The notes under the pieces: model-generated
Database searches by the model: none
What the model was told of the DNA's origin: nothing
Seen by the model: the letters and a program-made list of their open reading frames with translations, nothing else
Origin: an uncultured Sphingomonadaceae bacterium
GTDB taxonomy: Bacteria > Pseudomonadota > Alphaproteobacteria > Sphingomonadales > Sphingomonadaceae
DNA length: 42,654 nt
Reading direction: 5' to 3'
Assembly (NCBI GenBank): GCA_947501325.1
Contig: CANMVC010000008.1
Span: 1-42,654 of the forward strand
Shown: positions 1-42,654 of the stretch, in pieces
Numbering within the stretch: the first letter of the stretch is position 1
How the letters are laid out: every line of letters starts with the position of its first letter
Program-made: the position numbers and the translations under genes

Positions 1-77
1 CAACACTCGGTGACACCTCAACCCTTGCAGATCCAAACGTCGTCGATACACTCATCAAAGGAAGAATGAATAGGTAG
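1..77 (+). CDS. acs: Acetyl-CoA synthetase, C-terminal end only (partial)
   Basis: Only the last 24 codons are inside the window. Reading frame 3 gives TLGDTSTLADPNVVDTLIKG followed by RMNR and a TAG at 75-77. The GDTSTLADP segment is the hallmark of the extreme C-terminus of AMP-forming acetyl-CoA synthetase, which converts acetate, ATP and CoA to acetyl-CoA in the cytoplasm. The stop lies three bases before the ATG of the response regulator, so the two genes are almost certainly co-transcribed, and the regulator's AGG-rich ribosome-binding site lies in the acs tail. The identification rests on a short but very characteristic peptide and on the neighbouring acetate genes. Confidence 0.82.
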   Translation, partial: TLGDTSTLADPNVVDTLIKGRMNR

Positions 78-80
78 GAT

Positions 81-719
81 ATGGCCCGAATCATTATCGC
101 CGATGACCATCCCCTGTTTCGGGGCGCGCTCTGTCAGGCGGTGCTGAAACTATGGCCAAAGGCGGAGCTGGTGGAGGCGGAAACCGTGGCCGCGGCCCGC
201 GATGCCGCCGATGCCGCACCGGCGGACCTGCTGCTGCTTGATTTGCACATGGAGGACAGCGACGGGTTGACCGCTCTACTGGATTTCCGTCACGATTTTC
301 CGGCGCTTCCCGTGGTCGTTGTATCGGCCAGCGAAGAAAGCCGCGTCGTACGCGCTTGCCAGAGCCTGGGGGCGTCGGGTTTTATCCCGAAATCTGTCGA
401 TCTGGATGTCATGCGCGAGGCGCTGTCACAGATTCGCGATGGCGATGTCTGGTTTGATGCGGACGTCATCGAAAATGAAGACGATGTTATGCTGTTCGCG
501 AAACTGGCGAGCCTGACCCCGGCGCAACGACGCATTTTGAACCTGGTCAGCGAAGGCATGCTGAACAAGCAAATTGCTTATCAAATGGAGATTAGCGAGG
601 CGACCGTGAAAGCTCATATTACCGCGATTTTCCGCAAGCTGGACGTTGTCAATCGAACGCAGGCCGTGCTTGTCGCCAAACAGCTGGACGTGGAATTGCC
701 TGAAGTCAAATCGGTCTAG
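81..719 (+). CDS. crbR: LuxR-type response regulator, CrbR/ErdR-like
   Basis: The 212-residue protein has an N-terminal receiver domain (about 1-120; acidic pair ADD at 7-9, phospho-acceptor Asp54 in LLLLDLHMED, SAS and PKS further on) and a C-terminal LuxR/FixJ helix-turn-helix (about 147-205, with LTPAQRRIL and SEATVKAHI). CrbR/ErdR regulators activate acs and acetate uptake in Vibrio and Pseudomonas with a symporter-type kinase (CrbS/MxtR), and exactly such a kinase is the convergent neighbour. The ATG at 81 follows the acs stop by three bases, so it should be translated with acs and could form a feedback loop. Its TAG stop shares the CTAG at 716-719 with the stop of the opposite gene. The pairing with the kinase is inferred from family and position. 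Confidence 0.88.
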   Translation: MARIIIADDHPLFRGALCQAVLKLWPKAELVEAETVAAARDAADAAPADLLLLDLHMEDSDGLTALLDFRHDFPALPVVVVSASEESRVVRACQSLGASGFIPKSVDLDVMREALSQIRDGDVWFDADVIENEDDVMLFAKLASLTPAQRRILNLVSEGMLNKQIAYQMEISEATVKAHITAIFRKLDVVNRTQAVLVAKQLDVELPEVKSV

Positions 720-3700
720 CCGCGGGATTTTCGCAGCAATTGGCTGATCAATGCGCGCAGCGCAGCAGGCGGGGCTGGCTTGATCAAACGCTCCACTGCC
801 AGTGTTTCTGCCACCTGTCTGGTGCGATCGGAATCTTCCGCCGTTACCAATATGGCCGGAGGGCGCTTTTGCCATATATCGATCAGCTTTTCGAATAACC
901 GGTCGCCCGTCCAGCCGTCGTCCAGTTGATAGTCGAAAATCACCAGGTCAGGCGGATCGGCAAAAGCCTCGCAGGCCTGCTCCGGTCCCAAGGCGGTTTT
1001 GATGTCGCAGCCCCAGCGTTCAAGCAACGCGGACAGCGCATCCAGAGCAGCCTGATCATTGTCAACATAGAGCACGGTCTTGCCCGCTAGTTCGGAAGCG
1101 TTTGATTTCCGGCTACTGACCGGTTTGGTGGCGCTGGCCTGCGCTGCGGTTTTGTTGATGCGCAGAGAAAATATGCTGCCCTTGCCCGGTGCCGATTCAA
1201 CCGCAATCGCGCTATTTAGCAGTCCGGCGATGCGCTGGGATATGGACAGCCCCAAACCCGCACCTTCCTTTTTGATATGCGATCCGACTTGTTGGAATTC
1301 TTCAAAAATCTTTTCATGTTGTGCTTTTTCGATACCCACCCCTGTATCGGTCACGCGGATATCGACATCATCGGACTTGCTTTTGGCGGTGAGAGAAACT
1401 GAGCCGTTCTCGGTATAGCGAACAGCGTTGGATACAAGATTCTGGAGAATGCTGAGCAGCAAATTGCGATCCGTTTCGACCCACAGATCGGTTTGTTCGA
1501 CATGCAGTTCCAGACCCTTTTCCCTGGCCGCGCGGTTAAATTCCGACCGCAGATCATCGAACAGCGGCGCCAATGGGAAACGGGTTATTTTCGGCTGGAG
1601 GCCGCCGCTATCCAGCCTTGATATGTCGAGCAGGGCGCGCAGCAATCGGTCCGCCATTTCGATAGAACGATCAATATCATGCGCCAGTTTCTTGGCTCTG
1701 GGTTGCTGCGTGCCGATCTCTTCATCCAGCGCGGATGTGAATAATCTGGCCGCGTTTAAAGGCTGCACAAGGTCATGGCTGGCCGCAGCCAGAAAGCGGG
1801 TTTTGGAACGGGTTGCCTTTTCCAGCGCGCTATTGGCATCGGTCAGCTGTTTGGTGCGCTCCTCGACCTTGGCCTCCAGCGCCTGTTCTGATCGCCTGTC
1901 TGCGGTAATGTCGGTATAGCTTGTAACATAGCCGCCTGTTGATGTTGGGTTGCCCAATATACGCAAGATCCGGCCATCGGCCTGTTCGCGCTCCTGACCA
2001 TGTTTGCGGCCCGCACGCATGTGACCGAGACGCTTGGCGACTTCGGCGGTCACATGATCTTCACCCACACCGTTGCGGCGCACATTATAGCTGATCAGAT
2101 CGGCGATCGGACGGCCAATGGTGACCAGATCATCTGGCAGCGCGAACATGTCGACATATCGGCTGTTCCAGGCAACCAGCTGCATGTCCTTGTCCACCAC
2201 CGCGACGCCCTGATCAATATTTTCAATCGCTGTCTGCAGCAATTCTCCGCTAAATTGCAGGCGCTGGGAGGTTTCGTCAAACATGGCCACCACCTGTTCC
2301 AGCGGAATCGGGTCGCCCTCCATTGTCGAACCGATAATCGCCCTGGCGGAAGAGGCGCCGAGCACGCCGGAAAGCTGTCGTTCGACCATTTCAATCAGAT
2401 CTCCGTCGGCGGGATCCAGATCGGAATAGGTGCGGCCGACCTTCTGGCCCAGATGCTGCATCGCCGTGCGGCTGCGTTCGCCGCCAACAAACTGCCGGAG
2501 CAGCAACCGGTAATCTGCAACACGCATTTTTTCAGGCGCGCGGCTGCCATCTGCGGCCCGATATTCCATCGCAACGAACGCTGCTGACTGGGCCTTGTCG
2601 ATAATATTCGCCTGACTGTTGAGCGAGAACAGGATGTAAGCGGCGATATTGAGGGTCAGACTGATGATGACCGCCGAGACCAGACGGTCCTCGGCAATCT
2701 GGATGACCGGGCTGGCATCCATATAGGTCGGGACAATCAGCAGCACGAGCCATGCCGAAAAGCCCAACAGGAGCCCGGCGATCATCCCGATCCGGTTACC
2801 CTGCTTCCAGAACAGTCCGCCAATCAGTCCGGGCGCAAACTGCGAAACAGCGGCAAAAGAAACGGTACCCAAACCGGCCAGTGTCGAAGCGCTGCTAATC
2901 GTGCGATAATAGAGATAGGCGAAAAACAGCAGCCCGATAATGGTCAGCCGCCTTATCCACAGCAACGACTGGCCAAGCGCCGCATGATTGGTTTTGCGGC
3001 GATAGAAAAGCGGCACGATCAAGTCGTTGGTAATCATACCCGATAGTGCCACGGTCGTAACGATCACCATTCCGGTAGCGGCTGAAAAACCGCCGATAAA
3101 GACCAATATGGCAAGCCAGTCAGCCCCCATGCTAAGCGGCAGCGCCAGCATCAGCATATCGGGACTTATCTGGCTGGCGGACAGCAGCGACGTCCCCGCC
3201 AGGGTGATCGGGAACACCACCAGAGCGATCAGGACAAGATAGGCGGGAAAAACATAGCGCATCAATCGATCGGGCTTGTCTTTCTGGGCCTCGACGATGG
3301 TCATGTGAAACTGGCGCGGCAAACACAAGGCCGCACAGGCAGAAATCAGCGTCAGCACAAGGAAGCGGCTATCAAACTGGTCCGCGTGAAAAATATCATT
3401 GAAGCCGTCCGTCACATTGCTCTGCATGGCGCCATTCCCGGCGAAGAGAAGAAGCGCGAAGGCGGCGACCGCCAGCAAGGCCAGCATTTTAACAATCGCT
3501 TCGGCGGCGATGGTCAGCACCATCCCGCGATTATGCTGCGTCAGATCAATCTGGCGCGCGCCGAACAAAATCGAGAATAGCGCCATGATCGCGGCCACGC
3601 CCAGCACAACATCATCCGGATTCACTGCTGCACCGATATCGGGAGACAGCGCAAACAGGGTCTGACCGACAGATTTTAACTGCAACGCGACATAGGGCAA

Positions 3701-4078
3701 AAGGCCTACCGTGGCGATGACCGTAATCAGGGCGGCCACCGCGCCGCTTTTCCCGTAGCGCGTCGAAAGGAAATCCGCGATGGACGTGCTGTGATGCGAT
3801 TTGCCGAGCTGCAGCGTCCGCGCGACAATAGCATAACCCAGAGTGAACAATAATATCGGACCGAGATAGATGGGCAGAAAATGCCACCCGCTGGAAATCG
3901 CCGTGCCGACCGCCCCATAAAATGTCCAGCTGGTGCAATAGACCGCCAGCGACAATCCGTAGATCCATGATTGCGCACGTGGCCCCGGCACCAGACACCC
4001 GCCATCGCCCTTTAACGCCAGCCAGAACAAGCCGGCGGAATAGAGCACCGAAACGGCAAGCGCGATCCACAAGATCAT
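716..4078 (-). CDS. crbS: Symporter-fused hybrid sensor histidine kinase, CrbS/MxtR-like
   Basis: A 1120-residue inner-membrane protein. The first ~480 residues form a sodium:solute symporter (PutP-like) module with about 13 membrane segments. A PAS region follows (about 605-720, with AIENIDQGVAVVDKDMQLV), then a coiled linker, a HisKA domain with phospho-accepting His768 (AAASHDLVQP), an HATPase domain (LQNLVSNAVRYT, DTGVGI, GAGLGLSIS) and a C-terminal receiver with Asp1049 (LVIFDYQLDDG) and LIKPA. This order is that of CrbS/MxtR kinases, which control the acetate switch. The ATG at 4078 is preferred over an in-frame GTG at 4096 because GGGGGAGAG lies just before the ATG. It is downstream of the symporter operon, with a terminator-like hairpin between. 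The sensed ligand is not visible; acetate uptake or sodium flux is an inference. Confidence 0.9.
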   Translation of the reverse strand: MILWIALAVSVLYSAGLFWLALKGDGGCLVPGPRAQSWIYGLSLAVYCTSWTFYGAVGTAISSGWHFLPIYLGPILLFTLGYAIVARTLQLGKSHHSTSIADFLSTRYGKSGAVAALITVIATVGLLPYVALQLKSVGQTLFALSPDIGAAVNPDDVVLGVAAIMALFSILFGARQIDLTQHNRGMVLTIAAEAIVKMLALLAVAAFALLLFAGNGAMQSNVTDGFNDIFHADQFDSRFLVLTLISACAALCLPRQFHMTIVEAQKDKPDRLMRYVFPAYLVLIALVVFPITLAGTSLLSASQISPDMLMLALPLSMGADWLAILVFIGGFSAATGMVIVTTVALSGMITNDLIVPLFYRRKTNHAALGQSLLWIRRLTIIGLLFFAYLYYRTISSASTLAGLGTVSFAAVSQFAPGLIGGLFWKQGNRIGMIAGLLLGFSAWLVLLIVPTYMDASPVIQIAEDRLVSAVIISLTLNIAAYILFSLNSQANIIDKAQSAAFVAMEYRAADGSRAPEKMRVADYRLLLRQFVGGERSRTAMQHLGQKVGRTYSDLDPADGDLIEMVERQLSGVLGASSARAIIGSTMEGDPIPLEQVVAMFDETSQRLQFSGELLQTAIENIDQGVAVVDKDMQLVAWNSRYVDMFALPDDLVTIGRPIADLISYNVRRNGVGEDHVTAEVAKRLGHMRAGRKHGQEREQADGRILRILGNPTSTGGYVTSYTDITADRRSEQALEAKVEERTKQLTDANSALEKATRSKTRFLAAASHDLVQPLNAARLFTSALDEEIGTQQPRAKKLAHDIDRSIEMADRLLRALLDISRLDSGGLQPKITRFPLAPLFDDLRSEFNRAAREKGLELHVEQTDLWVETDRNLLLSILQNLVSNAVRYTENGSVSLTAKSKSDDVDIRVTDTGVGIEKAQHEKIFEEFQQVGSHIKKEGAGLGLSISQRIAGLLNSAIAVESAPGKGSIFSLRINKTAAQASATKPVSSRKSNASELAGKTVLYVDNDQAALDALSALLERWGCDIKTALGPEQACEAFADPPDLVIFDYQLDDGWTGDRLFEKLIDIWQKRPPAILVTAEDSDRTRQVAETLAVERLIKPAPPAALRALISQLLRKSRG

Positions 4079-4100
4079 ATTTCTCTCCCCCACCACTTAA

Positions 4101-4136
4101 AGCAAAAATAAAGGGCGACGCCAAGCGCCGCCCTTT
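4101..4136 (-). terminator. Rho-independent terminator after the symporter gene
   Basis: An 8-bp perfect stem (AAAGGGCG at 4110-4117 with CGCCCTTT at 4129-4136) encloses an 11-base loop. Read on the minus strand it is followed by a T-rich tail (TTTATTTTTGC). It lies 20 bases past the symporter stop and just before the kinase start, so it probably limits read-through from the uptake operon into the kinase gene. Confidence 0.7.
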
Positions 4137-4156
4137 CACCCTGGGAAGACAGGGTA

Positions 4157-5932
4157 TCAATGCGCTGCGGCATCTCCGGCTCCGCGCGGTACGCGGATCG
4201 AGTCGATCAGCTTGCGCACTTCGACGGGCGGAGAGTCTGTCATCTTCGACACCGCAATGGCGATGGCGAAGTTGAGGATCATTCCGACAACACCAATGCC
4301 CTCTGGCGAGATGCCGAACAGCCAGTTGGCCGCGACATTGGCATCCGGTGCCACCAGCTTGAAATAGGCGATATAGCTGAACGTAAACACCAGTCCGCTG
4401 ACCATCCCGGCAATCGCGCCTTCCTTGTTCATCGACTTTGAGAAGATGCCCATGAAGATGGCGGGGAACAGCGATGCTGCCGCCAGACCGAAGGCAAAGG
4501 CGACCACTTGCGCAACCCATCCCGGCGGATAGATGCCAAGATAGCCCGCCACCACAATCGCCGCTGTCGCTGCGATACGCGCCGCCAGCAATTCGCCTTT
4601 TTCGGTGATTTGCGGCCGGAACGTACTCTTCAGCAAGTCATGGCTGATCGATGACGAGATCACCAGCAGCAAGCCCGCCGCCGTGGACAGGGCCGCCGCC
4701 AGACCGCCAGCCGCGACCAGCGCAATCACCCAGCCGGGCAGATTGGCAATTTCCGGATTGGCGAGCACCATGATGTCCCGGTCCACATAAACCTCGTTGG
4801 TGCTGTCCTCATTGGGAGGATTGGTCACCATCCGCTGACCGGCGGTACCGGTGGTGTCGGCATAGGAAGGGCTACCCTTGAAGGCATCGCCGCTGCTTAG
4901 CTGCATAACGCCGTCGCCATTCTTGTCATAGAAAGCGATCAGGTCATTATTTTCCCAGTTTTTGAACCAGGCCGGCGCCTTGGCATATTCTGTCTGGTCA
5001 ACCGTTTCGATAAAGTTGATCCGGGCAAAAGCGCCAACCGCAGGAGCCGTGGTGTAAAGCAAGGCGATGAAGATCAGCGCCCAGCCTGCCGACTTGCGGG
5101 CATCCGAAGCCTTGGGCACGGTGAAGAAGCGCACGATGACATGCGGCAACCCGGCAGTCCCGACCATCAGCGCTGCTGTAATGCAGAACACGTCGATCAT
5201 CGATTTGGACCCGTCGGTATAGGCGCCGAAGCCCATATCCTGCAGCACCAGATCCAGTTTCTGCAGCACATATAGCCCCGATCCGTCATTGACCGTCGAC
5301 CCCAGTCCCAGTTGCGGGATGGGATTGCCGGTGACCAGAAAGCTGATGAAGAAGGCGGGAACCATATAGGCAAAGATCAGCACGCAATATTGTGCGACCT
5401 GCGTATAGGTAATGCCCTTCATCCCGCCGAGCACGGCATAGAAGAAAACAATGCCCATGCCGATAATCACACCCATGGTAATCGGCACATCCAGAAAACG
5501 GGAAAAGACGATACCCACCCCGCGCATCTGACCGGCAATATAGGTGAAGCTAATGAAAATCAGACAGATTACCGCCACCACCCGCGCTGTTTTGGAATAG
5601 TAACGCGTGCCGATAAAGTCCGGCACCGTAAACTGGCCGAACTTGCGCAGATAGGGCGCAAGCAAAAGGGCCAGCATCACATAGCCGCCGGTCCAGCCCA
5701 TCAGATAGACCGAGCCGTCATAACCGGAAAAGGCGATGATACCCGCCATCGAGATAAAGCTTGCCGCCGACATCCAGTCAGCTGCGGTTGCCATGCCGTT
5801 AACGACCGGATTGACCCCGCCGCCGGCGACATAAAATTCCTTGGTCGATCCTGCCCGTGACCATATCGCAATCCCGATATAGAGCGAGAAGGACAGGCCG
5901 ACGAAAATATAGATGAGTGTTTGCGTATCCAT
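4157..5932 (-). CDS. Sodium:solute symporter, VC_2705 type (probable acetate/monocarboxylate uptake)
   Basis: A 591-residue polytopic inner-membrane protein starting MDTQTLIYIFVGLSFSLYIG, with the SSS-family pattern of about 13 membrane segments (for example AADWMSAASFISMAGIIAF and GGLAAALSTAAGLLLVISSS). The DUF4212 partner directly upstream is the usual companion of the VC_2705 subfamily (ActP-like). Its stop is 11 bases before this ATG, and AAGGGGGC supplies the ribosome-binding site. A hydrophilic stretch of about 80 residues (about 315-395) sits between two membrane segments and contains DKNGDGVMQLSS at 336-347, which matches the first half of an EF-hand calcium loop. The position next to acs and the CrbSR pair argues for acetate or a related short acid; the exact substrate cannot be read from sequence. 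Confidence 0.88.
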   Translation of the reverse strand: MDTQTLIYIFVGLSFSLYIGIAIWSRAGSTKEFYVAGGGVNPVVNGMATAADWMSAASFISMAGIIAFSGYDGSVYLMGWTGGYVMLALLLAPYLRKFGQFTVPDFIGTRYYSKTARVVAVICLIFISFTYIAGQMRGVGIVFSRFLDVPITMGVIIGMGIVFFYAVLGGMKGITYTQVAQYCVLIFAYMVPAFFISFLVTGNPIPQLGLGSTVNDGSGLYVLQKLDLVLQDMGFGAYTDGSKSMIDVFCITAALMVGTAGLPHVIVRFFTVPKASDARKSAGWALIFIALLYTTAPAVGAFARINFIETVDQTEYAKAPAWFKNWENNDLIAFYDKNGDGVMQLSSGDAFKGSPSYADTTGTAGQRMVTNPPNEDSTNEVYVDRDIMVLANPEIANLPGWVIALVAAGGLAAALSTAAGLLLVISSSISHDLLKSTFRPQITEKGELLAARIAATAAIVVAGYLGIYPPGWVAQVVAFAFGLAAASLFPAIFMGIFSKSMNKEGAIAGMVSGLVFTFSYIAYFKLVAPDANVAANWLFGISPEGIGVVGMILNFAIAIAVSKMTDSPPVEVRKLIDSIRVPRGAGDAAAH

Positions 5933-5943
5933 GTCAGCCCCCT

Positions 5944-6258
5944 TCAGTCATCAAGATCATATTTGCGCTCGATCTTTTTCATCTTCCACGTGTAGTAAAA
6001 GATGAGCAGAACGAAGACGTAGATGGAGCCCTGCTGGGCAAACCAGAAGCCGAGCGGATAACCGCCAAGCGAAAACTGGTCGAGAAAATCGCGGAACAAT
6101 ATGCCCGCGCCAAAGGATACGACAAACCAGATCGCCATTAATGACCAGAGCAGACGGAGATTCTCCGACCAATAGGCCTTTTCATTTGCATTGGTTTCCG
6201 TGTCTGGTTCCGGTCCGCTGTCGTTCGGCTCCGGCACCGATGGATCATTGTCAGTCAT
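5944..6258 (-). CDS. DUF4212 small subunit of sodium/substrate symporter
   Basis: The 104-residue protein has a polar, acidic N-terminus (about 1-30) followed by two membrane segments (LLWSLMAIWFVVSFGAGILF and GSIYVFVLLIFYYTWKMKK). The EKAYWSENLRLL start of the conserved part and the FYYTWKMKKIERKYDL end are typical of the DUF4212 family, which is found beside VC_2705-type symporters and is thought to be their accessory subunit. A strong site (AAGGAAGGGGAGGATGCC) precedes the ATG. The 118-bp gap upstream (6259-6376) must hold the operon promoter; no clear sigma-factor boxes or CrbR site can be named there. Confidence 0.9.
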   Translation of the reverse strand: MTDNDPSVPEPNDSGPEPDTETNANEKAYWSENLRLLWSLMAIWFVVSFGAGILFRDFLDQFSLGGYPLGFWFAQQGSIYVFVLLIFYYTWKMKKIERKYDLDD

Positions 6259-6376
6259 GGCATCCTCCCCTTCCTTGTTTCACATCATGACCGGTTTCTG
6301 GCCATTATCGAGAAAGCTAGTGGAGATTGAAAATTTTGATAGAGAGACTTTGGTCTAATATGCGCGCGCAAGGACT

Positions 6377-7069
6377 TCAGCCCCGCATCAGCACGTCTTC
6401 CATCATCAGATTTTCGGTCCGGAGGCGCGCGCATTGGGCAAGAAACAGTTCCGCACAGGCCATGGCATCCGTCAGGCCATCATGGGCGCGGTAATAGGGC
6501 AAACCATATTGCGCCCGCAATTTTCCTAACCGAAAACCATCGGCAGTCCGCTCTTTCGGAAACCACCTGTCTTCCAGTTGCATGGTGCAGATGAAGCGCC
6601 CGACAAAGGGCGCTCCGAAGCAGCGCAGGCAGGCGGCATTCAGAAAGGCCTGTTCGATGATCGCTGCATGGGCGAGGATCGCCGATCCCTTCAGATCAGC
6701 AAGCAACGTTTCCAACACATCCCGCTCGGACTGTCCTTCCGCAGCGGCATCGTCGGTGATCCGGTGAATAACCACTGCCGAGCCCTGAAGCTTGTTCCCT
6801 GCACGGATACGCAGCCGCCGGGCGCTGCCCAGCTTTACCGCGCCGCCGTCAACGGCAACCCATCCCGCTTCGAGCAGCTGGGCATCTTCCTTTAGCCCGT
6901 CGCTTTCAAAATCAAGAGCGATCAGCGGCGTATCTTCCAGCAAATTATCAGTTGGCAAAAGAGCATCATAATAACCCGCCATCGGGGTCGACTGCGCCGC
7001 TGCTTTCGCCTGCTGCCAGCGCGCGGCAAAGCGTTTCTCCTGGAACCAGTTTTGCCAGCCCCGTTTCAC
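6377..7069 (-). CDS. DnaQ-like 3'-5' exonuclease (DEDDh family)
   Basis: A 230-residue cytoplasmic protein. After a short helical N-terminus it shows ExoI as LIALDFESDGL (Asp53, Glu55), an ExoII region ILAHAAIIEQAFLNAA where the usual acidic residue is Glu, and ExoIII as YRAHDGLTDAMACAELFL, which supplies the His and last Asp. This is the subgroup of polymerase III epsilon-like nucleases commonly encoded next to DUF294/CBS nucleotidyltransferases beside acetate permeases. The start overlaps the stop of the upstream gene by four bases (ATGA), so translation is probably coupled. Whether it degrades DNA, RNA or small nucleotides is unknown. Confidence 0.82.
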   Translation of the reverse strand: MKRGWQNWFQEKRFAARWQQAKAAAQSTPMAGYYDALLPTDNLLEDTPLIALDFESDGLKEDAQLLEAGWVAVDGGAVKLGSARRLRIRAGNKLQGSAVVIHRITDDAAAEGQSERDVLETLLADLKGSAILAHAAIIEQAFLNAACLRCFGAPFVGRFICTMQLEDRWFPKERTADGFRLGKLRAQYGLPYYRAHDGLTDAMACAELFLAQCARLRTENLMMEDVLMRG

Positions 7070-8937
7070 TGGATATTGCCGGCATATTTGCGGCTGACAA
7101 TATCCATGTGATCACGGATGACGCGAAACGCATCCTTGAGATGTTCTCGCTCAAACCGGGACAACAGCTCCGGCGAGAGATTATTGGTCGGTGCCGCGCC
7201 TTGCCGGATCTGTCCGGATTGATGGCGAAACCGGACGCTGCGGATAAACTCGAACGAATCGATGATATCCGAAACCGCGTCCTGGCTGAGCGCGCCCTTT
7301 TCGGCCGCTTTCCGCAGGCGCTCTTCGCTGTTCACTTCGCTTAGCCCCAGCGCCAGCGCATAGACCCGGGCAATGTCGACCACCGGCGCAATCGCCTGAT
7401 GTTTCAGGTCAAGCACATCGCCCTCTCTCTCGTCATGCTGCAACAGGAAATTCCGGAAAAAACCCAACGGAACTCTGGTATGGGCTGCGGCCCTTGCAAT
7501 GAAAGACAGGAATATTTTGTTGGCGCTGCTCCACGCGAAAATCTGCTCACGCAAGCTGTCAACCAGCTCTTCCCTGCCCGCGACGCATCTCATGTCGAAG
7601 AAAATGGTGGTGTTGAGGACATTTTCCGGATCGGGCTTGGCAATCCAGTTGCGGTATCGCTCTTTCCAGACAGAAAGGGGCTGCCGCCATTTGTCATTGG
7701 TCGCCATGATATCGCCCGGACAATAGACATAACCGGCGCTGTTCAGACCATCGCACAAGAGGGTTGCAAGTTTTTCAAAATAATCGCCATGCGCCCGAGC
7801 ATCATAGCTGTCATCCAGAATGAATCCGTTATCCTGATCCGATCCGCCGGCCTGTTCCTGTCGTGCAAGCGAGCCGAATACCACCAGCGCATAGGGTACC
7901 GGTGGCGGTCCCAATTGTTCCTCGGCCAGCTTGAGCAGCTGGCTATGGGTGGTCTCGCCGATATTCGAGACAAAGCGCGCGACATTGCCGGCATCAACGC
8001 CCGATTCCGTGAGATGCGCCAATACCGCATCCACACGCCGGGCCGCCCTGGCAATTGCCGCTGCGTCCGTTGCCGCCTTGATCTCCGCGACCACTTGCAA
8101 TGCATTCATGCCGAATCGGTTGAGCAGGTCGCTGGAGCTGATGACGCCGACAATCGCATTCGCGCTGTTCACGACCGGCATATGATGGATATTGTGCTGG
8201 GACATGAGCAGCATGGCAGAGAGCAAATGGTCATCCGGTGCCATCGTAATCAGGTCGGTGGTCATCACCCGGGATACGGGCTCGGACACCGGGACATCCT
8301 GTCCCAGCACCCGGCGCCGCAAATCCTTGTCGGTGATTATCCCGACCAGCTTGCCCTGATCGATCAGGGGCAAGGTGGAAACATCGGCACGGGTCATCAG
8401 TTTCGCGGCATCGCTAATGCTGTCGCGCGGGCTGGCCGTAATGACTTCCTTGCGGCGCAGCAGGCTGCCCAGTTTGACCGCGATCATGGCCGCATCGCCA
8501 TTGCCTTTTTCAGACTGCCGCAAACCGGCTACTGCCAGACGCAGGCGCTGCGCCTCATCCTTGGCAAAGAAAGCCTTGAGCGTGTCATGGCTTTCCAACA
8601 GCTTCAGAAACGCGGCCTTGGGGAGCTGATAGATCAGGCTGTCTTCGTGCGCGACGACCTGATTGCGGGTCCGTTCGTGATGGAGCAGCGACGGATAGCC
8701 AAACACAGCGCCTTCGCCCAATCGATGACTGAGCTCCGTTCCGCCCAGGCGCAATTCTACAGCGCCGGACCGGACGATACTCAGCAGATCATTTTCTTTG
8801 CCCGCATCAATGATGATCGTGCCACGGGGAAAATACCGTATCTCGATTTTCCTCGCCAGCGACGCGATGACGCTGACAGAAAGACGGTCAAACGGCGCAT
8901 GGCGCCCCAAAAACGATATGACTTCCTCAATTTCCAC
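7066..8937 (-). CDS. cNMP-binding/CBS/DUF294 putative nucleotidyltransferase
   Basis: A 623-residue protein with four recognisable parts. There is a cyclic-nucleotide-binding-like domain (about 8-120, including FPRGTIIIDAGKENDLLSIV and LGEGAVFGYPSLL), a pair of CBS domains (about 165-285, LVGIITDKDLRRRVLG and IVGVISSSDLLNRFG), a GlnD-like nucleotidyltransferase domain with GSLARQEQAGGSDQDNG near residue 357, and a helical DUF294_C substrate-binding region to the end. Start is GTG at 8937, supported by AAAGGAGA five bases upstream. Families with this layout are predicted to sense adenine nucleotides and modify a partner protein. Here the coupling to the exonuclease and the nearness to the uptake operon suggest control of acetate metabolism, which is an inference. 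Confidence 0.87.
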   Translation of the reverse strand: MEIEEVISFLGRHAPFDRLSVSVIASLARKIEIRYFPRGTIIIDAGKENDLLSIVRSGAVELRLGGTELSHRLGEGAVFGYPSLLHHERTRNQVVAHEDSLIYQLPKAAFLKLLESHDTLKAFFAKDEAQRLRLAVAGLRQSEKGNGDAAMIAVKLGSLLRRKEVITASPRDSISDAAKLMTRADVSTLPLIDQGKLVGIITDKDLRRRVLGQDVPVSEPVSRVMTTDLITMAPDDHLLSAMLLMSQHNIHHMPVVNSANAIVGVISSSDLLNRFGMNALQVVAEIKAATDAAAIARAARRVDAVLAHLTESGVDAGNVARFVSNIGETTHSQLLKLAEEQLGPPPVPYALVVFGSLARQEQAGGSDQDNGFILDDSYDARAHGDYFEKLATLLCDGLNSAGYVYCPGDIMATNDKWRQPLSVWKERYRNWIAKPDPENVLNTTIFFDMRCVAGREELVDSLREQIFAWSSANKIFLSFIARAAAHTRVPLGFFRNFLLQHDEREGDVLDLKHQAIAPVVDIARVYALALGLSEVNSEERLRKAAEKGALSQDAVSDIIDSFEFIRSVRFRHQSGQIRQGAAPTNNLSPELLSRFEREHLKDAFRVIRDHMDIVSRKYAGNIQ

Positions 8938-9027
8938 AGAAATCTCCTTTCGCCTGTTTTACCATAGCACGCAGAGACAAGACTATTGGTCAAAGATATT
9001 ATAGGGATTGAAAGCCTGGGAAAATAA

Positions 9028-9052
9028 CGTCCGCTTTGGGCGCAAAAGCGGA
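9028..9052. repeat. Dispersed palindrome, copy A
   Basis: CGTCCGCTTT and AAAGCGGAT flank the short loop GGGCGCA. It is the first copy of the repeat found again at 24494-24519, 26553-26583, 27583-27613 and split at 30291-32945. It lies in the gap between the DUF294 gene and the start of the AT-richer accessory block. Confidence 0.7.
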
Positions 9053-9087
9053 TATAACTTTTCGATCACAAAGTACCGCTTTCAATT

Positions 9088-9726
9088 GTGGCTCGATCCA
9101 ACGATCCTGTCTATCGTAACTGCTTCTGTTACTTGGGATGCAAAACTATTATGCTTGATGAAGGAGATGTTTTCTCGGTCGAGTGGGACGAACGTCCTTT
9201 TCGAGTCATTATGCGTGACCCAATCGAAACTTTCTATGATGTTTTATGGCCAGACTTAGGGTGGGGATTGGCTCGAGCACGAACGGCAACTTATTATCGG
9301 ATAAGCACCAAGTTTCTCGAGCATCGGGCGAGATATTTGCGGTCAGAACCGTTGTCTCAAAAAGAACTCGCTAAACATCGGCCAGACCTGCCTTTTCGTT
9401 TTTTCCGAAGCAGGCATTTTAGCTGGTTCGATGATCGGACAAAGCTTATTTCGCTTGCGGCTGGAGATCAGGTAAATGCAGAAAGACTGCGTATAATTCC
9501 GTTTGGAGCAAAAGGAGGTAGGCAGAAGGCTATCACTGTCGACAGCAAACGTGATCATACAATCAGGTTGCAAGATTTAGTGGTAGAAGCTTGTGGCGCA
9601 CAAAATGCGAAATGCGATGATGTTAAAGGCGTAGGTATTTATCGCTCAGGGCTAGTTGGGGGTGACCCTTCCTACTACCTCTGGGGTGCGATCGATCAAG
9701 CAAACAATGCTGATGAGATAGAATAG
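9088..9726 (+). CDS. Hypothetical protein, unknown
   Basis: An open frame of 212 codons beginning with GTG at 9088; no convincing ribosome-binding site is seen there. An ATG at 9151 (MLDEGDVFSVEWDERPF) is an alternative. The protein is soluble-looking, with no signal peptide or membrane segment, and is rich in Arg and Asp. I recognise no domain. Base composition is clearly more AT-rich than the acetate locus, and the gene is bracketed by the dispersed palindrome (9028) and an IS30 end (9754), which suggests it is acquired DNA. Confidence 0.45.
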   Translation: MARSNDPVYRNCFCYLGCKTIMLDEGDVFSVEWDERPFRVIMRDPIETFYDVLWPDLGWGLARARTATYYRISTKFLEHRARYLRSEPLSQKELAKHRPDLPFRFFRSRHFSWFDDRTKLISLAAGDQVNAERLRIIPFGAKGGRQKAITVDSKRDHTIRLQDLVVEACGAQNAKCDDVKGVGIYRSGLVGGDPSYYLWGAIDQANNADEIE

Positions 9727-9753
9727 CTCAGCATCTTAAGGTCCGCTTTATCC

Positions 9754-9786
9754 TGCGATTTCAACCGGTGGACGCAACACATGCCC
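9754..9786 (-). mobile_element. IS30 right-end remnant (33 bp)
   Basis: 33 bases match exactly, in reverse orientation, the right end of the IS30 at 31696-32926, including all 27 bases of its terminal repeat (starts TGCGATTTCAACCGG, ends GCAACAC). The match then stops abruptly. Immediately outside lies GTCCGCTTT (9741-9749), an arm of the dispersed palindrome, so the element probably inserted into a copy of that repeat. The rest of the IS is gone. Confidence 0.8.
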
Positions 9787-9858
9787 TTTCGAAAAAACGC
9801 TTTTAAACAAGGGCAAGTCTAATCCAGCTATCATGTTGAACCTCATTCACTATTGTCG

Positions 9859-10845
9859 TCATCGGTTTTTCCTTCCGATGGTTGAGTCAACTAACTGACT
9901 GATGCGAAGTATATTGGTCTCGGCGTCTGAGATAGTTCGATTGACGATTGCTCGTGCGGGCTCTTTGCAACACACTAAGTCCGCTGCCTCACCGACGATC
10001 ACTGCAGCGATATCCGGATCGTCAAATTCTTGTGCAGTTTCAAAACGAATTTGCTCCACCGCAAGATTCTCTGCGAGCCCGTTCACATTTCCGCTCCATT
10101 TCCGCGTGAAAGAATTACGCATGGTACGAAGGTTCCAGCCAGACGGCCACTCGAGTCCGCGTGCGATATCGAAAACGGAACTGCGCTCGGTATTGTCTCC
10201 GTTGCAACCAATGGCGGCCTGCTTGGCGTTATCGCTAGCGAGCGACTCGTCACTGGCAAAGAACGCGGTTCCGCACAAAGCACCGGCAGCTCCGAGCGCG
10301 AGCGCGGCAGCTAGACCGCGACCGTCAGCGACCCCGCCTGCGGCAATAACTGGTATCCCACCCGCAAGATCGACAACTGCGGGAACGAATGGCAGCGTCG
10401 AGCGAGTGCCGCCGTGACCGCCGGCCTCGGTACCCTGTGCCACTATAGCATCGACTCCAGCGTCAATCGCTTCGCGCGCCTGATCCAGCGTCTGCACCTG
10501 TACAATGAGCTTCGTTTGTCCACGCCGAATGCGGGGTAGAAAGGGGCGAAAATCTCCAAAAGACAGCATTAAAGCGGCGGGATCACGGTCGAGAGCAATA
10601 TCGAGTAAATGAGGCTGGCGGACCAGAGACCAGGTAATAAAGCCGACGCCGATCCGGGCATCGCGCGCTGCATTCAACTCGCGTTCGAGCCAGTCGGCAT
10701 CGCCATAACCTCCACCGATTAGCCCGATACCGCCTGCTTGGCTCACCGCTGCCGCAAGCGCTCCTCCGCTGACGCCTGCCATCGGCGCAAGGAGCAATGG
10801 ATGTTTGATCTTGAGTAGATCGCAAAGGGGAGTGTGAATTGGCAT
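9859..10845 (-). CDS. Nitronate monooxygenase-family flavin oxidoreductase
   Basis: 328 residues, TIM-barrel FMN enzyme of the nitronate monooxygenase (2-nitropropane dioxygenase) family. Seen are PLLLAPMAGVSGGALAAAV near the N-terminus, GTEAGGHGG with the conserved His in mid-protein, and the phosphate-binding stretch IPVIAAGGVADGRGLAAAL. Family members oxidise alkyl nitronates or act as NAD(P)H:quinone/enoate oxidoreductases. It is the last gene of a four-gene operon with a tautomerase, an NTF2-like protein and a beta-class GST. ATG 10845 is chosen; a TTG at 10854 would overlap the tautomerase stop as TTGA. The substrate is unknown. Confidence 0.83.
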   Translation of the reverse strand: MPIHTPLCDLLKIKHPLLLAPMAGVSGGALAAAVSQAGGIGLIGGGYGDADWLERELNAARDARIGVGFITWSLVRQPHLLDIALDRDPAALMLSFGDFRPFLPRIRRGQTKLIVQVQTLDQAREAIDAGVDAIVAQGTEAGGHGGTRSTLPFVPAVVDLAGGIPVIAAGGVADGRGLAAALALGAAGALCGTAFFASDESLASDNAKQAAIGCNGDNTERSSVFDIARGLEWPSGWNLRTMRNSFTRKWSGNVNGLAENLAVEQIRFETAQEFDDPDIAAVIVGEAADLVCCKEPARAIVNRTISDAETNILRISQLVDSTIGRKNR

Positions 10846-10850
10846 TTCAG

Positions 10851-11057
10851 TCAACTCTGCTGCGATTTTCTATACTCTTCACAAGGAAGACCACCTATTC
10901 CCCAATTTTCCATCTCAACTTCATCAATTACAACGAAAGTCGTAGCCGGGTTTTTGTCGAGAACCTGAGCGAGCAAGTCGGTAACGCCTCTAATAAGCTC
11001 TATTTTCTGATCAGCCGTAACACCTTCTCGCGTCACCTTGATATTTACATAGGGCAT
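10851..11057 (-). CDS. 4-oxalocrotonate tautomerase-like protein
   Basis: A 68-residue protein starting MPYVNIKVTREGVTADQK. After removal of Met, Pro1 is the catalytic base of the tautomerase superfamily, and the length matches the 4-OT monomer, which works as a hexamer. AGGAGA lies seven bases before the ATG. It sits between the NTF2-like gene and the flavin oxidoreductase, suggesting a keto-enol or isomerisation step on the same xenobiotic or aromatic intermediate; the substrate is not identifiable. Confidence 0.85.
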   Translation of the reverse strand: MPYVNIKVTREGVTADQKIELIRGVTDLLAQVLDKNPATTFVVIDEVEMENWGIGGLPCEEYRKSQQS

Positions 11058-11068
11058 GATGATTTCTC

Positions 11069-11443
11069 CTAAAGTTCACGTTCAGTTATCTGGAATATCT
11101 TGGCCATTATGCGCCAGACGCCATCGGTTCGCACCAGTGTTAGAAAGTCGGTAAAGTCGCGCGAACCTATAGAACAACGAACCCGGGCAAAGGCGGTGTT
11201 CGCACCCGCAAACTCTATGGCATCGACCAAGTCACGCCGGGGCTCATCTCGCGATGCAGGAGACTCGCGAACCGCCACGACGGGGAAATATTCGTCCATC
11301 GTGCGATAAAGCATCGGCGTTTCATCCGCAGTCGCATAGATTGCCTTTGGATGGAACGCTGCTGCCAGCTTGGTGGTGTCGGCGTGATAGAGCCCATCAA
11401 AATAGGTTTCCAGGACGCTGCGTATTGCTGCGAAATCGTTCAA
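11069..11443 (-). CDS. NTF2/SnoaL-like (lumazine-binding type) protein
   Basis: 124 residues with the cone-shaped NTF2-like pattern: an N-terminal helix (AAIRSVLETYFDGLYHADT), LAAAFHPKAI, a central AFARVRCSIGSRDFTDFLTL strand pair and a VWRIMAKIF C-terminal strand. Closest in style to the putative lumazine-binding branch (Lumazine_bd_2). Function is probably ligand binding or a small-molecule isomerase/hydrolase accessory to the operon. Start is a TTG that overlaps the GST stop by four bases (TTGA), so translation depends on the upstream gene. Confidence 0.78.
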   Translation of the reverse strand: MNDFAAIRSVLETYFDGLYHADTTKLAAAFHPKAIYATADETPMLYRTMDEYFPVVAVRESPASRDEPRRDLVDAIEFAGANTAFARVRCSIGSRDFTDFLTLVRTDGVWRIMAKIFQITEREL

Positions 11444-12069
11444 GCGCCTTGCTCCTGCTCAATGAGCCCTTCGGTTGTCATTGCCTTGACCGTGGCGGGG
11501 CGGGTGCTGATGCGGGCCACATAGGCTTGTGTTTTCGGCCATGCGTTAAGATTCATTCCGACGAAATTTGTCCAGTTTAGCACAACAAACGCATAGGCAT
11601 CTGCGACTGTGAAGCTATTGCTCAAAAGATGGGACCGGCCGTCTGGAAGGCTGCGTTCTATATGATCGATACGGCGCTCGATACCGGCCACTATCTGCTG
11701 CTTTTCTTCATCATTAAACTCGTTGCCCGAAAACAAAGGACTGAAAGAGTTATGTAATTCAGAGGATATGAAATTGAGAACTTCCTGAAGCCTTGTACGC
11801 TCCAGAGTTCCATTTTTGGGTGCAAGCCCGGCCTCGGGTGTCTGATCGGCCAGATACTGGAGCACTGCGGGATTTTCCGTGATAATGTCACCATCGTCGG
11901 TGATCAGAGCAGGGACGTAGCCGTTTGGACTAATTTTTCGGAAATCTTCTCCGGTTTCGGTTTTTTTCGCCTCGGTGTCGGTCTTGTCGAGTTCAAACGA
12001 GATATCAAGCTCGTTCAAAATGATGTGAGATGCCAGCGAGCACGCGCCGGGTTTATAATAGAGTTTCAT
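11440..12069 (-). CDS. Beta-class glutathione S-transferase
   Basis: 209 residues beginning MKLYYKPGACSLASHIILNE. Cys10 in GACSLA is the glutathione-contacting Cys of bacterial beta-class GSTs, and the thioredoxin-like N-domain (about 1-80, with NPAVLQYLAD) is followed by an all-helical domain carrying SNSFTVADAYAFVVLNW. It conjugates or reduces electrophiles with glutathione in the cytoplasm. First gene of the operon running to 9859 and divergent from an HxlR regulator, so probably induced by an electrophile or quinone. Confidence 0.9.
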   Translation of the reverse strand: MKLYYKPGACSLASHIILNELDISFELDKTDTEAKKTETGEDFRKISPNGYVPALITDDGDIITENPAVLQYLADQTPEAGLAPKNGTLERTRLQEVLNFISSELHNSFSPLFSGNEFNDEEKQQIVAGIERRIDHIERSLPDGRSHLLSNSFTVADAYAFVVLNWTNFVGMNLNAWPKTQAYVARISTRPATVKAMTTEGLIEQEQGA

Positions 12070-12127
12070 GGGCCTTACCTTCGGTTGGATGGGAGAGGAA
12101 GAGCAGACATGGGCTTCTTGATAACCA

Positions 12128-12182
12128 TTGACAACTAGGTTTCTGGTAGATACTTAAATATCCAGTTACCGCGAAGAAACCT
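12128..12182. promoter_or_regulatory. Promoter and likely operator between GST operon and hxlR-type gene
   Basis: On the plus strand TTGACA (12128-12133) is followed after 17 bases by TACTTA (12151), a good sigma-70-like promoter for the regulator. Over and beyond it lie inverted repeats AGGTTTCT (12137-12144) and AGAAACCT (12175-12182), and the direct pair CAGTTACC / TGGTTACC. The placement across the promoter suggests autoregulation by the HxlR protein and shared control of the divergent operon. Confidence 0.5.
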
Positions 12183-12195
12183 GGTTACCCAAACT

Positions 12196-12546
12196 ATGGC
12201 ACTTAAAGCACGTAAGAACAAAAGCCCCGAGCCACCGGAACCGTGCATGCTGACGCATTGCATGGCGGTGATTTCGGGAGCTTGGGCAGTCAATGTAATC
12301 TGGTCGCTCCGCGCCGGCCCACGCCGTTTCAATGAGCTGCGAACCGACATTCCGCCGATCTCGGCGAAGGTGCTGTCTACCCGTTTGAGTGAACTGGAGC
12401 AGCGCGGCGTGCTGGTCCGGAACGTTCAACCAACATCACCGCCATCAGTGGAGTATACTCTGACCGATCTAGGCGCGGAGTTAGTACCTGCATTGGACGC
12501 AATTGTGGGAGTTGGACACAGGCTGAAGGCGCTAGAGAACACATGA
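12196..12546 (+). CDS. HxlR-family winged-helix regulator
   Basis: 116 residues with the full HxlR fold: VISGAWAVNVIWSLRAGPRRFNELRTDIP is the core helix-turn-helix region, STRLSELEQRGVLVR the recognition part, and SVEYTLTDLGAELVPAL the wing and C-terminal helix. Two Cys near the N-terminus (Cys17 and Cys22, in PEPCMLTHC) are placed like those of thiol-sensing YodB/QorR relatives. It is divergent from the GST/oxidoreductase operon and is probably its regulator. The ATG at 12196 has only a weak ribosome-binding site. Confidence 0.85.
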   Translation: MALKARKNKSPEPPEPCMLTHCMAVISGAWAVNVIWSLRAGPRRFNELRTDIPPISAKVLSTRLSELEQRGVLVRNVQPTSPPSVEYTLTDLGAELVPALDAIVGVGHRLKALENT

Positions 12547-12807
12547 CCGTTTAGACCGTGGTTACCTATACGTACTGTGCTGTTTGCAGCTCGCTCTGCG
12601 GACTTTCTTCACCACCTGCTCCGCAGATGCCTTTGAGTATTTTGACAAACCAATCTGTCTCATTAACGCTGTCGTAGGGCACCGATCTCCGTTTGTGGCA
12701 AGACCCAAACGGTCGCTTAGGAATTAACTCTAGCCAACGGCCCCGCGATCAACTTATCAGCCATTTGGTCGCTGATCGGACTACACATTTGTCGCATAGA
12801 AGGGTAG

Positions 12808-13439
12808 CTATTCTGTTAAGAGTTGCTCCTGCAGCGTGCGTGCGCCGTCGGTTTGCACATCACCAGTAAGATCATCTCCTTGGCCCGCCCGTGCCCAATC
12901 AACCTTGGTAAGCGCTGCGCTCCTCCAAAACCTGGAAAGAGGCCCGCATGCACTTCCAATTGCGCAAACCGGGCGTTGTCGGCCGCAATGCGAATATCGC
13001 ACGCCAATGCCAACTCATTACCGCCGTTAGCGGCAAGCCCCCGCACAGCGGCAATAATCGGTTTTCGATAAGCCTCCATCCGGTTAAAGGTGCTGTAAGC
13101 GAAGTCTGAATGAGTCGCGCCTTTTGGCCCTGTTTCGCCAGGACCATTTTCACCCGCACCGCCGGAGAATAAACCGTCCGAGCCGGTAATAACCAGCGCG
13201 CCGATGGCGGGGTCATTTTCAGCAAGATCTAGCGCTGCATTGATATCCCTAAGGACTGCGATGGAGACTCCATTGATGGGTGGCAACGCCATTTCCAAGA
13301 CCATAACCGCCCCTTGGGTGGTCACCTTTAGGCTTGTGAATGCCATCTGTGTTTTCTCGTTTGCAGATGCGCTTGTGAAAAGCATACTGGCACCCACCGT
13401 GGTTACAGCTGCTCCCGCTAAAACTTCGCGTCGATTCAT
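12808..13439 (-). pseudogene. Tat-signal enoyl-CoA hydratase, frameshifted and truncated
   Basis: The start MNRREVLAGAAVTTVGASML with alanine-rich cleavage site TSASA looks like a twin-arginine export signal, and AAAGGA seven bases before the ATG supports it. The rest is a crotonase: GSDGLFSGGAGENG, ANGGNELALACD and RFAQLEVHAGLFPGFGG, with both catalytic Glu positions kept. After GRAKEMILL the frame breaks; a one-base shift restores TGDVQTDGARTLQEQLLTE and a stop at 12808. About 60-70 residues of the usual C-terminus are then missing. The 260 bases downstream (12547-12807) hold no gene I can support. Confidence 0.65.
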
Positions 13440-13490
13440 GGCTTTTCCTTTAGTTTGTTTTTGTTTTGACTTTAAACGATGCGACCCTGC

Positions 13491-13613
13491 TCACCGATCA
13501 GCGAGGCACCAGTTTGGTATCTGCTTGCCGCGCGGACCCGCTGGATGTTTGATCAGGGCGAACCCGTCATATTCCGTGACGACAAGCTTGCCCTTAAGTT
13601 CAGTTAGCCCCGG
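13491..13613 (-). pseudogene. Possible 3' gene remnant
   Basis: An open stretch without start codon reads LTELKGKLVVTEYDGFALIK then HPAGPRGKQIPNWCLADR and a stop at 13491. It looks like coding sequence but lacks a beginning, and lies between the CPBP protease and the broken hydratase on the same strand. I cannot name the family; it could be chance. Confidence 0.25.
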
Positions 13614-13661
13614 TTGAATTTTGATAATTATTGAGACAGCAGTGAAAAATGTAAACGAGCT

Positions 13662-14384
13662 TCATTCCATCACGCCAAGGTAAAGTAACGTCATGCCAAG
13701 TGTGTTGGTTAGTCCATGGGACAACACAAGCGGCCAAAGGGATCGCTTGAAAGCCAGATATAGAACGCCTGACGCGACACCAATTGCGCCGTTCGCCACC
13801 CATCCGGCTATGCCTTGGTAGTAATAGTGGCCCTGCCCGAACAAGAATGCTTGGCAAACGATGGCCAGAAAAGCTGCAAAGGGAACTCCGGTAAAGAGGT
13901 CCTCGAAGCGCGAGAATAAGACTCCACGGAAAAGTATTTCCTCAGTAAAGCCGCCAATAATCCAGGCAACCGCCAGCCAGAAGAGATAGACCGGAAAATT
14001 GCCTAGAAGGTTGCCGAAACGCCCCTCGAACCGTGCATCTATGGCTTGTGTCGCCTCGTCCGGCGCAGGAAACAGATCAGTTCCCAGCGATTGGACGAGA
14101 ATATCAACGCCGAGAGTTACGATCAACGCGATAACGGTCCATAGCGCCAGTTGCTTCATGCTCTTAGGTCGCCTTAGTCCGATACTGCCCCAGCTGCTCC
14201 CGCGTTTGCGAAGACAGATGGTCGCGACGCACAAGGCAAATAGAAGAGAGATGGGTCCGGCAAAGGTCCATAAAGCCTCTACTTGCAGCAGCAGATTCTT
14301 GCTGATCAGGAGAGCGCAGATGATGAGTATGAGATCGCGAAGGGACGCCCAGCGATTGGTATCAGCAGAAGTTGTGGGTGTCAT
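13662..14384 (-). CDS. CPBP-family intramembrane glutamic endopeptidase
   Basis: 240 residues with about seven membrane segments. The family motifs are present: EEILFRG in GGFTEEILFRGVLFSRFE, FLFGQGHYYYQG with the second-motif His, and LWPLVLSHGLTNT with the third. Members (Rce1/CAAX-like, ABI) cleave within the membrane and are often linked to peptide maturation or self-immunity. It follows the GST gene at 14419 by 34 bases on the same strand and may belong to the TetR-controlled operon. The substrate is unknown. Confidence 0.87.
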   Translation of the reverse strand: MTPTTSADTNRWASLRDLILIICALLISKNLLLQVEALWTFAGPISLLFALCVATICLRKRGSSWGSIGLRRPKSMKQLALWTVIALIVTLGVDILVQSLGTDLFPAPDEATQAIDARFEGRFGNLLGNFPVYLFWLAVAWIIGGFTEEILFRGVLFSRFEDLFTGVPFAAFLAIVCQAFLFGQGHYYYQGIAGWVANGAIGVASGVLYLAFKRSLWPLVLSHGLTNTLGMTLLYLGVME

Positions 14385-14418
14385 AATTTCAACCTATTTG
14401 TGGGGAGCTTGATCGAAG

Positions 14419-15102
14419 CTACCCTCTTGCCGAAGACTTCAACTGCCCCATCATGAGATCAAGATATTGGGCTTCCAGAGCGTGCAGCTCTTTTGATGTT
14501 TCTCGCGACATTATGCGGGAATAGAGGTCCATCAAGGCGGGGAAGGTCTCTCGCTGTGGCAGTTGGCCAGCATGATCGAGATTGACCATTTGCGCGTAAA
14601 CAGAAATATCTGCGAGCGTGAGGCGATCTTCGGAAAAATAATCTTTGCCCGAAATCTCGTTTTCAAGATATCCAAATCGCGCGGGCAATATTTGTGTCAC
14701 GGCTTCCTCAATTTTGCCAGTGTCGATGGGCTTGCCAAGCATCTGGTTGATAAAGGTTGGCCGGAACACACCCTCACTGATATCTCTGAACAGGGCGGTA
14801 TCGGCATATTCCTCAATCCATAGGACATAGCCGAGCGCCTTTGGTGTGCTTGGGATTAGCGAACCGTTTAAAATCGGAAATGCGTCATCGAGATATGCGC
14901 TGATCGCGGAGCTATCGTTGAGGACGTAATCTCCATCCTCCAAAACTGGGATACGGAGCAGCGGGCTGATCGACGCAAAATATTCGGGAGGTTTATAGGG
15001 ATTGATGTCCTTACTTTCAAAGGGGATCGCCTTTTCCATTGCGACGAGTGTTACCTTGCGTGTGAAGGGGGACAGTGCTGATCCGTGTATGACAATGCTC
15101 AT
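14419..15102 (-). CDS. Glutathione S-transferase family protein
   Basis: 227 residues starting MSIVIHGSALSPFTRKVTLV. The N-domain carries the thioredoxin-like fold with Ser8/Ser11 near the glutathione site and LNDSSAISAYLDD, and the C-domain has RLTLADISVYAQMVNL. Upstream in-frame codons exist but are not coding-like; the ATG at 15102 overlaps the previous stop by four bases (ATGA). Likely detoxification. Co-translated with the membrane protein upstream and controlled by the divergent TetR. Confidence 0.87.
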   Translation of the reverse strand: MSIVIHGSALSPFTRKVTLVAMEKAIPFESKDINPYKPPEYFASISPLLRIPVLEDGDYVLNDSSAISAYLDDAFPILNGSLIPSTPKALGYVLWIEEYADTALFRDISEGVFRPTFINQMLGKPIDTGKIEEAVTQILPARFGYLENEISGKDYFSEDRLTLADISVYAQMVNLDHAGQLPQRETFPALMDLYSRIMSRETSKELHALEAQYLDLMMGQLKSSARG

Positions 15103-15512
15103 GCTGAAGCCTCGTTCTGGCGAGCGAGGGCGAGCCACCCCAGAAGCAGGAGCCCTGAAATCACTGCAACTCCAACAACCACGACACTGATGCCGCCGAT
15201 CGTGAAGTTGGTGCCGTCTGAATGAACCATCGATCCGCCATAAAGCGGCCCTGCAGCCCATGCGATCAAGAAAGATGTGCTCAAAATCAGGCCAAGCACA
15301 ATACCCAGCCGCGGAGCGATGCCTTTCCAAACCATTATAAGCGCGAGGATAGAAATAGCGGCATTTTCTAGCAGCTGCCACGCCTCATGAAGGCGCGCGT
15401 GACTGGGCCATTCTGGATTAAACAGGTGCGAGTTGCTGATTTCCATAAACGGTATCACGACAGATAACACGAAAGCACATAGTGCTACGGACAGGATAGT
15501 GATCTTTGGCAT
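15099..15512 (-). CDS. Small four-helix membrane protein, unknown
   Basis: 137 residues with four hydrophobic segments (ILSVALCAFVLSVVIPF, AAISILALIMVWKGI, LGIVLGLILSTSFLIAW and ISVVVVGVAVISGLLLLGWL). HARLHEAWQLLENA between segments 1 and 2 is the most distinctive polar stretch. I do not recognise the family with confidence. First gene of the operon facing the TetR at 15585; the coupled GST suggests a shared role in handling a membrane-soluble toxicant. Confidence 0.7.
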   Translation of the reverse strand: MPKITILSVALCAFVLSVVIPFMEISNSHLFNPEWPSHARLHEAWQLLENAAISILALIMVWKGIAPRLGIVLGLILSTSFLIAWAAGPLYGGSMVHSDGTNFTIGGISVVVVGVAVISGLLLLGWLALARQNEASA

Positions 15513-15535
15513 TCGAGAGTTCTTTTCGTTATTAA

Positions 15536-15577
15536 ATAGACAATGTCTATATTGACTATTAAATAGACGGTGTCAAT
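15536..15577. promoter_or_regulatory. Tandem TetR operators
   Basis: ATAGAC-AAT-GTCTAT (15536-15550) is a perfect 15-bp palindrome, and ATAGAC-GGT-GTCAAT (15563-15577) is a near copy 27 bases on. Both lie in the 72-bp gap between the divergent membrane-protein gene and the TetR gene, so one regulator can close both promoters. The second site covers the GTG at 15570, which argues for the later ATG start of the regulator. Confidence 0.7.
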
Positions 15578-15584
15578 ATGGGTT

Positions 15585-16190
15585 ATGTCCAAAGAAAAAT
15601 CATTTCACCACGGCGATCTGAAACGGGTGTTATTCGATGTGGCTCTCAAGCTTCTCGATCGCGACGGCGTTGATGGCGTCACCATCAGAGCGCTCGCTCG
15701 CGAAGCCGGGGTTTCTCATGGTGCTCCCGTCAATCACTATCGTGATCGCGAGGCCTTGTTGACTGCGCTTGTGAAGCGACAGTTTGAAACGATCTTGAAG
15801 TCGGTTGAAGAAGGCCTTTCTGCGGCAACTGCCGCTCCTAACGCCTGGATTGAGGTGTTCGGCAAAGCACTATTGGATTTCGGATTTCAATATCCGCACC
15901 GCTACAAGCTTTTGTGGCGAGGGGATTTGATTGATCTACAAGACAACGACCTTTCAAAGCTTATGGATCAAATCTACGATCAACTTTGTGATGAAATCGA
16001 GCGCTCTGTTCCAGAGGCTGAGTTTGATCGGGACACCGTAGCGGTAGCCTTCTGGTCCATGATACATGGCTATCTGGACATGAGACTTTCAGGGATGTTC
16101 GTCCCGCTAGATGATAAGGTAAGCGGGAAGCCGCGCGATGTAGCGCTCCTCGAACTCTTTAAAATGCTCGTGTCACACGGCAAATCTTGA
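15585..16190 (+). CDS. TetR/AcrR-family regulator
   Basis: 201 residues from ATG 15585. The N-terminal helix-turn-helix is clear (LLDRDGVDGVTIRALAREAG then VSHGAPVNHYRDREALLTAL), and the C-terminal part is the helical ligand-binding/dimer domain of the TetR_C/WHG type, with FWSMIHGYLDMRLSGMF. It is divergent from the membrane-protein/GST operon and flanked by two palindromic operators, so it most likely represses that operon and itself. An in-frame GTG at 15570 is less likely because it lies inside the operator. Confidence 0.87.
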   Translation: MSKEKSFHHGDLKRVLFDVALKLLDRDGVDGVTIRALAREAGVSHGAPVNHYRDREALLTALVKRQFETILKSVEEGLSAATAAPNAWIEVFGKALLDFGFQYPHRYKLLWRGDLIDLQDNDLSKLMDQIYDQLCDEIERSVPEAEFDRDTVAVAFWSMIHGYLDMRLSGMFVPLDDKVSGKPRDVALLELFKMLVSHGKS

Positions 16191-16398
16191 TGCCTGCTTT
16201 TTAAGGTTCATTTTTGACACTCCATCTTCTCTTAAATGAATAAAGTGTTGCGACGACCAGTTGAGAACACACGCCCAAAGCGGACGGAGAGCAAAGCGTC
16301 CTAGGTTCGGACCTTCCTATGGTTTCCGCTATATCCCGAGGCTGTGTAAAAACGCAATGATTTCTGCTATAGTCTGAGCGGTTGTTCAGGAGGCGGAT
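16191..16398. other. Intergenic region with a half palindrome, no gene
   Basis: The stretch between the TetR stop and the IS remnant has no supportable gene. At 16270-16286 the bases ACGCCCAAAGCGGACG form one arm and the loop of the dispersed palindrome without its partner arm, so a copy was probably broken here. Confidence 0.4.
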
Positions 16399-16545
16399 AT
16401 GAAGCGGTTTGTCGAAGGTGCGGATCGTGATCAAACTTTTTTACTGCCGCCATCACTGGAAGATTATGCCATTCATCAACGTTTTATCGGTGCGGATCGC
16501 CTTAGAGCTGCCGAAAGGCAGTTAGCTTTGCCAAAAGTAGCCTGA
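16399..16545 (+). pseudogene. N-terminal fragment of an IS1182-like transposase
   Basis: A 48-codon frame with a perfect AGGAGG upstream begins MKRFVEGADRDQTFLLPPSL, the typical first residues of IS1182-type transposases. After about 26 residues the resemblance is lost and the frame stops, so an internal deletion has removed the rest. The following 200 bases to 16747 contain nothing else I can support. Confidence 0.55.
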
Positions 16546-16747
16546 CTTCCTTCAGGAATTGCCGATAAACTAAGCAATCGTGAACGGCAGAAACTGAGTG
16601 GTTTGCAGAGTGGCTGGTTTTAGACAATAAATCCAAAATTTCTGACATTTGACGTCAGCATATATTCCTAGGCATTATCAATCCAAGTTTATCAATTTTT
16701 TGCACTTCGGAGTTAGTTCGCAGATAATTACTTTGCCTATTAGTATA

Positions 16748-17680
16748 TCATACTGCAACTTCAACGTCACGGCTATGCACCTCATCCTTACAATGGCAAC
16801 AAATGACCTTTGGTATAAGTGGATTTGCGCAAGTTTGATGGATCATATGATAGGAAGGCCTGCGCTTGCCAAACAACCAGCTTTCACCCCAGTGAAACAT
16901 CATCAGTGCCACATTAAACAGGTCATGACCTGACGGCGTGAGTGTATATGCATAACGGGGTGGCTTTTCCGAATAGAGAGTCTTTGTCAGAATTTCTTCC
17001 CTAACCAAATGCTTTAAGCGAGAAGACAAGGTTCCCCTGGGAATCCCTAATCGCTGCTTAAAATTTTCAAATGTAGTTGAATCATTAAATGCTTCTTTCA
17101 ACACCATCATTGTCCACTGATCACCGATAACCGCAAGGGTTTGCGCGACCGGATCGTTCCTCTTGTCTTGCTCGAATGCTTCTCTGTTTAACTGGCGACG
17201 AACTTTGAATTGTGGTTGTTCGTTGGAATCGGGACTCGACGAGAGGCGTACATGATTTAACAAAACTAGCGTTTCACACTCGGCGCATATTAATTCTGTT
17301 TCCAAAATTGAACCACATTTAGTGTGGATCAATTGCAGCTGTGAAGCACTAGGCTTCCAACGCTCTCCCCACGCCTTCATCATCATAATCATCCCGTACA
17401 AATCATGCCCTGCTTCGCTGAGAAGATACTCATGTCTCAACGGACGATCGGAATATGGGCGCTTAAACAGGACATCGTGATTGACCAAATGAGTCAATCG
17501 CTCGGTGAGGCGCGCACGAGCAATGGCGAGGACCTTTTGATATTCATCAAACCTGCGACAACCAAAAAATGCTTCGCGCAGGATTAAAAAAGTCCAACCA
17601 TCTCCCAGCACTTCAAATGTTCGAAGCAAAGGGGATTTGACTGAGCTTAACTCAGAATCGTTACTTTGGGTGCCGTTCAT
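16748..17680 (-). CDS. Double HxlR-domain regulator with Cys clusters
   Basis: 310 residues holding two HxlR winged helices in tandem: about 18-115 (FEVLGDGWTFLILREAFFGC, RLTERLTHLVNHDVLFKR) and about 178-275 (VIGDQWTMMVLKEAF, TLSSRLKHLVREEILTK). Each is followed by the same pattern His-x2-Cys-x9-Cys-x2-Cys (HTKCG...CAEC and HQTCA...CCHC), which looks like a small metal-binding knuckle. One polypeptide thus mimics the usual HxlR dimer. It is divergent from the hydratase/hydrolase/thioesterase operon and probably controls it through the direct repeats in between. Confidence 0.87.
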   Translation of the reverse strand: MNGTQSNDSELSSVKSPLLRTFEVLGDGWTFLILREAFFGCRRFDEYQKVLAIARARLTERLTHLVNHDVLFKRPYSDRPLRHEYLLSEAGHDLYGMIMMMKAWGERWKPSASQLQLIHTKCGSILETELICAECETLVLLNHVRLSSSPDSNEQPQFKVRRQLNREAFEQDKRNDPVAQTLAVIGDQWTMMVLKEAFNDSTTFENFKQRLGIPRGTLSSRLKHLVREEILTKTLYSEKPPRYAYTLTPSGHDLFNVALMMFHWGESWLFGKRRPSYHMIHQTCANPLIPKVICCHCKDEVHSRDVEVAV

Positions 17681-17730
17681 AGAGCCATTGTAGTCATAAT
17701 TTGAGAAAATCCAACAACGAGATTGACTCA

Positions 17731-17770
17731 GTCTAATATTGAGACCATGTATTAGGTCTAATAACGAGAC
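17731..17770. promoter_or_regulatory. Direct-repeat operator for the double HxlR regulator
   Basis: GTCTAATATTGAGAC (17731-17745) and GTCTAATAACGAGAC (17756-17770) are 15-base direct repeats 25 bases apart. Between and over them runs a palindrome TATTAG-GT-CTAATA (17750-17763). A TTGACT at 17723 may be a -35 box for the hydratase operon. Site geometry suits a regulator with two covalently joined DNA-binding domains. Confidence 0.6.
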
Positions 17771-17795
17771 TTGTTAATTGATGATTGGAAAAAAT

Positions 17796-18686
17796 ATGGC
17801 GAATACCCCTCATGGATTTCATCGCAGCACAGCTGCTCTACCCACTTTTGAAGATCTGATTTTCGAAGAAGCGGAAGGAGTAGCAACCATTACGTTGAAC
17901 AGACCTGATTCCGTGAACGCCCTATCTCTAAATCTATCAAGAGAGTTTTTCGAAGCACTCGAATATCTGCGTGATCAGGAACGTTTTCATGTTGTTGTGA
18001 TTAAGGGAGCAGGCGGCAATTTCTGTGCTGGTGATGATCTAACCGAGATGGGCTCTGGCGCGTGGGGTAATGCCAATCAGGTGATGCGGCGCGTCCGATA
18101 CTATCAACAGATGGCAAATACGCTGGAAGAACTGGATAAAATTACGATTTGTGCGGTTGACGGATTTTGTGTGGGTGGCGGTCTGGAAGTTACCATGGCA
18201 AGTGACTTTGTAATCTGTACGGAACGCGCACGCTGGGGCATGCCAGAGGTCGATTGGGGGATCACACCAGGCTGGGGCGGAACGACCCGTATGGCTCGCC
18301 TCATCGGGCGGAGGATGACCAAGGAAATTAATCTCCTCGGAGCATTGCATCCCGCCCGACTGGGAAAGGAGCTTGGTCTATTCAATAGAGTTGTTGCGAA
18401 CGATTCCCTTGAAGCGGAAACGCAGAAGCTCGTTGATCTTCTTAAAATCAAGAACCAGCAGGGCCTTCGCCAGTTGAAGTTCATGATCAACAAGAACGTT
18501 GAGGCCGATCTTTATACCGCACAAGGCTTTGAGTTGCTTGGCGCAGGTCTCACGACTGCGATCAATAGCCGTACTGAAGTACCTGATGCTGATCAGGAAC
18601 ACGGATGGGCATCATATAAGAGCGGCGATCAAGACAGTGCCATTCGCATCCGACGCGAGCAATCTATCGATTTCTGGGTCGATTGA
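17796..18686 (+). CDS. Enoyl-CoA hydratase/isomerase family protein
   Basis: 296 residues, crotonase fold. GAGGNFCAGDDL and the VDGFCVGGGLEVTMASD segment form the CoA and oxyanion sites; the two hydratase Glu positions are both present (GGGLEV and WGMPEVDWG), followed by GITPGWGGTTRMARLIG. It should hydrate an enoyl-CoA in the cytoplasm. First gene of an operon with an alpha/beta hydrolase and a PaaI-type thioesterase, a set that fits breakdown of a CoA-linked aromatic or branched acid. ATG 17796 is chosen; an ATG at 17781 also exists and neither has a strong ribosome-binding site. Confidence 0.88.
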   Translation: MANTPHGFHRSTAALPTFEDLIFEEAEGVATITLNRPDSVNALSLNLSREFFEALEYLRDQERFHVVVIKGAGGNFCAGDDLTEMGSGAWGNANQVMRRVRYYQQMANTLEELDKITICAVDGFCVGGGLEVTMASDFVICTERARWGMPEVDWGITPGWGGTTRMARLIGRRMTKEINLLGALHPARLGKELGLFNRVVANDSLEAETQKLVDLLKIKNQQGLRQLKFMINKNVEADLYTAQGFELLGAGLTTAINSRTEVPDADQEHGWASYKSGDQDSAIRIRREQSIDFWVD

Positions 18687-18741
18687 TTGTGGTAACCCCG
18701 GCGGTGCCGGAAATGTATTGCCAATATTCGAGGTACTCCAA

Positions 18742-19629
18742 ATGGAAAATATGAAAATAGCAAACGAATATCGCCGGTCAGCCCAATTGGAGCATGGCGA
18801 ACTAAGCTATATTGACACCGATCCCGGCGGTTCTTCCAACAAAGCTCCAATCCTTTTTGTTCATGGCAGCGGTGTAAATGCAATGCTTTGGCGCCATTTG
18901 ACCGTTGCGATGAAATCTTCCCATCGTTGTATTGCCGTAGATATGCCGTTGCACGGACAATCATCTGCAACGCTCGATATGGATTTTTCGCTCAACGGCC
19001 TAGCCAAGATTCTTGAGGAATTTTGCGAGAATCTCAAACTAAAGAAACTAAATTTGGTAGCTAATGATCTTGGTGGCGCGGTTTCCCAGACATTCGCTGT
19101 CAATAGACCTGATTTGATTCAAAGCCTGACCCTGTCAAATTGCGATGTCCATTCAAACCTTCCGCCCGATACATTCAAGGACACAGTCGCATTGGCTCAC
19201 GCGGGTACGTTATGGGAACGTGCCAAACCATTGACAATGAGTGTTGATCTAATGCGGCACCACAGTGAAGTCGCCAAAGGGTATGAACATCCCGAAAAAT
19301 TGAGCGAGGCACTTCTGAGGTCATATCTGGAACCTGTCCTCGGTACCAAAGACCGAACAAAAATATTTGAACGGACACTGGTATCTGCACGCGGTGAAGA
19401 TTTGATGGCAATCGAGCCCAAGCTAAAGGTGCTAGATGTGCCGGTGTTAATTATCTGGGGGACGGAGGACGTGTTTTTCTCCTTAGTGTGGGCGCAATGG
19501 TTGCGGGATACGTTGCCGGACGTGCGAGCTTATCATGAAATCCAAGGAGCGAAGCTGTTTTTGCCGGATGAACATTCAGAAACCTTCGTATCTCTTCTGG
19601 AAGAGTTTTTGAACACGATTGAAAGCTAA
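18742..19629 (+). CDS. Alpha/beta hydrolase with Asp nucleophile
   Basis: 295 residues starting MENMKIANEYRRSAQLEHGE, with GAGGT upstream of the ATG. ILFVHGSGVNAMLW provides the oxyanion HG, LVANDLGGAVSQ carries Asp at the nucleophile elbow as in haloalkane dehalogenases and epoxide hydrolases, and IIWGTEDVFF the acid residue. The usual C-terminal GH is replaced: the segment reads IQGAKLFLPDEHSE, so the canonical catalytic His is not at its normal place. Second gene of the operon with the enoyl-CoA hydratase; it may be a hydrolase or C-C lyase of the same pathway. Confidence 0.82.
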   Translation: MENMKIANEYRRSAQLEHGELSYIDTDPGGSSNKAPILFVHGSGVNAMLWRHLTVAMKSSHRCIAVDMPLHGQSSATLDMDFSLNGLAKILEEFCENLKLKKLNLVANDLGGAVSQTFAVNRPDLIQSLTLSNCDVHSNLPPDTFKDTVALAHAGTLWERAKPLTMSVDLMRHHSEVAKGYEHPEKLSEALLRSYLEPVLGTKDRTKIFERTLVSARGEDLMAIEPKLKVLDVPVLIIWGTEDVFFSLVWAQWLRDTLPDVRAYHEIQGAKLFLPDEHSETFVSLLEEFLNTIES

Positions 19630-19681
19630 GTCATGAGACAGTGTACTGTTCAAATTTGGATATCGTCCCAGGAATCAAGCT

Positions 19682-20113
19682 ATGCAATCAGCTGTAACAA
19701 TTGAAGAACTCAACGCGTTCTTTCTCGAGGCTTTTCCGGGAGATATTGAGTTCGAACAAGAAATTGTGTTCGTGGAGAATGGTCGTTCAATTATTCAAAT
19801 CAAATCTTCTCCAAAACTGCTGAGACCAGGTGGATATTTTTCTGGCCCTACACAAATGTCTCTTGCTGATAAGTCTTCATATGCTGCGGTTTTTACGCGA
19901 TTGGGGATTGTTCCGATGGCTGTTACATCCAATCTTAACATTAACTTCCTGCGACCATGCATTGGCGATGCCGCCGAAGCGGAAGCCAGCATCGTCAAGT
20001 GCGGGAAATTTTCGATTGTTTTGGAAGCGAAGATAAGAGCCGTCGGCTCACGAAAAGTTGCCAGCCATGCAATGGTTACTTATGCAAGGCCAAACAATCC
20101 GCAACGCTTCTAG
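19682..20113 (+). CDS. PaaI-family hotdog thioesterase
   Basis: 143 residues of the hotdog fold. LRPGGYFSGPTQMSLADKSS is the region where PaaI-type enzymes place the substrate-binding turn and the acidic residue (Asp in LADKSS); TSNLNINFLRPCIGDAAEAE is the conserved strand pair. It should release CoA from an acyl- or aryl-CoA. Third gene of the operon, 52 bases after the hydrolase. The 200 bases after its stop (20114-20309) contain no supportable gene. Confidence 0.85.
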   Translation: MQSAVTIEELNAFFLEAFPGDIEFEQEIVFVENGRSIIQIKSSPKLLRPGGYFSGPTQMSLADKSSYAAVFTRLGIVPMAVTSNLNINFLRPCIGDAAEAEASIVKCGKFSIVLEAKIRAVGSRKVASHAMVTYARPNNPQRF

Positions 20114-20309
20114 AACAAGACGGGTATTTGATGATATTTCAATGACAAGTGGGGCAAACAATTGGATGACAAATATTGGCAGGATGCAACATGTTTAAGG
20201 AGATATCGACAGTTCAAGAACACAGATGACCATTATCCTGTAGAATATTTAGTCAAACAGAAAGCATCCAGAGCCTTTTACATTATACAGCCTCATCCTT
20301 AAGGCCATT

Positions 20310-20738
20310 TCATTTTGGAAACTTCGCGTATGTGTAGACCTGCTCCAGACTCGACGCCCATGAAGGTTGCTCCGAGGTGAATATTCTGACCCGTTCAGCA
20401 ACGTTAGGCGGCTCGCTTAGAAGTCCAGCTGGAACGATCATTTTTGTTTCGTCCCCACCTATCCACGGAACGCCGGACCCACAAACTCGGCAGAATGACT
20501 TGGAGATGTCCCGGCCGGGGGTCTGATAATTGATAATATCGCCAGAACCCCTGAGCCAGTTGAACCCGTCAATATTCGCGAACAGGTTCGATGCAAAAGC
20601 CGACCCGGTTATTTGGCGGCACTGATCACAGCTACAGAAAAAAAGTTTGTCGAATGCGTCAAGAACCTCAAACGTGACTCCTCCGCAAAGGCAGCTCCCA
20701 TTTAATTTCTCGATGGATCTGTTGTTTTGTGTGGTCAT
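20310..20738 (-). CDS. GFA-family (CENP-V domain) zinc protein
   Basis: 142 residues with the glutathione-dependent formaldehyde-activating fold: GSCLCGGVTFEV, FFCSCDQCRQITGSAFASN and FCRVCGSGVPWIG supply the conserved Cys sets for one structural and one glutathione-facing zinc. Members capture formaldehyde-glutathione adducts or have unknown thiol chemistry. ATG 20738 is preceded by AAAGG. It stands alone, convergent with the thioesterase. Confidence 0.88.
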   Translation of the reverse strand: MTTQNNRSIEKLNGSCLCGGVTFEVLDAFDKLFFCSCDQCRQITGSAFASNLFANIDGFNWLRGSGDIINYQTPGRDISKSFCRVCGSGVPWIGGDETKMIVPAGLLSEPPNVAERVRIFTSEQPSWASSLEQVYTYAKFPK

Positions 20739-20741
20739 CAC

Positions 20742-21060
20742 TTGTGCCTTTCATTTTAGACTAGAGCCCGGGTCGATTGCCATCGACAACAAAATCTAAA
20801 TACAACGTAGAAAACACCAAAACTGCCATTACCCAATGGATTGAAACCGGCATCAGACTTTGTTGGTCAGCCGACTTGATTCCGGCGATAAAGGCACGGT
20901 GAATGTTGGTCATTAACTAAAAACTTAATCGGCTCAGTGACGTAATTTAATCGCTGCTCAGGATACATTTTTGAAGATACTCGCCCGGCTGCTGCCCGTT
21001 AGGAGGGCGCGCGGGTCAGCAGCTGAGCGATATCTTGCTAGGAGCGACCATCCAGTGAAG
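20742..21060. other. Intergenic region with one strong hairpin
   Basis: No gene is supportable in these 319 bases. At 20988-21023 GCTGCTGCCCG pairs with CGGG-T-CAGCAGC (one bulged T) around a loop AGGAGGGCG-rich in G. It lies 38 bases past the stop of the AhpD-like gene and may end that operon, although the T-run behind it on the minus strand is weak. Confidence 0.45.
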
Positions 21061-21627
21061 TTACCCAGCGTTTGCAATGTCTGGTGACCAAGCGTTCGTA
21101 GCGAACTCCGTATCGACATCGGTGTGGGCGATGTGGTTGGAGTAGTTTGACATTACCTTGAGCGCGGTACCCAGCACTACTTCAAGGACGGTCTGCTTGG
21201 TGTAGCCAGCACTAAGGAAGACCTGAATATCCGTATCTTGTGGCCAACCGCGAGTTTCATTGATGACGGCTGCGAAAGTGCGGAGGGCTTCGAGTTTGGC
21301 ATCAGCAATTGGTGTGTTGGTGCGCAACGCTTCGATCACATCTGCGGGAACACCTGTCCTCTGCGAAATCGAAGTGTGAGCGGCCATGCAATAAGTGCAG
21401 CCGTTCAATCGGTTGTTGGTCATCAAGATGATCTGACGCTCGGCTTCTGACAGATCGGTTTTCTCAAAGATGCCAGAAAGTGTCATGTAACCTTCGAGCA
21501 TTGCCGGCGCCTCAGCCATTGTACCGAGCAGGTTGGGGATAAAGCCGAAGCCAGTTTTTGCGCCTTCAAGTAGAGGTTTCGCGCCTTCTGGTGCAGTTTC
21601 AATGGCGTGGGTCGTGAAAGTAGTCAT
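21061..21627 (-). CDS. Carboxymuconolactone decarboxylase/AhpD-like protein
   Basis: 188 residues from the ATG at 21627, which has GGAGAT in front. The redox motif CTYCMAAHT (Cys-x-x-Cys-x3-His) in RLNGCTYCMAAHTSIS is that of AhpD-type alkylhydroperoxidases; the surrounding helices (LSEAERQIILMTNN, TKQTVLEVVLGTALK) fit the CMD fold. It probably reduces peroxides or senses thiol stress. Last gene of the operon beginning at 23237 and opposite to a TetR gene. A longer in-frame start at 21738 lacks support. Confidence 0.87.
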   Translation of the reverse strand: MTTFTTHAIETAPEGAKPLLEGAKTGFGFIPNLLGTMAEAPAMLEGYMTLSGIFEKTDLSEAERQIILMTNNRLNGCTYCMAAHTSISQRTGVPADVIEALRTNTPIADAKLEALRTFAAVINETRGWPQDTDIQVFLSAGYTKQTVLEVVLGTALKVMSNYSNHIAHTDVDTEFATNAWSPDIANAG

Positions 21628-21670
21628 TGTATATCTCCAGTTTTGAGTTGCAGCGGATTTAGGAAGCGTA

Positions 21671-21690
21671 AAAGCTGACACTAGAACTCG
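21671..21690. repeat. Half of dispersed palindrome
   Basis: AAAGCTGACACTAGAACTCG resembles the right arm and flank of the palindrome copy at 24494-24530; GACACTAGAACTCG is identical in both. The left arm is absent, so this is a decayed copy between the glyoxalase and AhpD-like genes. Confidence 0.45.
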
Positions 21691-21743
21691 TCCAATTGCC
21701 TCAGTATTTCGCCTGCCGATAGCCAGCGAAATACCCAAATCTG

Positions 21744-22187
21744 TTACTTGGCATGCATCTCGATAAGTTCGATATTATATCCATCGGGGTCTTTGAGAAA
21801 TGCGATGTTTTCACGATGCCTGGTTTCGTCCACGGCGTGGGTCATCGGCCCTGCGTCGCGGGTGATGTTAACGCCCATATCCTTAAGCCGAGCGCAGGCG
21901 GCGTAGATATTGGCAACGCCCAACGCGATGTGCCCGTAGCCGCTGCCATGGGAATAATCGTTATCGTCCCAGTTCCAGGTTAGCTCTATCGTAGGGACAT
22001 TTTCTTCATCTTCATATCCCATGAACACAAGCGTGAAGCGGCCATCGGTGAAAGTTTCCCTGCGCAATTCGCGCATGCCGAGCGCATCGCGGTAAAACGC
22101 AATCGATCGGTCGAGGCTGCTCACCCGTATCATTGTATATAAAATCGACGAGGGTAAAGCTGACGGTTTTGATGATGTGTTCATTTT
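21744..22187 (-). CDS. Lactoylglutathione lyase-like (glyoxalase I) protein
   Basis: 147 residues from ATG 22187 (GAGAG upstream). Glyoxalase I features are clear: MIRVSSLDRSIAFYRDALGM, TIELTWNWD, GYGHIALGV and GYNIELIEM. Three of four metal ligands are kept (Glu in IELT, His in GYGHIA, Glu in NIELIE), but the first, normally His in a LHTMIRV context, is Tyr here (LYTMIRV). It may isomerise a methylglyoxal- or other aldehyde-glutathione adduct with altered metal use. Same operon as a tautomerase, a secreted protein and an AhpD-like protein. Confidence 0.85.
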   Translation of the reverse strand, partial: KMNTSSKPSALPSSILYTMIRVSSLDRSIAFYRDALGMRELRRETFTDGRFTLVFMGYEDEENVPTIELTWNWDDNDYSHGSGYGHIALGVANIYAACARLKDMGVNITRDAGPMTHAVDETRHRENIAFLKDPDGYNIELIEMHAK

Positions 22188-22217
22188 TTCTCTCAATATG
22201 TAAACTTGCCTCAAAAG

Positions 22218-22248
22218 GTTGGCGAGCGGCAACGCGCCGCCCGCCAAC
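22218..22248 (-). terminator. Intercistronic hairpin, possible attenuator
   Basis: A 13-base stem (22218-22230 with 22236-22248, one mismatch) encloses AACGC and is followed on the minus strand by CTTTTGA. A second weaker hairpin (CTCTG ... CAGAG, about 22255-22286) precedes it. They lie between the secreted-protein gene and the glyoxalase gene and may lower expression of the last two genes. Confidence 0.45.
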
Positions 22249-22286
22249 AATAGCCTCTGTGAAGCCCCGGGGGAGGGCCCGCAGAG

Positions 22287-22766
22287 CTATTTGCAGATTG
22301 AGCCTGTGTAGCGGACGAGTCCGACAAGATTGTCAGGGTCGCGCAAATCGACCAGCCCATAGCTATTAAAACGGCCCTTATATCCTTTAAGCGTACCCCG
22401 GGTCACATCCTCTTGAATATGATAGGAAATTTCGAGCATAAATCGCCCTGGCTTCCCTGGGACCGCCGTGAGAATGCCCAAGTCTTTGGTCTGGAACGCT
22501 CCGCCATCTTCCCTCCCGAAGTAATGCTCCATATCCATTTCCATTCCGGTTGGAGTCTGCCTTTGCGCAGTGATCTTGCCAGCGGCATTTTGCACACTGC
22601 CGGTCAGCGCGGCGGAGATAATCATCGGCTTGCCTTCGCCTTCGGCGAAGAAATTAGGGATCGCGACGCCGCCGATTGGCATGCAGGTTTCTGCGTGGGC
22701 CGTTGAAGCGAAGCTGACGACCATTAGTGAGCCAGTAATCAGTGAAAGCATGGTTCTCTTAGACAT
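22287..22766 (-). CDS. Secreted hypothetical protein
   Basis: 159 residues with a clear Sec signal peptide: basic MSKRT, hydrophobic MLSLITGSLMVVSF and a likely AHA cleavage site before ETC. The mature part begins with CMPIGGVAIPNFFAEGEGKP, has two Cys (near the two ends), predicted beta-rich content, and no catalytic motif I recognise. AAGGAATT precedes the ATG. It is encoded between a tautomerase and a glyoxalase in a TetR-controlled operon and is probably periplasmic. Confidence 0.78.
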   Translation of the reverse strand: MSKRTMLSLITGSLMVVSFASTAHAETCMPIGGVAIPNFFAEGEGKPMIISAALTGSVQNAAGKITAQRQTPTGMEMDMEHYFGREDGGAFQTKDLGILTAVPGKPGRFMLEISYHIQEDVTRGTLKGYKGRFNSYGLVDLRDPDNLVGLVRYTGSICK

Positions 22767-22805
22767 TGGTAATTCCTTATTATATTTGTCAGATGGTGAT
22801 TTGGA

Positions 22806-23237
22806 TCACGCTGCTTGCGGGATATTCATTGCAGTCTGAATGTCAGGCAGACGGAGCACTTGCCCTGCACCCCAGTTGCCATCGGTAACTTCATAGAGCA
22901 TCGCCCAGTGATTAAGGCGTCCTACAAACAGGCCAACGATATCATTCACAATGGCCCCAATTTCGCTGATAAGCTCTTCTCGGGTGCGGAGGGTGAGCGC
23001 TCCTTCTGGCGTCGTAACTGCAATGCGCAGAGGCGGTTCGTCGATCGCTTCGCCGCCGACATAAACGGATCCCTTGGGGAGAGCCAAGTAATGCGCCCAC
23101 ACAAGTGACTGCGCAGCGGCGTCATCTATTTCGGCACGTTCGGCTTTCAAAATCGCGTTTGAAACGCGCGATATCAGGGCGTCTTGGTCTGCTTTGTCGA
23201 GCACGCCTTCTGTAGCTATGACTTGGAGATATGGCAT
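22806..23237 (-). CDS. Tautomerase-superfamily protein
   Basis: 143 residues beginning MPYLQVIATEGVLDKADQDA, with Pro1 after Met as catalytic base and AAAGGA before the ATG. The length is twice that of 4-OT, as in fused tautomerases of the MSAD/cis-CaaD kind, although the second half (RTREELISEIGAIVND) is only moderately similar in pattern. First gene of the operon divergent from the TetR at 23398. Confidence 0.75.
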   Translation of the reverse strand: MPYLQVIATEGVLDKADQDALISRVSNAILKAERAEIDDAAAQSLVWAHYLALPKGSVYVGGEAIDEPPLRIAVTTPEGALTLRTREELISEIGAIVNDIVGLFVGRLNHWAMLYEVTDGNWGAGQVLRLPDIQTAMNIPQAA

Positions 23238-23284
23238 TTTTTTTCCTTTGTGGGTTGGGCAAATGAAACACATTGTTGCATTTA

Positions 23285-23366
23285 TATAGAGGTCGTTATA
23301 TATCGTCCTAAGAGCCTATTATATAGCGTTCGTTATTTCGTCAAGATAAATATAACGAACGCTATA
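23285..23366. promoter_or_regulatory. TetR operator with 15-bp inverted repeat
   Basis: TATAGCGTTCGTTAT (23322-23336) and ATAACGAACGCTATA (23352-23366) are perfect inverted repeats. A third near copy, TATAGAGGTCGTTAT (23285-23299, two differences), lies in direct orientation toward the tautomerase gene. Both divergent promoters must overlap these sites, so the TetR protein probably represses both directions. Confidence 0.75.
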
Positions 23367-23397
23367 TTAGTGTGGAAAATTAGAGAGGGATTTGAAT

Positions 23398-23955
23398 GTG
23401 GCAAAACAAGATGAGCGCAAGCAGGAAACAAGGCGGCGTATGCTGGAGGCCGCAGGGCGCGGTTTCCGCAGTCAGGGATATGATGGTATTGGGGTCGACG
23501 GGCTAGCAAAAGGGGCTGGAGTCACATCCGGCGCATTTTACGCTCATTTCGGGTCGAAAGCTGCAGCATTTGAGGCGGCACTTTCGGCTGGTCTCGATGA
23601 AGTCATCTCGGCTATCCCAGAATATCAACTGGAGTTTGGCGAAGGTTGGACGAAGGCTTTCTCCGACTATTATCTTGGCAAGGCCCACTGCGATGATATT
23701 TCAGGTGGTTGCGCGATGGCCGCCTTTTCTCCAGAAGTTGTCCGTGCAAGTGAAGAGACGCGCGCGCTCTATGAGGAGAAGATGCAGATAATTGCCAGTC
23801 TGGTTGCCAAAAGAATGCCAGGAAAAACCGAAGCGCAACGTATCGCAAATGCATGGTCCCTTTTAAGTAATTTAATCGGGGGCGTCACGTTGGCCCGAGC
23901 GATGAGTAGCCCTGCACTTTCGGACAGAATACTGGAAGCAGCTAAACAGATTTGA
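23398..23955 (+). CDS. TetR/AcrR-family regulator
   Basis: 185 residues from a GTG at 23398, seven bases after AGAGGGA. KQETRRRMLEAAGRGFRSQG and VTSGAFYAHFGSKAAAFEAA are the TetR DNA-binding domain; the C-terminal half (ISGGCAMAAFSPEVVRASEE, WSLLSNLIGGVTLARAM) is of the type often seen with aldehyde or thiol-stress operons. It faces the tautomerase/secreted protein/glyoxalase/AhpD operon and is its likely repressor. An in-frame TTG at 23392 is less likely. Confidence 0.87.
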   Translation: MAKQDERKQETRRRMLEAAGRGFRSQGYDGIGVDGLAKGAGVTSGAFYAHFGSKAAAFEAALSAGLDEVISAIPEYQLEFGEGWTKAFSDYYLGKAHCDDISGGCAMAAFSPEVVRASEETRALYEEKMQIIASLVAKRMPGKTEAQRIANAWSLLSNLIGGVTLARAMSSPALSDRILEAAKQI

Positions 23956-24219
23956 AAGACCATAGACCAATTGAATTATTAGCACCAAAGAGTACTGCTA
24001 TTGGTAATCACCACTGCATCACCGGCAATGGCCAGTTCAATAGGCCAGCTATGAAAACGAGTTCATGAAGCGGCCGAAGACGGGTTGGTGAGCTACTGAG
24101 TTCGGTTGTTGCGTCAGCTTATCCATCGGATTGGTTCCTTTTGTTTGCCTGAAATACTCTGCTTTATAATCGGCGTTCGGATTCTTTAATGGGTATATCG
24201 TTGATGCTCGCGAAACGGT
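23956..24219. other. Relic region before the IS30 fragment
   Basis: No complete gene. On the minus strand 24126-24049 a 25-codon frame (MDKLTQQPNSVAHQPVFGRF then MNSFS and stop) with AAAGGA upstream looks like a cut-off gene start, but I cannot name it. The region ends abruptly at the IS30 sequence, which suggests a deletion junction. Confidence 0.3.
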
Positions 24220-24469
24220 TTCAAGCTAGCGACCAATGCAGATGTTTACTTCTGTGATCCGCACAGTCCATGGCAGCGCGGCTCTAACGAAAATACCAAC
24301 AGACTGCGGCGGCAATACTTCCCAAAAGGCACCGATCTATCAGTCCATAGCCAGGCCAAACTTAATGCGGTAGCAAGGGAACTTAACGAGCGTCCCAGAA
24401 AGACCCTCAGTTATGAAACGCCTGCCGAGCGGTTCGGGGCATGTGTTGCGTCCACCGGTTGAAATCGCA
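24220..24469 (+). mobile_element. IS30 3' fragment (250 bp)
   Basis: These 250 bases appear identical to 32677-32926 of the IS30 at 31696-32926, including the right 27-bp terminal repeat (24443-24469). They carry the last codons of the transposase with the catalytic NENTN Glu, in the same orientation. The left ~80% is missing. The sequence identity means duplication or rearrangement was recent. Confidence 0.88.
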
Positions 24470-24493
24470 GGATATTGCAGACCCAACGCTAAC

Positions 24494-24519
24494 GTCCGCT
24501 ATGGGCGTATAGAGCGGAC
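24494..24519. repeat. Dispersed palindrome, copy C
   Basis: GTCCGCT (24494-24500) and AGCGGAC (24513-24519) surround a loop ATGGGCGTATAG. It begins 24 bases after the IS30 fragment and precedes the promoter region of the next operon. Confidence 0.7.
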
Positions 24520-24631
24520 ACTAGAACTCGACGCTCTTACCAGCCACGCAGATTGATTATTTCTTGCTTACCCATTCCAAATAACTAGCGGGTGATTTAT
24601 ATCTTGATGTCTGCTGAACCAGACATTAAGT

Positions 24632-25288
24632 ATGCTCAAGCAGACATTGAGGTTTTTGAAATATATGCCAAAAAGCGTTATAGTGTTAATAGGAGCATTC
24701 GCTGTTGGGATTGTACTTGCCCTGTCATCGCTCCAATTGGATTTCCCAACTGGTTGGATCGGTGGACTGGCTCTAATCGGTTGGACTCTTTTTGCGAGGC
24801 AACGATGGGCAAAGCTGGAAGAAACAACAGGGTTAGAACCAGGAGCGCCTGAACGGACGATACGGATCTATGCTGTTGGGACAGCTCTACTATTTGGACA
24901 TTCGATAACAGCCATCACTTATCCGGATATAGATTTACATGTGGGTAGCGGAAATTACCTCGCTATAGATTCGTGGACAATGATCGCCGCGATGCTCGTT
25001 GCTAGCCTTGTTGTGAGAAGAGGCGACAAGATTCGAGACGAACGGGATGACGCGATCATTGCGCGAGGGACCAACGCAGGGTTTTTGGCACTCATCGCCA
25101 TTTTGATTCTATTTTCGTTTGTTTTAGGTTTTCTGCCGCCGAGGTTTGGCGCATCAATAACACTTTTCATGGTTGGCAACATCTTGATTGCGATCATCGT
25201 CGTATCATTATTGATAAAATACACCGTCCAACTCATCGAATATGGAAAGGATACGATTGCCAATTTTGCTATTGGTGCAGACGAATGA
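24632..25288 (+). CDS. Membrane protein, DUF2178-like
   Basis: 218 residues with about six membrane segments (VIVLIGAFAVGIVLALSSL, WIGGLALIGWTLFA, TIRIYAVGTALLFGHSIT, IDSWTMIAAMLVASLVV, FLALIAILILFSFVLGFL, LFMVGNILIAIIVVSLLI). The central GDKIRDERDDAIIARGT, with its DERD core, is the signature of DUF2178-type proteins, which are usually encoded with a small XRE regulator, as here. A later ATG at 24665 (MPKSVIVLIG) is an alternative start with a distant GAGG. Function unknown; the overlap with the next gene (ATGA) shows a tight operon. Confidence 0.72.
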   Translation: MLKQTLRFLKYMPKSVIVLIGAFAVGIVLALSSLQLDFPTGWIGGLALIGWTLFARQRWAKLEETTGLEPGAPERTIRIYAVGTALLFGHSITAITYPDIDLHVGSGNYLAIDSWTMIAAMLVASLVVRRGDKIRDERDDAIIARGTNAGFLALIAILILFSFVLGFLPPRFGASITLFMVGNILIAIIVVSLLIKYTVQLIEYGKDTIANFAIGADE

Positions 25289-25548
25289 CTGCACTCCTGA
25301 TTGGAAATAATTTGCGTCGATTTCGATTTATGCATGAAGAAATGACGCAAGCAAATCTCGCCGTAATTGTTGGCGTAACCCGCCAAACGATCGTGGCCCT
25401 CGAAACTGGGCGATATGCTCCTTCGCTTGAATTGGCCATGAAACTGGCAGCTGTATTCAGTTGTTCAGTGGATGAGATATTTTTCTGGAAAGACGCGGAA
25501 CAGTCAAAAATCACTTATCAATCGCGACCTAAAAAGGATTTTAAATGA
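25285..25548 (+). CDS. Small XRE-family regulator
   Basis: 87 residues with one Cro/C1 helix-turn-helix: NNLRRFRFMHEEMTQANLAV, VGVTRQTIVALETGRYAPSL, ELAMKLAAVFSCSVDEIFFW. This compact YozG-like type commonly accompanies DUF2178 membrane proteins. Both ends overlap the neighbours by four bases (ATGA), so its level is tied to them. It may repress its own operon; no operator stands out in the gap 24530-24631. Confidence 0.87.
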   Translation: MTALLIGNNLRRFRFMHEEMTQANLAVIVGVTRQTIVALETGRYAPSLELAMKLAAVFSCSVDEIFFWKDAEQSKITYQSRPKKDFK

Positions 25549-26456
25549 CGAAAACAATGAAGTTTATGAAGTGGATGGGGATTTCAATACTCGCGTTGAT
25601 TGTTTTGGTGGTTGGTTTTTATACATACTTGGTGATGAGCTTCGATGATCAAAACATGCCTGAAAACCATGGTAACGTGAACGTTGAACTATTCCTGGGA
25701 GAAGGCGAAAATCAGCCACTGATAGTCGGCCTTGGTGGATCGGAAGGCGGAAACGCCTGGGCCAGCGATTTTTGGAAAGGTCAACGTGACAAATTTATCT
25801 CTCAAGGATATTCCTTCTTGGCCGTTGCCTATTTTGGGGAGAAAGGCGTATCTCAGAATTTGGACAGGATAGCTTTAGATGCCGTGCACCAAGCAATCAT
25901 GGATGCTGCGAAAAATCAAAAGATAAACCAGAAATGCATTGCCCTGATTGGCGGCTCTAAGGGCGCAGAACTATCTCTGCTTTTGGCAAGTCATTATCCT
26001 GAAATCAAAACTGTAGTCGCAGTGGTGCCAGGCAACGCAGTATATCCGGCGATGACTATCGCGATGAACACTCCATCTTTCACGCTGAACGGCGAGAACT
26101 TGCCGTTTGTTCCGGTGCCATCGAGCGCCACGCTGCCGCTGATTAAAGGAGATTTGCGTGCAGTGTGGGTCGAGATGTTGAAAGACCAAAAGGCGGTGGA
26201 AAAGGCGTCAATTCCGATCGAGCATATCAACGGCCCGGTATTTTTTCTATCCGCAACCAAGGATGAAATTTGGCCATCTTCAGAAATGTCGGCATTGATG
26301 GAGCAACGCCTCAAAGAGAAAAACTTCGCTCATCATTTTGAGCATCTTGCAATCGAAGGTAGCCACGCATCGCCTCTCGATCATTTTGATAAAGTTGAAA
26401 AATTTCTGAAAGTAAATTTTCTACGAGAAAATTCCACCGGCTGTGCAAGAGCTTAA
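25545..26456 (+). CDS. Membrane-anchored acyl-CoA thioester hydrolase (BAAT C-terminal type)
   Basis: 303 residues. A single N-terminal membrane segment (MGISILALIVLVVGFYTYLV, about 11-30) is followed by an alpha/beta hydrolase domain: GLGGSEGGNAWASDFW, CIALIGGSKGAELSLLLA with the nucleophile Ser in GGSKG, FLSATKDEIWPS with the acid Asp, and EGSHASP with the His. The PVPSSATLPLIKGDLRA part is typical of BAAT/acyl-CoA hydrolase C domains. AAGGATTTT precedes the ATG, which overlaps the XRE stop. It would act at the membrane, side unknown. Confidence 0.83.
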   Translation: MTKTMKFMKWMGISILALIVLVVGFYTYLVMSFDDQNMPENHGNVNVELFLGEGENQPLIVGLGGSEGGNAWASDFWKGQRDKFISQGYSFLAVAYFGEKGVSQNLDRIALDAVHQAIMDAAKNQKINQKCIALIGGSKGAELSLLLASHYPEIKTVVAVVPGNAVYPAMTIAMNTPSFTLNGENLPFVPVPSSATLPLIKGDLRAVWVEMLKDQKAVEKASIPIEHINGPVFFLSATKDEIWPSSEMSALMEQRLKEKNFAHHFEHLAIEGSHASPLDHFDKVEKFLKVNFLRENSTGCARA

Positions 26457-26552
26457 TGAAAGGGAAGACCGGGCGGCAATATAAACCGTTATTGAATTAT
26501 CGCTGCTCGGTTTTGCTAGCGTCGGCTTGCTTGATACAACAGCCGTAACGCT

Positions 26553-26583
26553 AATGTCCGCTATGGGCGCAAAAGCGGACATT
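26553..26583. repeat. Dispersed palindrome, copy D (best preserved)
   Basis: AATGTCCGCT (26553-26562) and AGCGGACATT (26574-26583) are perfect 10-bp arms around ATGGGCGCAAA. It lies in the gap between the acyl hydrolase and methyltransferase genes and serves as the reference copy for the family. Confidence 0.85.
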
Positions 26584-26691
26584 GGAAAACAAGGCTAGAA
26601 TTGCAATATTTCGAAGAGCAGGTCGATATCGCCATCCTAATAGACATGATGGCTGTATCTGGCTAATCATACGGAAAGTGTGGAGGCTCAA

Positions 26692-27522
26692 ATGGATGTA
26701 GATCGACAGGTTGCTCATCACTATCAGCATGGAAACTTACTCAAATCCATAGAAGCTGGTCTCGGTCAGCTTGGCAAGTCATCTACAAATGTAACAATTG
26801 AAGATTTAGCCCCAGTTGACGAGTTTCATATTGGTGGAAGATCAGCGAGCAAACATTTCTTGGATCAGTTGAAGCTGGCTCAAGATATCCGCGTGTTAGA
26901 TGTCGGATGTGGTCTGGGCGGAGCAGCGCGATACGCAGCAGAAAATTACAAGGCCGATGTTACAGGCGTCGACCTCACGCCAGAGTATATTGAAGTTGGT
27001 CAGACCTTATGTGACTGGGTTAACCTTTCAACGCGAGTTGCTCTGCAAGAAGAAAATGCCCTTGCAATGACGTTTGAAAGCGAGCGCTTCGACTGCGCGT
27101 ATATGATGCATGTCGGAATGAATATAGAAGACAAGCGCGGCCTGTTCTCTGAAATACACCGCGTTCTATCGCCTGGGGCTCTTTTTGGAGTTTATGATAT
27201 TATGCAAACGAGCGCCGGTGATTTGAGTTATCCGGTACCCTGGGCAACATCCCCAACCAACAGCTGGTTGGCTAACTCTGAGGAATATAAGCAGCATCTT
27301 GAGAATTTAGGGTTTATCATTGTAAGCGAAGAAGATCGCCGCGACTTTGCGCTACATTTTTTTGAGGGTGTTCAGAGCGTCAATGCGTCAGATGGCGGCC
27401 CATCACCCTTAGGTCTCCATACTCTGATGCAACACACAACCTCTGAAAAAATTAGCAATATGATCGAAAACATTGCTGCAGGCCGGATCGCACCGCACGA
27501 AATTATTGCAAAGAAAGTTTAA
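26692..27522 (+). CDS. SAM-dependent methyltransferase (sarcosine/dimethylglycine type)
   Basis: 276 residues from ATG 26692 with GGAGG in front. The Rossmann motifs are IRVLDVGCGLGGAARYAAEN (SAM-binding GxGxG), DVTGVDLTPEYIEVGQ, and FDCAYMMHVGMNIEDKRG. FHIGGRSASKHFLDQL ahead of motif I and the HRVLSPGALFGVYDIM stretch resemble glycine/sarcosine and similar small-molecule methyltransferases. It stands alone between two copies of the dispersed palindrome; its substrate is not identifiable. Confidence 0.87.
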   Translation: MDVDRQVAHHYQHGNLLKSIEAGLGQLGKSSTNVTIEDLAPVDEFHIGGRSASKHFLDQLKLAQDIRVLDVGCGLGGAARYAAENYKADVTGVDLTPEYIEVGQTLCDWVNLSTRVALQEENALAMTFESERFDCAYMMHVGMNIEDKRGLFSEIHRVLSPGALFGVYDIMQTSAGDLSYPVPWATSPTNSWLANSEEYKQHLENLGFIIVSEEDRRDFALHFFEGVQSVNASDGGPSPLGLHTLMQHTTSEKISNMIENIAAGRIAPHEIIAKKV

Positions 27523-27582
27523 TGGTTGGTGCCTGAGGTTGCCTTCTAGCTTCTGCTTTCGGGATATAGCCGACACAACGCC

Positions 27583-27613
27583 AATGTCCGCTCTGGGCGC
27601 AAAAGCAGACATT
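27583..27613. repeat. Dispersed palindrome, copy E
   Basis: AATGTCCGCT (27583-27592) and AGCAGACATT (27604-27613, one change) with loop CTGGGCGCAAA. It lies between the convergent methyltransferase and alkaline phosphatase genes, where it could act as a two-way terminator. Confidence 0.8.
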
Positions 27614-27652
27614 AGACATTTAGATCATTGAGGTTCGGATGGGCATTGAATT

Positions 27653-29110
27653 TCATGGCAAATTCCTGTCGTGGTTTACTGTCAATCCTAGAGCTGATGT
27701 AATGATCTCAAATATTTTCGCCTGATCAATCACCCCGCGAACGTTTTCGGAGCCTGGACCTTTTGCAAATAAAGCCACATCTTCGCCACCGTGAGTTTCC
27801 CCCTCGGTGCGGTTAACAGCGGATTGCTGGCGAAAGTCTTCGTCTTTAACCTCGTCGTCCGTAAGTGCTGCGTCTCCAGCGCGCGGGTTGATTCCGTTCT
27901 GATAGCCCAGAGTTGTGTAAGGCTTTCCATCTCCGTCCAAATAAGGCAGGGTTTGAGGGTTCATGTCATCGTCGAAGGAACGCACCAGACCCAGAATAGG
28001 ATTACCAATTACCGGATAACCCGCAATTGTGAACACATGTGAATGATCTGCGGTGACCAAAATAAGCGTGTCTTCGTCATCTGTGAGTTCATCAATCGCA
28101 GCAACCATACCTGCAAGTTCCTGAGTTTCACTTAGTGCTCGAAATGCGTTTGATGCATGGTGAGCATGATCAATCCTTCCGGATTCGATCATCAAGAAAT
28201 ACCCTTTATCCCGTGCCGCCAGATTTTTTACAGCGAATGTTGCAAGTTCGGTCAATCCGGGTTCCTTCGCGTTGTCGCGGCTAGTTTCGAAGGATAGATG
28301 CGAATCTTTAAACAGTCCCAATACTTGCTGCTTTGCCTCCGGTGCCAGTGCACGAAGTTCGGCGGCGTTCTTAACAAAGACATGGCGGTCACTTTTTCCA
28401 TTCCATGCAGTGATTAAATTCTCTCCATCCTCACGCCGTCCACCATCGTCTTCTTTGGGGGTAAAACTTCGTTTTCCGCCACCTAACACAACGTCCAGTC
28501 CGTCACCTTTGTCGTACCGGACTAACTGTGCAGCAAGATCGGTGCATCCTCGAGAGCTCCCTTTTTCACCCATATCGGCGTCAGTTTCCCAATCGCGACT
28601 AAAGGCATGACCATAGACGGCAGCTGGAGTTGCATGTGTGATGCGTGCCGTTGAAACAATTCCTGTAGACATCCCAGCTATTTCTATCAAATCGGCAATC
28701 AATGTGGGCGGCTCACCCTCACCTTCGGCGCAGCCAGCAAAAAGGGCATCGGGTTGAACACTGATTTTGTTTAACTGGGTCTTTAGGCCCGTGTTCATTG
28801 CACTCGCTGTTCCGGCGGAGTCGGCGACTTGGGCGTCAAGATTATATGTTTTGACCAAAGACACATTGGGAAAATTTTCAAATGACAACACATTGTCTTC
28901 TCCGCTCATACCCTTTGATTGCCCATCAAATATACGAGCGGCTGTTATGGTTGAAATACCCATGCCATCGCCGATAATCAGAATCACGTTTTTGGCCTTG
29001 GGCGGCGGTTGAGCTACGGCAAGTTTCGGCGTTGATGCGGTTTGGCATGATGCCAGCGCGACCGAACAGAGGGCCAATGAAAACGACAGTATCACAGGTT
29101 TGAAGTTCAT
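27653..29110 (-). CDS. phoA: Alkaline phosphatase, lipoprotein form
   Basis: 485 residues. The N-terminus FKPVILSFSLALCSVALASC ends in a lipobox with Cys22, so it is probably lipid-anchored in the outer membrane or periplasm. The PhoA pattern is complete: KNVILIIGDGMGISTITAAR (first metal Asp), QVADSAGTASAMNTG with the phosphorylated Ser, ITHATPAAVYGH, FLMIESGRIDHAHH and LILVTADHSHVFTI plus a late GETHGGEDVALFAKGPG. It releases phosphate from organic monoesters. No Pho box was recognised upstream. A CPBP protease gene lies 63 bases upstream on the same strand. Confidence 0.9.
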   Translation of the reverse strand: MNFKPVILSFSLALCSVALASCQTASTPKLAVAQPPPKAKNVILIIGDGMGISTITAARIFDGQSKGMSGEDNVLSFENFPNVSLVKTYNLDAQVADSAGTASAMNTGLKTQLNKISVQPDALFAGCAEGEGEPPTLIADLIEIAGMSTGIVSTARITHATPAAVYGHAFSRDWETDADMGEKGSSRGCTDLAAQLVRYDKGDGLDVVLGGGKRSFTPKEDDGGRREDGENLITAWNGKSDRHVFVKNAAELRALAPEAKQQVLGLFKDSHLSFETSRDNAKEPGLTELATFAVKNLAARDKGYFLMIESGRIDHAHHASNAFRALSETQELAGMVAAIDELTDDEDTLILVTADHSHVFTIAGYPVIGNPILGLVRSFDDDMNPQTLPYLDGDGKPYTTLGYQNGINPRAGDAALTDDEVKDEDFRQQSAVNRTEGETHGGEDVALFAKGPGSENVRGVIDQAKIFEIITSALGLTVNHDRNLP

Positions 29111-29173
29111 AACTTAATCCCAATATTATTCATTCTGCGTGGCGATGAAAAATTCCAAAATTGAGGAAACTGT

Positions 29174-30025
29174 TCATAATCCCTCCAGCCTTGCTCTTCG
29201 CCAATAATAGATTGCAAACAGCCAGATGATAATCCCGATCATCAAGCCATATTCATTGGCCCAAAATGCTGTGGTTTCGGTTTCAATGGTAATGGGGGTA
29301 AAAATCTGTTGAACATAGACGTTATTAGCACAGTGGATCGCCACAGCAGGCCAAATGTTTCCAGATTTGAAAGTGAAGTAGGTCATTATAATCGACATAC
29401 CGACAATAATTATCGTGAAAAACGCTATGTGTCTCAACGCGTCGTTGCCCCCGTACGCAAAAATAATCGGGTAGTGCCATGCCGCCCAGATTAGGCCGCT
29501 GATGATCGCTACCCAGCCAAAGGAGTAGAGTTTTCTGAGCTCCCAAATCAAAAACCCCCTCCATCCTATTTCTTCGCCAATAATGGTGGCTGAAGCGTTC
29601 AGAACCCCGATCGTTGCAAGTAAGAAAATCATCAAGAGCATCGTGCCTTGTTGATTTGCTTCTTTCAATCCTAGCTCGTTAGCCCAACTTTCAATTGCCG
29701 GCTCGTTTAGAAAGCCGGCCAATCCCAGCGACCAAACCAGAAAATACGCCGCTGTGATGTACAAAACTGGCACAAAATAAGCTTGAAGGCCAAGCTTTCC
29801 AGTCCCCGCTTTCCAAGTGAGAACTGATAGTGAGCGCCCCTGAATTTTCCAGGTCACAAATGCAGCAACGGCGGGGCACCACATGAGTGCCCCAACATAT
29901 AGATCAGAGGGACTCAGTGCGATTATTGCAAAATGTGCGACAATACTGAGACCAATTAAAATGAGCATGAATGTAAAAATTGTACTCCACGCATCGCGGC
30001 GGCTCGATTGAGTTTCATCTGTCAT
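29174..30025 (-). CDS. CPBP-family intramembrane protease
   Basis: 283 residues with about eight membrane segments. Motif 1 is EEIGWRGFLIWEL (in IGEEIGWRGF), motif 2 is LIWAAWHYPIIF with the His, and motif 3 is AVAIHCANNVYV. This is the CAAX-like/ABI family, distinct from the copy at 13662 in sequence. It may be co-transcribed with the alkaline phosphatase. Substrate unknown. It is the last intact gene before the IS pile at 30291. Confidence 0.87.
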   Translation of the reverse strand: MTDETQSSRRDAWSTIFTFMLILIGLSIVAHFAIIALSPSDLYVGALMWCPAVAAFVTWKIQGRSLSVLTWKAGTGKLGLQAYFVPVLYITAAYFLVWSLGLAGFLNEPAIESWANELGLKEANQQGTMLLMIFLLATIGVLNASATIIGEEIGWRGFLIWELRKLYSFGWVAIISGLIWAAWHYPIIFAYGGNDALRHIAFFTIIIVGMSIIMTYFTFKSGNIWPAVAIHCANNVYVQQIFTPITIETETTAFWANEYGLMIGIIIWLFAIYYWRRARLEGL

Positions 30026-30424
30026 ATTGTTTCGTCCAATCGGAGGGGGAAATTTGAATTTCAGTTCAACACTGATGTTCGGTGGAGGCCGGATTGCTTG
30101 TAAACGAGAGGATTTTTTGACGTCCGGTTACAACAATCCTACGTGTGTTATTTGTATAATACAGGGGAGTCAATGCTGTTGACTGTGCATTATGCAATGT
30201 CTGGACGTCTGATCGTTTTTTCCGGTTGAGTGAAATCAATCTTGAGTAGATCGAAGTGGAGAGCCTGGCACTTTGCGTTCGCCTCCTTTTAATGTCCTGT
30301 GTGGATGGCTCCCTCATTGCAAGGATTATTCGAGTGACTAGACCTAGGTTAGATACGGTCCTGTGTCCGGCCTGTTGATGTGGCGCAGATTATTTATCTA
30401 GCCACTGGCCCTGATGGTTTGCGC

Positions 30425-30503
30425 GAACACAGTCCCATTCCGCTTTTCGGACTATTGATGTCCTGGACACTAGTCGGGGTGTCTGTGTTCCCGGTCTAAC
30501 CGG
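30425..30503 (-). ncRNA. Candidate bridge/seek RNA segment of the IS1111 element
   Basis: GAACACAG (30425-30432) and CTGTGTTC (30483-30490) form a perfect 8-bp stem, extended by CCC/GGG. Its loop contains TCCGCTTTTCGG (30439-30450), ATGTCC (30458-30463) and GGACACTAG (30465-30473). The element's actual flanks are AATGTCC and TCCGCTGTCGGG, and the palindrome's right side ends GGACACTAG. A second hairpin CCGG-TCTAA-CCGG (30491-30503) follows. IS1111 elements are known to carry such a target-matching RNA in the end downstream of the transposase. Exact RNA ends are not determinable. Confidence 0.5.
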
Positions 30504-30575
30504 TGTGCCATCACTCTCATCGTCCTTGTAAACTGATTGCTCTACCTCCTTTGTTTTGTCGGTCGTTATTGTCGT

Positions 30576-31598
30576 CAGGTTATTGCTCTGGGCGTGAACG
30601 GTTCGTTCTTTGTAAGAACAGCCCAGATAATGCGTGCTGTCTTGTTCGCCATGGCAACGGTAGCAAGCCGGACAGGCTTGCGCTCAAGTATCGAGGCTGT
30701 TCCAAGGATCAACGCGATCAGGGTGCGTGCGGGCTGCTCTGACCCGTGATTACATCCCTACGACCAGTAGCTTGCGCAAGTACCGATCACCCATGCGCGA
30801 TATCTTGCCAAGTCGCTCTTTACCGCCGCTGGACTTATTGAGCGGTGTCAGTCCTATCCAGGCGGCAAAGTCCCGTCCGCTCCTGAACTGGTGACCGCTT
30901 CCGATTGTGGCAACAATGGCCGAGGCATTGACCGGCCCGATGCCCGGGATAGTTTGCAACAACTTGATGCGATTATCACTCTTGGCAGCAGCGGCGATGG
31001 CCTGGTCCATTTTAATAACACGGGCATGGATGAACAGCAGCTGCTCGCACAACGAGCTTATGACCTCTTTGGCGACACCGGGTATATCCCGATCTTCACC
31101 TGCATCCATATCTCTGGCGAAGCTGCGGATAGCTTCGAGACTTTTGCCTATGGTGATACCAAACTCACCGATTAGGCCCCGTATCGTGTTGGAGAGCTGT
31201 GTTCGCTGCCCCACCATCATCTCCCTTGCCCGGTGTTGGCACAATATGGCCTGCTGATCGACGGACTTCATCTCGACAAAACGCATTGTCGGACGGGTGA
31301 CAGCCTCGCATATGGCTTCGGCATCTGCTGCATCTGATTTACCGCGTTTGACATAGGGCTTCACATAAGCAGGTGGCATCAGCTTCACACTATGTCCCAG
31401 CCCCGTTAACTCGCGTGCCCAGTAATGAGCGCTACTGCATGCTTCCATGCCAACCAGACACGGCTCCAGCTTTGCAAAGAAAGCTAGTATCTGCGCTCGC
31501 CGCAACGGCTTGTTAAAGGCGACACTTGCGTCTTCCCTAACGCCGTGGACTTGAAAAATGTTCTTGGCCAGATCAAGGCCGATTGTGGTAATATGCAT
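30576..31598 (-). pseudogene. IS110-family transposase, broken by a stop and a frameshift
   Basis: The first 282 codons (MHITTIGLDLAKNIFQVHGV to RYLRKLLVVGM) are intact, with the DEDD residues in GLDLAK, GMEACSS and KSDAADAEAI and the C-terminal TIPGIGPVNASAIVA. A TAA at 30750-30752 ends it. Beyond, SRVRAARTHPDRVDPW continues in frame, then a one-base insertion, then GTASILERKPVRLATVAMAN in another frame to 30576. Two lesions mean this copy cannot move itself unless a shorter product is active, which is unlikely as the catalytic Ser region is lost in part. Confidence 0.85.
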
Positions 31599-31695
31599 AT
31601 GGGTGGCTCCTTGTGTTCGCAGTTTACGATAACAACTGCATTATGGCGCATTGCGACGCCGAGATCAGGAGCCATCCACACCATCCGCTGTCGGG

Positions 31696-32926
31696 TGCGA
31701 TTTCAACTGGTGGACGCAACACTTTAATCTTTAGATTTGAAGATGGAGTGTTGGATATGAAGCAGAGACGACGGATATATTTTAGCGATGCGCAGAAGCA
31801 GGAGATATGGGATCGCTGGCAGCGCGGGGAATCGATGAGTTCGATTGGTCGGGGTTTTGATCGGGATTCATCTTCGATCTATCCGTTGCTCTCTTTCGCG
31901 TGGGCGGCATTCGCCCACCGACGCGCAGGCGGTCGAGATTGGCGCTTACTCTTGCTGAGCGCGAAGAGATTTCAAGAGGCCTGACTGCCTGTCTGTCGAT
32001 GCGATCCATAGCTCGGCGGCTTGAGCGTTCACCCTCGACCATCAGCCGTGAGGTCAAGCGCAATGGCGGGTCCAGTCACTACCGGGCTGCCAGTTCTGAT
32101 CAATCGGCATGGGATCGTTCAAGGCGGCCCAAGCTATGCAAGCTCGCTTGCAATTCCTCTTTGTGCCAAACAGTAGCAGGCAAGCTACAGCGTCACTGGT
32201 CACCAGAACAGATCGCTGGCTGGCTCAAGCTAGAATATCCAGGAGAAGAGCATAATCAGGTGTCACACGAAACGATCTACAAAAGCCTGTATGTGCAGGC
32301 ACGCGGTGTCTTGAAGAAAGAGCTGCTCGCGCATCTGAGAGCCAAACGCACGATCCGGCGTTCCCGCCATGCCAGCTTGAAACGGGACGGTGTGGGCCAG
32401 ATCAAGGATGCCGTGTCGATCAGTGAGCGACCTGCGTGCGTGGAAGACCGGGCAGTTCCGGGCCACTGGGAAGGTGATCTGATCGCTGGATCAAACGGTA
32501 GCTATATTGCAACACTGGTGGAGCGCCACACCCGTTACGTGATGCTGGCAAAGGTGGCAAACAAGGATACAAGCAGCGTCGTCTCCGCGCTCATCAAACA
32601 GTCCCGCAAGCTGCCAAGTGAACTCTATAAATCCCTGACATGGGACAGGGGCAAGGAACTTGCCGATCACAAACGCTTCAAGCTAGCGACCAATGCAGAT
32701 GTTTACTTCTGTGATCCGCACAGTCCATGGCAGCGCGGCTCTAACGAAAATACCAACAGACTGCGGCGGCAATACTTCCCAAAAGGCACCGATCTATCAG
32801 TCCATAGCCAGGCCAAACTTAATGCGGTAGCAAGGGAACTTAACGAGCGTCCCAGAAAGACCCTCAGTTATGAAACGCCTGCCGAGCGGTTCGGGGCATG
32901 TGTTGCGTCCACCGGTTGAAATCGCA
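31696..32926 (+). mobile_element. IS30-family element (1231 bp)
   Basis: 27-bp terminal inverted repeats at 31696-31722 and 32900-32926 (both begin TGCGATTTCAAC, one mismatch: T or C at base 13) frame a transposase gene. The flanks TCGGG and CGCAAAAGCGGACACTAG rejoin to the loop and right arm of the dispersed palindrome. No direct target repeat of more than two bases is seen. Confidence 0.88.
31757..32919 (+). pseudogene. IS30-family transposase with frameshift
   Basis: The N-terminal helix-turn-helix part starts MKQRRRIYFSDAQKQEIWDR and breaks after SSIYPLLS near 31895. The rest continues one frame back as GGIRPPTRRRSRLALTLAER to the stop at 32919, including RSIARRLERSPSTISREVKR and the DDE residues in GHWEGDLIAG, LTWDRGKEL and GSNENTNRL. 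The shift lies in CTCTCTTTC. It may be a mutation or a programmed -1 shift, but there is no clear slippery heptamer, so a mutation is favoured. Confidence 0.8.
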
Positions 32927-33046
32927 CGCAAAAGCGGACACTAGCTTATTCAATCTATCTAACAGAAATCTGAAAGTGCTTTTAGAAACAATGCTGTTCA
33001 GGGTGTGCTGATGTGATATCGCTGCGACCAGAGTTTTTAGGGAATT

Positions 33047-33685
33047 ATGATCCAAATGGAACAATTGGCACAAAAAGCAAAACGGAGATTTAGTCCGGCA
33101 ATCCGGCGCTCCATGATACTTGATAGTGCGGCAGAGCTGATTTCAGCAAACGGGCTGTCCAAGCTATCAATGGAAGCTATTGGGCAGAAGGCGGATGTCA
33201 GCAAATCGCTGATGTATAAGTATTTTGACAGCCTCTCCGATCTTTTGAAAGAGTTGCTGAAACGTGAACTTACCATACGTTGGAAACGTCAAGTGGCCGT
33301 GGCTGAAAAAGCTACTACGTTTGAAGAGCTGGTTCGCGGTACAACGCATGTTTATCTCAGCTTTATCGCCGAGCGCGGCCTGATCATTGAACCTCTGCTC
33401 GCTGACCCTTCGATTGCGAAACTATATCATCCGGCCCGCTATAATCGTGAAGTGGCCGTAAAATATTTCACTGATATTGTGGTCAAAAATTTCGATATGC
33501 CCCCGGAAATTGCTAGAGCAGTGACCGATATATCGTTAGGCATACCCGCGTCAGCCGGAGAATATCTGTTACGTGGTGAAATGGATCTGGAGGAGTTAGA
33601 AGATATAACGGTTTCGATGATGATCGGGACATATACGATGGCCCGCTTTGATTATTTCACACGGAAGAAAAAGCTGGAAAGATAA
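33047..33685 (+). CDS. TetR-family regulator
   Basis: 212 residues, AGGGAATT before the ATG. RSMILDSAAELISANGLSKL and ADVSKSLMYKYFDSLSDLLK form the DNA-binding domain; the rest is a helical ligand domain with FIAERGLIIEPLLADPSI. It lies 120 bases after the IS30 end, so its original upstream partner may have been displaced, and is convergent with the alpha/beta hydrolase. Regulated target unknown. Confidence 0.87.
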   Translation: MIQMEQLAQKAKRRFSPAIRRSMILDSAAELISANGLSKLSMEAIGQKADVSKSLMYKYFDSLSDLLKELLKRELTIRWKRQVAVAEKATTFEELVRGTTHVYLSFIAERGLIIEPLLADPSIAKLYHPARYNREVAVKYFTDIVVKNFDMPPEIARAVTDISLGIPASAGEYLLRGEMDLEELEDITVSMMIGTYTMARFDYFTRKKKLER

Positions 33686-33750
33686 GTCCTGTTATCGCAC
33701 GACTGGTGTTTCTGTTGCTTTTTCGGATATCAGTTTCTCTATCGCCTGCG

Positions 33751-34740
33751 TCACTTTTCCGATCTTTCTACATGAGGCCAATGGCCCACACCGGGCAGTG
33801 AAAGCACCTGGATATCATCTGAATATTCTTGTGTTGTCTCCGCATATTCTTTCGTAAAGACGCGATCATCCTGACCCCAGATAATTTGCGCGGGCATGGT
33901 CAGACGCGCCTTTCGATTGGGCCAGAAATCGGCATCCTTGATGGCATTGAAAGAAGGAATATTAGCACGATACCAATTGATATGGGCATCTATCCGCTTG
34001 GGTTTGCCGGTGGCTTCACGGAACAATTCGGCCTCTTCCGGGGTTAGAAGGTCCTGTTTTAATAAGGACTCATACACGCCCGTCCAAACCCTTCGATCAG
34101 CGCCTATAGCAACGATCAGTACAGGGTTGGCCTGTTTCAGGCGTTCGATATAGGCTGAAGTCCGCCGCGCCGAACTATCACGCTGCATCAGATTCAACAG
34201 CACATTTTGTGGCGGCGCACTCAATCCCGTTACGCTCGCAACGCGATCTGGATAGCGCTGGGCAAAGCCAAATGCGAATGTCGAGCCCCAGTCATGGCCG
34301 ACAATATGGATTTTGCCGCCATCCAGATGATCGATCAGCGCATCAAGATGAGCAGACATATTTTCCAACTTGTAAGCTCCGACGTCCTGCGGCGCATCCG
34401 ATTTGCCTGCACCCAGACCATCAATGGCAACAACGCGATAATTGTCCTTCAACGCGTCCATCTGCCGAATGAAAGAAAACCAATAGGACGGAAATCCGTG
34501 CAGAAAGAGGACAAGCTCGCCTTCGCCTGCCTCGACATAGTGCAATGTGCGTCCATCATGCTCGAAATAGGAACTGCTATAAGATGCGCCCTTGCCGGCC
34601 ATATTGGCATGTACAACTGCGGGGTCTGGTTCAGAAACGTCAGCAGATACCGGTATCTTCACCCATATCACAGCGAAGAAGGCCAGGATTAAGAAGCTAG
34701 CAGTCAGAAAAAGGCTGATCCGTTTAAGCGTTGGTATCAT
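33751..34740 (-). CDS. Membrane-anchored alpha/beta hydrolase (epoxide hydrolase/dehalogenase-like), C-terminal frameshift likely
   Basis: 329 residues. A signal anchor (LKRISLFLTASFLILAFFAV) leads to a hydrolase domain with FLHGFPSYWFSF, VGHDWGSTFAFGF (Asp nucleophile), WGQDDRVF (acid) and VGHWPHVE (His). This is the epoxide hydrolase/haloalkane dehalogenase type. The frame ends at SEK; shifting one base at the A-run there gives VTQAIEKLISEKATETPVVR and a stop at 33692, which looks like the natural end. ATG 34740 is chosen; a TTG at 34749 is possible. Convergent with TetR. Confidence 0.8.
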   Translation of the reverse strand: MIPTLKRISLFLTASFLILAFFAVIWVKIPVSADVSEPDPAVVHANMAGKGASYSSSYFEHDGRTLHYVEAGEGELVLFLHGFPSYWFSFIRQMDALKDNYRVVAIDGLGAGKSDAPQDVGAYKLENMSAHLDALIDHLDGGKIHIVGHDWGSTFAFGFAQRYPDRVASVTGLSAPPQNVLLNLMQRDSSARRTSAYIERLKQANPVLIVAIGADRRVWTGVYESLLKQDLLTPEEAELFREATGKPKRIDAHINWYRANIPSFNAIKDADFWPNRKARLTMPAQIIWGQDDRVFTKEYAETTQEYSDDIQVLSLPGVGHWPHVERSEK

Positions 34741-34799
34741 TCTTCCCAAAATCTCTTTCCAGACAACGCAACTATCTTCGCAGACCTTTCTGCAACGCT

Positions 34800-34835
34800 T
34801 AAAAAAATAGCCCGGCGCATGAAGTGCCGGGCTAT
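34800..34835 (-). terminator. Strong Rho-independent terminator after the TonB receptor
   Basis: ATAGCCCGGC (34807-34816) and GCCGGGCTAT (34826-34835) are a perfect 10-bp stem with a 9-base loop. On the minus strand it is followed by seven T. It ends transcription of the receptor gene whose stop is at 34863. Confidence 0.88.
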
Positions 34836-34862
34836 CTTAGGAGAGAAGCTATTTTCTAGTCA

Positions 34863-37280
34863 TCAAAAGCGGATAGTAGCTTCCACACCATAGGTGCGTG
34901 GTTCCAATATCACGACTTCTCTGAAACGCCCGACAAGGCGACCTGCAGGTAAAACGCGCGTGATATCGTCATTGTTGAACAGGTTTTTCACATAGCCGCG
35001 GATTTCCCAATCACCGCCATCGGGTGCAAGCAGCAGCTTGAGATCGGTCTGGCTATAGCCATCAAATATATCAATCGGCTTGCTGAAGATGGAGCTTGCA
35101 AACTCGCTCTGCAGATAATGGTCGATCCGCGGCGTTAACGTCCAATCGCCCATCGGAATTTCATATTGAGCGCCAATTGCGATCTTGACGTCGGGTGAGA
35201 AAGGCAGGGCATTGCCATCAACATCCTTCACTACGCCTGCGGCTGTTATTTCTGAAACCACAGTTCCTGGCGCAATGCCGAAAGGATCAGTCTCATCAAT
35301 AGAGGCGAAGTCGTTTACCTTAGTGTTGAGATAGGAGAAGCTACCATCGATCTGGAAACGGCTGCTGGGCCGAAGACCGAATTCTGCTTCGACACCCCAG
35401 ATTGTAGCGTCCGTATTGATTGTCAAAGACGCAGTTGCGGTCGTCTGACCAATTTGCAGGTCTTTGTAATCATAATAGAAAGCTGAGACATTCGCGGTGA
35501 AACTACCATCTGTTGACGAACCCTTCAGGCCAACTTCAATGGCATTCAGGAATTCTGGATCAAAGCCCTGTGTCTCGACACCGACTTCACCGGGGTTGAT
35601 GCCGCCAGCTTTATAACCACGCGAGGCACTGACATAAGCGAGCAGATCCGGTGTAATTTGATGATCCAGAACAATGCGTCCGGTCACTACACCCTTTTCA
35701 AACTCGCCAAAGGTAAAGTCTGGCAGGCTGCCATCGGCTTGCGGGTTCAGGAATATCTGGCGGGTCTGGATGGTTTTGTCATCATGCGAATAGCGCAGGC
35801 CACCGGTCAGGCGGGTGTCATCAGACAGGTCGAAATAGACCTCACCAAAAATACCGAAACTTTTCGTTTTCACGGGATTAGATTCGGTTATCAATGAAGC
35901 GAACGCATCCGGAAAACCAAGCTGTTGTTGACGGGCTGCGATTGTAACATGGGTGAAATTGGCTGAACCGGAACTGCGGCGATTGTAATAGTTGCCACCG
36001 ACAATGAAGTTTAGCGGCCCCGCAAAATCAGATGCTAGTCGTAACTCCTGATAATATTCGCGTGCTTCGCTCTCATCGCGGCGACCGGCCAGGATCATTT
36101 CCGTGGTTATCGGATTGCCATTGGCAAAGAAGTCGAAGGTTATCGGACCCGTCAGGCCCTGCGATGGAACGAAGCGATCGAAATCCTTGAACAAACCGCG
36201 CTCAATTTCCTGATAACCACTTAGCGACGTAAGGCTAAGGTCACCAAAATCATGCGTGATTTCGAGCGAAGCGCTCCATTCTTCAACAAAATAGGTAGGA
36301 TCGACATCCTCGTTGACCAGCCGGGTGTCCGCAGGATTGACGCTGTTCGCGTAATAATCGACCGCCGCTGGCCCGAAGCCGGTTGCAATAACCCCGGTTA
36401 CAGCGCCCAATGTATTGAAGAGTGTACCGCGTGAGTCTGGCGTTCCAAAGCCAACCTGGAGAGGGGAACAGCCAAGCACTGCATCTTTTTCGCACAAGAC
36501 CTTGGTCCGGGCCTGGCGCCGGTCGTCTTCTTTGAAATAGGAAACAACCAAGTCTGCGCGTGTGTCGCCAAATTCAAGCTTGGTGCTGCTGCGCAGTCCA
36601 AACATCTCGCGATCATCAACGTCGTTGCCGGTAAAGAGGTTGGTGGCATAGCCATCCCGGTCGAGAAAAAAGCCTGCGACGCGGGTCGATAGTCCGTCCG
36701 TGATCGGCAGGTTGATGGCGCCGCGCAATTTGATCGAATTGAAATTGCCGTAGCCAGCGGTGACATAGCCTTCAAATTCGTCGGTGGCCTTTTGCGTAAT
36801 TACGTTGAGCACCCCAGCGGTCGTGTTGCGACCATAGAGCGTGCCTTGCGGACCACGCAGCACTTCGATCCGCTCTAGATCATAATATTCCGCCTCGGTG
36901 GCAGCAGATCCGAGATATACTCCATTCACATGGTAGCCGAGGCCGGATTCTGAAGTCGCCGAAATTGCAAGATCACCAACGCCGCGCAAAGAGGCGCCGA
37001 ATATGTCAATCGTCAGATTAGGGACGGAAAAACTGAGATCGACCGCATCGTCCACGACCTTATTTTCAAGTGTCCCGCTATCGAAAGCAGAAATGGCGAT
37101 CGGAACGTTTTGAATGTCCTGAGATCTTTTTTGTGCGGTAACGATAATGATATTGTCATCAGCGCTTTCTGCATCTTGATCCTGCGCAAAGGCGACACTG
37201 CCCGTACTGGCAAGCGCGATTGCAGCAACAGATGCTGCGAGCCTGCTTTGGATGGGCGCGTTGAAACGAGCTTTCGGCAT
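34863..37280 (-). CDS. TonB-dependent outer-membrane receptor
   Basis: 805 residues from ATG 37280 (GAGGGAGGAT before it). Signal peptide ends near ASTGSVAFAQ; the TonB box region is DDNIIIVTAQKR; the plug follows (VPIAISAFDSGTLENKV, LERIEVLRGPQGTLYGRN) and then the 22-strand barrel, ending in YGVEATIRF with the terminal Phe that guides outer-membrane insertion. The plug wording is typical of sphingomonad catabolic receptors rather than of siderophore ones. It is divergent from a VOC/SDR/PQQ-dehydrogenase operon, so it may import the substrate of those enzymes; the ligand is unknown. Confidence 0.9.
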   Translation of the reverse strand: MPKARFNAPIQSRLAASVAAIALASTGSVAFAQDQDAESADDNIIIVTAQKRSQDIQNVPIAISAFDSGTLENKVVDDAVDLSFSVPNLTIDIFGASLRGVGDLAISATSESGLGYHVNGVYLGSAATEAEYYDLERIEVLRGPQGTLYGRNTTAGVLNVITQKATDEFEGYVTAGYGNFNSIKLRGAINLPITDGLSTRVAGFFLDRDGYATNLFTGNDVDDREMFGLRSSTKLEFGDTRADLVVSYFKEDDRRQARTKVLCEKDAVLGCSPLQVGFGTPDSRGTLFNTLGAVTGVIATGFGPAAVDYYANSVNPADTRLVNEDVDPTYFVEEWSASLEITHDFGDLSLTSLSGYQEIERGLFKDFDRFVPSQGLTGPITFDFFANGNPITTEMILAGRRDESEAREYYQELRLASDFAGPLNFIVGGNYYNRRSSGSANFTHVTIAARQQQLGFPDAFASLITESNPVKTKSFGIFGEVYFDLSDDTRLTGGLRYSHDDKTIQTRQIFLNPQADGSLPDFTFGEFEKGVVTGRIVLDHQITPDLLAYVSASRGYKAGGINPGEVGVETQGFDPEFLNAIEVGLKGSSTDGSFTANVSAFYYDYKDLQIGQTTATASLTINTDATIWGVEAEFGLRPSSRFQIDGSFSYLNTKVNDFASIDETDPFGIAPGTVVSEITAAGVVKDVDGNALPFSPDVKIAIGAQYEIPMGDWTLTPRIDHYLQSEFASSIFSKPIDIFDGYSQTDLKLLLAPDGGDWEIRGYVKNLFNNDDITRVLPAGRLVGRFREVVILEPRTYGVEATIRF

Positions 37281-37335
37281 TTTATCCTCCCTCAATATCT
37301 ATTTTTAGCTGGACTTTATGTCCATTTATTATTCT

Positions 37336-37470
37336 CATATAACCTAAATAGGTGTTTTGAAAACCATTAATTTGACTTTTCATATAATTAAGGTTTAGAA
37401 GAATGCGAGAATCAGGCATCACATCTACGGTCCGCAGTGCATTAGAATGCTGAAATACCGAGGTTATATG
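37336..37470. promoter_or_regulatory. Divergent control region with 10-bp inverted repeat
   Basis: CATATAACCT (37336-37345) and AGGTTATATG (37461-37470) are perfect inverted repeats 115 bases apart in the gap between the TonB receptor and the VOC gene. Smaller palindromes CCTA-AA-TAGG and GTTTTGAAAAC lie between. They may bind one regulator and loop the DNA; no regulator gene is adjacent. Confidence 0.4.
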
Positions 37471-37513
37471 GCTGAACTGGCTGTCCAGATGCAGCCACAG
37501 CGAGAGGGTCGAC

Positions 37514-38563
37514 ATGAATAGAAATCTAATAGGTCTGGGCGCGGTATTTTTGCTCGCAGCATGTGGCGGCCGGTCAGCTGGCGAGCCTGTGCCTCCCGAT
37601 TCGATCATTACCGGCGTAAACTATGTTGGTGCATCCGTGAGCGATCTTGAACAGACAGCTGAACTATATAGCAGCGCGGTCGATCTGCAGCCTGCCGATC
37701 AATCCGAAATCGCTGACAATCCTGTCTTTGATATATTGGCGGGCCGAACCGGTATTTCGGCACAGACACAGATGATGCGCAGCATAAATGCACAAGTTCG
37801 CTTCATGCAATTCGCCAATCCATCTGCTGAAGCACAGGCGACACAGCAGATGGACGTACAGGGTCCTGGTATTGCCCATGTCTGCTATCAGGTTGATCAG
37901 AAAACGCAGGCCTATCAAAAACTTTTGGCAGGTGGTGCCAAGCATATCGGCAACAAAGACATGGTGCACCTCAATCCGCAAAACCCGGTCTATTATGCTT
38001 ATGCGCGCGATTTCGATGGTCTGATTGCCGAGATCGAACATGTGGATATTGCAAAACTGGAACTGCCGACACCGCCCAAAAATCAATATCGCGTGCGGCA
38101 TGTATCGCTGGCTACGCCCGATATCGACCGTTTGGTGGATTTCTACACGGCGTTTCTCAATCAGCCTGGCCCGCGCCGGGTCGGGCGATGGATGACCGTG
38201 TCGGGGGAGAAAGTAGACCAGGTATCAGGATTGCCCGGCAGTGAGTTGGAAATGGCCTGGTTCCAGATCCGCAATTTGGAACTGGAAATGTTCCAATATC
38301 ACAGCCATCCAACGAAAGACTTGGAAGAGCCACGTCCGGTTGATGCGCTTGGCTATAATATGATTGTATTTGATGTCTCCGATATCGATGCGGCACGCAA
38401 TCGGTTGGTTGATGCCGGCGGCACGATAGTATCGGAACCGGCCCCGATGGACGGCGGGCAGATCATGTTTGGCCGTGACCCTGACGGCAATCTCCTAGGC
38501 TTACAAGCGGTAGCCAAGGACAGCGTTTTTTCTTCCCAGAATTTTAAAGATAACGGAACTTAG
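37514..38563 (+). CDS. Lipoprotein with two VOC (glyoxalase-like) domains
   Basis: 349 residues. MNRNLIGLGAVFLLAACGG shows a lipoprotein signal with Cys17 after LLAA. Two VOC modules follow: about 34-175 (VNYVGASVSDLEQTAELYSS to FDGLIAEIEHV) and about 195-335 (VRHVSLATPDIDRLVDFYTA to MFGRDPDGNLLGLQAV). GPGIAHVCYQV and AEIEHV hold possible metal ligands. Export of a VOC enzyme is unusual. It is the first gene of an operon with an SDR and a PQQ dehydrogenase, so it could act on the oxidised product in the periplasm. Confidence 0.83.
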   Translation: MNRNLIGLGAVFLLAACGGRSAGEPVPPDSIITGVNYVGASVSDLEQTAELYSSAVDLQPADQSEIADNPVFDILAGRTGISAQTQMMRSINAQVRFMQFANPSAEAQATQQMDVQGPGIAHVCYQVDQKTQAYQKLLAGGAKHIGNKDMVHLNPQNPVYYAYARDFDGLIAEIEHVDIAKLELPTPPKNQYRVRHVSLATPDIDRLVDFYTAFLNQPGPRRVGRWMTVSGEKVDQVSGLPGSELEMAWFQIRNLELEMFQYHSHPTKDLEEPRPVDALGYNMIVFDVSDIDAARNRLVDAGGTIVSEPAPMDGGQIMFGRDPDGNLLGLQAVAKDSVFSSQNFKDNGT

Positions 38564-38571
38564 GAGTAATT

Positions 38572-39330
38572 ATGTTCGATTTAACCGGCGACGTTGCTGT
38601 CGTCACGGGCGGTAATGGCGGCCTTGGCCTCGCCTTTTGTCGCGGTCTGGTAAAGCAAGGTTCCAAGGTCGCAATATGGGGACGAAACGCAGAAAAAAAT
38701 GCCGTTGCGGCCGCCGAATTGCGGGATATGGGCGGCGATGTTGAAGCCTTCGCCTGTGATGTGACAGATGAAAGTCAGATTGACGTGGCATTCGGCCAAA
38801 CACTGGCGCGATTTGAAAAAGTCGACAGCTGTTTTGCCAATGCGGGCGGCGGTGGATATCGTGGCCCTTCGCACATGACTGACCGGCAGGTGTGGCTCGA
38901 CACGATCGACCTGAACTTGATGAGCGTCGTGCAGACCTGGAAACCGGTTACGGCCCATCTCCTGGAACGAAAGGCGCCGGGACGGTTGATTGTTACCTCT
39001 TCGGTGGCTGGTCTTGTCGGCACCGGGGGTGCTGCCGGATATTCGACCACCAAAGCTGCCGTTCTGGGGCTAGTGCGCGCACTGGCTGTTGAGCTTGGTC
39101 AAGCGGGCATAAGGGTAAATGCGATACTGCCTGGCTACATCGAAACCGAAATGTCACTCGATACACCGCAGGCTTTCAAGGACGGCGCGCGCAGGCGAGC
39201 CGCGATTGGCCGGATCGGGAAGCTTGAAGACATGGAGGGTATTGCCGCTTTCCTGGCCTCCCGCGAAAATGATTTTATGACCGGCCAAAATGTCGTCATG
39301 GATGGGGGACATTCCATCTTCCCGCTATAG
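38572..39330 (+). CDS. SDR-family NAD(P)-dependent oxidoreductase
   Basis: 252 residues, classical short-chain dehydrogenase. VVTGGNGGLGLAFCRGL is the dinucleotide site, ANAGGGGY the NAG motif, VTSSVAGLVGTGGAAGYSTT then KAAV the catalytic Ser-Tyr-Lys set, and LPGYIETEMS the substrate loop. It interconverts an alcohol and a ketone in the cytoplasm. Starts eight bases after the VOC stop with TTAGGAG before the ATG. Its cytoplasmic place differs from its exported neighbours, so it may take the last step after uptake. Confidence 0.9.
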   Translation: MFDLTGDVAVVTGGNGGLGLAFCRGLVKQGSKVAIWGRNAEKNAVAAAELRDMGGDVEAFACDVTDESQIDVAFGQTLARFEKVDSCFANAGGGGYRGPSHMTDRQVWLDTIDLNLMSVVQTWKPVTAHLLERKAPGRLIVTSSVAGLVGTGGAAGYSTTKAAVLGLVRALAVELGQAGIRVNAILPGYIETEMSLDTPQAFKDGARRRAAIGRIGKLEDMEGIAAFLASRENDFMTGQNVVMDGGHSIFPL

Positions 39331-39372
39331 GGATGATCAACAATTGGACCAAAAACCAACAGGAAATCTCAA

Positions 39373-41841
39373 ATGAAATTCTCTAAGATCATGCACTGGG
39401 TTTTTATTGTTCTGCTTTGGTTAATTGGTCTGACCTTGACTTTATTGGGGGGCTTCCTCGTCTATCTGGGGGGCAGCTTCTATTATGTTCTCGCTGGTAT
39501 CGCGACGATTGCTGTTGCCATATTTGCGCAAAAACGAAGCAACAAAGCACCTAAACTCTATGCTGCCATATTGGGTGTTACGCTCATCTGGTCACTCTTT
39601 GAAGCCGAGCTGCACTTCCTCGCCCTTTTGCCCCGGCTCGCTACTTGGCTGGTCGTTGGGCTATGGTTTCTGACACCGTGGTACCGCCGCTCCCTTTTGG
39701 TTGATGCAGAAGACGATAGACTAGCACCGTCAAATCGCTGGTGGATTGGCGCCCCTAGCTTGGCAGCGGTTGCGGCGCTGCTGCTCGCATCCATGCAAGG
39801 CTATATCCAAAATGGGACGGGGACCGTCCGGGAAGCGAATGCCACCAATGCTGTTTCTGACTGGCGTCATTATGGCAATGATGCTGGCGGCACCCGCTTT
39901 GCGCAGCTGACCGATATCAATACCGATACTGTCGGCGGTTTGAAAGAAGCATGGCGTTATCGCACCGGAGTGGAGGAGGATTTCAAAGCCACGCCGCTTA
40001 ATGTCAACGGCATGCTCTACATCTGCGCGGCACTCAATGTGGTCATTGCGATAGACGATAGCACCGGCGAGGAGATATGGCGCTTTGAACCCGGCCTGGA
40101 GCCGCCAGCTACGCATCAATATGCCAAAACCTGCCGGGGGCTCGGTTATTATGAAGCGGGTGAAGAATATGAAGGTCAGTGCGCGAAGCGCATTGTAACA
40201 GCGACTGTTAATGCAAGCATGATTGCAGTTGATGCGATGACCGGACAGCTCTGCAGCGATTTCGGTGAAAATGGGATTGTCGACTTGCGGAAGGGAATGG
40301 GCGACCATCCGGTTGGCGACTATTATCATACATCGCCGCCACTGATCGCTGGCGACAATCTGGTCGTCGGTGGTCTAGTAAATGACTCCCAGAATCTTGG
40401 CCTCCCATCTGGCGTGGTCAGGGCCTATAACGCGATCACCGGTGATTTTGCCTGGGCATGGGATATGGGCAATTCCGACCAGCGCGGCGAACCAGCCGAA
40501 GGTGAAACCTACACATTGGGAACACCGAATGTCTGGTCGATCATGAGCTACGATCCGGAGTTGAACCTGATCTACGCACCCACAGGAAATGCAGCGCCCG
40601 ACTATTTTGGCGGCGCACGCCGTGAATTTGATGATGAATGGTCTTCAGCCGTGGTCGCGATAGATGCGGCGAGCGGCGAACCGCGCTGGAAATATCAAAC
40701 CGTGCATCACGATGTCTGGGACTATGATGTCCCCGCACAGCCGGTGCTGGTGGATGTGACCAAGGATGGAAAGAAAGTCCCATCGGTCGCGGTACCAACC
40801 AAAATGGGCGACATCTTCCTACTCGACCGGCGCAATGGCGAGCCGGTGCATCCCATTCCGGAAAAACCGGCACCACAGGGCGCGGTTGATGGCGAATATC
40901 TGTCTGCTACCCAGCCTGCCTCCCCGCTCCCCAATTTTCATCCTTATCGTTATGAAAAAGATATGTGGGGCCTGACGCCGATTGACCAGTTGGTCTGCCG
41001 GATCGAATATCGCACCATGCGTTATGAAGGCATGTATACCCCGCCAACACAGCCCACCGGACTAACCAATACCGGAACCATGCTTTACCCGGGTAACTTT
41101 GGCGGATTTAACTGGGGCAGTGTCTCCGTTGATGCCGATAACGGCTTGTTAATTGCCGCACCCATGCTCCTCGCTCACCGTTTGATACTGGTAACACCGG
41201 AACAAGTGGCAGAATCGGGCCCCCTCGGAGGCCTGTTGCTGGGTAAAGACCATCCGGCCGTTCGCATGGACCCGGATGGACCTATGCCCAAAATGGGGGG
41301 GCCGGATGCGGACAATCCCTTTGATCATCGCCGGATCAAGTTTTTTGGCTTGCCTATGCCCTTCATGTCGCGGCTCGGCACACAAGTCCCCTGTTTCGAA
41401 CCACCATGGTCACGCATTGCGGTCATGGACCTGAACACAAAGGAACTGCTCTGGAGCAGACCCGCCGGTGATATGAGCGATTCAGGTCCGTTCAATCTAC
41501 GCTCCGGTATTCCCTATGATGTCGGCACCGCAATCCGCGCAGGTACGTTGACGACACGCGGTGGTCTGACTTTCCTGAGCTCAACCATGGACAGCAAGGT
41601 CCGGGCGTTTGATATTCGCACCGGTGAAGAAAAATGGAAAGCAGATCTGCCCGGCAACGGACAATCAACACCTATGTCTTACCTTTCGGAAAAAGACGGT
41701 AAGCAATATCTGATTGTTACGGTCCCCAACCCTACCTGGAGATACCCCAGAGATCCTGCGACAAACCAATATCTCGATTCACAGGATGTTCGAGACGGCA
41801 AAGGCGGTTATGTGATTGCCTATGCATTGGAGAATGATTGA
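39373..41841 (+). CDS. Membrane-bound PQQ-dependent dehydrogenase (glucose/quinate/shikimate family)
   Basis: 822 residues. Four or five N-terminal membrane segments (WVFIVLLWLIGLTLTLLGG to LAAVAALLLASMQG, about 1-145) anchor a periplasmic eight-bladed quinoprotein propeller. GGTRFAQLTDINTDTVGGLK, VHHDVWDYDVPAQPVLVDV and TRGGLTFLSSTMDSKVRAFD are characteristic of the membrane-bound glucose/quinate/shikimate dehydrogenases. It oxidises a polyol or hydroxy-acid and passes electrons to ubiquinone. The context with a TonB receptor, VOC lipoprotein and SDR favours a catabolic role; the substrate cannot be fixed. ACAGGAAAT precedes the ATG. Confidence 0.9.
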   Translation: MKFSKIMHWVFIVLLWLIGLTLTLLGGFLVYLGGSFYYVLAGIATIAVAIFAQKRSNKAPKLYAAILGVTLIWSLFEAELHFLALLPRLATWLVVGLWFLTPWYRRSLLVDAEDDRLAPSNRWWIGAPSLAAVAALLLASMQGYIQNGTGTVREANATNAVSDWRHYGNDAGGTRFAQLTDINTDTVGGLKEAWRYRTGVEEDFKATPLNVNGMLYICAALNVVIAIDDSTGEEIWRFEPGLEPPATHQYAKTCRGLGYYEAGEEYEGQCAKRIVTATVNASMIAVDAMTGQLCSDFGENGIVDLRKGMGDHPVGDYYHTSPPLIAGDNLVVGGLVNDSQNLGLPSGVVRAYNAITGDFAWAWDMGNSDQRGEPAEGETYTLGTPNVWSIMSYDPELNLIYAPTGNAAPDYFGGARREFDDEWSSAVVAIDAASGEPRWKYQTVHHDVWDYDVPAQPVLVDVTKDGKKVPSVAVPTKMGDIFLLDRRNGEPVHPIPEKPAPQGAVDGEYLSATQPASPLPNFHPYRYEKDMWGLTPIDQLVCRIEYRTMRYEGMYTPPTQPTGLTNTGTMLYPGNFGGFNWGSVSVDADNGLLIAAPMLLAHRLILVTPEQVAESGPLGGLLLGKDHPAVRMDPDGPMPKMGGPDADNPFDHRRIKFFGLPMPFMSRLGTQVPCFEPPWSRIAVMDLNTKELLWSRPAGDMSDSGPFNLRSGIPYDVGTAIRAGTLTTRGGLTFLSSTMDSKVRAFDIRTGEEKWKADLPGNGQSTPMSYLSEKDGKQYLIVTVPNPTWRYPRDPATNQYLDSQDVRDGKGGYVIAYALEND

Positions 41842-41871
41842 ACCTGAACCATGGCCCGTTTTTAGCAAATC

Positions 41872-42047
41872 CTAGTGTCCGCTTCTCTCCGCAGTCTATG
41901 TTTGTAGCTGCATGCATGTATAAGACCGGTTAGGAGAGTGCCTTGCTTTCGGGCGCGCTTTTATTGGCGCAACGGACATAAACGGCATCATCCCCATACC
42001 AACGTCCAGATGAGGACGCTTCTTCCATTGGTTTGGTCAGGTTTGTG
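41872..42047. other. Half palindrome and non-coding end of a second IS110 element
   Basis: CTAGTGTCCGCTT (41872-41884) equals one arm and flank of the dispersed palindrome. From there to the transposase stop the bases are non-coding and include GCTTTCGGGCGC (41945-41956) and CGGACATA (41973-41980), both like parts of the same palindrome, plus a small hairpin CGTCC-AGATGA-GGACG. This could be the target-matching RNA region of the second IS. Confidence 0.4.
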
Positions 42048-42653
42048 TCATGCATTTACCTCCTGATCATTCCATTGGAACTGTGTACCGTCCATCCACA
42101 TACGGTGGAGGATGACAGCAAGTTTGCGAGCGACAGCAACAGTGGCGCGTCGTCGCCCTTTGGTTTTGATGAGGCGCAGGCCCCATGCCTTGAGCTGTGA
42201 CATGGTACGCGTCCGGGTGAGCAATGAGTGCGCCGCTGAGTAGAGCGCCGAGCGGACATCTGCGTCACCGGCTTTGGATATGCGCCCCTGGTTATCGCTT
42301 TCGCCAGATTGGAACCGGCGCGGTGTTAATCCGAAGTGCGCGCCGACAATCCGCGAGGATGTAAACCGCGGCGGATCATCAACGGCTGCTTTGAAGTGAA
42401 GGGCCGTCACCGTGCCAACACCGGGAGCCGTCATCAGCAGCATGCAGACCGGGTCTTGGGAAGCGACCAGCTTCACGCGTTTATCCAACTCCTGATAGCT
42501 GGTCAGTAGCACCTGTTGTGCATCCAGCATTGGCAGGAGCGCAAAGGCAAGTGCTTCATCTGCTTCAATGATCGGTCTCACCGTTTCTGCAAAGCGATGA
42601 TGGGCCAGTGTAGATGGAAGGCGCAGACCAAACACCTTAAGCAGGCCGCGTAT
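42048..42653 (-). CDS. IS110-family transposase, C-terminal part (cut by window end)
   Basis: The frame is open to the window edge; about 202 residues are seen, from IRGLLKVFGLRLPSTLAHHR to FQWNDQEVNA. LMTAPGVGTVTALHFKAAVD and FGLTPRRFQSGESDNQGRIS belong to the C-terminal Tnp domain with its catalytic Ser region, and ADVRSALYSAAHSLLTR follows. It differs clearly from the copy at 30576. The N-terminal DEDD part lies outside. No break is seen in the visible part. Confidence 0.85.
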   Translation of the reverse strand: MRGLLKVFGLRLPSTLAHHRFAETVRPIIEADEALAFALLPMLDAQQVLLTSYQELDKRVKLVASQDPVCMLLMTAPGVGTVTALHFKAAVDDPPRFTSSRIVGAHFGLTPRRFQSGESDNQGRISKAGDADVRSALYSAAHSLLTRTRTMSQLKAWGLRLIKTKGRRRATVAVARKLAVILHRMWMDGTQFQWNDQEVNA

Positions 42654-42654
42654 T

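Follow-up and report, generated by a model that had tools for sequence, protein, structure and literature searches.

An uncultured member of the Sphingomonadaceae carries, within an analysed stretch of 42,654 nucleotides (the window), an IS1111-type insertion sequence with a stem-loop in its non-coding end. The loop of this structure shares letters with both sides of the insertion site, a palindrome that recurs in the same genome, which raises the question of whether the stem-loop belongs to an RNA that guides the element to its target. Comparison with related elements indicates that it does, and we put at roughly 93% the probability that the stem-loop forms the part of an IS1111-type guide RNA (seekRNA or bridge RNA) that reads the target. 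In outline this mechanism has been described before; what the window element adds is a further IS1111 member whose guide RNA can be read and whose target is a repeated palindrome. The limits of the element, the RNA structure, the covariation between guides and flanks and the palindromic target with its uninterrupted counterparts were established by sequence comparison, and the features are collected in Table 1.

Table 1. Features of the IS1111-type element, its guide-RNA region and its insertion site (window positions; guides are named T and B)
Feature	Position	Strand	Basis
Entire IS1111-type insertion sequence (1389 bp)	30298..31686	- (tnp direction)	inverted repeats and extensions as in relatives; PF01548, PF02371, NF033542
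Transposase reading frame, 282 aa	30750..31598	-	early stop ends the frame
Subterminal inverted repeat, right end (tnp orientation)	30299..30312	+	
Subterminal inverted repeat, left end (tnp orientation)	31668..31681	+	
Conserved guide-RNA (seekRNA) region used for alignment	30404..30514	-	56-sequence alignment A1, consensus structure
Outer stem, arm 1, GAACACAG (as in the preliminary description)	30425..30432	+	
Outer stem, arm 2, CTGTGTTC	30483..30490	+	
Guide T, CTAGTGTCC	30465..30473	-	covaries with right flank R2, R3, R5-R9
Inner hairpin GGAC-AUCAAUA-GUCC between guides T and B, including the ATGTCC of the preliminary description	30449..30463	-	3 of its 4 pairs change on both sides
Guide B, RNA AAAAGCGGA; letters equal left target half plus first letters of the element	30439..30447	-	covaries with left flank L1-L5 and element +1, +2
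Third RNA segment CACAGGAC, candidate donor guide; letters equal the joined element ends (right extension ACA plus left GGA)	30358..30365	-	blind scan
Right half of the target (minus strand GGACATT; AATGTCC as read on +)	30291..30297	.	
Left half of the target (minus strand CCCGACAGC)	31687..31695	.	
Other arm of the split target palindrome, CGCAAAAGCGGACACTAG	32927..32944	+	direct reading; uninterrupted counterpart in two relatives
IS30-family element in mid-palindrome, outside the guide system	31696..32926	+	ends by eye

The element and the state of the window copy

The subterminal inverted repeats of the window copy are 14 bp long and 100% identical, and they are extended by 7 bp (GGATGGT) outside the left repeat and by 3 bp (ACA) outside the right one, the limits at 30298 and 31686 having been set by comparison with relatives. 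IS1111 members usually have subterminal inverted repeats of 11-13 bp, and extensions of 7 bp on the left and 3 bp on the right are described for them (Siddiquee et al. 2024, PMC11187229, cited throughout from excerpts). The transposase matches PF01548 (E 2.3e-11) and PF02371 (E 2.1e-24), with both the DEDD (RuvC-like) N-terminal domain and the PF02371 C-terminal domain present, and scores 292 bits against NCBIfam NF033542 (cut-off 140). The IS1111 motif GL-P----S(T)G of the C-terminal domain (PMC11187229) was found by eye in the reading frame as GLTPLNKSSG, and just two solved structures matched the protein at E 0.01, the transposases of ISCro4 and IS621. Downstream of the gene lies the long non-coding stretch that contains the stem-loop. 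A second IS110-like transposase stretch, 31% identical to the first, is located at 42243-42653 and runs into the end of the window.

The window copy is probably dead, or at least not autonomous any more, because its transposase frame is broken. The frame stops after 282 aa, compared with 339-345 aa in eight of the ten elements among those listed, and falls short of the 330-350 aa taken as full length for an IS1111 transposase, a measure of autonomy and not of kinship. When the transposase of locus L065 served as probe for the end of the gene, similarity continued in the same frame past the stop to residue 299, while the last 39 residues (300-338) were found in another frame. In the nearest relative, L064 (90% protein identity to the window copy), the frame already stops at residue 32, and both of these closest copies look decayed. 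No further copy of the element was found in its own genome, where it is single. The shortened frame, the displaced final part of the gene, the early stop in L064 and the single copy all favour regarding the guide RNA of the window copy as a relic of a once RNA-guided element that its own protein can no longer move. This reading is compatible with a guide RNA as the best explanation and we consider it quite probable; a transposase supplied in trans is conceivable, though the sole other match in the genome is the 31% identical stretch.

RNA fold and covariation of guides with flanks

Relatives were taken as the best 80 loci from a scan of one-per-species genomes, giving 81 elements together with the window copy. 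Both repeats were present at no more than two mismatches in 70 of the 81 (one of these, L094, is doubtful), and in 69 a text pattern recovered a strongly conserved RNA region, some 110 bases long and variable in its core. The 12 elements whose RNA the pattern missed were dropped, and from the other 69 we removed five without a clear end (L069, L073, L086, L091 and L099), 11 with a flank cut by the contig end and three with duplicate flanks, which left 50 elements with both flanks known and distinct sites. Of the dropped rows, 24 were re-examined, and 14 with a usable right flank and guide served as left-out elements for guide T. The corresponding test of guide B was run on seven rows and, as this first pick had omitted usable rows, was redone with 14 including L094 and L108. 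Rows that stayed unused comprise L127 (deletion), L131, L132, L129 and L084 (guide or end missing or badly aligned) and those with too-short flanks. L127 keeps both repeats, but no more than about 900 bases separate the start of its transposase gene from its right end, and a deletion seems to have removed the end of the gene together with the first half of the RNA. In L109 two candidate right ends are present.

The letters and positions of the stem, loop segments and flanks proved to be as given in a preliminary description of this DNA, which had found TCCGCTTTTCGG, ATGTCC and GGACACTAG between the two stem arms and had called all three guide-like. RNAalifold, applied to 56 of the 58 distinct RNAs (alignment A1; L076 and L128 were excluded for insertions), returned the same outer stem, a 3-bp helix, the inner hairpin and two short conserved helices. 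Changes on both sides were observed in ten of the 18 pairs of this consensus structure (6.8 in shuffled alignments, reached in 1/500) and in all six pairs of the outer helix. The proportion of paired cells (96.4% vs 87.9% shuffled), the number of cells with a double change (118 vs 34) and the covariation score (0.332 vs 0.169) exceeded every shuffle (0/500 each), while the number of further pair types, one of the five structure measures, was unexceptional (21 vs 19.4, 98/500). Shifting the partners by one column reduced the paired cells to about 50%. Folded singly, the window RNA forms the same stem and hairpin with mild stability (z -1.5; 15 of 200 shuffles fold as well). Judged from the alignment, the stem is above chance as a property of the family. 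No Rfam 15 family reached its cut-off anywhere in the window, including 30404-30514; 58 distinct sequences of this IS1111 RNA region, the window included, were gathered all the same.

Read 5' to 3' on the minus strand, the loop presents guide T (CTAGTGTCC), the hairpin GGAC/GTCC and guide B (AAAAGCGGA). Two of the three segments of the preliminary description thus held up as guides, while ATGTCC (GGACAU in the RNA) had to be given up as one: it is an arm of the internal hairpin, which keeps its pairing through both-sides changes in three of four pairs. Guide T was complementary to the right flank in 347 of 450 cells (50 elements, nine columns), compared with 267±7 when the sites were redealt (0/2000), with an excess at R2, R3 and R5-R9, a nearly invariant R4 and none at R1 and R10. 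Guide B, aligned on its AAAAGC columns, was identical to the left flank in 242 of 350 cells over L1-L7 (179±6 shuffled, 0/2000; 50 elements), the excess being confined to L1-L5 with none at L6 and L7. A blind scan of RNA columns against 28 DNA positions placed its top eight pairs on the T diagonal, on the B diagonal and in a third short segment. From the ninth rank onwards the scan also returned off-diagonal pairs, such as hairpin columns with element +6, an indication that its single-column scores are inflated by kinship. When sites were shuffled within transposase clades at three thresholds, guide T was matched in 0/5000 at each and guide B in 45, 0 and 0 of 5000.

The left-out elements behaved similarly. 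Guide T fitted in 82 of 112 cells (65±4, 0/20000; 14 rows) and guide B in 60 of 70 (46±3, 0/20000), the 14 rows of the latter including four copies of one element with the same five letters. Without the five 5-letter rows the count for B was 35 of 45 (26±3, 14/20000), and for the first pick of seven rows it had been 31 of 35 (22±3, 9/20000); L094 and L108 each fitted guide B at two of five positions. Two checks put forward in the preliminary description, covariance folding across related copies and comparison of loops with flanks, came out in its favour, since the stems covary and guides T and B covary with the flanks. They support its proposal that the non-coding end of this IS1111 element supplies a guide RNA with loop matches to either half of the target.

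The same loop at unrelated sites, which the preliminary description would have counted against a guide, was encountered in part. L116 and L109 are poorly fitted, 44 and 40 of 49 foreign sites scoring higher than their own, and in L140, L134, L143 and L133 the own site is beaten by 14-24 of 49 foreign sites. Four copies of one element (L101, L103, L104 and L105; alignment score 1.0) combine one guide with four right flanks, to which guide T fits at 3, 8, 6 and 3 of eight positions, respectively, the low values being those of L101 and L105. This set provides a natural gauge of mismatch tolerance or off-target insertion. The RNA letters that read given target letters in an IS1111 branch could be resolved from sequence alone, and the comparison adds a well-resolved natural series from the Alphaproteobacteria in which one RNA scaffold carries many guides to many sites.

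Known systems and candidate donor letters

The closest counterparts are the IS1111 seekRNAs of ISEc11, ISPa11 and ISKpn4 (PMC11187229), which resemble the window element in the downstream non-coding region, the subterminal repeats, the extensions of 7 and 3 bp, the order of top before bottom match (in our case by covariation only) and the overlap of the two matches in the target; ISPa11 likewise targets a REP palindrome. Differences concern the host group, the repeat and the guide letters, and the published set consists of a few elements with experiments, whereas ours consists of 50 elements compared by sequence only. In IS1111 the top-strand match lies 5' of the bottom-strand match and in IS110 this order is reversed (Siddiquee et al. 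2024, PMC11187229), and the segment order that the preliminary description had left as a puzzle, with T before B, is this published IS1111 order. The bridge RNA of IS621 (Durrant et al. 2024, PMC11208160, also cited from excerpts) is similar in having two guides per loop for the top and bottom strand, donor-reading letters and guides tested by covariation. It differs in being encoded upstream of the gene with the opposite guide order, while the window RNA lies downstream with the order reversed; the window element thus lacks the marks of an IS110-type (IS621-like) member, an RNA upstream of tnp with the bottom-strand guide first. For the IS1111 group the excerpts of the same study present predicted structures, hand-inspected loops of a few members and potential donor-binding letters in the multi-loop. 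REP palindromes as insertion hot spots were also described for insertion sequences of Pseudomonas, Sinorhizobium and Neisseria, in the excerpted text without an RNA mechanism (Tobes and Pareja 2006, PMC1525189).

Closer examination of the letters at the element boundary pointed to a possible role of the RNA in reading the donor. The first letter of the element differs from the first letter of the target in 24 of the 50 elements, and guide B +1 agrees with the element in 22 of these and with the target in one. When copies with 95% identity or more but different insertion sites are paired, all 15 pairs (several with members in common) agree in the first element letter and nine disagree in the target letter; the first letter is therefore assigned to the element. 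The opposite assignment, in which the target supplies element +1 and the circle supplies R1, is argued against by these near-identical pairs as well as by L128, whose two arms reach nine paired letters only if R1 is a target letter. In the blind scan, the third segment CACAGGAC agreed with the joined element ends in 49 of 50 elements at e-2 and in 38 of 50 at element +1, disagreeing at the latter in 12. By parsimony on the transposase tree, element +1 changes five times and guide B +1 seven times (jointly seven), and e-2 changes four times and its RNA column five times (jointly five). Because these letters change only four to seven times on the tree, the evidence from donor letters weighs as a handful of events and not as 50.

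Guide B may accordingly be adapted to the junction of the element in place, that is, to the left flank plus the first letters of the element, and not to the empty target, with the third segment reading the joined element ends; we hold this tentatively and give it slightly less than even odds. If true, letters shared between donor and target would let a single RNA check both, in keeping with the published requirement for correct donor flanks (PMC11187229), and the RNA could in this way distinguish a resident element from an empty site, an idea open to test. The excerpts of the 2024 seekRNA paper state that it is not known which part of the complex recognizes the ends of the element (PMC11187229). 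Durrant et al. (PMC11208160) describe potential donor-binding letters in the multi-loop of many IS1111 RNAs, and a donor segment as such is therefore not new. Among the titles and abstract openings of the literature on IS1111, seekRNA, bridge RNA and bridge recombinases, a survey with preprints outside its scope, no other paper on covariation between guide and donor in IS1111 was found.

The palindrome and the word that is read

The claim that the target is a repeated palindrome was borne out in the own genome, which contains 20 sites of GTCCGCN{6,18}GCGGAC compared with nine of the reversed control. Two intact target palindromes are located in the window (24494-24519 and 26556-26580), each matching on both strands, where 0.03 matches are expected by chance. 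A looser form of the pattern had at least one match in 266 of 298 genomes, the reversed control being equal or higher in many of those listed, and a clear excess over this control was apparent by eye in some of them (G153, 37 vs 5; G243, 36 vs 3; G142, 21 vs 2; own genome, 12 vs 1). Abundance of the palindrome across the whole bacterial family is unsupported, the reversed control often being as high or higher. Titles and abstract openings of the literature on palindromic repeats in sphingomonads included none evidently about this repeat.

If the target were picked by its palindromic shape, as a folded hairpin, the loop letters would be a mere resemblance. The window copy (in a palindrome split by IS30), L128 (9-bp arms) and L064 (one mismatch in the arm, judged by eye) are indeed located in palindromes, and IS1111 members at the potentially folded sites attC and REP have been published (PMC11187229). 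Across the junction of the joined sites, however, a stem of at least seven pairs occurs in one of 50 (control 2.4%; the window copy is missed, IS30 splitting its left flank) and one of at least six pairs in five of 50 (control 6.8%), and yet the guides covary with the flanks. Selection by shape is consequently very improbable, and palindromy as a rule for the whole branch was rejected. Because few relatives sit in palindromes, the guide RNA, on this comparison, is a reader of a linear word of about 14 letters that equals one palindrome arm, and palindromy is incidental. The earlier idea that the element seeks a palindromic repeat family is thereby retained for the letters of one arm and abandoned for palindromy itself; as to whether further copies all sit in the palindrome, the own genome offers the single copy and the relatives lie mostly outside palindromes.

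At its own site, guide T of the window copy matches seven of nine positions by Watson-Crick pairing and eight of nine with G-U, and guide B matches four of six letters of the left flank. The second flank of the preliminary description, (TCC)GCTGTCGGG at 31684-31695, includes three letters (TCC at 31684-31686) that belong to the 7-bp left extension of the element and not to the flank. Together the window guides match 11 of 16 positions of their own site, with six of 49 foreign sites scoring higher and three equal. Taken from the window copy alone the evidence for guides is weak, and it is the family comparison that makes it strong: a chance sharing of short words between a stem in the non-coding end and a common repeat, to which this own-site match and the z-score of -1.5 would lend themselves, is the least probable account, given that guides and flanks covary across the 50 elements, under shuffling within clades and again in the elements first left out.

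The guide-RNA reading also extends to the other arm of the palindrome, beyond the IS30-family element, which by direct reading fits both guides at 15 of 15 positions (AAAAGC plus GGACACTAG, 32930-32944). Of 34 distinct arms from sampled stretches of the own genome, 15 fit at no fewer than 12 of the 15 positions, and 15 can pair with guide T along its whole length once G-U is allowed. The split palindrome lies upstream of a TetR-type gene (33047-33685). At the corresponding place an intact palindrome is found in the relatives L163 and L168 and a degenerate one in L162, L164, L165 and L166, aligned on the gene side only; in L167 the alignment sets in only farther downstream. Since this place holds a palindrome, intact or degenerate, in relatives, the insertion most likely entered a pre-existing palindrome.

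The following mechanism is proposed. The stretch that follows the transposase gene would be transcribed into an RNA, which would fold so that the outer stem and the inner hairpin present two guides. A complex of transposase and this RNA would find AAAAGC/GGACAYTAG (the slash marks the insertion point), a word of the palindrome arms repeated in this genome and in some others of its genus, and the circular element would be inserted between the C and the G. The G of guide T at the sixth pairing would face C or, by wobble, T, and both common versions of the arm (GGACACTAG and GGACATTAG) would be readable. Transcription, binding by the transposase, the circular intermediate and past activity of the element are steps that we infer.

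The repeated palindrome is a landing place for two unrelated insertion sequences, one of the IS1111 type and one of the IS30 family. Six other places with an IS30 end were examined by eye; four of them (L172-L175) adjoin an exact GTCCGC/GCGGAC half palindrome, while L170 adjoins a half with one mismatch and L171 none.
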